Source: Clostridia bacterium
GTDB taxonomy: Bacteria > Bacillota > Clostridia > Christensenellales > UBA1242
Direction of reading: 5' to 3'
Length of the DNA stretch: 48,540 nucleotides
Assembly (NCBI GenBank): GCA_017621525.1
Contig: JAGASX010000005.1
Span: 1-48,540, forward strand
Part shown: in pieces, positions 1 to 48,540 of the stretch
Numbering within the stretch: position 1 is the stretch's first letter
How the letters are laid out: each line of letters starts with the position of its first letter
Notes under the pieces: model-generated
What the model saw: the letters and a program-made list of their open reading frames with translations, nothing else
Databases searched by the model: none
Told to the model about the DNA's origin: nothing
Position numbers and translations under genes: made by a program

Positions 1-31
1 AAAGGAAAAAATAAAAAATTAGAGTACAAAC

Positions 32-60
32 AAAAAATCCTCACCATATGGTTCGGATTT
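32..60 (-). terminator. Terminator of the tRNA-Leu gene
   Basis: Read on the minus strand, AAATCC and GGATTT arms flank an inner ACCATATGGT palindrome and are followed by a T-run. It lies 8 nt beyond the CCA end of the tRNA. Confidence 0.75.
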
Positions 61-68
61 GTTTTGTT

Positions 69-154
69 TGGTGCTGGTGGTGGGAGTCGAACCCACATGA
101 TGTTGCCACCAACGGATTTTGAGTCCGTCGCGTCTGCCATTCCGCCACACCAGC
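69..154 (-). tRNA. tRNA-Leu (anticodon CAA)
   Basis: The minus strand folds as a class II tRNA. The acceptor stem GCTGGTG (5' end at 154) pairs with CACCAGC, followed by discriminator A (72) and an encoded CCA (71-69). The anticodon stem ACGGA/TCCGT encloses loop CTCAAAA, giving anticodon CAA for UUG codons. A long variable arm and a T arm GTGGG-TTCGACT-CCCAC follow. It is a single-gene unit with its own promoter and terminator. Confidence 0.96.
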
Positions 155-196
155 ATGAGAGATATTAAGATGATTTCTTATCTTTCAACGCTCATC

Positions 197-225
197 ATTT
201 TATCACATATTTTTCGTTATTGCAA
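197..225 (-). promoter_or_regulatory. Promoter of tRNA-Leu
   Basis: On the minus strand, TTGCAA (220-225), a 17-nt spacer and TAAAAT (197-202) lie about 43 nt before the tRNA 5' end, leaving a short 5' leader for RNase P. Confidence 0.7.
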
Positions 226-386
226 GCATTTTTAATTGTTTTGTGCAAATTAGCGTAATATTTTTAGTTGCAAAAAATTTTCAAAAAACAACAAAAAGTT
301 TAACAAAAAGACAAAATTTATCAAAAATAAGATTTTTTTATGACAATTCACAACATATTTCAACATAAAGGACATTGTATGGTATA

Positions 387-410
387 ATTTTGTAAAAAAT
401 TTTACAAAAT
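387..410. promoter_or_regulatory. 11-bp perfect inverted repeat at a TATAAT box; possible operator
   Basis: ATTTTGTAAAA, 2 nt, then TTTTACAAAAT form a perfect inverted repeat. It begins inside an extended -10 element (TGG-TATAAT, 380-388), so a bound protein would cover a predicted start site. The only downstream gene is the HTH-like protein at 506. The 156-505 stretch otherwise holds only AT-rich DNA and the promoters listed here. Confidence 0.45.
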
Positions 411-433
411 TTTAAAAAATTTGTCAGTAAGGT

Positions 434-463
434 TTGACTATCGCACTTTTGGCACTTTATACT
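434..463 (+). promoter_or_regulatory. Promoter of the HTH-like gene
   Basis: TTGACT (434-439), an 18-nt spacer and TATACT (458-463) are followed by an AGGAGGAGG ribosome binding site and the ATG at 506. Confidence 0.65.
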
Positions 464-505
464 TGAGGTATGTTTTAATACTTAACAGGAGGAGGAAAAT
501 AAAAC

Positions 506-1015
506 ATGAAATCAAATTTATGGGTAAAAACACTTTTATATACCTACAAATACTTAAACAGAATCACCGATGGCATAGACCAAATGGTGGAAAAACATGC
601 AATAAATTCTTTTTATTTTTGCAACAGCAACCTTTGCGATAACAGCACAATGGCAATTGCAGATAAAATTATTGAAATGATTGAAAGGAAAAAACGCCTT
701 ATCAATATAAAAGTTTTGGTTGATAAAAGCCTTTTATCTTGCGATAGGGCAAATGCACAAATTTTGGTAGAACGCTTTATTGATGATGACAGCGCAGAAA
801 TTGTTGCCAAACGCAGGGGAATAAATATTCGCACATTTTTTAGAAGACAAGAACGGGCAGAGAATGATTTTTACAGCCAAATGGCAAGATTAGGTTACGG
901 CGTGGATATGCTTGAAAAGTATCTTGAAAGCGAAGGCTGGATTATTGATGTTTTTGAACGTTTTAACAAAGAAGAACAGGGCATTTTAAACGATGAAATG
1001 GCAATGTCAGTTTAA
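506..1015 (+). CDS. HTH-like hypothetical protein, possible RinA/ArpU-type regulator
   Basis: A 169-residue protein with an excellent ribosome binding site (AGGAGGAGG about 10 nt before ATG). I cannot assign it to a family with certainty. Residues about 90-125 look like a sigma-region-4 or phage-regulator helix-turn-helix: an Asp-rich turn, an AEIVAKRRGI helix, then a basic TFFRRQERA recognition-like helix. No signal peptide or membrane segment is seen. Its 3' end overlaps the convergent SH3-like gene by 9 nt, and a phage-type terminase gene lies 870 nt downstream. Late regulators next to terminase genes are common in phages of Gram-positive bacteria, so a phage-derived regulator is possible; this rests on context and motif only. 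Confidence 0.7.
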   Translation: MKSNLWVKTLLYTYKYLNRITDGIDQMVEKHAINSFYFCNSNLCDNSTMAIADKIIEMIERKKRLINIKVLVDKSLLSCDRANAQILVERFIDDDSAEIVAKRRGINIRTFFRRQERAENDFYSQMARLGYGVDMLEKYLESEGWIIDVFERFNKEEQGILNDEMAMSV

Positions 1016-1798
1016 GTCGCTTTCATCAAATTCAAAATAATCTCGACCATTTTTGGCTTTGTATTGTGGCTTATCTTTTGGCAACTTTTCTTTGTACATA
1101 TTGGGTTTTATAAGAAGATATAAAACAATCAAACATGGCAAACTTACACCAATCACAATAAATGTCATGGCAACAGGTGAAAGTTCGGCAGATGCCTCTT
1201 CTTCTGTGAAAAGGGGCGAAGAAATAACCTCAAAAGTTTCTGTATTTGGGGCAATTGTTGAAAAATTATCGCAAAAAACCGAGTACACATACCCCATTTT
1301 CCCACTTTGCGAGTATTTTACAAAGTACCATTGATTTGATTTGTTTGGCACAGCCTCTTCGCCATTTATACAACCATAAAAAGTGAAATCGTCGCATAAA
1401 TAGGGCAGGGTTGCAATTTTTTCTGCCGACATTTTGGGCGATTTAAAAAGCCCAAGCCCGTCCAATGCAAAAACTCGAAAAGACGCCTTCGCGTAAGGGT
1501 TTGACGGAACTCCTCGCATTGGCACAACATCACTTTGCTTAACATAGCCAAAAACATCTTGATATTTTGCATAATAGAAGTCCTCTTTTGCGGATAAAAG
1601 AAGAACAAAATAAGAGGTTGGCAAAAGAAAAAGTTTGCACTCCTCTTTTTCTTCTGCAAGCGAATAAAAATAAATATTATTTGATGTTATTTTTGCGTAA
1701 ATTTCTGTTGATTTTGCAAAAGCCTTTTGCTCTGAAATTTGGGGCGAAATAAATGATATAAAAAATGCAAAAAACATCAATAAAATCAATTTTTTCAT
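1007..1798 (-). CDS. Secreted/membrane-anchored protein with SH3-like regions
   Basis: A 263-residue protein with an N-terminal signal peptide (basic MKK then a hydrophobic stretch to about residue 28). The extracellular part contains two SH3b-like strand-rich segments (about 65-100 and 105-175, with YAKYQDVFGYVK and WYFVKYSQSGKMGYV strands). A transmembrane segment at about 208-230 is followed by a short charged cytoplasmic tail. Family knowledge suggests wall or peptide binding; function is unknown. No Shine-Dalgarno sequence precedes the ATG. Instead a promoter places the start site on the ATG, suggesting a leaderless mRNA. Confidence 0.8.
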   Translation of the reverse strand: MKKLILLMFFAFFISFISPQISEQKAFAKSTEIYAKITSNNIYFYSLAEEKEECKLFLLPTSYFVLLLSAKEDFYYAKYQDVFGYVKQSDVVPMRGVPSNPYAKASFRVFALDGLGLFKSPKMSAEKIATLPYLCDDFTFYGCINGEEAVPNKSNQWYFVKYSQSGKMGYVYSVFCDNFSTIAPNTETFEVISSPLFTEEEASAELSPVAMTFIVIGVSLPCLIVLYLLIKPNMYKEKLPKDKPQYKAKNGRDYFEFDESDLN

Positions 1799-1804
1799 AA
1801 ATTT

Positions 1805-1834
1805 ATTTTAAATTTTTATCATATTTTTTTGCAA
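1805..1834 (-). promoter_or_regulatory. Promoter giving a leaderless mRNA for the SH3-like gene
   Basis: On the minus strand, TTGCAA (1829-1834), an 18-nt spacer and TAAAAT (1805-1810) are followed by six bases and then the ATG (1798). The predicted +1 is the A of ATG. No ribosome binding site lies in between. Confidence 0.6.
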
Positions 1835-1886
1835 GCAGATTTTTGTCAAAAAAAAGATAAAAAAGAATGATATTGACGGAGGAATT

Positions 1887-3314
1887 ATGGAGGATATTTT
1901 ATTTAAACTTCAAATTGTTGAAAATGAAATTGAAAGGCGTAAGAAAAACGATAATCTTTCAAGATATAACACCGGTGAAAAAGTGCATCATAAACAGATG
2001 CAATTTCATAAATGCACCAAACGCAACCGTTGGGTGTTTGGTGGCAACCGCTCTGGCAAAACAGAGTGCGGTGCGGTGGAAACGGTGTGGCTTGCACGTG
2101 GCAATCACCCATATAAAGAAAACAAACCAGTTTCTTGCTGGGTTGTCAGCCTTTCTCGGCAGGTGCAACGTGATGTCGCACAGGCAAAAATTTTGCATTA
2201 TCTTCGCCCCGATTGGATAGAACGCGTTGTTATGGCATCTGGCAGACATGACAGTGCAGAAAGCGGGGTGATTGACTTTATTTTGGTGAAAAATGTTTTT
2301 GGTGGACTATCAAAAATCGGTTTTAAAAGTTGCGACCAAGGACGAGAAAAATTTCAGGGCTCTTCACTTGATTTTGTGTGGTTTGATGAAGAGCCCCCTT
2401 ATGATATTTACCAAGAATGTCGTATGCGCGTGATTGACAGATGTGGCGAAGTTTTTGGCACCATGACGCCACTTAAAGGGCTAACATGGGTGTATAATGA
2501 AATATATTTAAATGAAAACAATGATGATAATGTTTGGCATATTGAAATGGAATGGGCGGATAACCCTTACCTTAACGAGGAAGAAATTTCTGCCATGACT
2601 GCCTCCATGTCGGAGGAAGAACTTGAAAGCCGGCGTTATGGCAAATTTATGCAGTGCGGAGGGCTTGTTTACAACGAATTTGATGAAAACGTCCATGTGA
2701 TAGACCCTTTTGAAGTGCCATTGGATTGGCAGGATACCATATCCATAGACCCCGGCCTTAACAATCCGCTTTCTGCCCATTGGTACGCCCAAGATTTTGA
2801 CGGCAATGTTTATGTGGTTGCCGAGCATTATGAAAAAGGGAAAGATGTTGATTATCACGCAAGAAAGATAAAAGAAATTTCAAACAGCCTTAATTGGCAT
2901 ACCTTTAATGGTAAAATAAGGGCGATAATTGACAGCGCGGCAACTCAACGCACCCTTGCCAGCAGTAAAAGCGTGGTAGATTTATTTTATGAAAATGACA
3001 TACTTGTAAACCCAAAGGTGAATAAAGATATGTTCAGCGGAATAAACAGGGTGAAAAGATATTTTAAAGACGCCGACGGCAAACCACATATTTTTATTTT
3101 TAGAAATTGCACCAATCTTATAAAAGAAATTAAGGGCTATTGGTGGGGGAAAGAGGACGTTCCAATCAAAAAAGATGACCACAGCCTTGACGAACTGCGA
3201 TATTATATTATGCACATATCATCAAGCCTTAAAGTGAAAGAGATAAAAACCAACATAGAAAAAGATAAAGAAAAACTTATCAAAAACCTTAAACTTCCAC
3301 GATTTAGGTTATAA
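1887..3314 (+). CDS. Phage-type terminase large subunit (solitary)
   Basis: A 475-residue protein with the full layout of a terminase large subunit, the ATPase/nuclease motor that packages phage DNA. The N-terminal ATPase has Walker A GGNRSGKTE (about 53-61) and Walker B LDFVWFDEEP (about 161-170), followed by a TMTP coupling-type motif. The C-terminal RNase H-like nuclease has acidic positions in SIDPG (about 289-293), IIDSA (about 345-349) and SLDELRYY near the end. The start is set by GGAGGA 4-5 nt before ATG. No portal, capsid, tail, small terminase or integrase gene is in the window. It is either a prophage remnant, a satellite or gene-transfer-agent component, or a domesticated motor. 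Codon use looks like its neighbours. Confidence 0.9.
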   Translation: MEDILFKLQIVENEIERRKKNDNLSRYNTGEKVHHKQMQFHKCTKRNRWVFGGNRSGKTECGAVETVWLARGNHPYKENKPVSCWVVSLSRQVQRDVAQAKILHYLRPDWIERVVMASGRHDSAESGVIDFILVKNVFGGLSKIGFKSCDQGREKFQGSSLDFVWFDEEPPYDIYQECRMRVIDRCGEVFGTMTPLKGLTWVYNEIYLNENNDDNVWHIEMEWADNPYLNEEEISAMTASMSEEELESRRYGKFMQCGGLVYNEFDENVHVIDPFEVPLDWQDTISIDPGLNNPLSAHWYAQDFDGNVYVVAEHYEKGKDVDYHARKIKEISNSLNWHTFNGKIRAIIDSAATQRTLASSKSVVDLFYENDILVNPKVNKDMFSGINRVKRYFKDADGKPHIFIFRNCTNLIKEIKGYWWGKEDVPIKKDDHSLDELRYYIMHISSSLKVKEIKTNIEKDKEKLIKNLKLPRFRL

Positions 3315-3367
3315 CAAGATAAAAACCACCCAAATTATGAAAAAATATAAAATATTTTGCAATTTAT

Positions 3368-3396
3368 TTGGAAAAATAATTTTTATATGATAAATT
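3368..3396 (+). promoter_or_regulatory. Probable promoter of the surface-protein gene at 3424
   Basis: TTGGAA (3368-3373), a 17-nt spacer and TAAATT (3391-3396), 27 nt before the ATG. The boxes are imperfect. Confidence 0.4.
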
Positions 3397-3423
3397 ATTA
3401 TTGTAAATATAAAAGGGTGGAAG

Positions 3424-5736
3424 ATGAAAAAGTTTATTTTTGGAATTTTATCTTTTATGCTGGCTCTTTCAGGCACAAGCCTTTTGGGGTCAACTTTTGC
3501 ATCTGCGCAAGATAATGAAAGCGTGATAAATATAACCTCGGCAGAGCAGTTTGTAAGCGTGTTTGCTTTGGATTCTACATATAATGAAAATGTTAGGGTT
3601 GTTGTGGACGCACCTTTAAATTTTTCAGAGGTAGATTTAAGTTCAATCAATGAAACAAAAAGGGCATTTAAGGGCACATTTGACGGAAACGGCAACACTA
3701 TTTCCAACCTTACTTTCTCTTCTTCAACACTTTACTATGGACTTATCCCATATGCCAAAGATGCAACAATAAAAAATGTGTGTATAAGCGGGACTGTTGA
3801 CTTTCAAATAGACCCACAAAACGTGCAGGAAATTTATGCCGGCGTACTTGTGGGATATGGAGAAAATGTTGTAATTGAAAATTGCGAAATTGACAACACC
3901 ATTGTTGATGAAGAAAGTGGCACGGCAACTTATGCAAGCGTAAATTTGCCGATATATTCAAATGTAAACTTTGGCTTTTTGGCGGGTAAACTTAAAGGCA
4001 ACCCAAACGCAACCAGCCAAACCCAGCCAGCCAATATTATAAATTGCGTAAACTATTATGACGTCAATGTTGCGGTAAACAAATTTGCCGGCATTGCTGT
4101 TGGCGGACTTGTTGGCAGAGGGGAAAACATTTACCTTCACAACTGCCTCAATTTTGGCAAAATCACATATTCAAAACTTGAAACTCTTACTTCCATAAAT
4201 CCAAACTATCAATATTTTGGAGGAATTGCCGGCGTAGTAACAGGAAGTGGACTTTATATAAGAAACACCTGCTTTGGCGGGGAAGTTAAGTCGTTTGATG
4301 ACGTCAGCGGAATAAATGCTTTTGCAGGCGCAATAGTTGGTGGCGTAAGCGGAACAACCATGCCGACTGTGAACGTAAACTTCGACTACTACACACAAAC
4401 AGGCATCAACCCAAGCGGTGATGGTTATATAACAGCGGGCAACAAACTTACAAACCAAAATATCACTCTTAATAAATCATTCCTTTTAAATGGTGAAAAT
4501 TTTGACCAAACAATTGCACTTTGGGATTTTGAACACACTTGGAACCTTGTAAATTCAAGGTATCACTTGCAATCATTCCAAACATTTGAATATTCTTTTA
4601 CAACCATTCTTGACAGAAATCAAATTCTTGAAAGTGCAGGCTTTTGTGCACATGGTGCAACCGCAGGCAACGCGTCATTTGTTGCAAAATATGGCGAAAC
4701 AATTGATATTTTGCTTACAATCAAAAACCAATATTGCGGTTTCTATCAATTTTCAAACATTCTTCTCAACAACAACCAATTTTTGGGTGAATATACAATT
4801 GAAGAGGTTGAAAACGCAGGCGTTGTAACAGGCTATGTAATTTCACTTGAAGCAAATGCAACCACAGCCGGCACATATTCATTTGTTATTGCACAAAAAA
4901 CTTATGACTGCGTTGTTGCAATCTCTGACGAGGCAAAAACAAAGGGACAGGGTGGTGTTTATGTTCAAAACCCTAACATAGAAAGCACACCAATTGAAGA
5001 GTTTCACATGACTTTTGCCTATAACAGCGCCACAGAGCAGGTTGTTGCCGAGGGTTATGATATTTACACACCAGACCATTGGGAACTTTACTATAAAGAT
5101 GCCGAAGGAAATTACAAAACAGAGCCTGTCGCTTTTGACCAAGCAGAAAACAATTCGGTGTCAATTTCATTTGGCAGTGCACCATTTAATCAAGAGTTTA
5201 AACTTGTTGCATTTTTCACAGACGAAGAGGCTATAAAGGTAGGCTTTGGCGAGTATGATGACACAATGGTAAAATCTCTTAAAATCAACCAAACAGATTT
5301 TGTGGACACACCATTCCAATACGCATCAAACAAGGTGCTTACAATTGAAATCACAACTTACCCAGATTATGTGCTAAACTTTCAGGCTTTTGAAACCGCA
5401 ATTGCAGAACTTTATGGCGAAACACCATCACACTATCCAATTCGCGCCGAAGAGGCTTACGCAAATGAACTTGGTGAAATGGTATACACATTTAAACTTG
5501 ACCTCAACTTTGCAAAAGATAATATCAAAGAAAACTCATTAACGCTGGAACTTGAAACACTTAAAGATACTAGCAACGATAACAGCAACCTTTTGTGGCT
5601 GTTTATCACCGCTCCAATTGTTGGCGTACTTGCAATAGGGCTTATAATATTCTTTGTTGTAAGAAATAAACGCGGAGGCAAAAAAGGCGGAAGCAAAAAG
5701 GTTAAAGAAAAGGGATATAAAGAGTATTATCACTAA
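3424..5736 (+). CDS. Large surface protein with GLUG-like beta-helix repeats and C-terminal membrane anchor
   Basis: A 770-residue secreted protein. A signal peptide (about 1-29, ending FASAQ) precedes a run of degenerate glycine-rich repeats (about 80-310), including GTFDGNGNTISNL, GVLVGYGENVVIENCEI, GGLVGRGENIYLHNC and GGIAGVVTGSGLYIRN. These resemble GLUG/beta-helix repeats of bacterial adhesins. Strand-rich domains follow, then a transmembrane helix (about 720-745) and a short Gly/Lys-rich cytoplasmic tail (KRGGKKGGSKK). There is no LPXTG motif, so it is anchored by the helix. Ribosome binding site GGGTGG precedes the ATG. A terminator follows directly. An adhesin or scaffold role is inferred. 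Confidence 0.85.
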   Translation: MKKFIFGILSFMLALSGTSLLGSTFASAQDNESVINITSAEQFVSVFALDSTYNENVRVVVDAPLNFSEVDLSSINETKRAFKGTFDGNGNTISNLTFSSSTLYYGLIPYAKDATIKNVCISGTVDFQIDPQNVQEIYAGVLVGYGENVVIENCEIDNTIVDEESGTATYASVNLPIYSNVNFGFLAGKLKGNPNATSQTQPANIINCVNYYDVNVAVNKFAGIAVGGLVGRGENIYLHNCLNFGKITYSKLETLTSINPNYQYFGGIAGVVTGSGLYIRNTCFGGEVKSFDDVSGINAFAGAIVGGVSGTTMPTVNVNFDYYTQTGINPSGDGYITAGNKLTNQNITLNKSFLLNGENFDQTIALWDFEHTWNLVNSRYHLQSFQTFEYSFTTILDRNQILESAGFCAHGATAGNASFVAKYGETIDILLTIKNQYCGFYQFSNILLNNNQFLGEYTIEEVENAGVVTGYVISLEANATTAGTYSFVIAQKTYDCVVAISDEAKTKGQGGVYVQNPNIESTPIEEFHMTFAYNSATEQVVAEGYDIYTPDHWELYYKDAEGNYKTEPVAFDQAENNSVSISFGSAPFNQEFKLVAFFTDEEAIKVGFGEYDDTMVKSLKINQTDFVDTPFQYASNKVLTIEITTYPDYVLNFQAFETAIAELYGETPSHYPIRAEEAYANELGEMVYTFKLDLNFAKDNIKENSLTLELETLKDTSNDNSNLLWLFITAPIVGVLAIGLIIFFVVRNKRGGKKGGSKKVKEKGYKEYYH

Positions 5737-5741
5737 AATAC

Positions 5742-5770
5742 AAAAAACGCTATGAAAATAGCGTTTTTTT
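5742..5770. terminator. Bidirectional terminator between convergent genes
   Basis: ACGCTAT-GAAA-ATAGCGT forms a perfect 7-bp stem, with an A-run on the left and a T-run on the right, so it can serve both strands. Confidence 0.9.
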
Positions 5771-5772
5771 TC

Positions 5773-6783
5773 TTAATTTGCAGTCAGTCTGTCGGCAATG
5801 CTGTTGTCAATAAGGTCTGCAAATTTTGGTGCATAGTTTGTTCCACTTGTGGTGTTAATCACCGAAAGAAGTCTTGTAAAAGACGTCTCTTCCATAGACA
5901 TTTCGCCCCACGCACCAATTGCAACATATTGCCTTACAGCAATTTCAAGTTCTGTTTGCGTCATGCCGTCAAAAGATGGCATAAGCGCAGTTGCAGAGGC
6001 AGATGTCGGTTGGGTTGCAATGTACTTATAACCCTTGTAAACTGCACGCAAAAACTTTTCAGCCTGCTCGCCTTTCTTTTCAAGAAAACTTGTTTTTGCG
6101 GTAAAACAGGTGTATGGCAACTTGCCAGAAAACTCACCAACAGCCTTTAAAACATAGCCGTTGCCAGCATTTTCAAGGGTGGTTGCATTAGGCTCAAAAA
6201 GTGTGCAATATTCACTGTTTGAAGTGGTAAACTCACTTGCAATCATAGGGAAAGAAACGTCGGTACGCAAATTTACTTCGCCATTTGCAGTGTCTGTGCC
6301 AATTGTAAGCCCAGCCCCTCGAATAACATATTCAAGCGTCATTGCAGGAAGCCCGCCAGCACGCCCGCCAATTATTGTTTTGCCCCTAAGCATATCAAGG
6401 GTAAAACTTTCGGTGTACTCTTTGCCTACAATAAAAGAGCCGTCTGTGTGGGTAAGTTGCCCAAAAACAACAGGGCGGTCTTTAACATTTTCTGCATAAA
6501 CCACCTGTTCTGGGCCGATAAGCGCAATGTCTGCACTGCCACTGATAAGGGCAGTCATAGAGGCGTCAGAGCCTGTTGCACTTTCAATTGTTACTTTCAA
6601 GCCTTCGTCCTCAAAATAACCCAAGTTGTACGCAACATAAAGGGGTGCATAAAATATGCTGTGCGTTACTTCGTTAAGTCGAATTTTGTTTTCGTCCTTT
6701 CCGCAACCAACAAAAATGAAAGCTGATGCAAGCACAAGCACAAGACAGGTTACAAAAAAGGATAGTTTTTTGATTTTTTGCAT
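5773..6783 (-). CDS. ABC transporter substrate-binding lipoprotein (NMT1/SsuA/ThiY-like)
   Basis: A 336-residue lipoprotein. The signal peptide ends in lipobox FVGC, followed by a type-2 periplasmic-binding fold of the NMT1/THI5-SsuA group: the APLYVAYNLGYFEDEGL segment, a SGSADIALIGPE segment and RGKTIIGGRAGGLP. Such proteins capture small organic ligands (thiamine precursors, sulfonates, nitrate) for an importer; the ligand cannot be told here. The start at 6783 is preferred over an upstream in-frame TTG because AGGAGG lies just before this ATG. No permease or ATPase gene accompanies it, so it is an orphan here. Confidence 0.88.
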   Translation of the reverse strand: MQKIKKLSFFVTCLVLVLASAFIFVGCGKDENKIRLNEVTHSIFYAPLYVAYNLGYFEDEGLKVTIESATGSDASMTALISGSADIALIGPEQVVYAENVKDRPVVFGQLTHTDGSFIVGKEYTESFTLDMLRGKTIIGGRAGGLPAMTLEYVIRGAGLTIGTDTANGEVNLRTDVSFPMIASEFTTSNSEYCTLFEPNATTLENAGNGYVLKAVGEFSGKLPYTCFTAKTSFLEKKGEQAEKFLRAVYKGYKYIATQPTSASATALMPSFDGMTQTELEIAVRQYVAIGAWGEMSMEETSFTRLLSVINTTSGTNYAPKFADLIDNSIADRLTAN

Positions 6784-6839
6784 TATTCCTCCTAACAATA
6801 ATCAATTTATGACTTTTTAAGGGCTGATGTGCAAAAAGA

Positions 6840-6868
6840 TTGACGATTATAATAAAACTTGGTAAAAT
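6840..6868 (+). promoter_or_regulatory. Promoter giving a leaderless rsmD mRNA
   Basis: TTGACG (6840-6845), a 17-nt spacer and TAAAAT (6863-6868) are followed by six bases and the ATG at 6875, so the predicted start site is the initiation codon. Confidence 0.65.
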
Positions 6869-6874
6869 ATAATC

Positions 6875-7405
6875 ATGATAGTTTCATCTGGTAAATATCG
6901 TGGCAGAAAACTTGCGGATAATAAATTTAATCATATCCGCCCAACCGCCGATATTGTAAAACAAGCAATTTTTAATAAACTTTCTTGCCAAATTCAAGAC
7001 GCCCGCGTGCTTGACCTTTTTTGTGGTACGGGTGCACTTGGTATAGAGGCAGTAAGCCGTGGTGCCAAAGAGGTGATTTTTGCCGATAAAGACCCTCGAA
7101 GCCTTGCCCTTACAAAACAAAACCTTTCCTCACTTGGTATAACCGCAAAAACCTTGCGAGGGGACTATAAAGAAGTTTTAAAGCAACTTGGGGGCAAACA
7201 ATTTGATGTCATTTTAATTGACCCTCCATATATGAGCGGAGTGTATGAGGACGCCCTTGACCTTATAAAAAATTATAACCTTTTGGCAGATGAGGGGATT
7301 ATTGTGTGTGAACATGAAAAATCTGTGGATATACAAACAACCCACTTTGCACTTGCCGACCAAAAACGCTATGGCATAAAAATGCTTTCATATTTTACAA
7401 ATTAA
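6875..7405 (+). CDS. rsmD: 16S rRNA (guanine(966)-N(2))-methyltransferase RsmD
   Basis: A 176-residue class I methyltransferase that modifies G966 of 16S rRNA in the small subunit. The N-terminal ISGKYRGR-type segment (here VSSGKYRGRKL) and RPTAD motif are family hallmarks. The SAM site is VLDLFCGTGALGIEA (about 45-59) and the catalytic motif is IDPPY (about 112-116). Length is typical. No ribosome binding site precedes the ATG; the promoter abuts it. It is monocistronic, ending in a bidirectional terminator. Confidence 0.95.
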   Translation: MIVSSGKYRGRKLADNKFNHIRPTADIVKQAIFNKLSCQIQDARVLDLFCGTGALGIEAVSRGAKEVIFADKDPRSLALTKQNLSSLGITAKTLRGDYKEVLKQLGGKQFDVILIDPPYMSGVYEDALDLIKNYNLLADEGIIVCEHEKSVDIQTTHFALADQKRYGIKMLSYFTN

Positions 7406-7433
7406 AAAACAGCCCAATGGCTGTTTTTTTTTT
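7404..7433. terminator. Bidirectional terminator between rsmD and the GDPD-like gene
   Basis: AACAGCC-CAAT-GGCTGTT stem with flanking A- and T-runs, located between two convergent stop codons. Confidence 0.9.
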
Positions 7434-7440
7434 GTTTAAA

Positions 7441-8172
7441 TTAAATAATAGGCTCAAAATGTTCAAAAATCACATTATCGCAATATTTCACAACTTTCAC
7501 ATATTCGCTTTGGCTTTTCACCGTCCAAGCCAAAAGTGGAAGAGTTTTATATTTTTTCACAAATCGGTTTGGCAGACGGCTTGCCTCATAGCAAATAAAG
7601 TGAGGACGAGAAACCTTTTTATTGAAAATCATGCGTTTAAGCCCATACTTTTTAAAGTGAGGCAACTTTTGTCCGCAGAAATAACCAGATATTTGCCCAC
7701 GCAAAATGTTTGGTGCGTGTTTGTAAAAATATTCAAGCACATAAGGGTTAAGCGATGCAACTGCAACTTCGCCTTTATATTCCTTTAAAATTTCAATCAC
7801 GCCTTTTTCAAAGTTTCCAACCTTGTCAAGGTTTTTAATTTCAATCAAAACAGGCACTCTGCCGTCGATAAAGTTTAAAGCCTCTTGCAGGGTAGGTATT
7901 TTTTCCTTACTACCTGAAAGGTGCAAAAGGTCAAGGTCGCTTTTGTTTAAAAATTTTAAATAGCCGTCATTGTCTGTAAGACGAGAAAGGCTGTCGTCAT
8001 CAAACACTACAATTGTGCCGTCGGCAATCATTTGCACATTAAGTGCAATTGGGTAACCGCAGTCAATTGCTTTGCCAAAAGCCGACAAAGAGTTTTCTGG
8101 GTGTGCTTTGTCATAGATGCCCTTGCTTGCAATTGGCTCTTCCACCAGCCAAGAGTTGAAAAGATTATCCAT
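7441..8172 (-). CDS. Glycerophosphodiester phosphodiesterase-like protein, catalytic residues replaced
   Basis: A 243-residue protein with the GDPD TIM-barrel pattern (PENSLSAF, then GYPIALNVQ, VVFDDD, a VLIEIK strand and a late LLAWTV strand). In active enzymes the equivalent motifs read HRG, E-x-D and HD. Here the first His-Arg is Ser16-Lys17, the metal ligands Glu and Asp are Ala43 and Asn45, and the second His is Asp58. The fold markers remain while every key residue at the active site up to residue 60 is changed, so a pseudoenzyme is likely. The start at 8172 is chosen from GAGGT 5 nt upstream. No signal peptide: cytoplasmic. Possible promoter on the minus strand: extended -10 TGT-TACAAT at 8238-8243. 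Confidence 0.85.
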   Translation of the reverse strand: MDNLFNSWLVEEPIASKGIYDKAHPENSLSAFGKAIDCGYPIALNVQMIADGTIVVFDDDSLSRLTDNDGYLKFLNKSDLDLLHLSGSKEKIPTLQEALNFIDGRVPVLIEIKNLDKVGNFEKGVIEILKEYKGEVAVASLNPYVLEYFYKHAPNILRGQISGYFCGQKLPHFKKYGLKRMIFNKKVSRPHFICYEASRLPNRFVKKYKTLPLLAWTVKSQSEYVKVVKYCDNVIFEHFEPII

Positions 8173-8298
8173 AAAATACCTCAAATAAATAATATGCGAT
8201 TTCACGCGAAAATAGGTCTAAATATTACTACATAGATATTGTAACATAACAAAAGAATAAAATAAAGCGATTTTTTGTTAAAAAGGTAAAATTTTTGC

Positions 8299-9132
8299 TT
8301 ATTCGGCCTCTTTTTCATACAAATCTGGCATTTTTTCCTTTATAAGTTTATCATCTTCAATGTCAATGCCCATATTTTTATAATAATTTGCATAATATTC
8401 TTGCAATTCTGGTATGTATTCGCAAAGTTCCATAATAAGTTTTTCATCAATGCCGGTTTCTTTTTCGTAATTTTTCTTAGGCAACGACAAAACGCGATAA
8501 TCCAATTCTTTGCTTATTCTTGCCCTTGCATAAACCCGCCTTTCATCCATAAGAATACAGCCGGTTGTAACATATTGCCGTTTGTTTAACCCCATAGATT
8601 CGCAAAGTGCCATACGCTCACTTATTTTATTTGCTGGCAAACATAAAACCGCCGGCTTTTTTAAAATTGCCTTGTTTGAAACCCCAATTTTGTGCAGAAA
8701 AACAATTTTTTTCATATTTGCAATTGGTTTGGTACTTAAAACAGAAGGGCAGGAAATTATAAGCCGTTTGGCGTCTTTTGGTGATAAATGCAAGGCTTTG
8801 CCATATATTTTCATTTTGTGTGTTATGTTTTGCGTAGAGTATGTTACAACGCGTGGCTGACGGATTAACAGCCTGCCAAATTCCTCTTTTGAAAATCCAA
8901 ATTGCCCGGAAAAGAAAAGATATTTTTGTTTGATTGCCTCTTGTGAATATGTAAGAAAAACAGATGTTCTGTTCATCATATTTTTTATGTTTTTAGGCTG
9001 AATATTATATTCATTGCACAAAAAATCCACTTTATTTTCCAAAGATTTTGCACTTCTTAAACCAATACTTTTAACAAGTTCCTCAATTTGTTCCTCAGTA
9101 AAATTTAATGTACCTTTCAAAACATCTTTCAT
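8299..9132 (-). CDS. mTERF-like helical repeat protein
   Basis: A 277-residue protein built from about five repeats of about 33-36 residues. Each has the pattern helix, FL/YG, helix starting G/L-S-x-x-E/D, then a P-x-V-L/V motif: FGFSKEEFGRLLIRQPRVV, LHLSPKDAKRLIISCPSVL and GVSNKAILKKPAVL are successive units. This is the signature of mTERF repeats, known from mitochondrial and plastid nucleic-acid-binding proteins. No signal peptide or membrane segment. The start at 9132 follows GAGGG, rather than an upstream TTG. It has its own consensus promoter, divergent from lepA. A nucleic-acid-binding role is inferred from the fold pattern only. Confidence 0.75.
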   Translation of the reverse strand: MKDVLKGTLNFTEEQIEELVKSIGLRSAKSLENKVDFLCNEYNIQPKNIKNMMNRTSVFLTYSQEAIKQKYLFFSGQFGFSKEEFGRLLIRQPRVVTYSTQNITHKMKIYGKALHLSPKDAKRLIISCPSVLSTKPIANMKKIVFLHKIGVSNKAILKKPAVLCLPANKISERMALCESMGLNKRQYVTTGCILMDERRVYARARISKELDYRVLSLPKKNYEKETGIDEKLIMELCEYIPELQEYYANYYKNMGIDIEDDKLIKEKMPDLYEKEAE

Positions 9133-9155
9133 AAAACCCTCGTATTTATGCAAAA

Positions 9156-9184
9156 AGTATACAATGCCCGCACCTTTTTGTCAA
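9156..9184 (-). promoter_or_regulatory. Promoter of the mTERF-like gene
   Basis: Minus strand: TTGACA (9179-9184), a 17-nt spacer and TATACT (9156-9161). A near-consensus sigma-A promoter about 24 nt before the ATG. Confidence 0.8.
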
Positions 9185-9212
9185 TATAACATTTTCTTGC
9201 ATAAAAAAACAA

Positions 9213-9241
9213 TTGCTTATTTGGCGAAAATGCGATATAAT
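9213..9241 (+). promoter_or_regulatory. Promoter giving a leaderless lepA mRNA
   Basis: TTGCTT (9213-9218), a 17-nt spacer and TATAAT (9236-9241). The ATG at 9249 lies seven bases past the -10 box, and no ribosome binding site intervenes. The in-frame TTG at 9213 is the -35 box and not a start codon. Confidence 0.7.
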
Positions 9242-9248
9242 AAAAAAC

Positions 9249-11054
9249 ATGAAAAGAATAGACAAAATAAGAAATTTTTGCATAGTTGCACACATAGACC
9301 ACGGCAAATCCACACTTGCCGACAGATTGATTGAAAAAACCGGCACTCTTGCCAAACGCGATATGCAAGCGCAACTTTTGGATAGTATGGAACTTGAAAG
9401 GGAAAAGGGCATAACCATAAAACTTACCCCAACAAGAATGAACTATACCTACAACGGAGAAGAATATCAACTAAACCTTATCGATACACCGGGACACGTG
9501 GACTTCACTTATGAAGTTTCACGTTCTCTTGCCGCCTGCGAGGGTGCTATTTTAATAGTTGACGCCTCACAAGGGGTAGAGGCTCAAACGCTTGCCAATG
9601 CATACCTTGCAATTGATAATAATTTGGATATTTTGCCTGTTGTAAACAAAATAGACCTGCCGTCCGCACGCCCAGAAGAGGTAAAAAAAGAGGTTGAGGA
9701 CGTAGTAGGTATTCCTGCCATGCACGCACCATGCATTTCTGCCAAAGAGGGCACAAATATAGAACAAGTTTTAGAGATGATTGTTAAAGAGTTTCCAGCC
9801 CCAAAAGGTGATGAAAACGGCAAACTCAAATGCCTTATTTTCGACAGTTATTATGACAATTTTAAGGGGGCAATCTGCCTTATCCGCGTTTTTGACGGAA
9901 GCGTTAAGGTTGGCGATAAAATAAAAATGTTCCAAACAGGCAAGGTGTATGAAGTTACCGAAGTGGGCATTTTTGTACCTCATGAAAAGTCAACAGGCGT
10001 GCTTCTTGCCGGTGATGTTGGATACCTTGCAGGCTCAATAAAAAACATAAGCGACATTGCAGTTGGCGACACAATCACAAACGCACTCGACCCAATTGAT
10101 GCCCCACTTGCAGGGTATAAAAAGGTACAACCGGTTGTATTTTGTGGTATTTTCCCGGTTGACGGTGCCAAATATAATGAACTGAAAGACAGCCTTGAAA
10201 AACTTAAACTCAATGACGCATCACTTGAATTTTCGCCAGAAGTTTCACAGGCACTTGGCTTTGGTTTTAGATGTGGTTTTTTGGGACTTTTGCACCTTGA
10301 AATCATCACAGAACGCCTTGAAAGAGAATTTAATCTTGACCTTATCACCACAGCACCAAGCGTATTTTACCGCGTGCATAAAACAGACGGAAACGTTATT
10401 GAACTTTCAAACCCTTCATCACTTCCACCGGTTGTTGAAATTTCCAAAATTGAAGAGCCATTTGTTAAAGCAAGCATTTTCACACCACCAGAGTATGTTG
10501 GCGCAATTATGGAACTTGCACAAGAAAAAAGAGGCGTTTATAAAGACCTTACCTACCTTGACGCGGGCAGAGTGCGTTTAAATTATATCTTGCCATTGGG
10601 CGAAATAATTTATGACTTTTTCGACAGCCTTAAATCTCGCACACGCGGATATGCAAGTTTTGATTATGAAATGGCAGACTATGCAGAAAGCGAACTTGTA
10701 AGGGTGGATATCCTGCTTAATGGTGAAAAATGCGATGCCCTTTCAATCATAGTTCATAAAGATAAGGCGTACGCAAGGGGTAGGGCTCTTACCGAAAAAC
10801 TTAAAAAAATAATTCCTCGCCAACTTTTTGAAGTGCCAATTCAAGCGGCAATAGGCGGTAAAATCATTGCACGCGAAACTGTGTCGGCAATGAGAAAGGA
10901 CGTACTTGCCAAATGCTATGGCGGTGATATAACCAGAAAAAGAAAACTGCTTGAAAAACAGAAAGAGGGTAAAAAACGTATGCGTAAAATTGGCTCGGTT
11001 GAAATTCCGTCCGAGGCGTTTATGTCAATCCTTAAATTGGATGATGAGGGCTGA
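9249..11054 (+). CDS. lepA: Elongation factor 4 (LepA)
   Basis: A 601-residue translational GTPase that acts on ribosomes during elongation and 30S biogenesis. G1 is [10 protein letters not shown]2 region REKGITIK, G3 DTPGH, G4 NKID. The C-terminal LepA-specific domain ends in the expected [22 protein letters not shown]-region basic segment. Length is typical. The start MKRIDKIRN at 9249 matches family N-termini. hemW begins 1 nt after the stop, so the two are co-transcribed; the lepA-hemW pair is conserved in many Bacillota. Confidence 0.97.
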
Positions 11055-11055
11055 T

Positions 11056-12153
11056 ATGTTAGGCGTATATGTTCATATCCCATTTTGCCAAAGAAAATGC
11101 AATTATTGTGCATTTTCTTCTTTTGTGCTTAACGAGGAAAAACAGACTGAATATGTGGATTTTTTAATAAAAGAAATTAAAAATTTTGCCAAAAACAATA
11201 CAAAAAAGGTGGATACCATTTTTATAGGTGGCGGTACGCCAAGCCTTTTGCCAATTCACCTTATGTGGCAAATTTTTCAAACACTTAAAAGCGAATTTGT
11301 CATTGATGAAAAGGCAGAAATAACCATAGAGTGCAACCCAAACTCGCTTACTTTGCACGCGTTGCAAGAATACAAACAAATGGGTATCAACCGCATTTCA
11401 ATTGGCGTGCAATCACTTGATGATAATCAGTTGCAATTTATTGGCAGACTTCATAACAGCCAAACGGCAATCAACTCCATAAAAATGGCAAAAGAGGTTT
11501 TTGAAAATGTCAGCGTAGACCTGTTGATTGGCATAAAAAACCAACAAAAAGAGGCTTTTTTGACAGATTTACGCACCATTGCAAGTTTAGGCGTAACACA
11601 TATTTCAACATATATGTTGCAGGTAGAGGGTGGGACGCCTCTCGCCCAAATGGCTGAAAACAACCCGGCACTTTTGCCCGACGATGACGAATGTGTGGGA
11701 ATTTATGAAAGCGCGGTAAAGGAACTTGCAAAACTTGGTTTCAACCAATATGAAGTATCCAATTTTGCCAAAGAGGGCAATAAGTGCAAACACAACCAAA
11801 AATATTGGCGAGGGGATGAATATATCGGCTTTGGTCTTTCCGCCCATTCATATATAAATGGCACCCGCTTTGCAAACTCCAATAATTTTACAGACTACTA
11901 CAAAAGCAAAATCGCAATGACTGAAAAATTAGATGAAAACCAACTTATCACAGAACACATTATGCTTGGATTACGTTGCGATTTAGGCGTTGATAAAAAC
12001 TATTTAAAATCTTTAAAATTTGATATTGAAAAAAGCGAAAGCCTTGCCGATTATGTACAAAGGGGAATAATTCGTACAAGTGGCGATAAACTTTTCTTAA
12101 ATCCGCAATACTATGGGGTTAATAATTTTATTATCGCTCATCTTTTGCCATAA
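11056..12153 (+). CDS. hemW: Radical SAM heme chaperone HemW
   Basis: A 365-residue radical SAM protein of the HemN-like group. The N-terminus reads YVHIPFCQRKCNYCAF, with the CxxxCxxC cluster of HemW, followed by FIGGGTPS and the NPN segment. HemW inserts heme into membrane cytochromes rather than oxidising coproporphyrinogen. The start at 11056 is supported by GAGGG within the end of lepA. In Bacillus this gene leads to hrcA-grpE-dnaK; here it is followed by ylxM-ffh instead. Confidence 0.93.
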   Translation: MLGVYVHIPFCQRKCNYCAFSSFVLNEEKQTEYVDFLIKEIKNFAKNNTKKVDTIFIGGGTPSLLPIHLMWQIFQTLKSEFVIDEKAEITIECNPNSLTLHALQEYKQMGINRISIGVQSLDDNQLQFIGRLHNSQTAINSIKMAKEVFENVSVDLLIGIKNQQKEAFLTDLRTIASLGVTHISTYMLQVEGGTPLAQMAENNPALLPDDDECVGIYESAVKELAKLGFNQYEVSNFAKEGNKCKHNQKYWRGDEYIGFGLSAHSYINGTRFANSNNFTDYYKSKIAMTEKLDENQLITEHIMLGLRCDLGVDKNYLKSLKFDIEKSESLADYVQRGIIRTSGDKLFLNPQYYGVNNFIIAHLLP

Positions 12154-12178
12154 AAAGCAAAAAACTTTGCAAAAACAC

Positions 12179-12207
12179 TTGCAAAATAATATAAGATGTG
12201 TTAATAT
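12179..12207 (+). promoter_or_regulatory. Promoter of ylxM-ffh
   Basis: TTGCAA (12179-12184), a 17-nt spacer and TAATAT (12202-12207). The predicted start near 12213 coincides with the base of a hairpin. Confidence 0.55.
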
Positions 12208-12212
12208 TGGGC

Positions 12213-12232
12213 GTAAAGCAAAAATGCTTTAC
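12213..12232 (+). promoter_or_regulatory. 5'-terminal hairpin of the ylxM-ffh transcript
   Basis: GTAAAGC and GCTTTAC form a perfect 7-bp stem with a 6-nt loop, starting at the predicted transcription start and ending 9 nt before the ylxM ATG. It may stabilise the mRNA 5' end or limit initiation. Confidence 0.5.
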
Positions 12233-12241
12233 AAAATCATT

Positions 12242-12532
12242 ATGAAAGTTGAAGAAAAAAACAGGTTAATAAAACTTTTTGATGCATATGGCGCACTTTT
12301 AAGCGACGGTCAAGCGGAAGTTATGGCGTACTATATCAATTTTGATTTCACCGTGTCTGAAATTGCCGAAAACTTGGGGGTATCCCGCCAAGCAGTAAAA
12401 GACAGCGTCAACAAGGCAGTTAAAAAACTTTATGAATATGAAGAAAAACTTGCATTTGTTGAAAAAATCGACCAACTATCGGCGCAGATAGAAACTTTGC
12501 AAAAACAACTTTCAAAAATAAAGGAGGGATAA
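12242..12532 (+). CDS. ylxM: YlxM/p13-like signal recognition particle accessory protein
   Basis: A 96-residue helix-turn-helix protein of the UPF0122 family. The core EIAENLGVSRQAVKDSVNKAVKKLYEYE (about 37-64) is the family HTH. YlxM precedes ffh in many Gram-positive bacteria and, in streptococci, stimulates SRP GTPase activity. The start at 12242 fits family length; an upstream in-frame ATG (12224) lies inside the hairpin. No clear ribosome binding site is seen. It ends one base before the ffh ATG, and its last codons contain the ffh ribosome binding site (GGAGGG). Confidence 0.9.
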   Translation: MKVEEKNRLIKLFDAYGALLSDGQAEVMAYYINFDFTVSEIAENLGVSRQAVKDSVNKAVKKLYEYEEKLAFVEKIDQLSAQIETLQKQLSKIKEG

Positions 12533-13846
12533 ATGGCATTATTTTCATCACTATCAGAAAAATTCAACCATATTTTCTCCAAACTGACCAAACGTGGCAG
12601 ACTTACAGAACTTGAAATAAAGGAAGCAATGCGCGAGGTGCGAATTGCACTTTTGGAAGCCGATGTAAACTATATGGTTGCAAAAGATTTTGTAAAATCG
12701 GTGTCTGAAAAGGCGATTGGCGATGAGGTACTTAAAAGCCTTACACCAGCACAACAGGTGATTAAGATTGTTAAGGAAGAACTTACTTTGCTTATGTCCT
12801 CAAACAATCAAAAACTATCAGTTTCACCTTCGCCACCATCAGTGTATATGCTTTGCGGACTTCAAGGCGCGGGCAAAACCACAATGTGCGGAAAACTTGC
12901 CGCACACCTTAAAAAAAGTGGTAAACGTCCACTTCTTGTCGCTTGCGACATTTACAGACCTGCCGCAATCAACCAACTTCAAGTTGTTGGCAAACAGGCA
13001 AACGTAGAAGTGTTTGAACGTGGCACTCAAAACCCTGTTAAAACGGCAAAAGAGGCTGTTGCACACGCACAAAAACAGGGATATGATGTTGTAATTGTGG
13101 ATACCGCCGGTAGACTTCATATAAATGAAGAACTTATGGCAGAACTTCGCAACATCAAGGCAGAAGTCAAACCTTGCGAAATTTTGCTTACAGTTGACGC
13201 TATGACAGGTCAAGATGCAGTTACCGTTGCAGAAACATTCAACAATCAACTTGACATCACAGGCGTTATTCTTACAAAACTCGATGGCGACACACGCGGT
13301 GGAAGTGCACTTTCAATCAGGGCAATCACCGGCAAACCAATCAAATTTACCGGCGTTGGTGAAAAACTTGGCGATATAGAGCCGTTTTATCCAGACCGCA
13401 TAGCCAGCAGAATTTTGGGCATGGGCGACGTACTTTCACTTATTGAAAGGGCGCAAGAGGCAGTCAGTGAAGAGCAAGCAAAAGAAATGGAAAAGAAATT
13501 CCGCGAAAACTCATTCACTTTTGACGATTACCTTATGCAACTTGACAGCATCAAAAAAATGGGCAACCTTAAAGACGTTTTGGGTATGATACCGGGGCTT
13601 GGCAACAAACTTAAAAACATTGATATAGATGAGGGGCAACTTGCAATCAACAAGGCAATCATTCAATCAATGACGCCGGCAGAAAGAAGAAACCCAGAAA
13701 TCATCAAGGCAAGTCGCAGACAGCGAATTGCAAATGGAAGTGGAACATCAATTCAGCAAGTCAACGCACTTTTAAAACAGTTTGAGCAGTCAAAAGAAAT
13801 GTTCAAACAAATGCGTAGCGGAAAATTTAAAAAGATGTTCGGCTAA
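12533..13846 (+). CDS. ffh: Signal recognition particle GTPase Ffh
   Basis: A 437-residue SRP54 protein that binds signal sequences and 4.5S/6S RNA and delivers ribosomes to FtsY. N and G domains: G1 GLQGAGKTT, DTAGR, TKLDGDTRGG. The Met-rich M domain contains MGNLKDVLGMIPG and the RNA-binding SxxERRxP-type segment (SMTPAERRNPEII), then SRRQRIANGSG. Length is typical. It is translationally tight with ylxM. Confidence 0.98.
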   Translation: MALFSSLSEKFNHIFSKLTKRGRLTELEIKEAMREVRIALLEADVNYMVAKDFVKSVSEKAIGDEVLKSLTPAQQVIKIVKEELTLLMSSNNQKLSVSPSPPSVYMLCGLQGAGKTTMCGKLAAHLKKSGKRPLLVACDIYRPAAINQLQVVGKQANVEVFERGTQNPVKTAKEAVAHAQKQGYDVVIVDTAGRLHINEELMAELRNIKAEVKPCEILLTVDAMTGQDAVTVAETFNNQLDITGVILTKLDGDTRGGSALSIRAITGKPIKFTGVGEKLGDIEPFYPDRIASRILGMGDVLSLIERAQEAVSEEQAKEMEKKFRENSFTFDDYLMQLDSIKKMGNLKDVLGMIPGLGNKLKNIDIDEGQLAINKAIIQSMTPAERRNPEIIKASRRQRIANGSGTSIQQVNALLKQFEQSKEMFKQMRSGKFKKMFG

Positions 13847-13902
13847 ATCATGGTATATCATTGCATAGCAATTTAATATACAAAATATTATAGGAGGAAA
13901 AC

Positions 13903-14151
13903 ATGGCAGTTAAAATCAGACTTACAAGAATGGGAGATAAAAAAGCACCTTTTTACAGAGTAATTGTTGCAGATTCACGTGCACCAAGAGATGGCAAATT
14001 TATTGACATCATCGGCACTTACAATCCACTTACCGACCCTGCCGAAATCAAAATCGACAGCGATAAGGCAAAAACATGGCTTAAAAACGGCGCAACTCCA
14101 ACAGAAACAGCAAAACAACTTCTTGTAAAAAGTGGCATTATTGAAAAATAA
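13903..14151 (+). CDS. rpsP: 30S ribosomal protein S16
   Basis: An 82-residue S16 ([19 protein letters not shown] start, then [10 protein letters not shown]). Strong ribosome binding site TAGGAGG. It opens the rpsP-khpA-rimM-trmD cluster. The 56-nt gap after ffh contains a small ATTGC-ATA-GCAAT hairpin; I see no strong promoter, so read-through from ffh is likely. Confidence 0.97.
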
Positions 14152-14160
14152 GGAGAAAAA

Positions 14161-14391
14161 ATGAAAGATATTGTTGAATATATCGTAAAAAGCCTTGTTG
14201 TAGATAAAGAAAGCGTTCGCATTGATGAAAGCGAAGAAAACGGCGAAGTTGTACTTCACGTTTCAGTTGCAGAGTCAGATATGGGACGCGTTATCGGCAA
14301 AGGCGGACAGATTGCTTCAAGCATCAGGGCAATCATCAAGTCAATTTCTTCAAGACAAAACAAAAAGGTTTTTGTAAAATTTGGAGAGTAA
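14161..14391 (+). CDS. khpA: RNA-binding protein KhpA (KH domain)
   Basis: A 76-residue single-KH protein (YlqC family). The GxxG loop is in RVIGKGGQIASSIRAI. KhpA pairs with KhpB (Jag) to bind RNAs and influence cell elongation and division in Gram-positive bacteria. It lies 9 nt after rpsP with AAGGAG. Its terminal codons carry the rimM ribosome binding site. Confidence 0.95.
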   Translation: MKDIVEYIVKSLVVDKESVRIDESEENGEVVLHVSVAESDMGRVIGKGGQIASSIRAIIKSISSRQNKKVFVKFGE

Positions 14392-14392
14392 T

Positions 14393-14878
14393 TTGCTGGA
14401 AATTGCAAAAATTGTAAAACCTCAGGGGATAAAAGGGGAGGTAAAAGCCATCCCCTCAACCAATGTGGTTGAAGTTTTTTCAAATCTACAAGAATGCCTT
14501 GTCGGAAACAGAACTATGCATATCCAGCATATTGCTTTCAGACAAGGCTTTTTGTATATCAAGTTCAAAGAGGTGCAAACCAGAAATGATGCAGAACTTG
14601 AAAGAGGAAAGGCAATTTATATAGAAAAATCTCTTCTTGAAAATATAAAAGATGAAGAGGACTTTTTTGTTGAAGACCTTATCGGCATGGTTGTTTATGA
14701 CGATAAAGGGGATATGGTTGGGCAAATTATAAACATTCTCAACTATGGTGCAAGCGATATTTTGGTGTTTGAAAAAGAACACCGAGAATTTCAAGCACCT
14801 TTTGTTAAATATGTTTTCTATCGCGATGGCGACACGCTGATTGCAAGGGCTGATAAACTTAAAGAGGTTTTAATATGA
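14393..14878 (+). CDS. rimM: Ribosome maturation factor RimM
   Basis: A 161-residue protein that assists 30S head assembly and binds S19. The N-terminal AKIVKPQGIKGEVKAIP is the RimM signature; the C-terminal PRC-barrel follows (EDLIGMVVYDDKGDMVG). The start codon is TTG at 14393, placed 6 nt after GGAG in the khpA stop region; this matches family N-termini and is better than the in-frame TTG at 14381. It overlaps trmD by 4 nt (ATGA). Confidence 0.93.
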   Translation: MLEIAKIVKPQGIKGEVKAIPSTNVVEVFSNLQECLVGNRTMHIQHIAFRQGFLYIKFKEVQTRNDAELERGKAIYIEKSLLENIKDEEDFFVEDLIGMVVYDDKGDMVGQIINILNYGASDILVFEKEHREFQAPFVKYVFYRDGDTLIARADKLKEVLI

Positions 14879-15543
14879 AAATAGATATTCTCACCCTTTT
14901 TCCTGAAAGTTTTTCATACCTTAATTCAAGCATAATAAAAAGGGCTCAAGAGGGCGGACAACTTGAAATAAACCTTGTTGATATTCGCCAATTTTCAAAA
15001 AATAAACATAAAAAGTGTGATGACACACCTTTTGGTGGCGGTGCGGGTATGCTTATGACACCTCAGCCAATTTTTGACGCAGTTAAAAGCCTGCAACAAC
15101 CAAATTCGCACATTGTTTTTCCAAGCCCAAGCGGACAAACCCTTTCACCACAAATCGCCCAAGACCTTGCAAAAAAAGAACACTTAATTTTCATTTGTGG
15201 ACACTATGAGGGCATCGACCAACGCGTACTTGACCTTTTAAACCCACAAGAAATATCAATCGGCGACTATGTTCTTACCGGAGGGGAACTTCCAACAATG
15301 GTTATCGTAGACTGCCTTTCAAGATTTATTGATGGCGTTATTTCAAAAGAAAGCCTGTGCGAAGAAAGTTTTTCAAATGGCAGTTTGGAATATCCACAAT
15401 ATACAAGACCTCAAATTTTTGAAGGCCTTGCCGTGCCAGAAGTTTTGCTTTCTGGCAACCATGCCCAAATTGCAAAATGGCGAGAGGAAGAAAGCAAAAA
15501 GCGCACACAAAATCGCAGACCAGACCTTATAAAAGAAAAATAA
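14875..15543 (+). CDS. trmD: tRNA (guanine(37)-N(1))-methyltransferase TrmD
   Basis: A 222-residue SPOUT methyltransferase that makes m1G37 and prevents +1 frameshifting. It shows FGGGAGMLMTPQP, the knot motifs ICGHYEGIDQRV and ISIGDYVLTGGELP, and the C-terminal tRNA-binding helix. GAGG inside rimM serves as ribosome binding site. In most Bacillota rplS (L19) follows; here rbgA does. Confidence 0.97.
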   Translation: MKIDILTLFPESFSYLNSSIIKRAQEGGQLEINLVDIRQFSKNKHKKCDDTPFGGGAGMLMTPQPIFDAVKSLQQPNSHIVFPSPSGQTLSPQIAQDLAKKEHLIFICGHYEGIDQRVLDLLNPQEISIGDYVLTGGELPTMVIVDCLSRFIDGVISKESLCEESFSNGSLEYPQYTRPQIFEGLAVPEVLLSGNHAQIAKWREEESKKRTQNRRPDLIKEK

Positions 15544-15555
15544 AGGAGGGCTTTT

Positions 15556-16371
15556 ATGAAACTAAATTGGTTTCCGGGGCACATGAAAAAAACACTTGCA
15601 GAAATACGCAGTAAACTTGCCAATATTGATGTTGTAATTTATGTGCTTGACAGCCGTGCCCCAATTTCATCAATAAATCCAAGCCTTGACAGACTTTCAC
15701 AAAACAAGCCTGTCCTTTATGTATTCAATAAACTCGACCTTGCCGATGAGGCTCGCGTAAAAGAACTTGCAAAATCCTATCGCGGTGATAAAAAGGATTA
15801 TGTCCTTTTAAACAGCACCATGTCTGGCGCAAGCAAAATAATTCGCCAAAAACTTAACACTCTTGCACAAGAGAAAATTCAAAAATTTGCAAAAAAAGGA
15901 ATAAAAACCATGGTGCGTGCAATTGTTGTAGGCGTGCCAAACTCTGGCAAAAGCACACTTGTAAACAACCTTTGCGGTAAGGCAAAGGCAGTTACAGGCA
16001 ATCGCGCCGGCGTTACAAAAATGACACAATGGGTGTCAATTGGCGATAATATAGAAATTTGCGACACACCGGGCACATTATATCCAAATTTGGAAGAACA
16101 AGAAATTGCAAAAAAATTGCTTTTTATTGGAAGTATAAAAGATGAAGTTGTTGCCGACACCGCAGAACTTGCCGAAGAACTTATAAAACTTCTTGAAAAA
16201 ATCAAACCAAACACCTGTACGGCACGTTATGGCGAAGATTTGTCGCTTGAAGGAATAGCAAAAAAACGAGGCTTCATTGTTGGCGGAGGGGAACTTGACT
16301 TATACCGCACCGCAAACGCCATTATTGATGATTTTAGGAAAGGAAGATTGGGTAAAATCACCCTTGACTGA
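15556..16371 (+). CDS. rbgA: Ribosome biogenesis GTPase RbgA (YlqF)
   Basis: A 271-residue circularly permuted GTPase needed for late 50S assembly. The N-terminal NWFPGHM is diagnostic. G motifs occur in permuted order: G4 NKLDL (about 58-62), G1 GVPNSGKST (about 126-134), G3 DTPGT (about 170-174). Ribosome binding site AAAGGAGGG. A C-terminal ANTAR-like helical domain follows. Confidence 0.96.
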   Translation: MKLNWFPGHMKKTLAEIRSKLANIDVVIYVLDSRAPISSINPSLDRLSQNKPVLYVFNKLDLADEARVKELAKSYRGDKKDYVLLNSTMSGASKIIRQKLNTLAQEKIQKFAKKGIKTMVRAIVVGVPNSGKSTLVNNLCGKAKAVTGNRAGVTKMTQWVSIGDNIEICDTPGTLYPNLEEQEIAKKLLFIGSIKDEVVADTAELAEELIKLLEKIKPNTCTARYGEDLSLEGIAKKRGFIVGGGELDLYRTANAIIDDFRKGRLGKITLD

Positions 16372-16376
16372 TTGTT

Positions 16377-16721
16377 ATGAAAGAATTAAACAGGGCAAAA
16401 GGTAGTGCAGGGGAAATTTTTGCGACCCAGTACCTAACAAAGAAAAAATATGAAATTGTGCAAACAAATTACAGCAACAAAATAGGGGAAATAGACATAA
16501 TTGCAAAAGATGGCAAAACACTTGTTTTTATTGAGGTGAAATCACGTAAAACCCTTAAATTTGGACGCCCATGCGAGGCGGTAGGCGTTTATAAACAAAA
16601 CAAAATTCGCCAAGTTGCAACCCTTTATCTTATGATGAAAAAGATAAAAGACACCCCAATTAGATTTGACGTGATTGAGGTGCTTGACGGCGAAATAAAC
16701 CATATCATCAACGCTTTTTAA
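16377..16721 (+). CDS. yraN: UPF0102/YraN family putative nuclease
   Basis: A 114-residue protein with the restriction-endonuclease-like core GEIDIIAKDGKTLVFIEVKSR (E, D and ExK positions present). Members are linked by context to DNA processing and rRNA/tRNA loci; biochemical role is unsettled. It begins 5 nt after rbgA without a clear ribosome binding site, so translational coupling is likely. Last gene before the repeat-filled gap. Confidence 0.92.
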   Translation: MKELNRAKGSAGEIFATQYLTKKKYEIVQTNYSNKIGEIDIIAKDGKTLVFIEVKSRKTLKFGRPCEAVGVYKQNKIRQVATLYLMMKKIKDTPIRFDVIEVLDGEINHIINAF

Positions 16722-16752
16722 TCTCTCCTCAAAACTCGCCTTTCCTATATAA

Positions 16753-16919
16753 CCTCCCTCTCCGAGGGAGGTGGCAAGGCGTATGCCTTGACGGAAGGAG
16801 TATAGCCTCCCGCGAAACCGCGGGAGGTGCCCCAAAGGGGCGGTGGGTGTCAAGCCTTTCCTTATGTTCTTGCCGTCCCCGCGTGCGGGGAAGGTGGCAC
16901 GAAGTGCCGAAAGGGGCTC
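16753..16919 (+). repeat. Cluster of three two-hairpin GC-rich repeats
   Basis: Three units (16753-16800, 16805-16851, 16875-16919). Each has a first GC-rich hairpin (CCTCCCTC/GAGGGAGG, CCTCCCGCG/CGCGGGAGG, CCCCGC/GCGGGG), a GGTG-type linker, a second short hairpin (AAGGC/GCCTT, GCCCC/GGGGC, GGCAC/GTGCC) and, in two units, a GGAAGGAG/GAAAGGGGCTC-type end. This explains most of the 263-nt gap after yraN. The units resemble REP-like palindromic repeats common in gut Clostridia genomes. Confidence 0.85.
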
Positions 16920-16984
16920 ATAACGAAAAATGCATGAAGTATATAAAAACCACTTCTTGTCAATAATATTGGCAAGGAGAGAAT

Positions 16985-17473
16985 ATGAAAAAACGCCTTT
17001 TGCTTATTCTGTTGATTGTCAGCATTATTATTTTTGGCGGATGTGAAAACGCCACCAATTTACGCACTGCATACTTTTCAGAAATCACCTCTGCGGGAAG
17101 TGAAAATTATGGTGTGCGTGTAAACTTTGCCACCGACAGCAGACTTGAAGGCAAGGGCGTAGATGTGCAAATAAAATTCAGCAAAGTAGGCACAATCACC
17201 ATTTGGCAGGAAAATCAAGATAAAATTGAATACAGAATTGAAGATTATGATGAATGGTATTCACTTGAAAGCATTTTTTCACAGCCAAACCAAGAAACTT
17301 TTGAAAGATATGAAAAGGCAACCGCACGTGCTTATCTTTTCAACAGCCAACAACCCATGGATATAACCATGCGTGCAGTTGCGGGCACAATAGCGGAAAA
17401 TGCCTATCAAACAGGGGAAATATTGCTTGAAAGTATGCCAATTTCAAACCAATTTACACTAAAAATCAAATAA
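16985..17473 (+). CDS. Small lipoprotein of unknown function
   Basis: A 162-residue protein with a lipoprotein signal (MKKR, hydrophobic core, lipobox IFGGC at about residue 20). The mature part looks strand-rich with no family I recognise. Ribosome binding site AAGGAGAG. Monocistronic: repeats precede it, and a terminator overlapping its stop codon follows. Confidence 0.85.
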   Translation: MKKRLLLILLIVSIIIFGGCENATNLRTAYFSEITSAGSENYGVRVNFATDSRLEGKGVDVQIKFSKVGTITIWQENQDKIEYRIEDYDEWYSLESIFSQPNQETFERYEKATARAYLFNSQQPMDITMRAVAGTIAENAYQTGEILLESMPISNQFTLKIK

Positions 17474-17500
17474 AAGCATAAAAACGCTTTTATTTTTTTT
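17468..17500 (+). terminator. Terminator overlapping the lipoprotein stop codon
   Basis: AAATAAAAGC pairs perfectly with GCTTTTATTT, followed by a T-run. The TAA stop lies in the left arm. Confidence 0.88.
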
Positions 17501-17534
17501 GTATTTATAGTAAAATAAAAGCAGAGGTAGTTTT

Positions 17535-18182
17535 ATGCTTAAAGTAAATAATTTGTTTTTAAGATACACAAGAGAGTTCTATGCTCTTTATGATATAAAT
17601 ATAGATGTTGCCGACAATGAAAAAGTTGCATTTGTTGGTCAAGATGAAAGCGGAAAAACCAGCCTGCTTCGCATAATTGCAAAACTTGAAAAACTTACAA
17701 AGGGTGAGGTTTTTGTTCGCGACATTCCACTTGAAAAATTGGATTATAAAACCGACATAAGCGCAGGCTATGTGCCAGCAACGCCTGTGTTTTTAGAGAA
17801 AAAATCTGTTTATGAAAACTTTAAATATATTTTAAAGAATTGGAACTTAACAAGCACAGAAATAGAAAATAAAATAAATGATGTCATCATTGAATATTCG
17901 CTTGAAAAAATTAAAGACACAAAAATAAAAGACTTAACCCTTGAAGAAAAATATGTTCTCTCCCTTATTCGCCTTACTTTCCGAGAACTTGACCTTCTTC
18001 TTGTAGACAACATTTTTGACGGATTAAGCGAGGCAACACAAGAAGTTGTGCTTTCCCTTATCAAAACACTTGCAACCAAAAAAACAACCCTTATTGTTGC
18101 CACATCAAAGGAAGAAATTGCAGATAAACTTTGCAAAAGAAAAATTTATTTCAAATACGGCTCTATTGTAAAAAGTTTATAA
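17535..18182 (+). CDS. Degenerate ABC-type ATPase domain protein
   Basis: A 215-residue protein with the ABC ATPase layout. Walker A GQDESGKT (35-42) is intact. The signature, normally LSGGQ, reads LTLEE (134-138). Walker B is LLLVD, but the catalytic Glu that should follow is Asn159. The switch His region (LIVATSKEE, about 186-194) has Thr at the expected His. ATP binding is plausible, while normal hydrolysis is doubtful. No permease gene is adjacent. The start follows GAGGT. It overlaps a convergent small gene by 6 nt. A regulatory or structural ABC-fold role is inferred. Confidence 0.82.
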   Translation: MLKVNNLFLRYTREFYALYDINIDVADNEKVAFVGQDESGKTSLLRIIAKLEKLTKGEVFVRDIPLEKLDYKTDISAGYVPATPVFLEKKSVYENFKYILKNWNLTSTEIENKINDVIIEYSLEKIKDTKIKDLTLEEKYVLSLIRLTFRELDLLLVDNIFDGLSEATQEVVLSLIKTLATKKTTLIVATSKEEIADKLCKRKIYFKYGSIVKSL

Positions 18183-18434
18183 TAGTATTTCATCATTTGG
18201 CGAAGAAAAGTCCTCTTTTAAAGAGGTCTTTTTTGTTGCCTCCATAACACCGCTTAATGGACTATTTCCTTTGCCAAGCAGAGATAAAAGCATGGGCAGA
18301 AAATTATTTTGCCCACCTTGCATTTGCCCAGAAAATGCCTCTTGCGGATAAATAGGTGTGCCGTTTCCCATGTTTTGTGAAGAATTTTGCCCGCCCATCA
18401 TTTTCATCAAAAGTTCCAATATTGATTTATCCAT
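18177..18434 (-). CDS. Small Gln/Asn/Gly-rich hypothetical protein
   Basis: An 85-residue ORF: a short helix (SILELLMKMM), a low-complexity N/Q/G/M-rich middle, and an acidic end. Not recognised. A weak GGTGA and a TATAAA lie upstream of the ATG, so initiation is unclear. It is kept because it fills the gap cleanly and ends 6 nt inside the convergent neighbour. Confidence 0.5.
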   Translation of the reverse strand: MDKSILELLMKMMGGQNSSQNMGNGTPIYPQEAFSGQMQGGQNNFLPMLLSLLGKGNSPLSGVMEATKKTSLKEDFSSPNDEILL

Positions 18435-18523
18435 AATAATTTATATTCACCAGCAACTTAAAAGTTGTCAATGCAAAATGTCAACTTTGCCCAATATTTT
18501 CATATATTGAAATAGAGGTAAAC

Positions 18524-18787
18524 ATGGCAAAACTTTCACAATTTAAAAATCAAGAAAATAAAGGTCAAAAAATGGCAACCGGACAGGATTTTCAAGAAAA
18601 GTTCAATCAATACAAAGATATGTCAGAGGGGGAACTTAACAGCACGCTTTTTAAGGAAGTCGCCCGCCAAAAAGGGGAAGGTACATTCGATTACAACGCC
18701 CTTGCTGGCATGGTTGAAAGCCTTAAAAATGCACTTCCACCACAAGATTACAACAATATAAAAAGGTTGCTTGAAAGCCTGAAATGA
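18524..18787 (+). CDS. Small soluble hypothetical protein coupled to a protease
   Basis: An 87-residue charged helical protein with no recognised family. GAGGT lies before the ATG. Its stop overlaps the start of the subtilisin-like protease by 4 nt (ATGA), so the two are translated together. A partner or substrate role is only suggested by this coupling. Confidence 0.75.
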   Translation: MAKLSQFKNQENKGQKMATGQDFQEKFNQYKDMSEGELNSTLFKEVARQKGEGTFDYNALAGMVESLKNALPPQDYNNIKRLLESLK

Positions 18788-19929
18788 ACAAAAATAAAAT
18801 AGATTTTCACCTTTACAACATTGTCAGCATGCTTGACGAAGATAAAAAGTGGGAGTGCATAGTGCATGCTAAGGATTTTTTAAACACAAAAAAAATTCTT
18901 TTACATAACAAAATAAAGGTACTTAATGAATATTTATTCATAAACTCCTTTCGCGTTTTGGCTACAAAAAATCAACTTTCACGGCTTTCACGCTTTTCGC
19001 AGGTAAAATATATTTCCTCTCTTGCCAAGGTAACTGCCCAAATGAATGTGGCAAAAAAGATACTTAATGTGGATAATCACCGCCTTACAGGCGAGGGCGT
19101 AACAGTTGCATTTATTGATACCGGAATTGAAAATCACCTTGATTTTTGTATGGGCGAAAAGCGGATAATATTTTTTAAAGACTTTATAAACGATAAACAA
19201 TTTTGTTATGATGACAATGGACATGGCACTTTTGTTGCCGGTGTTTGCTCGGGTAATGGTGCGATGTCTGCCGGCAACTTTTGCGGGATTGCACCTAAAA
19301 CAAAAATAATTTCACTTAAAGCACTAAACAGCAAGGGCGAGGCGTCTGCCGATAAAATTTTGGACGCCATGCAATGGGTGTATGAAAACCATAGAAATTT
19401 TAATATAAAAGTTGTTTGTATGAGTTTTGGAAGTGAACCTCTCGGGTTTAATGACCCTATCATGAAAGGTGCTGAAATTTTGTGGCAAGAGGGTGTTGTG
19501 GTTGTTGCCGCCGCTGGAAATAGTGGCCCTGAATATGCATCAATAAAAAGCCCGGGAGTGTCAAGTAAAATTATCACGGTTGGTGGATTTAATGACAACC
19601 GAATAAACAATACCGAATACAATGAAAATTATTTTGAAATTGCTGATTTTTCTTCACGCGGGCCAGCCTTTCAAAAATACAAGCCAGACCTTGTCGCTCC
19701 GTCAGTGGATATAACTTCTTGCAATCGAGAGGGCGGTTACACCACATTAAGTGGAACGTCTGTTGCCACCCCAATGGTTGCAGGGATAGTTTGCCTTATG
19801 CTTGAAAAATACCCAAAACTTTCACCAATTGAAGTAAAAAGAGGACTTTTATCTTGCTGTAAAAAAATCTGTTTTAATAAAAATTTTGAGGGCTTTGGGT
19901 ACCCTCAAATAGATAAAATTTTAAAATAA
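18784..19929 (+). CDS. Subtilisin-like serine protease (S8)
   Basis: A 381-residue protease with the full triad: Asp112 (FIDTG), His147 (NGHGT), oxyanion Asn246 (AAGNSGP) and Ser326 (SGTSVATPM). Residues 1-85 look like an I9-type prodomain (YLFINSFRVLAT, then VKYISS). There is no signal peptide, so an intracellular AprX/Isp-like enzyme is likely. Expected role: regulated cytoplasmic proteolysis. Coupled to the upstream 87-residue gene. Confidence 0.93.
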   Translation: MNKNKIDFHLYNIVSMLDEDKKWECIVHAKDFLNTKKILLHNKIKVLNEYLFINSFRVLATKNQLSRLSRFSQVKYISSLAKVTAQMNVAKKILNVDNHRLTGEGVTVAFIDTGIENHLDFCMGEKRIIFFKDFINDKQFCYDDNGHGTFVAGVCSGNGAMSAGNFCGIAPKTKIISLKALNSKGEASADKILDAMQWVYENHRNFNIKVVCMSFGSEPLGFNDPIMKGAEILWQEGVVVVAAAGNSGPEYASIKSPGVSSKIITVGGFNDNRINNTEYNENYFEIADFSSRGPAFQKYKPDLVAPSVDITSCNREGGYTTLSGTSVATPMVAGIVCLMLEKYPKLSPIEVKRGLLSCCKKICFNKNFEGFGYPQIDKILK

Positions 19930-19943
19930 AGTAAGTTTATTTT
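19923..19943. terminator. AT-only bidirectional hairpin between S8 protease and murG
   Basis: AAAATAAA-GTAAG-TTTATTTT followed by T-run on the plus strand; both stop codons lie inside the hairpin. The stem has no G:C pair, so it may be weak. Confidence 0.5.
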
Positions 19944-21010
19944 TTAAGTTCAATATCTTTAATAATTTCAACAATTTTCTCACAAGCATCAAAATTTCCA
20001 CTTTTTTCCATGTTTTTTATAAAAATTTTGTCATTTTTTATTAAATTTTCAATTTTTTCAATAAATTTCTCATTTTCAAACTCTTCCTCTTCCAACATTT
20101 CCGCATAACCTAATTTGCAATATAATTTTGCATTTTCAATTTGGTCGCCTCGCGAGCAGGCTTTGGAAAGGGGGATTAAAAACATAGGAATATTAAGTGC
20201 CTTAAATTCATTTATTGCGCCAGACCCAGCACGAGAAATCACAACATCAGCAAGATTTAAAAAGTCGCCCATGTTGTGTGCGTATTCAATTTGAATGTAC
20301 CTTGGTTTTTCAAGCCTTTCAATTTTTCCTTTACCGGTTATATGAATGACATTGTATTTTTTAAGCAAACTGTCAATATTTTCAACAACCTTTTCATTGA
20401 TAAATTTTGCCCCGCTGGAACCTCCCACAACAAGAATATTTTTCTTTTTTCCGTCAAGACTTGCAACAAATGAAAGGTTGTTTTTGTTGCCTTTTAAAAT
20501 CCCTTTGCGAATGGGTTGACCGGTGTAAATGCATTTACCCGATAGGTGAGAAGTTTCTTCAAACGCCACACACATTTTGTTGCAATATCTTAAAATAATT
20601 TTATTTGCAAGCCCCATGGTAAGGTCGCTTTCATGGCTTACAACAGGTATGTTAAGTTTGCGTCCTGCAACCACAACCGGCAAGGCAACAAAACCGCCTT
20701 TAGAGAAAATTGCAACAGGGTTTATTTCACGCAAAATCTTTTTTGCCATTTTCACAGATTTTAAAAATTTGTAAGGAATAAGCAAATTTTTTGCAGTCAA
20801 TTTTCGCTGTAATTTTACCGCTTCAATTTGATGAAATGTTATGCCCGTTTCTTTTTGGACAATTTCTTTTTCCATGCCACTCCCGCCAATGTAGTGCACT
20901 TCATATTCCCTGCCCAAATGCTCTCTAACTGCAAGTGCAGGGTACACGTGCCCGGCGGTGCCACCGCCTGTTAAAACAATTCTTTTTTTGTTGATAAGCA
21001 AATCTTTCAT
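19937..21010 (-). CDS. murG: UDP-GlcNAc transferase MurG (lipid II synthesis)
   Basis: A 357-residue GT-B glycosyltransferase that adds GlcNAc to lipid I on the inner membrane face. GGGTAGHVYPALA (about 15-27), SKGGF, SHESD and the C-domain SRAGSGAINE are family motifs. Ribosome binding site GAGG. It stands alone, outside a dcw cluster, divergent from gyrB. Confidence 0.96.
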   Translation of the reverse strand: MKDLLINKKRIVLTGGGTAGHVYPALAVREHLGREYEVHYIGGSGMEKEIVQKETGITFHQIEAVKLQRKLTAKNLLIPYKFLKSVKMAKKILREINPVAIFSKGGFVALPVVVAGRKLNIPVVSHESDLTMGLANKIILRYCNKMCVAFEETSHLSGKCIYTGQPIRKGILKGNKNNLSFVASLDGKKKNILVVGGSSGAKFINEKVVENIDSLLKKYNVIHITGKGKIERLEKPRYIQIEYAHNMGDFLNLADVVISRAGSGAINEFKALNIPMFLIPLSKACSRGDQIENAKLYCKLGYAEMLEEEEFENEKFIEKIENLIKNDKIFIKNMEKSGNFDACEKIVEIIKDIELKK

Positions 21011-21126
21011 AAAAACCTCATTGCCATATTATATGCAGTTTTTCTTAATTTAATATATTTGCAATAACGAATAAATATACAAACCTATGTATAATTATAA
21101 TTCGCGAAAAAGCCCCCAATTTTATT

Positions 21127-21155
21127 TTGTTTAAATTGGCAAAATATGGTATAAT
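21127..21155 (+). promoter_or_regulatory. gyrB promoter with flanking inverted repeat
   Basis: TTGTTT (21127-21132), a 17-nt spacer and an extended -10 TGG-TATAAT (21150-21155). CCAATTT (21116-21122) and AAATTGG (21133-21139) form an inverted repeat around the -35 box. Confidence 0.7.
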
Positions 21156-21187
21156 AACAAAAACATAACTTACGATAAGGAGATTTC

Positions 21188-23140
21188 ATGACAAAAAAGA
21201 ATTATGACGCAAAAGACATTGTTGTACTTGAAGGACTTGACGCGGTAAGACTTCGCCCGGGTATGTATATAGGCACAACAGGCTCAAAAGGTATGCACCA
21301 CATTTTGTGGGAAATTGTGGACAACGCAATTGATGAAATTTCAAATGGTTTTGGCGACACAATAACAATCACACTTAATAAAGACGGCTCTGCAACTGTT
21401 GAAGACAACGGCAGAGGTATCCCTGTTGACCAGCACCCAACCCTTCATAAATCAGGTGTTGAGGTTGTGTACACAACCCTTCACGCGGGCGGAAAATTTA
21501 ATACAGAAAACTACAAATTTTCTGGTGGACTTCACGGCGTGGGTGCATCAGTTACAAACGCTCTTTCAAAGTTTTGTAATGTTACAGTATATAAAAACGG
21601 CAAAGAATATTTTATTGGTTTTCACTCTTACACAGATGAGAATGGCAAAACGCACAGCGGTGTACCGGTAGAGCCTCTTAAAATGGTTGGCAAAACAAAC
21701 AAAAGCGGTACAAAGGTTACATTTTTGCCAGATAGCGAAATGTTTGGCAACATTAAATTTAATTTTGAAACAATTTGCAATCGTGCTCGTGAACTTGCAT
21801 TTTTAAATAAGGGCTTAAAAATTGCACTTAAAGATGACAATACAGATAGAGAAGAATTTTTCCATTATGAGGGCGGAATAAGCGACTATGCTGAATATCT
21901 TGTAGAGGGCAAAAGTAAACTTTTTTCAAAACCAATTTACTTTCATGCAGAAGATAAAAATTTTGACCTTGAAGTTGCAATCATTTATACAGACAGTTAC
22001 ACAGAAAACTGCTTTTCATTTGTAAACAACATTCCAACGGTTGAGGGGGGCACGCATGAAACAGGTTTTAAAACTGCCTACACCAAGGTACTAAACGACT
22101 ATGCCCGTTCCAACAACTTTTTAAAGGAAAAAGAGGCAAACTTTTTGGGAGAGGACTTCCGCGAGGGTATAACAGTTGTTTTAAATGTAAAAATGAACAA
22201 TGTTCAATTTGAAGGACAAACCAAAACAAAACTTGGCAATCCAGAGGCGAAAACCCTTGTTGAAAATCTTTCCGCACAAGAACTTGCACTTATTTTTGCA
22301 AATAAGAAAAATTCAGGTGTTGCAGAAATTATAATGGGCAAGGCAAAAGGTGCTGCCAAGGTAAGAGAGGCTGCCAAAAAAGCAAAGGAACTTACACGCG
22401 CAAAAAACTCGGCAGAAAACTTCAACCTTGTTGGAAAACTTGCCGCCGCAACCAGCCGAAAAAGTGAAGAATGTGAACTTTTTATTGTAGAGGGCGATTC
22501 TGCGGGTGGCTCTGCAAAACAGGGCAGAAACAGAAAATTTCAAGCAATTTTGCCGCTTAGAGGTAAACCGCTAAACGCTGAGAAAAAGCGTATCGACCAA
22601 GTGCTTGCAAATGAAGAAATCCGCACAATTATTTCTGCACTTAACACAGGCATTGGCGAGGATATAGACCTTTCTTCACTTCGCTATCATAAAGTTATCA
22701 TTTTAAGCGATGCCGACCAAGACGGTGCACATATTCGTGCAATTCTTCTTACATTCTTTTTTAGATATATGAGAGAACTTATCAACGCTGGCCATGTTTA
22801 TATTGGCTTGCCACCTCTTTATAAGGTTTACAAAAAAGATTATGAGGAGTATGTTTACAGCGATGCAGAACTGCCAGACGCAATTGCTCGTGCAGGCAGA
22901 GGATATAATTTGCAACGCTATAAAGGTCTTGGTGAAATGAATCCAGACCAACTTAAAGATACAACAATGGACCCAGCAAAACGCAACCTTATTCAAGTTA
23001 CAATCGAAGATGCTGCTGCCGCTGAAAAAATGGTGTCAACACTTATGGGTGATGATATTGAGGCAAGAAAACGCTATATCAACGAGCACGCAAACTTCGA
23101 CAGAGAAGATTACTTTATGAAAAACTATAAAAGGGTGTAA
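21188..23140 (+). CDS. gyrB: Type II topoisomerase ATPase subunit, GyrB-type
   Basis: A 650-residue type IIA subunit B. The GHKL ATPase shows EIVDNAIDE, DNGRGIPVD and GGLHGVGASVTNALS. The TOPRIM part has FIVEGDSAGGSA, PLRGKPLN and DADQDGAHIR, and the end has YKGLGEMN. Length fits Gram-positive GyrB or ParE. Some stretches (YTTLHAGGKF, IGLPPLYKV) read as ParE-like, so the gyrase/topo IV split is not certain. AAGGAG before ATG. Followed by the A subunit after a 114-nt gap. Confidence 0.9.
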   Translation: MTKKNYDAKDIVVLEGLDAVRLRPGMYIGTTGSKGMHHILWEIVDNAIDEISNGFGDTITITLNKDGSATVEDNGRGIPVDQHPTLHKSGVEVVYTTLHAGGKFNTENYKFSGGLHGVGASVTNALSKFCNVTVYKNGKEYFIGFHSYTDENGKTHSGVPVEPLKMVGKTNKSGTKVTFLPDSEMFGNIKFNFETICNRARELAFLNKGLKIALKDDNTDREEFFHYEGGISDYAEYLVEGKSKLFSKPIYFHAEDKNFDLEVAIIYTDSYTENCFSFVNNIPTVEGGTHETGFKTAYTKVLNDYARSNNFLKEKEANFLGEDFREGITVVLNVKMNNVQFEGQTKTKLGNPEAKTLVENLSAQELALIFANKKNSGVAEIIMGKAKGAAKVREAAKKAKELTRAKNSAENFNLVGKLAAATSRKSEECELFIVEGDSAGGSAKQGRNRKFQAILPLRGKPLNAEKKRIDQVLANEEIRTIISALNTGIGEDIDLSSLRYHKVIILSDADQDGAHIRAILLTFFFRYMRELINAGHVYIGLPPLYKVYKKDYEEYVYSDAELPDAIARAGRGYNLQRYKGLGEMNPDQLKDTTMDPAKRNLIQVTIEDAAAAEKMVSTLMGDDIEARKRYINEHANFDREDYFMKNYKRV

Positions 23141-23151
23141 CCAAAAGTGTC

Positions 23152-23187
23152 GCACCCGCGCCGACCTTCGACCGGCACGGACGCTCC
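23152..23187 (+). repeat. Hairpin family copy 1 (GCACC-stem-loop-GACGCT)
   Basis: GCACC, stem CGCGCCG, loop ACCTTCGAC, stem CGGCACG, GACGCT. It lies 11 nt after the gyrB stop. The stem has one C:A mismatch. The same frame recurs at 27942 and 31888 with different stems. Confidence 0.75.
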
Positions 23188-23254
23188 ACTTAAAATCTCA
23201 CATCACACAGGTACATGACTTAAAAAAGGTTAAACAGACAATTTAGGAGAAAAT

Positions 23255-25759
23255 ATGGAAGACAACAAATATCAGCAATCAAAAATGGACTATGGCGAAG
23301 AGGAAAGCATCAGCGCCCACCTTGCAAAACTTGAAGGGGAAGAAACTTCATCAAACCAAAGGGGTGGCGGACAAAAGGGCATTATATATAAATCAATGAG
23401 CGAAGTCTTGCACGAATCCATGATACCATACACCGAAAGCGTGGTGCTTGACCGCGCACTGCCTCGTGTAGAAGACGGACTTAAACCTGTTCAACGCAGA
23501 ATTTTGTTTTCTATGCTTGACCTTTCGGTTACGCCAGACAAGCCACACAGAAAAAGTGCCAGAATAGTTGGTGATTGCCTTGGTAAATATCACCCACACG
23601 GCGACAGTTCTGTTTATGATGCAATGTGCCGTATGTCGCAAGAATGGGTACTTCGTGCACCACTTGTTGACGGTCATGGAAACTTTGGCTCGGTTGACGG
23701 CGACAGCCCAGCGGCTATGCGTTATACCGAGGCTCGCCTTACCCCACTTGCAATGGAACTTATGCGCGACCTTGAAAAGGACACCGTCCGTTGGAGCCTT
23801 AACTTCGACGACACATTAAAAGAGCCAGAAATGTTCCCGGGTAGATTTCCAAACCTGCTTGTAAATGGCGCATCAGGTATTGCGGTTGGCGTTGCTACAA
23901 ACATTCCACCACACAATATCGGTGAAACAATTGACGGCGTTGTTGCATACATCAACAATCCAAACTTAAAAATTGAAGAACTTACAAAAATCATCAAAGC
24001 ACCAGATTTTCCGTCAGGTGGCATTATAATCTCAAAAGATGACGGACTTGCACAGGCTTACAAAACAGGCAAGGGTAAAATTGTTATCCGCGCAAAGGTT
24101 GGCATAGAAAAACAGGGTGATAAAACATCACTTGTCATCACAGAAATTCCATATCAAGTAAACAAGGCATTGTTACTTCAAAAAATTGCCGAAGTTAAAG
24201 AGGCAAATAAAGAAAAACTTGCAGGAATAACAGAAATTCGTGATGAATCAGACAGCCACGGCATGAGGGCGGTAATTCGCTTAAAGAAAGATGCAAATCC
24301 ACAAAAAATACTTGAATTTTTGTTTAAATCAACAAACTTGCAGATGTCTTTTGGTATAAATATGGTTGCAATTGCTGACGGAAAACCAAAACTTTTAAAC
24401 CTGCTTGAAATTGTATCATACTATGCACAATACCAAAGAGAAATCATTGTAAGACGCACAAAATATGACCTTAATGAGGCAAAGGAACGCGCCCATATTG
24501 TAGAGGGACTTCTAATTGCAATCAAAAACATTGATGAGGTTATCAAAATCATCAAAAAGTCGGCATCTGTAAGCGAGGCAAAACAGAAACTTAAAGATAA
24601 GTTTACTTTAAGCGACAAACAAGTTCAGGCAATCATGGATATGAAACTTTCCCGCCTTGTACACCTTGAAGTAAATAAACTTGAAGAAGAACTTAAAGAC
24701 CTTAAAGAAAAAATCGCCGAATATGAAAGAATTTTGGCATCTAAAAAGGCACAATTTGATATTGTTAAAAAAGAACTTCTTGAAATTAAAAAGGCATACA
24801 ACACGCCAAGAAAATCATCTATAAATGGCGATGATAATATAAAACTTGTTGACCTTGACAAGGTAGAAGATGAGCCTGCCAAAAACTATATTTTTGCAAT
24901 TTCAGCCGGCAACACAATCAAAAAAGTTACCACCAAAAACTATTCAATGTCGCAAAAAACAATTGGTGAAAACACTACAATCACAGATATTCCAAAACAG
25001 ATAAAAACATTGTCATCAAACGACACAGTTTTCATCTTTACAAACTATGGAAATGTGATAAAACTTCCTGCAAAAGATATAAAAGAATGTAAGTGGCGTG
25101 ATAAAGGCTTATCACTTCTTGCTATGGATAAAAATGCGGGTATAAATGAGGCACCTGTTGCCATTTTAAGCACCTTAGAAAAAGACGCGGAAATAATTTT
25201 TATGACCAAACAAGGTATGGTTAAGAAAACCTCAGCCGAAGACCTTGTTGTAAGCAAACCATTCTATCAAGTTTGCAAACTTGCCGATGGCGATGAAGTT
25301 ATAAACGTAGAAGTTTGCAAAAAGGGCAAAAGTATTCTTATGCTTACAAAACTTGGTATGTCCCTCAACTTTGGTCAGGCGGAAGTGCCAAGCCAAGGCA
25401 GAATTTCAGGTGGCGTAAAGGGAATAAATCTTGATGAGGGCGATGAAGTTATCTTTGCATCACAACTTGACTTCTCACACGTTATCATTGTTGCAGAAAA
25501 TGGATACATCAAAAAACTTGCCACAAACCAATTCCCAATTTCTCCAAGATACCGCAAAGGGCTTAAATACCTAAACTTTGCCAAAAACGCAAAGGCGGTA
25601 ACTTACGCTTGCAGTGCAGAGGGAGAAACCACACTTGCGGTTGACTTTGGTTTGAAAATACTTCCTCTCGACACCTCAAAAATTCCAGAAAGCGAACGAC
25701 TTACCACAGGAAATGAAATTATAAAGAAAAACTTTTTCACAATCAATAAAATGATTTAA
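23255..25759 (+). CDS. gyrA: Type II topoisomerase breakage-reunion subunit, GyrA-type, lacking a normal GyrA box
   Basis: An 834-residue subunit A. The breakage-reunion domain shows RALPRVEDGLKPVQRR, YHPHGDSSVYDAM (quinolone-type Ser and Asp present) and the catalytic Tyr157 in AAMRYTEAR. A coiled-coil tower and a six-blade C-terminal pinwheel follow. In gyrases a QRRGGKG-like GyrA box lies in the first blade; here the position (566-573) reads SQKTIGEN. A QRGGGQKG motif occurs instead in a 45-residue N-terminal extension (35-42). Either a divergent gyrase or a topo IV ParC. AGGAG before ATG; terminator after. Confidence 0.88.
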   Translation: MEDNKYQQSKMDYGEEESISAHLAKLEGEETSSNQRGGGQKGIIYKSMSEVLHESMIPYTESVVLDRALPRVEDGLKPVQRRILFSMLDLSVTPDKPHRKSARIVGDCLGKYHPHGDSSVYDAMCRMSQEWVLRAPLVDGHGNFGSVDGDSPAAMRYTEARLTPLAMELMRDLEKDTVRWSLNFDDTLKEPEMFPGRFPNLLVNGASGIAVGVATNIPPHNIGETIDGVVAYINNPNLKIEELTKIIKAPDFPSGGIIISKDDGLAQAYKTGKGKIVIRAKVGIEKQGDKTSLVITEIPYQVNKALLLQKIAEVKEANKEKLAGITEIRDESDSHGMRAVIRLKKDANPQKILEFLFKSTNLQMSFGINMVAIADGKPKLLNLLEIVSYYAQYQREIIVRRTKYDLNEAKERAHIVEGLLIAIKNIDEVIKIIKKSASVSEAKQKLKDKFTLSDKQVQAIMDMKLSRLVHLEVNKLEEELKDLKEKIAEYERILASKKAQFDIVKKELLEIKKAYNTPRKSSINGDDNIKLVDLDKVEDEPAKNYIFAISAGNTIKKVTTKNYSMSQKTIGENTTITDIPKQIKTLSSNDTVFIFTNYGNVIKLPAKDIKECKWRDKGLSLLAMDKNAGINEAPVAILSTLEKDAEIIFMTKQGMVKKTSAEDLVVSKPFYQVCKLADGDEVINVEVCKKGKSILMLTKLGMSLNFGQAEVPSQGRISGGVKGINLDEGDEVIFASQLDFSHVIIVAENGYIKKLATNQFPISPRYRKGLKYLNFAKNAKAVTYACSAEGETTLAVDFGLKILPLDTSKIPESERLTTGNEIIKKNFFTINKMI

Positions 25760-25763
25760 TTTG

Positions 25764-25799
25764 AAAAAAAACTTGAAAAATCAATTTCAAGTTTTTTTT
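25764..25799 (+). terminator. Terminator after gyrA
   Basis: AAAACTTGAAA pairs with TTTCAAGTTTT, followed by further T residues, 5 nt past the gyrA stop. A longer ORF frame running through it to the deacetylase is therefore not the real start. Confidence 0.85.
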
Positions 25800-25943
25800 G
25801 TTTGCATTTTCTGTATGGACAGGGCATATACATATCTCGAACTGCACCTAAACCGACAAAATTCGCACTTTATCATCATTTTCTACCATTTTTCCACTTT
25901 GATTGTGGGCTTGGGTGCTATATCATTAAAAGCGAGGTTTGTA

Positions 25944-26708
25944 ATGCCTATTTGTGCAATCAAAGCAAGGACAATAAAAATTATTGTGGCTTTGCTGATA
26001 GTCGCCGTTTTGCTTATTGTGCCAATTGAGGGTAGTGCCTCGGCACAAGTATGGTTTGGCAAAACGGGGCGACTTGTACCTGTTTACAACGTAGATACGC
26101 CCGAAAAACAGGTTGCAATCTCATTTGACGCCGCATGGGGCGCGGATAAAACAGAGGGGATTTTGCAGGTGCTTGCCGAGTATAACGCAACCGCAACATT
26201 CTTTCTTGTAGGGTTTTGGGTTGATAAATATCCCGACATGGTCAAAAAAATTGACGAGGCGGGTATGGAAATCGGCACTCATTCCAACACTCACCCTGAT
26301 ATGGCAAAACTTGATGAAGAAAGCGTTAAAAAAGAACTGACTTTGTCTATGCAAAAAATCACCGACCTTATAAATAAAGATATAAAGGTTTTTCGCCCAC
26401 CATTTGGCTCTTACAACAACACCTTACTAAACACCTGTACCCAACTTGGACTTACCGCCATTCAATGGGACGTGGACAGTTTGGATTGGAAAGGGCTTTC
26501 GGCTGGCGAGGTTACAAACAGGGTGATGAAAAAAGCAAAAAACGGCTCGATAATTTTGATGCACAACAACGCCGACCATGTGATAGACTCAACAAGACTT
26601 ACACTTGATTGGCTTACAAAAAGCGGATATAAAGTTACAAGCGTGGGGGAACTTATATATCAAAGCGATTACTATATAGACGCAAACGGCACACAACACA
26701 AAAATTAA
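25944..26708 (+). CDS. Polysaccharide deacetylase, PdaB-like (NodB fold)
   Basis: A 254-residue protein: N-terminal membrane/signal segment (about 10-30), then a NodB deacetylase domain. SFDAAWG carries the catalytic Asp, THSNTHPDM the metal-binding H-xxx-H, RPPFGSYN the pocket and LMHNN the last His. The FDAAWG variant is typical of the PdaB/clostridial subgroup linked to sporulation or wall modification; sporulation itself is not shown here. The start is chosen at 25944 because GAGG precedes it and the upstream frame crosses the gyrA terminator. A possible promoter TTGATT-16-TATCAT lies at about 25900-25927. Confidence 0.9.
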   Translation: MPICAIKARTIKIIVALLIVAVLLIVPIEGSASAQVWFGKTGRLVPVYNVDTPEKQVAISFDAAWGADKTEGILQVLAEYNATATFFLVGFWVDKYPDMVKKIDEAGMEIGTHSNTHPDMAKLDEESVKKELTLSMQKITDLINKDIKVFRPPFGSYNNTLLNTCTQLGLTAIQWDVDSLDWKGLSAGEVTNRVMKKAKNGSIILMHNNADHVIDSTRLTLDWLTKSGYKVTSVGELIYQSDYYIDANGTQHKN

Positions 26709-26728
26709 AAGGATATAAAGGAGAAAAT

Positions 26729-27394
26729 ATGAACAGCACAACCATGGTTTCAAAGCCAAACAACAGAGGGCAGATAAACGGAACGATTTGCCAAAAACCA
26801 ACAAAACAATTTGAAATTGAAGGGGAAAGTTTTTATGAGGGCTTTCTTTCTGTGGAACGCCTTTCAGAGGTAACCGACACTTTGCCATTTACAATTTCTG
26901 AAAAGTTGATTAAGGGGTATAATGCCAGCCTTGAAAATGGCGAAAGGGTGAAATTTGTAGGGGAACTTCGCTCTTACAATAAGGTGATTGAGGGGAAAAG
27001 CAGGCTTATTTTGTCTTTCTTCGTAAAAGAAATTGCACCAGCAGAGGAAGAGGCGGATAATCAACTTTCGCTTGTGGGATACATCTGCAAAACTCCTGTT
27101 TACCGCACAACGCCTTTCAACCGCCAAATTTGTGATGTTCTGCTTGCGGTAAACCGCCCAAACTTTAATAAATCAGATTATATTCCTTGCATAATGTGGG
27201 GCAGAAATGCAAAATTCATTCAAAATCAACCTGTTGGCACCAAGGTGAATTTAACAGGAAGAATACAGTCGCGTAAATATCGCAAGGAAATTGCAGAAGG
27301 ACAGTTTGAAGAACGTACCGCCTACGAAGTATCCTGCCAAAATGTTGAAGTTGCCCAAAAAGATGAAGATACCTCAACCCTTGACCTTGCATAA
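26729..27394 (+). CDS. SSB-like protein with two OB folds
   Basis: A 221-residue protein made of two SSB-like OB folds: residues about 12-103 (GQINGTICQKPTKQF, then VKFVGELRSYNKV) and about 112-208 (LVGYICKTPVYRT, VNRPNFNKSDYIPCIMWG, VNLTGRIQSRKYRK). The second keeps more of the bacterial SSB pattern. Canonical SSB has one fold and acts as a tetramer, so this may act as a dimer. The C-terminal end STLDLA lacks the usual DDDIPF interaction tip. AAGGAG precedes the ATG. Confidence 0.85.
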   Translation: MNSTTMVSKPNNRGQINGTICQKPTKQFEIEGESFYEGFLSVERLSEVTDTLPFTISEKLIKGYNASLENGERVKFVGELRSYNKVIEGKSRLILSFFVKEIAPAEEEADNQLSLVGYICKTPVYRTTPFNRQICDVLLAVNRPNFNKSDYIPCIMWGRNAKFIQNQPVGTKVNLTGRIQSRKYRKEIAEGQFEERTAYEVSCQNVEVAQKDEDTSTLDLA

Positions 27395-27422
27395 ATAGCC
27401 TCGCACCTGCGCTAAATAAAAA

Positions 27423-27584
27423 GCCTTCCCCTTTAGCCGTGGGAAGGTGCCCGCAGGGCGGAAGAGGCTCAAAAAACAAAAAAAATAAAACCTCCCTCCA
27501 CGAGGGAGGTGGCAGTGCGGATGCACTGACGGAAGGAGTTGCCTTCCCTTAGGGGAAGGTGTCGCTTCAGCGACGGAAGAGGGA
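27423..27584 (+). repeat. Cluster of three two-hairpin GC-rich repeats
   Basis: Units at 27423-27470, 27491-27540 and 27541-27584. The first and third are of the CTTCCC/GGGAAGG...GGAAGAGG type; the middle is of the CCTCCC/GAGGGAGG...GACGGAAGGAG type. Second hairpins differ (CCC-gca-GGG, GCAGTGC/GCACTG, GTCGC/GCGAC). All point the same way as the cluster at 16753. The 27395-27622 gap holds nothing else I can see. Confidence 0.85.
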
Positions 27585-27622
27585 TAATATAAAAAAAAAG
27601 CTTGGAACTTTCAAGCCTTTTT

Positions 27623-27832
27623 TTAATCTTCCCTTCCAGCCAAATAATCAATGCTTACCTTAAAATAATTTGCCAAAAGAAGTAAGGCGTCAAGTTTTGG
27701 CACTCGCTTTCCTTGCTCCCATAAACATACAGCAGAATAGGAAATTTGATTGCCAAGTTCCCTTGCAAGGTCATGCTGACTTAACCCTAATTCCTCTCTC
27801 AACTCTTTCAATCTTTTTGCAAAAACTTCCAT
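27623..27832 (-). CDS. XRE-family HTH transcriptional regulator
   Basis: A 69-residue single HTH_3 domain: RLKELREELGLSQHDLAREL, YSAVCLWEQGKRVPKL, then LANYFKVSIDYLAG, a classic Cro/C1 fold. AGGTGG lies just before the ATG. The upstream region holds TTGACAATTGTCAA palindromes and a divergent promoter, so it probably represses its own synthesis and the rightward transcript. Confidence 0.93.
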   Translation of the reverse strand: MEVFAKRLKELREELGLSQHDLARELGNQISYSAVCLWEQGKRVPKLDALLLLANYFKVSIDYLAGRED

Positions 27833-27856
27833 AACCACCTTTTTTTATTTTTATTA

Positions 27857-27899
27857 TCAACAATTGTCAACAAAATACTTGACAATTGACAATTGTCAA
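27857..27899. promoter_or_regulatory. Palindromic operators of the XRE regulator
   Basis: A perfect 14-bp palindrome TTGACAATTGTCAA at 27886-27899 and a near match TCAACAATTGTCAA at 27857-27870, centres 29 bp apart. A half site TTGACAATT (27879) lies between. The sites overlap the rightward -35 box and TTGACA boxes facing the repressor gene. Confidence 0.7.
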
Positions 27900-27908
27900 T
27901 GATAAAAT
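27879..27908 (+). promoter_or_regulatory. Rightward promoter under the XRE operators
   Basis: TTGACA (27879-27884), an 18-nt spacer and TAAAAT (27903-27908). The nearest gene downstream is the BspA-like protein 450 nt away, across hairpin repeats. Confidence 0.55.
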
Positions 27909-27941
27909 ATGTTTACAACAGTCAACAAAACGCCACGCTTC

Positions 27942-27975
27942 GCACCCGCATCGACCCTTGACCGATGCAGACGCT
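27942..27975 (+). repeat. Hairpin family copy 2 (GCACC-stem-loop-GACGCT)
   Basis: GCACC, stem GCATCG (27948-27953), loop, stem CGATGC (27963-27968), then GACGCT. The stem sequence differs from copies 1 and 3 but still pairs. Confidence 0.75.
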
Positions 27976-28009
27976 CCGCCAAACCACTTCGATAAGCCTT
28001 TCTAAAACA

Positions 28010-28269
28010 GCCTTCCCAGTTGACAGAAGGAGTTAAGCCTTCCCCAAGACCGGGGAGGGTGCCTGCTGAAACAGATAAAGTTGAAGATTTAGAAAATCTT
28101 AACGATAATCGCCCAGCGTAAGGCTGGCGGAAGAGGCTAAAAAAACAAAAAAATAAACCGCCCTCGTGGATGGAGGTGGCAAAACCTTGTGTTTTGATAG
28201 AGGAAGATGCGACCTTATAAAAAGCCTTCCCCGAGACCGGGGAAGGTGCCCGAAGGGCGGAAGAGGCTC
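28010..28269 (+). repeat. Cluster of two-hairpin repeats, partly degenerate
   Basis: A fragment (28010-28034), a unit whose second hairpin is expanded by about 50 nt (28036-28138), a decayed CCTCC-type unit (28158-28209) and an intact unit (28222-28269: CTTCCCC/GGGGAAGG, GCCC-gaa-GGGC, GGAAGAGGCTC). All in the same orientation. Confidence 0.8.
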
Positions 28270-28298
28270 ACAGTGGAACAGACAAAAAAATTTAGAAA

Positions 28299-28341
28299 CG
28301 ACTAACCATAGTCGGGCGACAATAAAAAGGGCATAATGCCC
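28299..28341 (+). promoter_or_regulatory. Two leader hairpins before the BspA-like gene
   Basis: CGACTA-ACCA-TAGTCG (28299-28314) and GGGCA-TAA-TGCCC (28329-28341), the second ending 4 nt before the AAGGAG ribosome binding site. They could affect translation of the downstream gene. Confidence 0.4.
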
Positions 28342-28358
28342 GCGCAAGGAGTTAAACC

Positions 28359-29027
28359 ATGACCAAAACATTTAAAATCTTATCAACAATATCATTCATA
28401 GCAATGGCAATAGTGCTTACTTTTGTAGGCGTATGGGCAATTACAGACCTTGACTTTGCCGTTGGCGGGGATATAACCTACACGGCACCTGTACCAGAAA
28501 CTAAAGACGAAAGCGAGTATCCAACACTTACTTTTACAATAACAGGAGATACAACTTGTGAAGTTGTAGATAATGGTGCAAGTGGTGTTTTGGTCATCCC
28601 AAGTAAAGTTTTAATTGCAAGCAAAGAATATATAGTTACAACTTTTGGCGAGGGCGAAATGTATGAGCCGGGGATAAATGGTGCGTTTGCCGGCAATGCG
28701 AACCTTACCTCAGTCGAAATTCCTGATACAATCACAAGCATAGGGGAATATGATTTTTATTCTTGCAGTAATCTTTTTGGGGGTATTACATCTGTAACAA
28801 TAGGAAGTGGAATAACAAGTATAGGTAATCATTCTTTCTATTTAAGCCAATCACTCTCCGAAGTGAATATAAAAGCAACAAGCGTGCCAACTGGTGGAAG
28901 TAATATGTTCGATAATTGCTCTTCCTCCCTCGTAATCTACGTTCCAACGGCAAGCGTTGACGCATACAAATCGGCAGAGGGTTGGGGCGATTATGCCGAC
29001 AAAATTCAAGGTAAAGATTTTAATTAA
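28359..29027 (+). CDS. BspA-like secreted protein (LRR_5)
   Basis: A 222-residue protein. The N-terminus has a signal segment followed by VGVWAITDLDFAVGGDITYTA, resembling SipW-dependent or camelysin-like signal regions. The rest holds LRR_5/BspA repeats (NLTSVEIPDTITSIGEYDFYSC, ITSVTIGSGITSIGNHSFY) and the usual IYVPTASVDAYKSAEGW end. Such proteins mediate adhesion or act as surface or secreted ligands. No membrane or wall anchor is seen. AAGGAG ribosome binding site; terminator follows. Confidence 0.88.
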   Translation: MTKTFKILSTISFIAMAIVLTFVGVWAITDLDFAVGGDITYTAPVPETKDESEYPTLTFTITGDTTCEVVDNGASGVLVIPSKVLIASKEYIVTTFGEGEMYEPGINGAFAGNANLTSVEIPDTITSIGEYDFYSCSNLFGGITSVTIGSGITSIGNHSFYLSQSLSEVNIKATSVPTGGSNMFDNCSSSLVIYVPTASVDAYKSAEGWGDYADKIQGKDFN

Positions 29028-29056
29028 AAAGCGGACACTCAGTCCGCTCTTTTTTA
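29026..29056. terminator. Bidirectional terminator
   Basis: AGCGGAC-ACTCA-GTCCGCT stem, A-run left and T-run right, between convergent genes. Confidence 0.9.
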
Positions 29057-29815
29057 AAATTCTTGCAAAAAGTCATAATAAATTTTCAAAACTTCCATAT
29101 ACCGATATTTTAAAAGCGAGGAATAAGTTTGCTCATTTGAAAGTTTTTGCCCCGTGCAAAGGTTTTGGCTTACTTTTGCCATGCTTTTAAGCATATTTTC
29201 AATGCTGAGAAAGGGCTTGGCAATCGGACTTGGGTAAATTGTTGTAAAATCGGCATAAACCCCAGCAAGGGTATTGTGTGCATTGTTCACCGCAAGTTTG
29301 GCGGAAATTTCATTGTAAACGCCGGTGTCAAGACTTATTGCAATATCATAAATAGAAAGGTAGAAATTCATTCCTGCCGAAAGGGCTTTTGATACTGCCT
29401 TCTTTTCTTCCGCTGAAAATTCACCAGAAATGGTGATAGCCTCAAATTTAACAGAAATGATTTCACTCTCAAGGTTTTGCGTTTGCTTTATGCTACTTTG
29501 CACCAAAACTGCATCATTTTTACTTGCATAAGCACTTGAAACAAGCCAAAATCTCTCATCTTTTTCCCAAATAAAACCGCCTGCGCCAATTTTGCGGAAG
29601 TCTAGGGCAAGGGCAACGCTTTCTTCTTTCACTTGCGACTTTGCAAGGGTAAGAAAGTGAAGTTCATACGCTTGCGAAGAAACCTCACTTCCGCTTGTGT
29701 TTGCTGGCACAATCAACCCTGCAAATAAATTGGCTAAAAATAAACAGACAATTAAAATAAGTGAAATTCCAATCGTCAAAAAAATTTTTTTGCTTTTTTT
29801 CAAAATTTTTGTCAT
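29054..29815 (-). CDS. Membrane protein with SPOR-like region
   Basis: About 253 residues. One N-terminal transmembrane segment (about 10-35) precedes an extracytoplasmic domain whose strand-helix pattern (YELHFLTLAKS, LRKIGAGGFIWEKDERFWLVSSAYASKNDAV-like, given here in parts) suggests a SPOR-type peptidoglycan-binding fold. The rest is helical and unassigned. Start uncertain: AAAGGTGG lies 14 nt before this ATG, and a GTG at 29833 overlaps the same motif. Confidence 0.75.
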   Translation of the reverse strand: MTKILKKSKKIFLTIGISLILIVCLFLANLFAGLIVPANTSGSEVSSQAYELHFLTLAKSQVKEESVALALDFRKIGAGGFIWEKDERFWLVSSAYASKNDAVLVQSSIKQTQNLESEIISVKFEAITISGEFSAEEKKAVSKALSAGMNFYLSIYDIAISLDTGVYNEISAKLAVNNAHNTLAGVYADFTTIYPSPIAKPFLSIENMLKSMAKVSQNLCTGQKLSNEQTYSSLLKYRYMEVLKIYYDFLQEF

Positions 29816-29914
29816 AAGATATTGATTTTCCACCTTTCAATGCGTTATCAATGTAGTGTATGACAAAATTATGCAGGCTATGAGCAAAAACGACTGATTT
29901 TCGCCCCAAAAAAT

Positions 29915-29943
29915 TTGCAGTTTTGCCCATAATGGTGTATAAT
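29915..29943 (+). promoter_or_regulatory. groESL promoter, no CIRCE
   Basis: TTGCAG (29915-29920), a 17-nt spacer and TATAAT (29938-29943). I find no TTAGCACTC-N9-GAGTGCTAA element between 29834 and 29970. Confidence 0.75.
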
Positions 29944-29969
29944 TGAATCAAGAAAGTTAGGAGGAATTT

Positions 29970-30254
29970 ATGAATATAAAACCATTGTTTGATAGGGTTG
30001 TTCTCTGCCCAATTGAAAATGAAAGCGAAACAAAAAGCGGAATTTTGCTTCCAACATCTGCGCAAGAAAAATCTCAACTTGCCATTGTTGTCGCTGTTGG
30101 AAATGGAGAAAACCTTGACGGCAAAACCACAAAAATGCAGGTAAGTGTAGGGGATAAAGTGCTTTATGGTAAATACACGGGCACAGAAATCACAATTGAA
30201 GAGAAAAAATATGTTGTAATTCGCCAAACAGATATTTTGGCTGTCATTGAATAG
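29970..30254 (+). CDS. groES: Co-chaperonin GroES
   Basis: A 94-residue GroES: NIKPLFDRVVL start, the mobile loop region ETKSGILLP, VGDKVLYGKYTGTEI, and VIRQTDILAVIE end. It caps the GroEL ring in the cytoplasm. AGGAGG ribosome binding site; groEL starts 9 nt later. Confidence 0.98.
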   Translation: MNIKPLFDRVVLCPIENESETKSGILLPTSAQEKSQLAIVVAVGNGENLDGKTTKMQVSVGDKVLYGKYTGTEITIEEKKYVVIRQTDILAVIE

Positions 30255-31883
<1,629 letters not shown>

Positions 31884-31887
31884 AAAA

Positions 31888-31927
31888 GCACCGCCATGGA
31901 CTTCCAACCCATGGCGACGCTTTTTTT
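31888..31927. terminator. groEL terminator; hairpin family copy 3
   Basis: GCACC, stem GCCATGG, loop ACTTCCAA, stem CCATGGC, GACGCT, then a T-run. The frame is the same as the repeats at 23152 and 27942. The stop codon of the convergent SDR gene lies in the T-run. Confidence 0.85.
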
Positions 31928-32717
31928 ATTTTTTCTTACTTTTATAAAACATTTTTGTAAGCACTTTCAAAACCAAACTGCGTGGGAAAAACTTTTGAAT
32001 TTGGTACAAACACTTGTTGCGGAAAGACATAATATATTGTGGTTTCAACTTCTTTTTATTTACAATTTTCACAATAATTTTTGTTGCTTTTTCAATTGGC
32101 ATACGCTTATCTTCACGCTCGGTAATTTTGTTAAGTGATGCACTTGGTGCGTCGCCATATTTTTCATTGCTTGCATAAGTGTTTACGCGATTTTTGGTGA
32201 AGTTTGTTTTCACTTCGCATGGACAAATTGCTGTTGATTGAATTTTGGTTTTGCACAGTTCCATACGCAAACAATCGCTAAGCATTGAAACTGCCGATTT
32301 GGTAGAGCAGTAATAAGACCTAAACGGAATAGGAAACAATGCACAAATACTGCTTATATTCACAATTTTACCCTCATTTTTCATAAGTGGCAACGCACAT
32401 TGAATTGCGTTTATCACGCCCATAACGTTTACATCATATTGAGTTTTCACTTTTGCGTTTTCAATAAGTTCAATCGCACCATAAACGCCCAACCCTGCAC
32501 AAGGAATTAAAATGTCAATTTTGTCCATTTTGGTTGCAATGTCGTCAAAAACCTTTTTCATTTCTTCAAAGTTTGAAACGTTGCAGTTGTAGTCGTCGTT
32601 TGAAAGACTTATTCCCAAAACAAAATCGCCATTTGCGATGAAGTGGTTTTTAAGTGCCTGTCCAATTCCGCTGGAAGAGCCTGTGATAACAATGTTTCTT
32701 TTAATTTGTTTTTTCAT
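31926..32717 (-). CDS. Short-chain dehydrogenase/reductase (SDR)
   Basis: A 263-residue Rossmann oxidoreductase. NAD(P) motif TGSSSGIG (about 12-19), NVSN/CAGLG equivalent to NNAG, catalytic Ser in NISSI and Tyr-x-x-x-Lys in YCSTK. The C-terminal basic tail is longer than in classical SDRs. Substrate unknown. The start at 32717 is supported by GAGGAG. Confidence 0.92.
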   Translation of the reverse strand: MKKQIKRNIVITGSSSGIGQALKNHFIANGDFVLGISLSNDDYNCNVSNFEEMKKVFDDIATKMDKIDILIPCAGLGVYGAIELIENAKVKTQYDVNVMGVINAIQCALPLMKNEGKIVNISSICALFPIPFRSYYCSTKSAVSMLSDCLRMELCKTKIQSTAICPCEVKTNFTKNRVNTYASNEKYGDAPSASLNKITEREDKRMPIEKATKIIVKIVNKKKLKPQYIMSFRNKCLYQIQKFFPRSLVLKVLTKMFYKSKKK

Positions 32718-32744
32718 AATTCTCCTCATAAATACTTTAAAATA

Positions 32745-32773
32745 AGTATATAATATTTGTGGAAAAGAGGCAA
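32745..32773 (-). promoter_or_regulatory. Promoter of the SDR gene
   Basis: Minus strand: TTGCCT (32768-32773), a 17-nt spacer and TATACT (32745-32750). Confidence 0.65.
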
Positions 32774-32778
32774 ATGAT

Positions 32779-32807
32779 TTGACAGAATTTTATAAATATG
32801 ATATTAT
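32779..32807 (+). promoter_or_regulatory. Promoter of the SHOCT-tail membrane protein
   Basis: TTGACA (32779-32784), a 17-nt spacer and TATTAT (32802-32807), divergent from the SDR promoter with only 5 bp between the -35 boxes. Confidence 0.75.
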
Positions 32808-32831
32808 CCCTTTAATAAATTTGGAGAAAAA

Positions 32832-33305
32832 ATGAATAAAACAAAAAAATATTTAATTATCACAGCAATAATTTTCAGTTTTGTGGACATCGGCTGGCAA
32901 ATTTATAATATTGTTCAGTATTTTTTAACTGCCCCTCAGCATAGAAGCCCTGTTTTTTATGTAATTTTGGACTTTTTAACAATTGCCACAAGCCTTGCAG
33001 TTGCGGTTTTGCTTATTTTGGCTATTTGGAAAAATGGCACACTTTTTAGATATCGATATGGCTACTACATGACAGCCCTTATGCTTTCAATAGTTATAAA
33101 CCTGTTTTCGGTTACATCAATTTTGCTTATCATAACAATGTTTATAAGCGATTGGGTTTGGGAAAAACCAAAAGAGGAAAAAGAAGAAAAAGTGGTTGAA
33201 GTGAAGCAATCGCGTGAAGAAAAAATTGCAAATCTGCGTCTGCAACTTGAAAAAGGTGAAATCACGCAAGAAGAGTTCGACCAAAAATTGCTTGAAATTT
33301 TATAG
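32832..33305 (+). CDS. Membrane protein with SHOCT-like C-terminus
   Basis: A 157-residue protein with three predicted membrane segments (about 7-30, 42-65, 77-107), a Lys/Glu linker and a SHOCT-like ending (EEKIANLRLQLEKGEITQEEF). SHOCT motifs occur at protein ends and are thought to aid oligomerisation. Function unknown. GGAG before ATG. Confidence 0.85.
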   Translation: MNKTKKYLIITAIIFSFVDIGWQIYNIVQYFLTAPQHRSPVFYVILDFLTIATSLAVAVLLILAIWKNGTLFRYRYGYYMTALMLSIVINLFSVTSILLIITMFISDWVWEKPKEEKEEKVVEVKQSREEKIANLRLQLEKGEITQEEFDQKLLEIL

Positions 33306-33329
33306 AAACTGCATAAAGCAGTTTTTTTT
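33306..33329 (+). terminator. Terminator after the SHOCT-tail gene
   Basis: AAACTGC-ATAAA-GCAGTTT followed by T-run, directly after the stop codon. Confidence 0.9.
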
Positions 33330-33357
33330 ATTAAAAATAAATTTAGTTGGTATTTAA

Positions 33358-33385
33358 TTGACTATTTTTCAATTATTGATATAAT
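33358..33385 (+). promoter_or_regulatory. Promoter of the giant protease gene
   Basis: TTGACT (33358-33363), a 16-nt spacer and TATAAT (33380-33385), followed by GTGAGG and the ATG at 33407. Confidence 0.75.
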
Positions 33386-33406
33386 TAAAAGTGAGGATTT
33401 TTTAAT

Positions 33407-36400
33407 ATGTTTCAAAAGAAAAAATTATCATATATTATTTTATCAATACTTGCTCTTTTGCTGTCATGCACAGGGCTTTTTATAGGCGTCAATTTCACCG
33501 CCCAACCAAACGAAATAAAAGTCGCCGATGCTTATTCAAGTTATACAGATTTGTATTACAGTTACCCAGATTATTCTTACGACTATGATGGTTCCACTTT
33601 GCCAGCCCAATACTGTATGCGCGATGAATATATGCTTTACGCAAAACAACAGGCATCACAAGGCCTTTGCTGGGCGTTTGGCTCTCAAACCGCACTTTCA
33701 ACTACAATCATGAAGGCAACGGGGCAGTGGCTTGACTTTTCAGAATCTTGGATATCTCTTGCCCTTACCTATGGCTTAAATTATGATGACTTCCCAGATT
33801 ATGAAAATGCTTTGGATACCGAGTTTCTTCCGGGTGGCGGTCAATACTATTGCAGTGTAGACCTTATTGCCAAAAAGTACGGCCTGGTATTGGAACAAGA
33901 TTTTCCATTTGAAGACAGCGGATTTCTCACCAAAGAAAATACACCAGATTATTTTGAATTTTATTCTCGCTATGCCAACAAAAATATTATGGATAATATA
34001 AAGGGTGGAAGATTTGCCCTTTACAATCAACAGTCTGGCACCACAAAAACCAAAACTTTCAACTCTATGAAACAACACATCATCAAATATGGTGCAGTTG
34101 AAGCGGGAATGTTTTGGAATGATTATGTAGAAACAACCTACAACGGCAAAACCATTGCTTATAAAATTCCAAAAGCAGGAAGTGGCTATGGCGGACACCT
34201 TGTTACTTTAATTGGTTGGGACGACTCAATTTCAATCGCATACAACGGCACCACTTATACAGGCGCGTGGATTGCCCTTAATAGTTGGGGTGATGACCAC
34301 GGCTATGACGGCCTTACATACCTTTTTTATGACGACACCGATTATAATTCTGCCTTTTTCGGCTGGAAGTATACAGAAAACACAACCGAAAGTACATATC
34401 TTATCACTTCAATAAATGAGGTATCAAACGGCGATTATACAACCGATAAAGTTGGTGCATACTATGGTGATTTTTCGGCAGAAGAGGGACAAACCCTTCA
34501 ACAAAACATTTTTTATAACATAGATGACATAAACCTTATTTATGACTATAAAATCAGTGCAAACACAAACATTGCCTCAATTGAAGTTATCAAACAAGAC
34601 GGAAAAAACGTTACCGATGACTTTGAAATAACAACAACATCAACTCAAATAAAACTTACAGCAAACGATGTTCCGGTTGGGGCATACAAAATTATCACAA
34701 CCTGCCAAAACACTTCAACAAGCGCGGAAGAAGAGTTTATCAACGCTTTTTACGTAACCGACGGAATGGAAATGGGCTATGCTTATCTTGATGTAAGTTG
34801 TTCAAGCAAGGGCGTGTCAACAAAGGGAAGATTTCAAAACTTCAACTCTCTCTACACAAGCAGTAAAGATTTTTACTTTGCCGACACAGCAACGTCAGGC
34901 TATATTTTGGTAATTTATCAAATGGGCTCTTACAGCGATGTTCAAGATATACAAGCAAGCAGTGGAATTACAGTAAATGTAGACCCTAATGGTATTCAAT
35001 ATTTTCATATTTCCTACAATTTTTCATCAACAAACATAAACAAACGCACACTTACCTTTATAAACTCACAAAACAAAACACAGGTGATGAATTTTTATAT
35101 TCAAAAGGCAACCTCAACAGATATGTACCCATATGTTATGTTTGAAACCAACGGCGGTACGCTTAATGGCGACGAGGCTAAACGTATGGTTGTATCCGGC
35201 GACGGCGCACTTGTGCCAACTCCAACAAAAGAAGGCTACACCTTTAAAGGTTGGTATTACAGCGATGAATTTACATCTAACAACAAACTGACCAATAAAA
35301 ATGGTGGATATTACATAGAACAAAGCAAAATCATAAAATATTCATCTTCAACAGTAGATTGGCAAAGCGCCTTCAACACTTGGTACGGCAACTCACAAGT
35401 TGTTTTCTTGCACGCTGATTGGGAGGTTGCAAAATACACCATTTCTGCATCTGCCCAAGGTGGCGGTACAATTTCACCAAGCGGGGAGGTGGAAGTTGAG
35501 CATGGCAAAAGCCAAACATTCACATTCTCGGCAAACGCTGGCAATGCAATCACAGCAATTTATGTGGACGACCAGCCTCTTACAGGCACCTCACTTACAA
35601 ATGCAATTGCAAATGGTTATACTTTTGAAAATGTTACAGAAAATCATACAATAAGCGTAGTTTTCACGGCAAATTCTTTCACAATCACCGCAACATCAAA
35701 TGGAAATGGAACAATTTCGCCAAACGGCTACGTTCCTGTCAATGAGGGCTCAAATAAAACATTTACCTTCACGCCAGAAACAGGATACTATTTAAGCGAA
35801 TTGGCAGTTGACGGCGTTGCACTTGACGCAATTGCACTTACAAACGCAATCACAAATGGCTATACATTCACAAACATAACAAAAGACCATACAATTGAGG
35901 CAACTTTTACCATTCAAACTTTCACAATCACAGCGTCAAAAACCGGCAACGGATATATTTCTCCGGCGGGTACAACAACCCGTGATTATGGCGGAAAGGT
36001 AAAATATACCTTCACAGCCGAAGAGGGATATCAAATTTCACAAATTCTTATAGACGGCACCGCTCTTACCGGCACCGCACTTACAAACGCAATTGCAAAT
36101 GGCTATACTTTTGAAAATGTTACAGAAAATCATACAATAAGCGTTGTTTTTACGGCAAATTCTTTCACAATCACCGCAACATCAAACGGGAATGGAACAA
36201 TTTCGCCAAACGGCTACGTTCCTGTCAATGAGGGCTCAAATAAAACCTTTACCTTCACGCCAGAAACAGGATACTATTTAAGCGAATTGGAAGTTGACGG
36301 CGTTGCACTTGACGCAACCGCACTTACAAACGCAATCACAAATGGCTATACATTCACAAATATAACTCAAGACCATACAATTGAGGCAACATTTGCCATT

Positions 36401-38494
36401 CAAACTTTCACAATCACAGCGTCAAAAACCGGCAACGGATATATTTCTCCGGCGGGGACAACAACCCGTGATTATGGCGGAAAGGTAAAATATACCTTCA
36501 CAGCCGAAGAGGGATATCAAATTTCACAAATTCTTATAGACGGCATCGCTCTTACCGGCACGGATTTAGAAAATGCAATCGCAAATGGCTATACTTTTGA
36601 AAATATCACTCAAAACCATACCATTTCAGTTGAATTTACAAAAATTTATTTCACAATCACAATCACACATAATGAAGGTGGCTCTGTTTCACCAGACGGC
36701 AACATTTCGGTTGGTTATGGCGAAAGTAAAATAATCACAATCACGCCAAATTCTGGATATATGATTGCAAAACTTATTGTTGACGGCGTTGAAGTTGTAC
36801 CAACAAACAGAGTAACATTTTCAAACATAACCTCCAATAAAACTCTTGCAGTTGTGTTTGATATAATCAAATATGCAATCAATTCATCAAAGGTAGGCAA
36901 TGGCTCAATTTCGCCAGAGGGGAATGTTATGGTCGCCCAAGGACAAAGCCAAACATTCACATTTTGGGTAGACGAGGGCTGGCATATCGCAAGCATACTT
37001 GTTGACGGCATAGCCCTTTCACCAGAAGAAATGGCAGATGCCTTTGCAAACGGTTATACATTCACAAACGTGCAAGGCATACACAGCATTAAGGCGGTGT
37101 ATGAAATAGATGCCTTTACAATTTCAGTTACCGCAACAGGCTTTGGCAGTGTTTCGCCAGCAGGGGAGCAAATTGTTGAATGGTCAAGCAATAAAACCTT
37201 TACTTTCATGCCAAATGAAGGTTATAAAATAAAGGAAATCATTGTTGACGGACAAAATAAAGGTGCAATTTCTTCATACACATTCACAAATGTTAAAGAA
37301 AATCATACTATCGAGGCTGTGTTTGAAAGAATATATTTCACCCTTACCATAGAAAGCAACGAGGGCGGACAAATTTCCCCAAATGGAGAAATTCAAATTG
37401 GCTATGGCGACAGCCAAACAATCACAATCACCCCAAACGCAAGTTTTAAAATTGAAAGCATAAAACTTGACGGCGTTGAAATTGAAATTAAAAACACAAT
37501 CACCCTTACCGATGTTAAAAAAGACTATCGCTTGCAAGTGAAGTTTATAGAAATTTTCACAATCACTTCATCAATTATGGGTGAGGGAAGTGCAACACCA
37601 ACAACAGAGGTGCTTCAAGGAGGTCAATTTAGGGTGGAATTTACACCACAAATTGGCTATAAAATCAAAGATGTGCAAATAGACGGAATAAGCATTGGCG
37701 CGGTTGATTTCTATATTTTTATGGACATCAATTCATCGCATACAATTGTTGCCGAATTTGCAATTCAAACTTTCAATATTTCACTTAACATAGACGGCAA
37801 GGGCGAAGTCAATTGCTCTGCAAGCCTTGTTGATGTGGAATATGGAAGCGACAGAACATTCACTATCACACCAAATAAAGGTTGGAAAGTATACAAAGTG
37901 TATGTAAATGGCAACTCACAAACCATAAAAAATAACACACTTACCCTTTCAACAATCACAGAAAATGCATCATTGCAGGTGATTTTTGAAAAAGAAGAGG
38001 GCAAGGGCGGAGTTGACGGCACCATGATTGCAATAATAATTGCAGGCGTGGTTATTGCTACACTTTTGGTTGTTCTTATTGTTAAAAAGGGTAAAAAACC
38101 ACCAAAATCTGGTGAAAAAGTGGAAAAACCTGTTAAAATAAAGGAAAATGTGGCGGAAAAACGACAACCAAAACCTAAAAAAGAATTGGCAGAACAAAAA
38201 CAAGTTGAAGTTGAAAAACAAAAACCTGCACAAGCAAAAGACCAACAAACCCCACAACAGCCACAAGTGCAGACACAACCAAAACAAGTTGAAGTTAAGG
38301 CTCAACCTCAACCACAAACACGTCCAATTCCACCAAAACCACCTTTGCAACCTCAAAAACCTATTCCAACAAGACCAATCCCACCAAGGCCTCCAATTCC
38401 ACCAAAACCACCAATTCGACAAGGCGGTGCGGTAAACCAAAAGGCACTTGAAAGGGCACAGGCTTTTAAGAAAAACAATGGTGAAAACAAATAA
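33407..38494 (+). CDS. Giant papain-family surface protease with repeat stalk, membrane anchor and Pro-rich cytoplasmic tail
   Basis: A 1695-residue surface protein. Signal peptide about 1-42. A C1A papain-like domain follows with oxyanion Gln85, Cys88 (QGLCWAF), His264 (GGHLVTLIGW) and Asn292 (LNSWG). Next comes an InlB-like repeat (about 575-670: ETNGGTLNG, GYTFKGWYY), then about eleven 70-81-residue repeats (about 676-1535) of the FTITA...GNGxISPxG...TFTFTPxxGYxI...VDG...GYTFxN...HTI type, similar to divergent InlB B-repeats. A transmembrane helix (about 1539-1561) leads to a 130-residue Lys/Gln/Pro-rich tail with several PPKPP/PIPPRPP motifs. No LPXTG. Likely a cell-tethered protease displayed on a stalk. 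GTGAGG ribosome binding site. Confidence 0.93.
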   Translation: MFQKKKLSYIILSILALLLSCTGLFIGVNFTAQPNEIKVADAYSSYTDLYYSYPDYSYDYDGSTLPAQYCMRDEYMLYAKQQASQGLCWAFGSQTALSTTIMKATGQWLDFSESWISLALTYGLNYDDFPDYENALDTEFLPGGGQYYCSVDLIAKKYGLVLEQDFPFEDSGFLTKENTPDYFEFYSRYANKNIMDNIKGGRFALYNQQSGTTKTKTFNSMKQHIIKYGAVEAGMFWNDYVETTYNGKTIAYKIPKAGSGYGGHLVTLIGWDDSISIAYNGTTYTGAWIALNSWGDDHGYDGLTYLFYDDTDYNSAFFGWKYTENTTESTYLITSINEVSNGDYTTDKVGAYYGDFSAEEGQTLQQNIFYNIDDINLIYDYKISANTNIASIEVIKQDGKNVTDDFEITTTSTQIKLTANDVPVGAYKIITTCQNTSTSAEEEFINAFYVTDGMEMGYAYLDVSCSSKGVSTKGRFQNFNSLYTSSKDFYFADTATSGYILVIYQMGSYSDVQDIQASSGITVNVDPNGIQYFHISYNFSSTNINKRTLTFINSQNKTQVMNFYIQKATSTDMYPYVMFETNGGTLNGDEAKRMVVSGDGALVPTPTKEGYTFKGWYYSDEFTSNNKLTNKNGGYYIEQSKIIKYSSSTVDWQSAFNTWYGNSQVVFLHADWEVAKYTISASAQGGGTISPSGEVEVEHGKSQTFTFSANAGNAITAIYVDDQPLTGTSLTNAIANGYTFENVTENHTISVVFTANSFTITATSNGNGTISPNGYVPVNEGSNKTFTFTPETGYYLSELAVDGVALDAIALTNAITNGYTFTNITKDHTIEATFTIQTFTITASKTGNGYISPAGTTTRDYGGKVKYTFTAEEGYQISQILIDGTALTGTALTNAIANGYTFENVTENHTISVVFTANSFTITATSNGNGTISPNGYVPVNEGSNKTFTFTPETGYYLSELEVDGVALDATALTNAITNGYTFTNITQDHTIEATFAIQTFTITASKTGNGYISPAGTTTRDYGGKVKYTFTAEEGYQISQILIDGIALTGTDLENAIANGYTFENITQNHTISVEFTKIYFTITITHNEGGSVSPDGNISVGYGESKIITITPNSGYMIAKLIVDGVEVVPTNRVTFSNITSNKTLAVVFDIIKYAINSSKVGNGSISPEGNVMVAQGQSQTFTFWVDEGWHIASILVDGIALSPEEMADAFANGYTFTNVQGIHSIKAVYEIDAFTISVTATGFGSVSPAGEQIVEWSSNKTFTFMPNEGYKIKEIIVDGQNKGAISSYTFTNVKENHTIEAVFERIYFTLTIESNEGGQISPNGEIQIGYGDSQTITITPNASFKIESIKLDGVEIEIKNTITLTDVKKDYRLQVKFIEIFTITSSIMGEGSATPTTEVLQGGQFRVEFTPQIGYKIKDVQIDGISIGAVDFYIFMDINSSHTIVAEFAIQTFNISLNIDGKGEVNCSASLVDVEYGSDRTFTITPNKGWKVYKVYVNGNSQTIKNNTLTLSTITENASLQVIFEKEEGKGGVDGTMIAIIIAGVVIATLLVVLIVKKGKKPPKSGEKVEKPVKIKENVAEKRQPKPKKELAEQKQVEVEKQKPAQAKDQQTPQQPQVQTQPKQVEVKAQPQPQTRPIPPKPPLQPQKPIPTRPIPPRPPIPPKPPIRQGGAVNQKALERAQAFKKNNGENK
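35592..36563 (+). repeat. 486-bp tandem duplication inside the giant protease gene
   Basis: The block 35592-36077 is repeated almost exactly at 36078-36563 in frame (162 codons, two stalk repeats). Only scattered single-base changes separate the copies, while the other stalk repeats are much more diverged. This points to a recent duplication. Confidence 0.88.
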
Positions 38495-38519
38495 AAAGGC
38501 TTAATTTTAAGCCTTTTTT
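38494..38519. terminator. Bidirectional terminator between the protease and tadA
   Basis: AAAAGGCTTAA pairs with TTAAGCCTTTT, then T-run. The tadA stop codon lies in the right arm and the protease stop abuts the left arm. Confidence 0.9.
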
Positions 38520-38956
38520 CTTTTGCTTTTAAAAAATGTTGAAAGCAAAGAAGAAATTTCTTCCTCGCAACTTTTATCAAAAACAATTTCACACTTGTGG
38601 TTAAGCCTATTGCTTGATAAAATTGCCTCACAAAGCCGGTCGCCTGCTGTTTTTTCCTCTGCACCATAAACAACTTTTTCAATTCTGGCATTGGCTATTG
38701 CGCCCGCACACATAGGGCAGGGCTCCAAAGTAACATAAAGGGTGCAACCTTCCAGCCTCCAAGACTTCAATTTTTTGCAGGCGCGCTCAATTGCAATCAC
38801 CTCCGCGTGCTTTATGGCATTTTGCTTTTTCTCTCGCAGATTGTGCCCGCGTGCAATAATTTTTCCATTTTTTTCAATCACCGCACCAATTGGCACCTCG
38901 TTTTTATTTAGTGCTTTTTTCGCTTCGGCAATTGCCTCTTTCATAAACTCATTCAT
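38507..38956 (-). CDS. tadA: tRNA-specific adenosine deaminase TadA
   Basis: A 149-residue deaminase that makes inosine 34 in tRNA-Arg(ACG). Zinc/catalytic motifs HAEVIA (about 50) and PCPMCAGAI (about 79-87) are present, with the N-terminal EVPIGAV. Length is typical. No ribosome binding site is visible; a promoter abuts the ATG, implying a leaderless mRNA. Monocistronic. Confidence 0.94.
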   Translation of the reverse strand: MNEFMKEAIAEAKKALNKNEVPIGAVIEKNGKIIARGHNLREKKQNAIKHAEVIAIERACKKLKSWRLEGCTLYVTLEPCPMCAGAIANARIEKVVYGAEEKTAGDRLCEAILSSNRLNHKCEIVFDKSCEEEISSLLSTFFKSKRKKA

Positions 38957-38962
38957 AAAAAT

Positions 38963-38991
38963 ATTGTAATATTATTTTTGCAAAATGTAAA
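38963..38991 (-). promoter_or_regulatory. Promoter giving a leaderless tadA mRNA
   Basis: Minus strand: TTTACA (38986-38991), a 17-nt spacer and TACAAT (38963-38968), then six bases and the ATG. Predicted +1 is the A of ATG. Confidence 0.6.
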
Positions 38992-39000
38992 GCCGTTTTG

Positions 39001-39029
39001 TTGCGAAAAATAAACAATTGGTGTATAAT
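39001..39029 (+). promoter_or_regulatory. Promoter of the first CPBP gene
   Basis: TTGCGA (39001-39006), a 17-nt spacer and TATAAT (39024-39029); AGGAT and the ATG at 39051 follow. Confidence 0.65.
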
Positions 39030-39050
39030 TGCCTTAAAAAAGGATAGAAA

Positions 39051-40007
39051 ATGGAAAAACGATTATTTTACAGAAATGATGACAGCGGAAAAATGTTTTT
39101 AATTTGCCTTATTGCAAAATTTCTTATGCCTCTATTATTTTCAATGATTGCTGGCAAAATTGCAGAGGGGAAGGGAATAAAGGCGACAGAAATTACAGAA
39201 AGTTTGGTATTTAACGCCATTTATTTATCAATAACTTTATTATTGTATCTCGCCATATTTTTTGCGTATAACAAAATCAACAAAGTGTCTTTCAAGGCTG
39301 TAAATTTAAAATTCAAAATGCCATGGCATACATACCTTATTTTAATTGCTGTTGGCGTGCTTTCCCTTTTAGGCGTCAACTATTTCATTGGCGCAACTGA
39401 CAACTTCCTTTCACTTATTGGCTTTCCTATAAAAGAGGGCTTGCCAATGGTCAACCCAACATCATTCCCATTGTACCTTTTGGCACTTCTTCTTATGGCT
39501 GTAATCCCTGCCATTTGTGAAGAACTTTTGTTTAGGGGTGTTATATTACATGGGCTTCGCGACCGCTTTGGCACATGGGCAAGCATAGCACTTTCTGCCC
39601 TTATGTTTGCCCTTATGCATGGCAACCTGCAACAATTTGTATATCCTTTCATTTTAGGTGGAATTATGGGCTGGCTGGTTACAAAAACCGGTTCACTTTT
39701 CTCATCAATGCTTGTGCATTTTATAAACAACTTTTTGGTTGTAACCTTTGCCTATATTCAAAATATAACAGGCTTTTCCCTTGCCTTGCCAAATACGTGG
39801 TGGTTCTATTTGGTTGCATTTGGCTTGCTTTTTGCAACTTTTGGCATACTTTGGTTGATAGAAAAGTTCTATTTTAAAGGAAAAACCGCGAAAGATGTTG
39901 AAAGGACTTCACAAAAGACATCAATTTATGTATACTTATCAATAGGAATAAGCGTGCTGATGCTTGTTATAACCACAATTTTGCAGTTTGTGTCAAATAT
40001 TGCCTAA
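39051..40007 (+). CDS. CPBP family intramembrane glutamic protease (first copy)
   Basis: A 318-residue polytopic membrane protein of the Abi/CAAX (CPBP) family. Motif 1 is EELLFRG (about 161-167), motif 2 is FALMH and motif 3 is HFINN, supplying the catalytic Glu and His residues. Members cleave membrane or prenyl-type substrates and often act in bacteriocin immunity; the role here is unknown. A related gene follows 74 nt downstream. Confidence 0.92.
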   Translation: MEKRLFYRNDDSGKMFLICLIAKFLMPLLFSMIAGKIAEGKGIKATEITESLVFNAIYLSITLLLYLAIFFAYNKINKVSFKAVNLKFKMPWHTYLILIAVGVLSLLGVNYFIGATDNFLSLIGFPIKEGLPMVNPTSFPLYLLALLLMAVIPAICEELLFRGVILHGLRDRFGTWASIALSALMFALMHGNLQQFVYPFILGGIMGWLVTKTGSLFSSMLVHFINNFLVVTFAYIQNITGFSLALPNTWWFYLVAFGLLFATFGILWLIEKFYFKGKTAKDVERTSQKTSIYVYLSIGISVLMLVITTILQFVSNIA

Positions 40008-40081
40008 TGGCTTTAAAGAAACCATAAAAACAGGTTATTTAATGGACAAGAAATCAGTATACTATTTTCAAGAGGTTTTAA

Positions 40082-41233
40082 ATGGATTACAGAAATAATA
40101 TAACAAGAAAGGTGATGTATTTATATCTGCCAATCATTGTACTATTTGCCTTAATAAGAATGTTATCTGCATTTGGCGTTTTTGCATTTATGGGCAATAC
40201 GGCAGAATACGTGTTCTCTTTAATAATACAGGTGGGACTGATGTTTTCAGTTTCACTTTTTGGCTTTGCACTTCTCACCAAAAACAAAACCAAACAGGTG
40301 TTCAAATTTTACGGATACAGAAAGATAAATTGGAAGGCAATTTTGCTTGCAATTGCAATCGGCGTAATTGTATATATACTTAATGTTTTTGTATCAACAT
40401 TTTTCTCTGCCTTTCTTTCCATTTTTGGTTATTCTTCTGCTGGCGGAACAGCAATGCGTGAATACCCAACATGGCAATTTATTTTAAATATACTTTGCAC
40501 CGCAATCTTGCCCGCCATTTGTGAAGAAACCGCCCATCGCGGACTTTTGCTTAAAGGCTTATCGCCAATGGGACAGAAAAGGGCAATCATCATTTCTTCA
40601 ATTATGTTTGGGCTTTTGCATTTAAACATAGACCAATTTGGATACGCTACTTTAATAGGCTTTTTGCTTGGTTATATTTCCACAATCTGCGAAAGCATAT
40701 ACCCAGCAATGATAATCCATTTTATGAACAACTTTTTATCTGTTTTCATGGGCTTTTCAAGTTATCATAAATTGGGGCCAGAGGTGGTTTTCTCATACCT
40801 TAACAAATGGCTTCAAAACAACACAGTTCTCGCGGTGCTGTTTATGCTTGTATTAAGCGTGCTTTTCTTCTTCTTGCTTAAATATCTTGTAAAACTGCTT
40901 TTCAAAGTTACAACTGTAAAACGAGTTAATCAACTGCAAAATGAAATTTTAAAAGAACTTACCAAAGAGGCGTACCTTAAAGACGCACAAGCAGTTGCCG
41001 AGGGTAAAGAAATTGACCCAACAGACCAAACCCATACAATTCCATTTGAAAAATTTGATGAAATGTACAAAAAGCATAACAGCAAAATGGGCTATACAAG
41101 TGAAATTGATGAAAAGATATTGGCAGAGCAGGGGGATTTTAAACTAAATAAAATCACCAAAGTTATGCTGATAACCGGCATGGTTATTGTTTCAATAATC
41201 ACACTTTTCACATTTATTTGGGGAATATTATGA
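40082..41233 (+). CDS. CPBP family intramembrane glutamic protease (second copy, long tail)
   Basis: A 383-residue CPBP protein with CEETAHRG, FGLLHLN and HFMNN motifs. It differs from the preceding copy by an about 90-residue Lys/Glu-rich cytoplasmic segment (about 280-365) that precedes a final transmembrane helix. GAGG before ATG. It overlaps rlmH by 4 nt (ATGA), so the two are translated together. Confidence 0.92.
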   Translation: MDYRNNITRKVMYLYLPIIVLFALIRMLSAFGVFAFMGNTAEYVFSLIIQVGLMFSVSLFGFALLTKNKTKQVFKFYGYRKINWKAILLAIAIGVIVYILNVFVSTFFSAFLSIFGYSSAGGTAMREYPTWQFILNILCTAILPAICEETAHRGLLLKGLSPMGQKRAIIISSIMFGLLHLNIDQFGYATLIGFLLGYISTICESIYPAMIIHFMNNFLSVFMGFSSYHKLGPEVVFSYLNKWLQNNTVLAVLFMLVLSVLFFFLLKYLVKLLFKVTTVKRVNQLQNEILKELTKEAYLKDAQAVAEGKEIDPTDQTHTIPFEKFDEMYKKHNSKMGYTSEIDEKILAEQGDFKLNKITKVMLITGMVIVSIITLFTFIWGIL

Positions 41234-41697
41234 TTTCAATAAACATAATCGCGGTTGGCAACCTCAAAGAAAAATTTTGGAGGGAGGCAAGCGAAGAATA
41301 CCAAAAACGCCTGTCAAAATTCTGTAAACTTAAAATTATAGAACTGCCCGAGCAAAATAAATATGAAGATACAGAAAAAATTTTACAGACAGAGGGACAG
41401 ACAATATTAAAGGCGGTAAAGGAGTGCGGAGGCAAAACCTATCTGCTTGCCATTGACGGCAAAGAGTATTCAAGCGAAAACCTTTCTAAAAACATCATGC
41501 AAGACAGCATGACAAACAGCACAATAAACTTTGTCATTGGCGGCTCTTATGGCACAAGCAAAGAGGTGCAAGAGGGGATTAAAGATAAAATATCATTCGG
41601 CAGGGCAACCTATCCACATAACCTTGCAAGAATAATATTGCTGGAACAGGTATATCGCTCTTTCATGCTTGCAGGTGGCGGAAAATATCATAAATAA
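41230..41697 (+). CDS. rlmH: 23S rRNA (pseudouridine(1915)-N(3))-methyltransferase RlmH
   Basis: A 155-residue SPOUT methyltransferase that methylates pseudouridine 1915 in helix 69 of the 50S subunit. INIIAVGNLKEKFW start, LLAIDGKE, FVIGGSYGTS knot loop, the LARIILLEQVYRSF helix and the KYHK end all fit the family. The start at 41230 lies in the stop codon of the upstream gene. Confidence 0.95.
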   Translation: MISINIIAVGNLKEKFWREASEEYQKRLSKFCKLKIIELPEQNKYEDTEKILQTEGQTILKAVKECGGKTYLLAIDGKEYSSENLSKNIMQDSMTNSTINFVIGGSYGTSKEVQEGIKDKISFGRATYPHNLARIILLEQVYRSFMLAGGGKYHK

Positions 41698-41726
41698 AAA
41701 AAGACTGCTTACGCAGTTTTTTTTTA
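41696..41726. terminator. Bidirectional terminator after rlmH
   Basis: ACTGC-TTAC-GCAGT stem with A-rich left and T-run right flanks. The stop codon of the small convergent gene lies in the T-run. Confidence 0.88.
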
Positions 41727-41807
41727 AATAAGGTTAAAAAACAAAGAACAAAACAAACAACCCCCGAATATAATTATAAGAAACATAAGAGAAAGATTTT
41801 TACTCAT
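41724..41807 (-). CDS. 27-residue hydrophobic small membrane protein
   Basis: An 84-nt ORF encoding 27 residues: MSKNLSLMF then a single hydrophobic helix (LIIIFGGCLFC, SLFFNLI). Its ATG overlaps the stop of the DUF378 gene (ATGA), and GGGGGCG lies just upstream. The frame ends exactly at the shared terminator. Translational coupling and clean ends support a real small protein; no homology claim is made. Confidence 0.55.
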   Translation of the reverse strand: MSKNLSLMFLIIIFGGCLFCSLFFNLI

Positions 41808-42217
41808 AAGTCGCCCCCTTTATCATCAAAGTGCTCGTCAAACATTGGTCGATTTGCCGAATGTAACCTTTCATCATGCATTTCATCGTAAGAAGGGTGG
41901 TCGTATCCGCGACGTGGCATAAATTCTTCCCCACTTTCAACGTCTGTTTGTGCTTGCTCTTTAATTCCAATTTTTGCAAGGTTTTTTGCAAGGTCTTTTT
42001 TATTTCGCCTTGAAAAAACAGCAATCGTGCCCTTTCCTTTAAAAAGTTTAAAAACAAGAAAAACCGACGCAATACCAAAAACGATGTAAATAATTCGAGA
42101 AAAAATGCTGGCTTGAAAGCCAAATATACCAGCGATAAAATCATATTGTAAAAGTCCAATTGTCAGCCAATTGACCGAACCTAAAATAGTTACCAAAAAG
42201 GCGATAATTGTCAGCAT
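41804..42217 (-). CDS. DUF378 family membrane protein
   Basis: A 137-residue protein. The first 70 residues are the DUF378 domain with two membrane helices (VTILGSVNWLTIGLL, then RIIYIVFGIASVF). A charged cytoplasmic tail rich in Asp, Glu and His follows. Function unknown. The start at 42217 is set by GGAGG 6 nt upstream, shortening the longest frame by 16 residues. Confidence 0.88.
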   Translation of the reverse strand: MLTIIAFLVTILGSVNWLTIGLLQYDFIAGIFGFQASIFSRIIYIVFGIASVFLVFKLFKGKGTIAVFSRRNKKDLAKNLAKIGIKEQAQTDVESGEEFMPRRGYDHPSYDEMHDERLHSANRPMFDEHFDDKGGDL

Positions 42218-42271
42218 AAACAACCTCCAAGATTGTTTTGTGCAAAGAAAATAAAAAAAATTCAAAAATGT

Positions 42272-42300
42272 TTGACAATTTTTTAAAAATTATATATAAT
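42272..42300 (+). promoter_or_regulatory. greA promoter
   Basis: TTGACA (42272-42277), a 17-nt spacer and TATAAT (42295-42300): full consensus. Confidence 0.88.
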
Positions 42301-42334
42301 GTGTGCTTGAAATGGCAAAAAGGAGATTTTAGAA

Positions 42335-42805
42335 ATGACACATTTTTTAACTGCCGAAGGCAAAAAACAACTACAAGAGAAACTTGCTTACTATAAGTCT
42401 ACCCGCAGGGTTGAGGCAAGCGAAAAAATTGCAATTGCAAGGGAATTTGGCGACCTTTCTGAAAACTCTGAATACGACGCAGCAAAGGAAGAACAGGCTC
42501 AAATCGAGGCTGAAATCCGCGAGATGGAAGATATTCTTCTCAACTGCCAAATCATCGAAAGCAATGCAGATGAGGGCGTGGTAAACATCGGCTCAACCGT
42601 AAAGGTATATGATGAAGAATTTGATGAAGAGTTGGAACTTAAAATCCTTGGCTCAACAGAAAGCAACCCACTTGCAGGCATCATCAGCAACAATTCACCA
42701 CTTGGCATGGCGCTTATTGGCAGAAAGGTTGGAGAAAAGGTATGCGTTAAAACTGAGGGAGGGGAACTTTCCTACAAAATCGTGGATATAAAACAAAATA
42801 TTTAG
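42335..42805 (+). CDS. greA: Transcript cleavage factor GreA
   Basis: A 156-residue factor that enters the RNA polymerase secondary channel and rescues backtracked complexes. The coiled-coil tip acidic pair lies in FGDLSENSEYDAAKEEQ (about 41-57); the C-terminal FKBP-like domain contains GSTESNPLAGIISNNSPLG. AAGGAG before ATG. Confidence 0.97.
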   Translation: MTHFLTAEGKKQLQEKLAYYKSTRRVEASEKIAIAREFGDLSENSEYDAAKEEQAQIEAEIREMEDILLNCQIIESNADEGVVNIGSTVKVYDEEFDEELELKILGSTESNPLAGIISNNSPLGMALIGRKVGEKVCVKTEGGELSYKIVDIKQNI

Positions 42806-42817
42806 GTTTTTTATAGA

Positions 42818-42855
42818 AATTTGGCAGACATTCTCTTGCCAAATTCTATTTTTTA
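42818..42855 (+). terminator. greA terminator overlapping the next promoter
   Basis: AATTTGGCA (42818-42826) pairs perfectly with TGCCAAATT (42837-42845) and is followed by a T-rich run. The right arm contains the -35 box (TTGCCA) of the next gene. Confidence 0.75.
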
Positions 42856-42864
42856 TTGTATAAT
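42836..42864 (+). promoter_or_regulatory. Promoter of the membrane protein gene at 42914
   Basis: TTGCCA (42836-42841), a 17-nt spacer and TATAAT (42859-42864), nested in the greA terminator. Confidence 0.75.
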
Positions 42865-42913
42865 AATTTTGAAGTCTTTTGAAAGAAAATATTTTGTAAA
42901 TGGAAATCCTATT

Positions 42914-43843
42914 ATGATGTTTAAAAATTCAATAAAACTTTTATGTGCAAACTTTGCCGAGGTGTGGAAACTTCTTGTTTACCACATTGTTTCCATCGCA
43001 TTTTGTATAGGCTTACTTGCCATTTTCCATGGGCAATATTGGGAATGGGCAACTTTGGCATACAATGATGCTGGCCTTGCATCTGTTTTTGGCAGTGGCA
43101 CATTTTATGGTGGGGCAGGCATAGCCAACACACTTACCGCTTTTGCAAACTTCGTAATATACTTTTTCGGCATAATGTTTTCTTCAAACGCTTGGATTGG
43201 CGTCTATTTCATTTTTGTTACATTCTTTTTACTGCCACTTCTTATGAATATTGGCAAGGTTGTTACTTGTGAACTTATGTACGGCTATATGTCAGCCTGC
43301 CAAAAGCAATCTTTCACCGGCACATTCATCAAAACAATCAAATCATCACTTTCATATTCTTTAATAAAGGTGATTTATGCACTTCCTTTCAACGCTCTTG
43401 TGGTGCTTTCAATGTGGGGGCTTACAAGACTTGACGGCAAGGTTTTTGATTATATCATGCCATTCTTAATTGCAATTGCACCTGCACTTCTTATGGCAAT
43501 CAAATCACTTTTCAATGCTGGTTGGGCACCTGCAAAAGTTGTTTACAACCACAACATTTTCAGGTCATATAAAATCGGTATGAGGGCAGTTTGGCGTAAA
43601 GGTGAAAAGGTTTTTTCAACCGCTTTTATTTTGTACCTTTTGGCAATTGTGCTTTCATTTGTGCTGGGCATATACTCAATCATAATCATACTTCCAATCA
43701 TATCACCACTTGTGCATATATTTGAAATGGTTGCATTTTTCACAAGCCAAGGCATGAGATTTTATGTAGACGGCGACACAATTTTTTCACCAAAGAAATT
43801 GGAAGAAAACGACAAAATCGAAGACGCAAAATATATTTTATAA
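42914..43843 (+). CDS. Polytopic membrane protein of unknown function
   Basis: A 309-residue protein with about six hydrophobic segments and no motif I recognise; one stretch (KVVTCELMYGYMSACQKQSF) resembles the loop of integral membrane proteins of the DUF624/DUF4013 kind, but this is weak. The ATG at 42914 is preferred because the promoter starts transcription near 42871; an ATG follows immediately at 42917. No strong ribosome binding site, but a 5-codon ORF (42900-42917) ends on the start codon. Confidence 0.75.
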   Translation: MMFKNSIKLLCANFAEVWKLLVYHIVSIAFCIGLLAIFHGQYWEWATLAYNDAGLASVFGSGTFYGGAGIANTLTAFANFVIYFFGIMFSSNAWIGVYFIFVTFFLLPLLMNIGKVVTCELMYGYMSACQKQSFTGTFIKTIKSSLSYSLIKVIYALPFNALVVLSMWGLTRLDGKVFDYIMPFLIAIAPALLMAIKSLFNAGWAPAKVVYNHNIFRSYKIGMRAVWRKGEKVFSTAFILYLLAIVLSFVLGIYSIIIILPIISPLVHIFEMVAFFTSQGMRFYVDGDTIFSPKKLEENDKIEDAKYIL

Positions 43844-43869
43844 TTCATTAAAAAATAAAAAACCAATTC

Positions 43870-43905
43870 ACACAAAAGACGTTCCTTACGGGACATTTTT
43901 TGTGT
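43870..43905 (+). terminator. Hairpin between the membrane protein gene and rnj
   Basis: Outer arms ACACAAAA (43870-43877) and TTTTGTGT (43898-43905) enclose an inner GTTCC-TTAC-GGGAC stem. A T-run follows the inner stem, so it can act as a terminator; the complete hairpin would also sit 9 nt before the rnj ribosome binding site. Confidence 0.6.
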
Positions 43906-43925
43906 AATTTTAAAAGGAGAAATTT

Positions 43926-45584
43926 TTGAATAACAACAAACTTAAAATCACCTTTTTGGGCGGAGTAGGTGAAATTGGAAAAAACATGACCGCCCTTGAA
44001 TATAATGATGAAATCATCATCATTGACGCTGGACTCACCTTTCCGGGTGAAGAACTTCCGGGTGTAGACCTTGTAATTCCAGATATGACATACCTTGTAG
44101 AAAACAAAGATAAAATCAAGGCTCTTTTGCTTACACATGGCCATGAAGACCATATCGGTGCTGTACCATTCTTTTTGGAACAAATCAGCGTGCCTGTATA
44201 CGGCTCTCGCCTTACCCTTGCTCTTGTTGAAAACAAGATGAAAGAGCATCCAAAGGTTAAATTTAAAGGTATTGCAGTAAAGCCACGTAATGTGCTTAAA
44301 CTTGGCGCGTTCGTTATTGAATTTGTAAAGGTAAGCCACTCAATTGCTGGCGCCCTTGCCCTTTCAATCACCACACCTGTTGGAACAGTTGTGCATACCG
44401 GCGACTTTAAAATTGATTATGAGCCTATTGACGGCGAAATGACAGACCTTTCTCGCCTTGGCGAAATTGGCCGTAAAGGCGTTCAACTTTTGCTTTGCGA
44501 AAGCACCAACGTTTGCAGAAAGGGCTATTCAATGAGCGAAAAATCTGTTGGCAGGGCACTTGATGAAATCATCAAATCGCACGCCGACAACAGAATTATT
44601 GTCGCAACATTTGCATCAAACATTCATCGTATGCAACAAATCATGGATATTGCAGAAAAATACAACAGAAAAATTGCCTTCACCGGCAGAAGTATGATAA
44701 ATGTAAGTGAAGTTGCATTAAAACTTGGCGAACTTAAATTCAACCGTGAAAATATTGTAGATATTGAAAAGGTTGATAAAATGGACGATAAAGAAGTGCT
44801 TATCATGACAACAGGCAGTCAGGGAGAGCCTATGAGTGCCCTTACCAGAATGGCGTCAGGTGAATTTAAAAGCCTTAAAATTCGTCAAAATGACCTTGTA
44901 ATTCTTTCCGCATCACCAATTCCGGGAAATGAGAAAAACGTTTACAACGTTATCAACGCACTTTATAAATTAGGTGCCGACGTGATTTATGATGAACTTG
45001 CTGATGTTCACACCTCTGGGCACGCCTGCCAAGAGGAACTTAAACTTATGCACAGCCTTGTAAAACCAAAATTCTTTATACCTGTACACGGCGAATATAG
45101 ACATATGAAAACACATAAAGAACTTGCGGTAACTTTGGGTATGGAAAAACGCAATGTGCTTATCGCTGGCATTGGTATGCAGGTGGAATTGGGTGCAAAC
45201 TCTCTTAAAGAGGTTGGCCATGTTAAGGCAGGACAACGCCTTGTTGACGGATATGGCATTGGCGATATGGACAGCAATGTTCTTCGCGAAAGGAAACAAC
45301 TTTCAGAGGACGGAATTTGCGTAGTGTGCGTAAATATCAATAACATAGAGGGCGAAATAACAGGCGAACCTTTCATTATCACACGCGGTGTGGTATACGC
45401 GGACGAACAAGAAAGTTTTGTTCAAGACGCAAAAGCAACAATCATTGCATCACTTAAAGAAAATGACCTGCGTGGCGCAGAGCCATCAATGATTCGTGCA
45501 TCACTTCGCCGAAACATTTCAAACTTCATTTTCCGCCGTACAAAACGTCGCCCAATGATTTTAACAATTGTTACCCTTGACTAA
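43926..45584 (+). CDS. rnj: Ribonuclease J
   Basis: A 552-residue metallo-beta-lactamase/beta-CASP ribonuclease with 5'-3' exo- and endonuclease activity in mRNA decay and rRNA maturation. TFLGGVGEIGKN start, THGHEDHIGA zinc motif (about 73-82), SHSIAGALA, HTGDFK, and beta-CASP TTGSQGEP and HTSGHA motifs. The start is TTG at 43926, placed after AAAGGAGA. Followed 11 nt later by an O-methyltransferase. Confidence 0.96.
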   Translation: MNNNKLKITFLGGVGEIGKNMTALEYNDEIIIIDAGLTFPGEELPGVDLVIPDMTYLVENKDKIKALLLTHGHEDHIGAVPFFLEQISVPVYGSRLTLALVENKMKEHPKVKFKGIAVKPRNVLKLGAFVIEFVKVSHSIAGALALSITTPVGTVVHTGDFKIDYEPIDGEMTDLSRLGEIGRKGVQLLLCESTNVCRKGYSMSEKSVGRALDEIIKSHADNRIIVATFASNIHRMQQIMDIAEKYNRKIAFTGRSMINVSEVALKLGELKFNRENIVDIEKVDKMDDKEVLIMTTGSQGEPMSALTRMASGEFKSLKIRQNDLVILSASPIPGNEKNVYNVINALYKLGADVIYDELADVHTSGHACQEELKLMHSLVKPKFFIPVHGEYRHMKTHKELAVTLGMEKRNVLIAGIGMQVELGANSLKEVGHVKAGQRLVDGYGIGDMDSNVLRERKQLSEDGICVVCVNINNIEGEITGEPFIITRGVVYADEQESFVQDAKATIIASLKENDLRGAEPSMIRASLRRNISNFIFRRTKRRPMILTIVTLD

Positions 45585-45595
45585 TAAGGTGCAAT

Positions 45596-46204
45596 ATGAC
45601 CGATAAACTTTTTGAAATAATAAAACAGGTGCAAAACCACGCACAACAAAACTATGTGCCAATTGTTCGCCCACAAACCTTGCAAAAACTGCTTGAAGTT
45701 TGCAAAGAAAGAGGGGTGGAAAGAGTGCTTGAAATTGGCACCGCAACGGGATATTCTGGGTTAAATTTGCTTACAATTCCAAATCTTTCACTTACAACCA
45801 TAGAAAAGGAAGAGGGCAGATTTATGCAGGCGAAAGAAAACTTTGCCTTGGCAGAGGTGGAAAGCCGTGTAGAACAAATTTGCGGTGATGCGGGACAGGT
45901 TTTGCAGAAACTTGCCGACGATGGCAGAAAAGTTGACCTTGTGTTTTTAGATGGCCCCAAAGGGCAGTATAAAAAGTATTTGCAAAATATTGTAAAGTTA
46001 CTAAAAAAAAGCGGAATAATATTTGCTGATAACATCTTATTGGGCGGACTTTTAAATGATGAAAGTCGCGTAACACACAAAAACCGAACAATGGTAAGAA
46101 ATATGAAAGAGTTTTTGTCGGTAATTTGTGATGAAACCTGTTTTGAAAGCAAAATATATCAAATTGAAGACGGCTTTGCCATTTGTGAAGTAAAAAATTT
46201 TTAA
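45596..46204 (+). CDS. Class I SAM-dependent O-methyltransferase, TrmR-like
   Basis: A 202-residue methyltransferase of the O-methyltransferase_3 group. VLEIGTATGYSGLNLL is the SAM site; VFLDGPKGQY carries the metal-binding Asp, and IIFADNILLGG a second one. Bacillus YrrM/TrmR, which methylates 5-hydroxyuridine 34 in tRNA, is the closest type I recall; other substrates are possible. Likely co-transcribed with rnj. Confidence 0.88.
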   Translation: MTDKLFEIIKQVQNHAQQNYVPIVRPQTLQKLLEVCKERGVERVLEIGTATGYSGLNLLTIPNLSLTTIEKEEGRFMQAKENFALAEVESRVEQICGDAGQVLQKLADDGRKVDLVFLDGPKGQYKKYLQNIVKLLKKSGIIFADNILLGGLLNDESRVTHKNRTMVRNMKEFLSVICDETCFESKIYQIEDGFAICEVKNF

Positions 46205-46240
46205 AAAACAACAGAAAAAACAAATTCTGTTGTTTTTTTT
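46203..46240 (+). terminator. Terminator after the O-methyltransferase gene
   Basis: AAACAACAGAA (46206-46216) pairs with TTCTGTTGTTT (46225-46235), then T-run. Confidence 0.9.
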
Positions 46241-46258
46241 ATCACATTTTGTTACAAT
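46230..46258 (+). promoter_or_regulatory. Probable promoter of PAP2-tsaE-tsaB
   Basis: TTGTTT (46230-46235, in the terminator right arm), a 17-nt spacer and extended -10 TGT-TACAAT (46253-46258). The transcript would begin with the hairpin repeats at 46272-46362. Confidence 0.55.
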
Positions 46259-46271
46259 ATACCTATATAAA

Positions 46272-46362
46272 AAACTTCTTCACTGAAGAGATGTCGACAC
46301 AGTCGATTAGGGGGAGTTTAAGCCTTCCCTTGGGGGAAGGTGCCCGCAGGGCGGAAGAGGGA
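46272..46362 (+). repeat. Two two-hairpin repeat units before the PAP2 gene
   Basis: A divergent unit (about 46272-46318: CTTC/GAAG, GTCGAC/GTCGA, GGGGGAGTT) and an intact unit (46321-46362: CTTCCCT/GGGGGAAGG, GCCC-gca-GGGC, GGAAGAGG). The second ends 14 nt before the PAP2 ATG. Confidence 0.8.
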
Positions 46363-46376
46363 CAAAAAGAGGCAAA

Positions 46377-46925
46377 ATGCAAATCGAAGCAGATATAATA
46401 AGATTTTTACAATCAAATGCAAGTACCGGCTGGATAACCTTGTTTCAAATAATCACATATTTGGGAAGTTATCTGGGACTTTTTATTACCTTTGTAATTA
46501 TATTTTCAAGAAATAAAAAATTAAGCCTTGCACTTGTTGTAACCTTTGCCATATCAGCAGTCGCTAACCATATGTTAAAGGCAATAATTGGCAGAGCAAG
46601 ACCGTTTGACACCTACAATGATATTGCAAATTATGGCGGTGAAGACGGTTTCAGTATGCCGTCAGGCCACAGCGTCTGTGCGGGAGTTTTTGCCACATTT
46701 TTGGTGTACAATCTTTTCCAAACAACAAAAAATCGCTGGACAAGGGCTTTGGGTACAACCGCATACGCATCACTTATGGCTGTTGTAGGCTTTTCAAGAA
46801 TGGTGCTGGGCGTGCATTACATAAGCGACGTTGCCCTTGGAATAACTTTGGGAATTATATTTGCCATTGCCGGTATAATTGTGTATAATGTGATAGTGAA
46901 AAAATTTATTGTACAAAAACGCTAA
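46377..46925 (+). CDS. PAP2-family membrane phosphatase
   Basis: A 182-residue membrane protein with the three PAP2 motifs: KAIIGRARP, PSGHS and SRMVLGVHYISDV (catalytic His residues). Expected to dephosphorylate lipid phosphates such as phosphatidylglycerol phosphate or undecaprenyl pyrophosphate. AGAGGC before ATG. First gene of a unit with tsaE and tsaB. Confidence 0.92.
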   Translation: MQIEADIIRFLQSNASTGWITLFQIITYLGSYLGLFITFVIIFSRNKKLSLALVVTFAISAVANHMLKAIIGRARPFDTYNDIANYGGEDGFSMPSGHSVCAGVFATFLVYNLFQTTKNRWTRALGTTAYASLMAVVGFSRMVLGVHYISDVALGITLGIIFAIAGIIVYNVIVKKFIVQKR

Positions 46926-46936
46926 TAGGAGAAATT

Positions 46937-47386
46937 ATGAAAGAGATTTTTTCAGTAATAACAAAAGATGAAAGCCAAACAATGCTTATAGGCGAAAAAA
47001 TTGCAGGAACAATCGAAAAGGGAAGCGTGATAACATTGGTTGGCGACCTTGGCGCAGGCAAAACGCATTTCGTAAAAGGCTTTGCCAAAGGTATGAACTG
47101 CACAAACCTTGTTACCAGCCCAACATTTACCTTACTTAATGTTTATGATAATGGGAAGATGCCAATTTACCACTTTGATATGTACCGCCTTTCTTCCCTT
47201 GAAGAGGCAGAAGAACTTGGTTTTAATGAATACTTTGACCTTTCAACTCTTGACGGTGTAAGCATTGTAGAATGGCCACAACAGGTTGAGGGACTTATAA
47301 ACGTAACGCATTATCAGGTTGAAATTCAAAAAATTGATGAAAGCCAAAGAAAAATAACAGTGTCAATTGTTGAGGTGGCAAAATGA
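46937..47386 (+). CDS. tsaE: tRNA t6A modification ATPase TsaE
   Basis: A 149-residue P-loop ATPase, part of the TsaB-TsaD-TsaE complex that makes t6A37 in ANN-decoding tRNAs. Walker A GDLGAGKTHF, TSPTFTLLN, YHFDMYRL and VEWPQ are family motifs. AGGAG before ATG; overlaps tsaB by 4 nt. Confidence 0.96.
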   Translation: MKEIFSVITKDESQTMLIGEKIAGTIEKGSVITLVGDLGAGKTHFVKGFAKGMNCTNLVTSPTFTLLNVYDNGKMPIYHFDMYRLSSLEEAEELGFNEYFDLSTLDGVSIVEWPQQVEGLINVTHYQVEIQKIDESQRKITVSIVEVAK

Positions 47387-48006
47387 TAGCAATTTCCACA
47401 GCCTGCAAACAGGCACTTATTGGAATAGAAATAGGGGATAAAACAATTTCAAACAGTTTGCCATCAAATTGTAAACACTCAGAAAACATTCTTTTTACAA
47501 TTGATAAAATGCTTGATGAAATAGGTGAAGAATTTGCCAATAATCAAACTTTTGCCGTTGTCGTGGGGCCGGGTTCATTCACCGGTATAAGAATAGGCGT
47601 TTCACTTATAAAAGGCTTGCTGGGCGGAGAAAATCAAAAAGTGGTTGTGCCAATCACAACATTTGACCTTATGGCATATAGTTATATAAAAAATTTCACC
47701 ATAGATGATGAATTTGCCTGCATAATAAATGGATTAAGTGGATATTATTTTGTTTGCAGATATAATAAAAGGGGGCAAAAGATAGGTGAGGAAGAACTTG
47801 TTACAACTCTGCCAAACTGCACCCTTGTTGGGCTTGAAGAAGAGGAACTTGGGCAAGTTCAAATAAACCCAACCGCTGGTGAACTATTGCAACTTGCAAA
47901 AGAAAAGTTTAATAAAGGCGAGGCAATTTCTGCAAAAGAAGTATGCCCATTGTACCTACGCAAAAGCCAAGCCGAAAGCAATTTAGAGGATAAAAAACAG
48001 TCATAA
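47383..48006 (+). CDS. tsaB: tRNA t6A modification protein TsaB
   Basis: A 207-residue ASKHA-fold protein that scaffolds TsaD. It contains VVGPGSFTGIRIGVSLIKGL and the usual late LYLRKSQAE end. GAGGTGG in tsaE serves as its ribosome binding site. TsaD and TsaC are not in the window. Confidence 0.95.
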   Translation: MIAISTACKQALIGIEIGDKTISNSLPSNCKHSENILFTIDKMLDEIGEEFANNQTFAVVVGPGSFTGIRIGVSLIKGLLGGENQKVVVPITTFDLMAYSYIKNFTIDDEFACIINGLSGYYFVCRYNKRGQKIGEEELVTTLPNCTLVGLEEEELGQVQINPTAGELLQLAKEKFNKGEAISAKEVCPLYLRKSQAESNLEDKKQS

Positions 48007-48035
48007 AAATTCTTAAAAAATATATGATAAAACGC

Positions 48036-48064
48036 TCGACTTTTTATTGTAATATAGGTATAAT
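48036..48064 (+). promoter_or_regulatory. Promoter of the zinc-ribbon gene
   Basis: TCGACT (48036-48041), a 17-nt spacer and TATAAT (48059-48064). Confidence 0.6.
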
Positions 48065-48100
48065 GTGATTGTTGAAATAGATAAAAAATAAGGAGCAAAT

Positions 48101-48540
48101 ATGAAAAAACCTGTGTATATCAGATGCCCAAGATGTGAACTTAACTATATTCAAAAAAAGGATAAATTTTGTTCTGTTTGCAAGGCAGAAATGGAAGCGA
48201 AAAAGGACTATGTCGATGACATTGATTTGGAACTTTGCCCAATCTGTAAAACAAACTATATCCAACCAGATGAAATCATGTGCGCAAGTTGTTTAAAAGA
48301 GCATAGAAGCGACGAGGATGGAGAACTTGCAGACGATTGGGATGAATATATGACTCGCGAAGATGAAGATGATGAAATGACCCTTGATGATGAAATGGGG
48401 GAAATGGCATCAGTCAACGACCTTACAAAATCAAGTATGCTTGATGATGACGAAATCGCACCAGACATTGATTTTGATGATGACGACGGCATTGATTTTG
48501 ATGATGAAGAATTTGATGATGACGACGATGACGATGATGA
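48101..48540 (+). CDS. Double zinc-ribbon protein with poly-Asp tail (3' end outside window)
   Basis: At least 146 residues, running off the window. The N-terminus has CPRC (9-12) with CSVC, and CPIC with CASC, forming two zinc ribbons. Beyond about residue 75 it becomes strongly acidic, ending in blocks of Asp with a few Phe/Ile (IDFDDDDGIDFDDEEF). AAGGAG before ATG. Not recognised; zinc ribbons suggest nucleic-acid or protein binding, and the acidic tail recalls RNA polymerase delta-type tails, but this is only a resemblance. Confidence 0.85.
   Translation, partial: MKKPVYIRCPRCELNYIQKKDKFCSVCKAEMEAKKDYVDDIDLELCPICKTNYIQPDEIMCASCLKEHRSDEDGELADDWDEYMTREDEDDEMTLDDEMGEMASVNDLTKSSMLDDDEIAPDIDFDDDDGIDFDDEEFDDDDDDDD

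Follow-up and report, generated by a model that had tools for sequence, protein, structure and literature searches.

An mTERF-type repeat protein encoded divergently from lepA in a small-genome Clostridia bacterium

Introduction

A 48,540-nucleotide stretch from the very small genome of a bacterium in an uncultured gut lineage of Clostridia (assembly GCA_017621525.1, contig JAGASX010000005.1), hereafter the window, encodes a 277-residue protein that is a genuine member of the mTERF superfamily and is colinear with MTERF3 and MTERF1 to the C-terminus. Gene expression in organelles depends on mTERFs as core regulators, and these were long believed to be confined to mitochondria and chloroplasts; organelle targeting is usual in the eukaryotic members and lies outside the Pfam definition of the family. 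An earlier note on this DNA had recognized an mTERF-like repeat protein in a bacterium, had regarded mTERFs as mainly eukaryotic organelle factors, and had proposed a search against PF02536, a comparison with human MTERF1 and MTERF3, structure prediction and a survey of clostridial homologs, all of which are reported here. The bacterial homolog stands: neither of the two outcomes that the note had named as refuting it, an unrelated predicted fold or no profile similarity to mTERF above other solenoid families, was obtained. One point needs correcting, as bacterial mTERF-like proteins with demonstrated DNA binding (pTERF, from Clostridia MAGs) were already described in 2024 (PMC11417379).

Family membership

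8299..9132, minus strand: mTERF-type protein of 277 aa, complete reading frame with its stop codon (PF02536, E = 8.3e-15; fold match to MTERF4, MTERF3 and MTERF1, Z 13-15)

The reading frame runs on the minus strand from an ATG at 9132 to a stop at 8299, with 277 intact codons. In a Pfam-A search, PF02536 (mTERF) matches the protein with E = 8.3e-15 and 54.9 bits against a gathering score of 23.1; it is the sole family at E <= 1, with no TALE match at that threshold. One ortholog from the same locus reaches 140.6 bits. Matches in PADLOC (the best being Csx20, E 0.003) and PHROGs were rejected as marginal.

Searched against the PDB, the single protein finds human MTERF3 (1.7e-8), MTERF1 (about 0.002), ciliate mS93 (0.06) and MTERF4 (0.2), and residues 28-181 align colinearly with residues 73-226 of the MTERF3 chain. 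A profile of 17 bacterial relatives, in which no eukaryotic sequence was included, sharpens this picture to 1.1e-20 (77 bits) for MTERF3, 1.4e-18 for MTERF1, 1.6e-17 for mS93 and 1.3e-8 for MTERF4, and its positions 213-367 align up to the C-terminal end of MTERF1. The top non-mTERF protein in the same search is a designed toroid (2e-6, 30 bits, against 77-66 bits for the mTERFs), and MTERF3 and MTERF1 lie about 40 bits above every other solenoid. That the protein might be an unrelated helical solenoid merely resembling an mTERF is therefore hardly credible and already contradicted: weak matches do include designed toroids and TALEs, but mTERFs lead by at least 40 bits in sequence and at least 6 Z units in fold, and the colinear alignment extends into the mTERF C-terminal unit. 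With a repeat HMM, the best of 1000 shuffles of the protein gives E of about 0.1 and the real protein 8e-49; because this HMM contained the window's own repeats, the Pfam and PDB results constitute the independent evidence.

Repeat architecture and predicted structure

9034..9132, minus strand: N-terminal cap or degenerate first repeat, residues 1-33 (repeat HMM 8.6 bits, weak; two helices in the model)
8926..9033, minus strand: 36-aa mTERF repeat, residues 34-69, with Ser for the anchor Pro and Arg at P-2 (repeat HMM 21.3 bits)
8818..8925, minus strand: 36-aa mTERF repeat, residues 70-105, RQPRVV, with Arg at P-2 and P+1 (repeat HMM 24.5 bits)
8710..8817, minus strand: 36-aa mTERF repeat, residues 106-141, SCPSVL (repeat HMM 22.8 bits)
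8617..8709, minus strand: shortened last unit, residues 142-172, ILKKPAVLCLPANKISER (aligns with the C-terminal units of MTERF3 and MTERF1; kept in bacterial orthologs)

The repeat period is exactly 36 residues, with units starting at 34, 70 and 106, a degenerate unit before them and a shortened one after. Thus, the window protein has three clear and two degenerate units, compared with 4-10 units in its relatives, in which nearly all units carry the anchor proline. The earlier description of units of about 35 residues with a P-x-V-[LV] motif holds for the repeats and in part for the motif, which three of the four units carry (PRVV, PSVL, PAVL); the first unit lacks the proline. The repeat part is basic (pI 9.8).

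AlphaFold2, run with 8 sequences, models the window protein at a pLDDT of 79.7 and a pTM of 0.73; the model is confident at residues 21-180 and poor over the C-terminal 60 residues (pLDDT about 60). Each modeled unit consists of a long helix, a 10-residue helix and a 5-residue helix, and the model indicates that these units, in which the conserved proline usually caps the central helix, build a superhelix of the mTERF type, in keeping with the alternating helices noticed earlier. In a fold search, the model matches MTERF4 (Z 15.4), MTERF3 (Z 15.2) and DNA-bound MTERF1 (Z 13.8) over 217-234 residues; TALE chains, the next family, lie well below the mTERFs at Z 7.7 or less. A second species encodes at this locus a 10-unit ortholog of 440 aa (L088), whose model has a pLDDT of 90.9; its alignment to DNA-bound MTERF1 covers residues 73-396 of the latter and reaches Z 21.5.

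A conserved C-terminal module

8317..8598, minus strand: conserved bacterial C-terminal module with the motif DERRVYAR (profile A6, 3.5e-26, the window's own module being 1 of the 13 rows)

After the last unit follow about 95 residues that are conserved in bacteria. This module opens with S-E-K-K-x-[YW]-A-R and later carries E-K-x-F...K-Y-G...L...K-Y-P-L; it has no match in Pfam and no significant match in the PDB. Of 112 genomes, 19 have a match to its profile, and in almost every case module and repeats share one ORF, the exceptions being a contig-edge fragment (G080) and a frame-broken copy (G115). The module also occurs in two further families within the class (L079/L080 and L081). As side observations, the arrays of these families (L081:9865-11370 and L079:7723-10377) have a different repeat consensus and end in the same kind of C-terminal module as the members from the genus. 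In the profile alignment, the module start K-K-x-[YW]-A-R coincides with S-K-K-R387-Y-E-A-K of MTERF1, and DERRVYAR of the window protein has an arginine at the position of R387, a residue that binds a guanine in MTERF1 (PMC4705650).

Candidate base-reading positions

When MTERF1 is anchored on the unit proline, its base-contact residues (PMC4705650) fall at P-2 (R162), P+1 (R202, F243 and R350) and P+4 (F322), and R251 falls at P+9. Near-identical repeats occur in four independent groups of arrays; when a single array is taken from each group, variability among the 36 positions is highest at P-2 and P+1. Among random position triples, 0.3% reach the variability of P-2, P+1 and P+4, and for all five mapped positions the corresponding share is 3.6%, so that the p-value ranges from 0.003 to 0.036 with the MTERF1 residues counted. 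This coincidence of variable and base-contact positions is suggestive. The units of the window protein carry R, R, S and K at P-2 and V, R, S and A at P+1.

Such arrays resemble TALEs in being built of helical units of about 34-36 residues and in having near-identical repeats that vary at few positions. They differ in repeat sequence, apparently in fold (TALE chains reach at most Z 7.7) and in where they vary, which is at residues 12-13 in TALEs and at positions flanking a proline in the bacterial mTERFs. It is conceivable, albeit doubtful, that the bacterial mTERFs form a modular DNA-reading system parallel to TALEs: units would read through P-2, P+1 and also P+4, the bacteria-specific module with K/R-x-[YW]-A-R would anchor the array end or a partner, and arrays would quickly change target, or disappear, from one species of small-genome gut Clostridia to another.

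Locus and neighboring genes

9156..9184, minus strand: promoter-like site TTGACA-17-TATACT (11 of 12 consensus positions; putative)
9249..11054, plus strand: lepA, the divergent neighbor, which defines the locus (gene order)
7441..8172, minus strand: GDPD-like gene, the other fixed neighbor, codirectional with the mTERF gene (five usual catalytic residues replaced)

Both the near-consensus promoter and the divergent position to lepA claimed in the earlier note are found. The putative promoter, at 9184-9156 on the minus strand, is the best of 7 promoter-like sites, with 5.5 expected from shuffles, and lepA starts at 9249 on the plus strand, facing away from the mTERF ATG at 9132.

On the other side, the GDPD-like protein has lost all five catalytic-position residues that are invariant in at least 41 relatives (HR to SK, E.D to A.N, H to D) and retains about 70% identity over 240 residues. 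Judged by these replacements, it is likely a catalytically dead pseudoenzyme specific to the window's genome.

The loci of relatives were fetched with organism names through the neighboring GDPD, because the mTERF profile (A1) offers no conserved stretch for scanning; the fetched relatives are MAGs of uncultured Clostridia from the gut, with deer and samples labeled 'Lapin' among the sources. The arrangement GDPD-mTERF<>lepA is common to seven species (the window, L088, L089, L095, L107, L122 and L125), with two tandem mTERF copies in L125 and a 170-aa remnant in L122. The other 30 of 37 species have lepA and GDPD without an mTERF gene between them, or a different gene order. On a LepA tree, mTERF presence requires five changes, four of them forced by well supported branches, a count that by itself does not separate gain from loss. 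Since site and orientation are identical across species, one ancestral gene with repeated loss is more likely than repeated insertion.

Divergence of the mTERF gene

The mTERF proteins at this locus change far faster than their neighbors. Between L088 and L089, LepA is 98%, GDPD 96% and mTERF 54% identical at similar synonymous divergence, and dN/dS (Nei-Gojobori; rough, with dS near 1) is 0.018, 0.040 and 0.346, respectively. Across species other than that of the window, the range is 0.30-0.37 for mTERF and 0.02-0.08 for the neighbors. Identity between the window protein and its positional orthologs is as low as 18-25%. Within the repeats the conserved positions are the structural ones, such as the proline with 0.92 identity between orthologs.

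Rates of this kind also fit a window copy that descends from an ancestral regulator, decays under nearly neutral change and is heading for loss, as happened in most of the genus. The short array with one unit lacking proline, the presence or absence of the gene changing at least 4-5 times over the LepA tree, the remnant in L122 and an adjacent GDPD devoid of catalytic residues in the same genome point the same way. However, the frame is intact over 277 codons, the promoter-like site agrees with the consensus at 11 of 12 positions, the C-terminal motif and arginines of the DNA-contact type are retained, the model is confident over residues 21-180, and dN/dS among relatives is clearly below 1. 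We consider decay unlikely.

Distribution

The survey of clostridial homologs reveals a patchy distribution. Within the genus, PF02536 matches at E <= 1e-3 in 26 of 112 genomes, which is an upper bound as some long ORFs (800-900 aa) match weakly and are doubtful, and above the Pfam cut-off in 19. Across the class, 7 of 391 genomes (4 of 222 genera) have a match, and among relatives around one of these the number is 6 of 55; in the phylum it is 3 of 398, two of them marginal. One of the doubtful long ORFs of the genus (L074 in G085) scores 29.7 bits to PF02536 as a stretch and has no mTERF match as a whole protein. A scan of genome contigs with the single window protein found no relative because this protein is too divergent for a pattern search. 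Searches of phage records, plasmid records and viral contigs for mTERF relatives were likewise empty and thus indicate no mobile or viral carrier.

The window's genome (925 kb, 99% complete) carries a second mTERF of 397 aa. This protein (G000:C9:2861-4054, locus L008) has six canonical units and the C-terminal module, and its gene sits between an LTA-synthase-like gene and pcrA. A further locus recurs in the genus (L059, L062, L065, L067-L070 and L073). There, an mTERF array of near-identical repeats is followed by an overlapping ORF of about 120 aa that is weakly mTERF-like (PF02536 18 bits, below the cut-off), near an N-acetylmuramoyl-L-alanine-amidase-like gene. In L068, L069 and L070 the first four repeats are nearly identical and the later repeats and copy number differ, which looks like repeat shuffling.

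Proposed function

Of the readings weighed here, the most likely is that the window protein binds DNA at specific sequences and serves there as a transcription regulator or roadblock, and we hold this to be probable. Like MTERF1, the superhelix would wrap double-stranded DNA by way of the major groove, and bases would be read by the side chains beside the conserved proline (P-2, P+1 and P+4) and also by the basic residue of the C-terminal motif; so bound, the protein would regulate or block transcription in a sequence-specific manner. Array length and the residues at the reading positions would set the target, and fast protein change would retarget it between species. With about five units, the window version would read a shorter site than 10-unit orthologs. 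For the window protein, this reading would transfer the activity of pTERF1 by family membership and not by sequence alignment. pTERF1 comes from a rumen Clostridia MAG and binds DNA with a Kd of 1.87 nM (PMC11417379).

Alternatively, the superhelix might bind rRNA or a partner enzyme and act on RNA or ribosomes in ribosome assembly or translation, which appears unlikely. MTERF4-NSUN4 and ciliate mS93 act on RNA or ribosomes and LepA is a translation factor; by structure, MTERF4 ranks first for the window model in a tie with MTERF3, by sequence, mS93 is one of the closest matches, and the locus adjoins lepA. However, lepA is transcribed divergently, and other bacterial members lie at unrelated loci. 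Since mTERF is absent from the lepA-GDPD site in 30 of 37 species, the cells can do without the protein, which sets it apart from ribosome assembly factors. Moreover, the closest match of the longer ortholog (L088) is MTERF1 in its DNA-bound form, and pTERFs are reported to bind double-stranded DNA (PMC11417379). Binding to DNA in the control of transcription hence remains the preferred reading.

Comparison with known systems

The pTERF paper is the only work found in the literature on bacterial mTERF-like proteins. It describes prokaryotic mTERF-like proteins from MAGs, mostly of Bacillota, with nM DNA affinity and differing motifs (Hu et al. 2024; PMC11417379). The window protein shares with them mTERF-type tandem repeats, three-helix units in AlphaFold models and an origin in bacterial MAGs, and its unit count lies within the 3-11 units given for pTERFs (PMC11417379). 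pTERF1 is described there as having no canonical Pro/Leu features and no obvious sequence similarity to eukaryotic mTERFs (PMC11417379). In contrast, the window family keeps the proline and is recognized by Pfam and by human MTERF3 and MTERF1, a comparison that takes pTERF1 by its description. The C-terminal module, the locus and divergence rates are not mentioned in the available text of the pTERF paper (PMC11417379). Because it keeps the proline and is directly recognizable, the window family bridges eukaryotic mTERFs and pTERF1 as described.

Among the eukaryotic members, human MTERF1, a mitochondrial transcription terminator (DNA complex 3MVA), shares the unit and superhelix and has corresponding base-contact positions. 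It differs in being organellar, in its 33-residue units compared with 36 in bacteria and in lacking the bacterial C-terminal module, and identity is 14-17%. Human MTERF3 and MTERF4 act in mitochondrial transcription and in rRNA-ribosome assembly, respectively; MTERF3 is the best sequence match and MTERF4 the best fold match of the window protein. Unlike the situation of MTERF4, no NSUN4-like partner gene adjoins the window gene.

Significance

The mTERF family exists in bacteria, where it is patchily distributed and fast-evolving. New here are the old GDPD-mTERF<>lepA locus, the extreme divergence of its protein (54% identity where LepA has 98%), the conserved C-terminal module of about 95 aa and the suggestive correspondence of the most variable array positions, P-2 and P+1, to base-contact positions of MTERF1. 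These observations raise the question why gut bacteria with genomes of about 1 Mb keep a fast-evolving repeat regulator. As the bacterial members are recognizable by human sequences and lie at a datable locus, the origin of mTERFs becomes testable by phylogeny. Furthermore, bacterial mTERFs offer small proteins for working out the rules of DNA recognition, with concrete candidate specificity positions.
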